Assembly: GCA_016210495.1 (NCBI GenBank)
Contig: JACQUC010000019.1
Coordinates: 1 to 5,306, forward strand
DNA length: 5,306 bases
Reading direction: 5' to 3'
DNA from: Chloroflexota bacterium
Lineage (GTDB): Bacteria > Chloroflexota > FW602-bin22 > JACPRP01
Shown: piece after piece, positions 1 to 5,306 of the stretch
How positions within the stretch are numbered: the first letter of the stretch is position 1
How the letters are laid out: every line of letters starts with the position of its first letter
Notes under the pieces: model-generated
What the model was told of the DNA's origin: nothing
The model's input: only the letters and a program-made list of their open reading frames with translations
Database searches by the model: none
Translations under genes and position numbers: made by a program

Positions 1-68
1 CCCGCCACTTCATCCCGCTGCTCGGGGCCGCGCTCACCATGTCCATGGCCACCTCCCAATCCAGGTGA
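1..68 (+). CDS. C-terminal end of an unidentified protein (partial)
   Basis: From base 3 an open frame reads to a TGA at 66-68, giving a 21-residue tail RHFIPLLGAALTMSMATSQSR. Almost every codon ends in G or C (20 of 21 before the stop), the same bias as the acpS gene downstream, which supports real coding sequence. The segment HFIPLLGAALTMSMAT is hydrophobic and could be the end of a membrane helix, but this is too short to assign a family. A GC-rich hairpin starts one base after the stop, and the next gene is on the same strand 85 bases on. The start lies outside the window. Confidence 0.55.
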   Translation, partial: RHFIPLLGAALTMSMATSQSR

Positions 69-86
69 GGCCAGCGTATGCTGGTC
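69..86 (+). terminator. GC-rich hairpin after the first stop codon
   Basis: Bases 69-75 pair with 80-86 (GGCCAGC with GCTGGTC, one G-U pair) around a GTAT loop, starting one base after the TGA at 66-68. There is no following T-run, so it is not a canonical intrinsic terminator. It could act as an mRNA 3'-end stabiliser or a weak terminator. The stem is visible in the sequence; the function is inferred from position. Confidence 0.35.
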
Positions 87-153
87 GCGGCGCGCGGGAC
101 AGGTACGACCCAACCAACCTCGCGTGGTCCGGTGCTCCCAGCGGGAGGGCGAC

Positions 154-510
154 ATGGAGGGCCTGGCGGTCCGGACGGGCGTGGACCTGGTGGACCTACG
201 GCAGTTCGAGAGCGCATTGTCGCGCGGCGGCGAGGCCCTCCGGCGACGGCTGTTCCATCCCTCGGAGGAGGCCGGGGCGGACGTGGAGCGGCTGGCGGCG
301 GTGTTCGCGGCCAAGGAGGCGGCGTTCAAGGCCCTGTCGCTCCCGCCGGGCGACTGGCACGCCGTCGAGGTCCGCCACACGCCGGAGGGCAGGCCGTACC
401 TCGCCTTCGCGCCGGAGTTCGACACGGCCCGCGTCCTGAGCTGCGACCTGAGCGTCAGCCACAACGGCGGCTTTGTCGTCGCCTCGGTGGTGGCCCTGCT
501 GCGCGCGTGA
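154..510 (+). CDS. acpS: Holo-[acyl-carrier-protein] synthase (AcpS-type 4'-phosphopantetheinyl transferase)
   Basis: A 118-residue protein that would transfer 4'-phosphopantetheine from CoA to the conserved serine of acyl carrier protein, in the cytoplasm, making ACP competent for fatty-acid synthesis. Family signatures are present: GVD at residues 9-11 near the N-terminus (the Asp is a Mg ligand in AcpS), FAAKEAAFK at 51-59 (Glu55 is the second Mg ligand), and a C-terminal SVSH at 100-103. Length matches the usual ~120 residues of AcpS. The ATG at 154 is chosen because GGAGG at 144-148 lies 5 bases upstream; a GTG at 124 would add an unconserved ten residues. The gene is very GC-rich, like the dinB fragment at the other end, so it is native chromosomal flank. 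The sequence is somewhat diverged, so a pathway-specific PPTase rather than the housekeeping one is possible. Confidence 0.88.
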   Translation: MEGLAVRTGVDLVDLRQFESALSRGGEALRRRLFHPSEEAGADVERLAAVFAAKEAAFKALSLPPGDWHAVEVRHTPEGRPYLAFAPEFDTARVLSCDLSVSHNGGFVVASVVALLRA

Positions 511-518
511 GGGGGCAT

Positions 519-548
519 AGAGTGGGGCCGCACACCGGTGCCCGCTCT
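519..548 (+). terminator. Stem-loop downstream of acpS
   Basis: AGAGTGGG (519-526) pairs with CCCGCTCT (541-548) over 8 bp with one G-U pair. The 14-base loop region contains the palindrome CACCGGTG (533-540). It begins 8 bases after the acpS stop. No T-run follows, so Rho-independent termination is uncertain, although U-poor hairpins of this type are common after genes in high-GC bacteria. A second, longer-looped dyad (GTCCGC 561-566 with GCGGAC 582-587) follows. Confidence 0.35.
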
Positions 549-721
549 CGCGATGAGGCCGTCCGCAGAAGGGCGGGAAAGGCGGACACCTGCCGTGAAT
601 GCAGCTTCAGTTCCAGAACCTGTCTTCTATATCGATGCCTCACCCGATGGAGACCGAGAGGGCGTAGCATCGCCCCGGACCTGGCAGGGCGCCCGACATG
701 GCCTCACGCTACGACCTCAGG

Positions 722-727
722 TATACT
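722..727 (+). promoter_or_regulatory. Candidate -10 element for the nuclease gene
   Basis: TATACT matches five of six bases of the sigma70 -10 consensus and stands out in a GC-rich stretch. It lies 31 bases before the nuclease ATG, so a transcript start near 734 would leave a short leader containing the ribosome binding site. There is no good -35 hexamer at 16-18 bases spacing (TGGCCT at 699-704 matches only three), so activity may be weak or activator-dependent. Another AT-rich patch, TATATC at 628-633, is a poorer alternative. Confidence 0.3.
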
Positions 728-746
728 TCCACCGGCCAAACCGCGC

Positions 747-753
747 AGGAGGT
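747..753 (+). promoter_or_regulatory. Strong Shine-Dalgarno deciding the nuclease start
   Basis: AGGAGGT ends 4 bases before the ATG at 758. This nearly perfect anti-16S match selects ATG 758 over the upstream in-frame ATG at 698, which has no comparable site and would add 20 unconserved residues. Confidence 0.75.
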
Positions 754-757
754 GGCC

Positions 758-1924
758 ATGCCGAACGTCACAGTCGTTGACCAGCCTCTCGGTGGCAGAG
801 GGAACAGGGCGGGGGATCATGTCGCCGAGCTACTCGCTCGCACGGCGGATCGCTTTGACACTGTTCGCATCGCTGTTGCATTCGCAAAGGCAAGCGGTGT
901 GGGGATCCTTTTCGATCACCTTCGGGCCTTCCCATCACCCGATCGCACCCTTGACGTGACCGTGGGTGTGAACCACAGGGGCACCTCCCGCCAAGGCCTC
1001 GAGCTACTGTTGAAGACTGGTGCATCCGTGAATATCTTTAACAACCCCGGCGGAGGCACCTTTCACCCCAAGCTTTACCTCTTCGAGAGGACCAACACGG
1101 AGGGAGTAGCACTCGTGGGTTCCAACAACCTCACAAGAGGAGGTCTGTATGAGAACTACGAACTCAGTGTACGACTAGACTACGACTTGACTGTCGCTGA
1201 AGATGCGACAGCTTTTGACCACGCTTGTGGGGTGTATGACAAGTACATCAATGAGGGGAGCGGAACTGTACGCCGTCTTGATCCCGCGCTCCTCCTTGAG
1301 CTCGACCAGCAGGGTTACTTGCTGGACGAGACCGCGCCCACTCACGTAGGTCCAGGAGACACCCCACCTTCATCAGGCGCGACAACGGCGCTGTTTCGCC
1401 GCGTGCCAGTGCCACGGGGACCGCGGGTATCTTCATCCGTTCCCTCTGTTGCGACTGTGGATCAGCCTGGCAAAGTGCTCGCCACATTTGCAATGACTCT
1501 GGGCCCGCGTGATACGCGTCAGCAGACGGGGTATTCGAGGGACATTTTCATTCCCCTCGCAGCGCGTGACGCGAATCCCGACTTCTGGGGGTGGCCTGAA
1601 GCTTTTCAAGCAGCGCCAGGCACGAGGGGGCACTACCGAGAGAGACGTATCGACCTCCGCGCGACGCCTGCCCAAGGCCCCTCGGTTCACCTGCAACAGG
1701 TGCGGCTCTACGGTTACGCTGAGCGCAGCGAGTTCCGTCTCAACTGCGGCTCGCTCGTGCAGAGCGCAAGTCCCGGAGACATCTTCGTCATCATTCTCGT
1801 CCCCGCTGGCTCTGGTTATGAGTACGAAGCGATGATCATCCCTCAGGGCCGACCCATGCACCGCGCTTTCCTCGGCACATGCACAAACTTGCGACCGTCA
1901 GGCAAGAGGTGGGGCTATTCCTAA
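758..1924 (+). CDS. PLD-superfamily type IIS restriction endonuclease, BfiI/NgoFVII-like
   Basis: A 388-residue protein predicted to cut DNA through a phospholipase D-type, metal-independent active site. The N-terminal domain (about 1-165) carries H103-P-K105 in FHPKLYLF, then GSNN at 121-124 and a conserved-looking YENYELS at 131-137: one HxK...GSxN half-motif, so a dimer would build one catalytic centre, as known for BfiI and Nuc. A proline-, glycine- and serine-rich linker (about 188-237) follows. The C-terminal part (about 238-388) includes YSRDIFIPLAARDANPDFWG at 259-278 and resembles the DNA-binding domain of NgoFVII-type enzymes (B3-like in BfiI). Length is close to BfiI (about 358 residues). 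The gene converges on two methyltransferase genes, overlapping the nearer by 4 bases, which strongly supports a restriction role. Sequence specificity cannot be read off. A PLD-family repair or toxin nuclease is less likely given the context. Confidence 0.85.
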   Translation: MPNVTVVDQPLGGRGNRAGDHVAELLARTADRFDTVRIAVAFAKASGVGILFDHLRAFPSPDRTLDVTVGVNHRGTSRQGLELLLKTGASVNIFNNPGGGTFHPKLYLFERTNTEGVALVGSNNLTRGGLYENYELSVRLDYDLTVAEDATAFDHACGVYDKYINEGSGTVRRLDPALLLELDQQGYLLDETAPTHVGPGDTPPSSGATTALFRRVPVPRGPRVSSSVPSVATVDQPGKVLATFAMTLGPRDTRQQTGYSRDIFIPLAARDANPDFWGWPEAFQAAPGTRGHYRERRIDLRATPAQGPSVHLQQVRLYGYAERSEFRLNCGSLVQSASPGDIFVIILVPAGSGYEYEAMIIPQGRPMHRAFLGTCTNLRPSGKRWGYS

Positions 1925-3504
1925 GATCGGGCCTGGAAGTGCACTACGGACTCCGACCTAACAGCATTCCTCTTGAATATGTCCCTGGGGGTCAGCATGT
2001 CCATGGGGATCAGTTCCACGAGCCGCAATCCCATTGCTTCTCCAATTGACGCGAGGTGGGTGGCCGTTCCGATCTCTATCCGCGTTCCCTGCGCAACGGT
2101 GTGGTTGTTACCTACGACTAGGAACACATGACCCTCGGACCGCGTCACGTGGCTTAGCTTGAGCAGGATCACCCTCATGTCAAGAAAGTACTTGGCCAAC
2201 AACGCCGGCAGATTCCGCCTGCGAAACCCCGCGTCGTTTCCGCCATAGGCTTCGGCCACTCGATCGATGAGTGCCACCGTCTCAGGGGGCAGGAGGCTCT
2301 TGGAGCGCAGGTATTCTTCCCAGAGTGCGTCGCGTTGCCGCCTTGTCACCTCCCTGTTCCCGATCATTCCTGCCTCTAGTTTCCTATGGAGGTTCCGGGG
2401 AAGCAGGTTCAGGAAGGACAGGCTGAGACGGTCTGTATCAATGTACGGCAGCGCGGTTGCGTATGGCGGGGACGTGATCACAGCATCGACCCGTTTGAAC
2501 AGCACTTTCGCGTCATCAAGTACAGAAGCGGCATCACCACCGATTACTTTGAACCTCGGTGCCCGAACGCCACCTTCTTCAAGCAAGAAGGCGACAACAT
2601 GTCTGACGCTATTGCCGAGTTGCTTCAGGAATGTCGCAACAACGTCGGTACCGGTTTCAAGCATGTCCTTTCTGCGTATTCGAAGGTCGTCGGTTTCCTG
2701 CCAAGACACCGTCCGAAGGATATCGCTGAGGCAGACCCAGCACAGATCCCTGGCGGGCGACGCTTCCATCTGGTCAATGAGGGTTGCTATGCGATCAAGT
2801 TCCAGCAAGATGTTGGGCGCGAACCACCGCGCAAGGTAATACTGGTCCTGCTGCGTCAGCTTCTCAAGCCATGAGCACGCCAATGGAATACGGAGAACCG
2901 GCCGGTCCATGAGCGCGTCTCGTAGCGCCTCATACTGGCGGACGAGTCCCTCCGGGTTGGCTCGAAGCAACGCGCATTTCGTCCGGCTTATCACCACCGA
3001 AAGGGGATTGAGGTCCACCCCGATGGCGGCGTAGCCGGATAAATTGGCTTCCACGAGTGTGGTCCCGCTGCCACACATCGGATCAAGAACGGTGCCCTCA
3101 CTCTCAAGGTCGCTCAGGTTAAGCAGAGCTCGCACCAACTGGGGGAAGAACTTCCCACGGTAGTCATGGATGTCATGTGGGCCATAGCGGAGGCTCCGCC
3201 TGCTTGGTACCGGGATGGACTCACCACGAAAGGGCAGCACCCGCAGAAGGTCTGCAGGTCTGATCCCGTTTCTCACAACCGATGCGGTGGCTTCGCGCCG
3301 CACCTGGATAGTCCACATCGCTGCGGTCCCTTGGACGATCTCCCAATAGGCGAGCCTGTCCACCAACACGCTCTCGTGCACGGAGCATGTCACCTCATAG
3401 TAGTCGTTGCCCGTTCTGGTCACGGTCTCAGGCGAAGCGCCAGCGAACTTCGCCAGTTCACGGAGCGCCAGCTCTCGCTCAAACGGTTGGATGTACGGTT
3501 TCAT
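1921..3504 (-). CDS. DNA methyltransferase 2 of the R-M system (probable N4-cytosine, SPPY type)
   Basis: A 527-residue SAM-dependent DNA amino-methyltransferase predicted to protect one strand of the partner nuclease's site. Visible motifs are HDYRGKFFPQ at 113-122 (motif X-like), LDPMCGSGTTLVEA at 140-153 (motif I, SAM binding) with the acidic VDL at 163-165, and TSPPY at 344-348 (motif IV, catalytic). SPPY is typical of N4-cytosine enzymes; N6-adenine cannot be excluded. Motif I precedes IV with about 190 residues between, so the target-recognition region is probably there. Residues 1-80 form a separate N-terminal domain with no clear DNA-binding motif, faintly like the N-terminus of Trm11-type tRNA methyltransferases. 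ATG 3504 is chosen because MKPYIQPFERELALREL reads as a natural N-terminus. GTG 3534, two bases after the upstream TAG and six bases after GGGGG, is a real alternative (537 residues). It follows methyltransferase 1 closely, so the two are probably one operon. Confidence 0.85.
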   Translation of the reverse strand: MKPYIQPFERELALRELAKFAGASPETVTRTGNDYYEVTCSVHESVLVDRLAYWEIVQGTAAMWTIQVRREATASVVRNGIRPADLLRVLPFRGESIPVPSRRSLRYGPHDIHDYRGKFFPQLVRALLNLSDLESEGTVLDPMCGSGTTLVEANLSGYAAIGVDLNPLSVVISRTKCALLRANPEGLVRQYEALRDALMDRPVLRIPLACSWLEKLTQQDQYYLARWFAPNILLELDRIATLIDQMEASPARDLCWVCLSDILRTVSWQETDDLRIRRKDMLETGTDVVATFLKQLGNSVRHVVAFLLEEGGVRAPRFKVIGGDAASVLDDAKVLFKRVDAVITSPPYATALPYIDTDRLSLSFLNLLPRNLHRKLEAGMIGNREVTRRQRDALWEEYLRSKSLLPPETVALIDRVAEAYGGNDAGFRRRNLPALLAKYFLDMRVILLKLSHVTRSEGHVFLVVGNNHTVAQGTRIEIGTATHLASIGEAMGLRLVELIPMDMLTPRDIFKRNAVRSESVVHFQARS

Positions 3505-3509
3505 CCTGC

Positions 3510-3527
3510 AGACCACAGTTGCGGTCT
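3510..3527 (-). promoter_or_regulatory. Small hairpin between the two methyltransferase genes
   Basis: On the minus strand AGACCGC and GTGGTCT form a 7-bp stem (one G-U pair) around a 4-base loop, five bases before the ATG at 3504 and after the upstream stop at 3537. It could modulate translation of methyltransferase 2. If the GTG at 3534 is the true start, the hairpin lies inside the coding sequence. Function is inferred from position only. Confidence 0.25.
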
Positions 3528-3536
3528 CAACCACTG

Positions 3537-4925
3537 CTAACCCCCGTTGCGGAGCACCAGGATGTGCTCCTCTCGAATCTTGCCAATCTTGGGGTTGAAT
3601 GACTTCCGATTGTCCTGCAGTCGGCGGGTCAGCCACGCATCGACTTCAAACGACAGCTTAATCGCTATATCCGCGAGCAACTGGTCGTTACGAATCACCC
3701 GGCCCGCGATCGTCGAGTCGCCGACCACAAGACAGCAGTACCCTTGGGGTTGCAGGGTTTTGCGTATCCAATCAAGAATGCCGGTCATTTCGGCCCTGAA
3801 CGTTTCCACTGTCGCCCTGTTTGGCCCTCTGCTGCTATACTTGCGGTGACTGCCAATCTCCTCCTTCTTGAACTTCACGGCATCCATCCCAAGCCACAGC
3901 ATTCGGGTCCTGTGATACAGATGGTAGCTATACGCGTTCGGATAGGGAGGTGAACAGACCACCAGATCTACAGTTCCAACCTCGGAGGGAAGGGGCGGAT
4001 TGTTCATGTCCGCTTCAATTACCCTGGCCGCGAAGCGCTCCTCCACGACATCCGAAAACTCCTCTGCGCGCGCAACGACTTGTGCCAATGCGCGCGAGAA
4101 CCGCCGGACTGTTTCGCCCGGCGCTACATGTTTCTGCCGCCGGACATATCTGGTATCTGAGTCCTGACGAGACACAGAAATAATAATTGAGGACAGGCTG
4201 GCCTGCGCAAGAGTGTGCAATCCAGCAGGCTTGGCTGTTTCACACAACTGTCGCAGGTACCTGAGTTCCTCAATGACGTGGGGTTCGAACCAGAATTCAA
4301 TATCTCGTGGACATGGAGCTGCCGCAGGTTCCGCACACCATTGTTCCAGGAACGACATTTGCCCTGTGCCGAAGCGCTGCTCTGCGCTCGCCAGGGCATC
4401 CCTTATCGCGTTGGCCCCTTCCAAATCTGCTTCAGTTACCCTCAACGTTTTTGCTCTTGATATCAGACAGGCTATTGGATTCGCGTCAATGCCCACCGCT
4501 TGTCGCTTCAGCAGCAGCGCTTCCACAAGCGTAGTCCCACTGCCGCAGAAAGGGTCAAGCACCGTGTCGCCCACGGACGAAAGCTCCTGGATCAGCGCAT
4601 TGGGAATCTGTGGAATGAATTTTGCGGGATAGGGATGAAGGCCATGCGTGAGGTAGTTCGTTGTGGCACCGGCGAAGTCCCAATCGAGAGTGGTCAGCAC
4701 GGAATGAGGCCTCGGTAGCGGAGTTGCATCATAGACGGCTGGCGTCTCAGCGAGCACGCTGGCCGTGTTCCCAGCGAATGACGCTATCTGGCGCGCTTCG
4801 TCAGGTGTGAATTGACGCCAACCTCTCCGATCCCTCCTTGGCTCTGGCACAAGGCCCGCCCTGAGCCAGCGGAGCAAAGTGTCGCGATGGATCCCTGCCA
4901 GTTTCGCGACTTCGTGGGTATTCAT
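3537..4925 (-). CDS. DNA methyltransferase 1 with N-terminal MerR-like HTH (probable N4-cytosine, SPPY type)
   Basis: A 462-residue SAM-dependent DNA methyltransferase. Residues 1-50 form a MerR-like winged helix-turn-helix: NTHEVAKLAGIHRDTLLRWL, then a basic wing (RRDRRGWRQF) and the TPDEARQI helix. The catalytic part has HPYPAKFIPQ at 97-106 (motif X-like), LDPFCGSGTTLVEA at 123-136 (motif I) with GID at 145-147, and CSPPY at 324-328 (motif IV). SPPY favours N4-cytosine methylation. It is collinear with methyltransferase 2 beyond the core motifs (WFEP at 212-215; SRQDSDTRYVRRQK at 252-265), so the two are paralogues, presumably one per strand of an asymmetric site. ATG 4925 begins exactly at the HTH. 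An upstream ATG at 4958 would add 11 residues, but it lies within the promoter proposed here and its GGAG is too close. It is the first gene of a probable two-gene operon; the HTH may read the dyad upstream and repress its own expression. Confidence 0.87.
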   Translation of the reverse strand: MNTHEVAKLAGIHRDTLLRWLRAGLVPEPRRDRRGWRQFTPDEARQIASFAGNTASVLAETPAVYDATPLPRPHSVLTTLDWDFAGATTNYLTHGLHPYPAKFIPQIPNALIQELSSVGDTVLDPFCGSGTTLVEALLLKRQAVGIDANPIACLISRAKTLRVTEADLEGANAIRDALASAEQRFGTGQMSFLEQWCAEPAAAPCPRDIEFWFEPHVIEELRYLRQLCETAKPAGLHTLAQASLSSIIISVSRQDSDTRYVRRQKHVAPGETVRRFSRALAQVVARAEEFSDVVEERFAARVIEADMNNPPLPSEVGTVDLVVCSPPYPNAYSYHLYHRTRMLWLGMDAVKFKKEEIGSHRKYSSRGPNRATVETFRAEMTGILDWIRKTLQPQGYCCLVVGDSTIAGRVIRNDQLLADIAIKLSFEVDAWLTRRLQDNRKSFNPKIGKIREEHILVLRNGG

Positions 4926-4934
4926 GCCATCGTA

Positions 4935-4952
4935 CCTATATGCAAGTATAGG
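4935..4952. promoter_or_regulatory. 18-base inverted repeat (candidate operator) before methyltransferase 1
   Basis: CCTATA (4935-4940) and TATAGG (4947-4952) are perfect inverted half-sites separated by six bases. They sit 9 bases upstream of the methyltransferase 1 ATG and over the transcript start expected from the TTGACA promoter. A symmetric AT-rich site here suits a dimeric HTH protein acting as repressor. The best local candidate is the MerR-like domain of methyltransferase 1 itself, since no separate controller gene is present. The dyad is seen directly; its role is inference. Confidence 0.45.
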
Positions 4953-4956
4953 CAGC

Positions 4957-4985
4957 ATTCTCCATTACTTGGCTTTTCCTGTCAA
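4957..4985 (-). promoter_or_regulatory. Candidate sigma70 promoter for the methyltransferase operon
   Basis: On the minus strand a perfect -35 hexamer TTGACA (4985-4980) is followed after 17 bases by GAGAAT (4962-4957), which keeps the A at position 2 and the AAT at the end of the -10 consensus (4 of 6). A transcript start near 4950 would fall inside the 18-base dyad and leave a leader of about 25 bases before ATG 4925. A second -10-like TATACT (4950-4945) lies within the dyad but lacks a good -35 at normal spacing. Confidence 0.5.
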
Positions 4986-5015
4986 CGTCGCTATGGCACG
5001 ATTCGTTGCGGGCTA

Positions 5016-5306
5016 TCACCTCGCCCTCGTCTCCCCCACCGTCCTTCCGAACGGCCTGTACCGCGTTGGCGTCGCGCCCTGCGCCGCCGCGCCCTTGTGC
5101 ACGGAGTGCACGCCGAACCGCGACCTGATCTCGTCCAGCGCCGTCGCCAGCCTATGCTCCCGCTCGTCCGCCGTCTCCCAAAGTGAAAGCTGCTGGCTCC
5201 GCACCGACAGCTCGCCCACGCCAACCCCGATGAGCCGCACGTGGCGGTCGTCCCGGGCGAGCTCGCGGTCCAGCAGCTCGGCGCCCGCGGCCAGGAGGGC
5301 CTCGTC
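5016..5306 (-). CDS. dinB: DNA polymerase IV (DinB, Y-family), C-terminal fragment
   Basis: The last 96 codons of a Y-family translesion polymerase; the catalytic palm and fingers lie beyond the window edge. The fragment shows the end of the little-finger domain (HVRLIGVGVGELS at residues 22-34), then QLSLW at 39-43, which matches the beta-clamp-binding peptide (QLxLF type) of DinB and ImuB proteins, and the family tail DEIRSRFGVHSVHKGA at 58-73. It would bypass damaged template bases while tethered to the sliding clamp. Codons are strongly GC-biased like acpS, so it is native flank. It ends at a TGA 90 bases upstream of methyltransferase 1 on the same strand, with no clear terminator between, so read-through into the R-M operon is possible. 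Confidence 0.85.
   Translation of the reverse strand, partial: DEALLAAGAELLDRELARDDRHVRLIGVGVGELSVRSQQLSLWETADEREHRLATALDEIRSRFGVHSVHKGAAAQGATPTRYRPFGRTVGETRAR

Follow-up and report, generated by a model that had tools for sequence, protein, structure and literature searches.

The window (the whole stretch of 5,306 nucleotides of Chloroflexota DNA analyzed here) contains a restriction endonuclease gene (R) and two DNA methyltransferase (MTase) genes (M1 and M2), together with an operator-like site and a promoter ahead of M1, set between two flanking coding regions:

124-510, plus strand: holo-ACP synthase (flank; Pfam).
758..1924, plus strand: R, BfiI-like restriction endonuclease of 388 aa, start codon as in homologs.
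1921..3504, minus strand: M2, SPPY DNA methyltransferase, 527 aa from the ATG at 3504.
Near 3534, minus strand: GTG, alternative upstream start of M2.
3537..4925, minus strand: M1, SPPY DNA methyltransferase of 462 aa with a MerR-type winged HTH (wHTH) at its N-terminus.
4755..4925, minus strand: MerR-type wHTH of M1, residues 1-57 (Pfam and AlphaFold model).
4934..4953, minus strand: operator-like site GCCTATACTTGCATATAGGT (minus strand), pattern RMNTATANKY-RMNTATANKY.
4957..4985, minus strand: sigma-70-like promoter of M1, TTGACA - 17 - GAGAAT.
5016-5306, minus strand: apparent C-terminal part of a protein resembling DNA polymerase IV (flank; weak matches below the Pfam cut-off).

M1 and M2 lie side by side on the minus strand and converge on R, the stops of R and M2 overlapping by 4 bp, and a simple scan detected no terminator-like site at this junction. 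No C gene was recognized in the general layout of open reading frames (ORFs) between the flanks. The G+C content is 72-74% in the left flank, 67% at the right end and 54-63% in the trio, and the named proteins closest to the holo-ACP synthase belong to Chloroflexota (73% identity); the trio therefore looks like a horizontally acquired island within Chloroflexota DNA.

R consists of an N-terminal PLD nuclease domain and a C-terminal B3-type recognition domain, both of which match BfiI. Residues H103, K105, N124 and E135 of R align with the active-site residues H105, K107, N125 and E136 of BfiI. A fold search with R placed 2c1l on top, with a tie with SauUSI for the PLD part. A preliminary description of this DNA had proposed a PLD nuclease with an NgoFVII/BfiI-type C-terminal domain, an assignment confirmed by the BfiI match in both domains, by the aligned active-site residues (a K107A mutant of BfiI is named in PMC10388346) and by a match to PF09565. 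Its remark that PLD enzymes are few is dated, since at least 451 homologs of R were found at E<=0.001 (8000 candidates scored) and enzymes of the PLD type are described as 'far from rare' in a 2014 review (PMC4081073). For the Fictibacillus R relative (L056), no PDB match was obtained at E<=0.001. Several R relatives (L044, L048, L049, L054, L063, L066-L069, L072-L076, and L080) have no M1/M2-like gene of at least 90 bits within 3.5 kb and possibly represent other PLD restriction systems with different partners.

Both M1 and M2 (METHYLTRANSFERASES) carry CGSGTT and, about 200 residues on, SPPY, a motif typical of N4-cytosine enzymes. They fall into the Pfam family N6_N4_Mtase, with amino-MTase motifs, as anticipated when they were first described as two neighboring minus-strand SPPY enzymes, and share homology at about 90 bits, yet have diverged. 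A fold search with M1 retrieved general Rossmann methyltransferases at TM-scores of about 0.3, which give no class information. Conservation of the trio was examined in 82 loci, comprising the best 80 of 314 R relatives, a Rhizobium anhuiense plasmid locus and the window; one of the 82 (L081) was chosen by its M1 match and not by R. Two MTases, separate or fused, lie beside R in 58 loci: M1 and M2 convergent with R in 35, a fused M1-M2 convergent with R in 18, and M1 and M2 co-directional with R in 5. Partial sets account for another 6 loci and R alone for 18 (3 at contig edges). The layout of the Rhizobium plasmid locus, including 4-bp overlaps, is identical to that of the window.

The BfiI-like three-part restriction-modification (R-M) system of the preliminary description is thus supported, the trio being conserved across phyla. 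Fusion of the MTases in one chain in 18 of the 82 loci argues that the two act as a pair and is what would be expected of a pair guarding the two strands of an asymmetric site. A rival reading, considered improbable, is a PLD-nuclease R-M system which is not type IIS in the sense of BfiI and has, for example, a quasi-palindromic site (NgoFVII/CglI-like), redundant MTases and possibly an ATPase partner elsewhere; the PLD restriction enzymes NgoFVII, NgoAVII, and CglI do have the PLD nuclease fold and the PF09565 match in common with R.

The fused M1-M2 proteins (L010, L011, L013, L043, L045-L047, L050-L053, L062, L064, L065, L070, L071, L077, and L079) are about 910-1000 aa long, lie beside a convergent PLD nuclease and have no MerR domain; the operator is absent from these loci wherever DNA was available to scan (too little in L011). 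A stretch of Priestia DNA (L082) contains an M1-like gene, and no R was found there. A search of phage records gave no M1 match at E<=1e-20. The IMG/VR contigs L095-L097, L099, L100, and L103 contain either an R-M trio of this kind or R with the fused MTase next to it, and may be prophages or misassigned contigs; the MTase domain is identical in L100 and Paracoccus sphaerophysae L062.

The N-terminus of M1 matches PF00376 with 34.5 bits (cut-off 28.2) and also PF13411, and its wHTH motif H(R/K)DTLLRWLR is nearly fixed among relatives. The AlphaFold model of M1 comprises helices at residues 3-10 and 14-23, a strand pair (the wing) and a helix at 41-57, followed at residues 56-69 by a low-confidence linker into the MTase (pLDDT <50); the modeled wHTH has no coiled-coil dimerization helix.

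The site ahead of M1 was defined from 29 loci, window included, that were picked out with a simple MerR pattern. In all 29 the M1 start is preceded by a pair of TATA cores spaced 10 bp apart, complete in 27 and with one mismatch in 2; a complete pair occurs in 0.9% of windows drawn at random from these loci. When the operator was expressed as a 20-bp matrix and scored leave-one-out over whole loci, the site was the top of its locus in 29/29 (16.9-27.7 bits) and the next best match more than 25 bp away reached at most 10.8 bits. In the window it scored 26.2 bits, the best there, with 2.6 for the next best elsewhere. No score exceeded 12.3 bits in the 54 loci whose MerR domain is missing or incomplete. 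Counted by MTase ORF, with a matrix that includes the 29 sites, a site of at least 15 bits accompanies 31 of the 32 ORFs with a MerR hit vs. 0 of the 47 without, 3 of which had less than 110 bp to scan. This count covers 79 ORFs (L034 twice; L011, L103, and L030 with only 4, 27, and 107 bp to scan, respectively) and omits 11 duplicate or re-fetched loci (L083-L091, L108, and L109) and hits below 90 bits. In the exception among the 32 (L006) the MerR domain is reduced to a truncated remnant and the upstream site has decayed to 8.8 bits; in L017, another M1 relative whose ORF retains little or nothing of the domain, the operator is absent.

Identity across 28 loci (without L025) is 0.69 in the operator and 0.25-0.30 in its flanks (30 bases before, 10 after). 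The loci with the MerR domain come from Chloroflexota, Acidobacteriota, Planctomycetota, Gemmatimonadota, Verrucomicrobiota, Bacteroidota and Pseudomonadota, as labeled by record titles and the tree; most are metagenome bins and single labels may err. On an M1 tree of 72 rows (L006 set to MerR-minus by hand) the domain and the site each change 4 times, coinciding in the same rows, with only 2 of the contrasts on well-supported branches, a number too small for a test. Judged from these sequences, the MerR domain and the site appear to have been lost together. This joint loss, and the presence of the 20-bp site only where the domain is intact, would be left unexplained if the locus were an ordinary BfiI-like system and the MerR-type domain were no regulator but helped M1 to recognize its target or to position the DNA for methylation. 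Such a role is held to be unlikely, even though M1 relatives devoid of the domain keep the whole MTase, which marks the domain as an add-on.

The quarter-sites of the operator agree as direct repeats (0.54 vs. 0.29 by permutation, p 0.007; 28 sites, kinship not corrected) and show no agreement as inverted repeats in the same 28 sites, which were taken from loci other than L014, L025, and L029. At L019, L024, L025, and L032 a second 10-bp unit (11-19 bits) overlaps or adjoins the operator, as if the array could be extended to at least three units. No operator was detected before R in the 28 evaluable loci of 30 tried (maximum 1.1 bits), L004 (77 bp only) and L095 (locus ending inside R) having been dropped. 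It was also considered whether the operator might be the R-M target placed in the promoter, which was judged unlikely: MerR-less relatives are without the site, the core is TATA, and the flanks are variable.

As the operator pattern was chosen after the data had been seen, evidence from sequences held out of its definition is of importance. One locus from a held-out genome sample (L093), missed by the simple pattern, has a MerR domain of 82.3 bits and a site of 22.0 bits. Among viral contigs (12 loci, with L103-L105 cut or partial) the simple pattern finds the domain in L095 alone, where the site scores 23.3 bits but the operator is the same as that of its close kin L029. In five phylum samples (395, 400, 398, 384, and 393 genomes) M1 matches were found in 3, 3, 2, 1, and 2 genomes, respectively, 5 of these 11 being center genomes already known. 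The other six gave L093, described above; L092, L094, and L107, with neither MerR nor site; L110, with one stop inside the frame; and L091, which is probably the L015 locus again (operator and length equal). Protein records offer a further comparison: 29 of 120 listed M1 relatives have at least 8 residues before the MerR anchor, and none of the 29 is identical over its last 100 residues to loci already used. The operator pattern fits the back-translated N-terminal extension in 5 of these 29, vs. 0 of 5800 control segments. Among the remaining 24 extensions, many are too short to cover the operator; those of P0215 and P0128 are long enough, yet incompatible with the pattern.

In the window the operator lies 3 bp past the -10 element of TTGACA-17-GAGAAT and is followed by the ATG of M1. 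This promoter agrees with the consensus at 10 of 12 positions, and since a scan of the whole region gives 2 such sites vs. 1.6 expected, its weight comes from position and conservation. TTGAC occurs upstream of M1 in 20 of the 29 loci vs. 2.2 expected from shuffles, although 11 of the 29 promoter calls are weak (4-5 mismatches). In 20 loci the best -10-like hexamer ends before the site begins (no more than 15 bp before it in 16), and in the other 9 the two overlap. Since the operator is located just past the -10, a protein bound to it would block transcription. MerR proteins are mostly activators, and it is conceivable that the M1-bound tandem site is an activator site in the classical MerR style, or a methylation-sensitive element, through which M1 boosts the operon. 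The 9 loci with overlap, in four of which (L003, L004, L015, and L028) the site also reaches the spacer, would suit such a role, which is nevertheless thought improbable: in the 20 loci with the site downstream of the hexamer a bound protein would block start or escape, and 19 of the 29 loci have a 17-bp spacer ahead of the best -10-like hexamer (spacers of 16-19 bp were scanned, not the longer MerR-type ones). That a separate host protein regulates the site, with the MerR association a matter of inherited linkage, is very unlikely, because the site is found in seven phyla, is missing or decayed where the domain was lost (L006, L017) and has unconserved flanks, even if the loci with the domain occupy one part of the MTase tree.

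The reading preferred here, at a probability of roughly 0.77, is that of a BfiI-like type IIS R-M system whose expression would be set by its own MTase, M1, acting as an autorepressor, as suggested by sequence comparisons and structure models. R would cut outside a short asymmetric site in a metal-free reaction via a covalent histidine intermediate, as in BfiI, and M1 and M2 would each N4-methylate one strand of that site. By binding the operator via its wHTH, M1 would block its own promoter; the M operon would be strong on entry into a naive cell and then be throttled, and R would be expressed from its own promoter, balanced against the throttling by M1. More speculatively, transcription of the M genes past the overlapping stops into R (antisense, with convergent polymerases) might hold R down, and R might be released once M1 reins in its own promoter; this would produce a delay with no need for a C protein. 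The stop overlap and the lack of a terminator-like site would allow antisense M transcription through R; an overlap of the R/M2 type is found in 20 of 30 MerR-positive convergent loci (L006 counted), and convergence of the R and M genes is also found without MerR. A broader proposal, at somewhat below even odds, is that a MerR/BldC-type domain fused to one MTase replaces the C protein, the tandem 10-bp operator serves as a self-count and the convergent stops tie in restriction, the whole constituting a three-gene self-timing module present in seven phyla.

How R-M systems spare a new host is an old question, the answers to which have mostly been C proteins or self-binding methyltransferases of a different class. 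A conserved MerR-type domain and operator on an SPPY methyltransferase would add a further, testable design with a defined 20-bp site. Self-regulation could explain the moves of the family between distant phyla without host factors, and the operator motif could help to tell intact from decayed systems.

Among known systems, BfiI (ACTGGG 5/4) and its isoschizomer BmrI share with R the PLD N-domain, with H, K, N, and E in register, and the B3-type C-terminal recognition domain, at an identity of about 20-25%. The BfiI system likewise has two MTases, reportedly N4C enzymes, one per strand (as Sapranauskas is said to have described in 2000); the MerR domain on M1 and the upstream site may set the system examined here apart. 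SauUSI, an ATP-dependent PLD restriction enzyme, contains its helicase within the same long chain (806-953 residues), whereas R is 388 residues long and its Pfam matches up to E 1 include no helicase domain; the likeness of R to SauUSI is confined to the PLD part.

MTases of the SsoII/Ecl18kI kind are m5C (C5-cytosine) enzymes with another HTH. In these, the N-terminal HTH represses the enzyme's own gene at an operator overlapping the promoter, according to a review (PMC3874152), and M1, as judged from sequence, similarly combines an N-terminal HTH on an MTase with an operator-like site at its own promoter. The differences are a MerR-type wHTH, an SPPY enzyme, a two-MTase system and a tandem 10-bp repeat; the presumed mechanism of M1 is thus similar, but M1 is not a member of that kind because its motifs are those of SPPY amino-MTases, not C5-cytosine enzymes. 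The C-protein systems AhdI, Esp1396I, and Kpn2I have convergent R and M units under transcriptional control (PMC5333194), whereas in the present system an MTase domain is the presumed regulator and R is without such an operator. For DNA binding, the nearest analog of the M1 wHTH would be BldC, a MerR-like wHTH protein which also lacks the coiled coil and binds 9-bp direct repeats head to tail (PMC5859096); BldC is a stand-alone protein of 68 residues with 9-bp repeats, whereas here the period is 10 bp and the wHTH is a domain of an MTase. No MerR-type domain on an R-M-regulating MTase was found in the titles and abstract openings surveyed, which cover little of the subscription literature, and 'MerR' is absent from the available parts of the R-M regulation review (PMC3874152) and the RptR paper (PMC12255303). 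The regulatory domain and its site, absent from the preliminary description, are the unusual part of the system: the locus is a BfiI-like R-M system, and what appears to be new about it is its presumed regulation.
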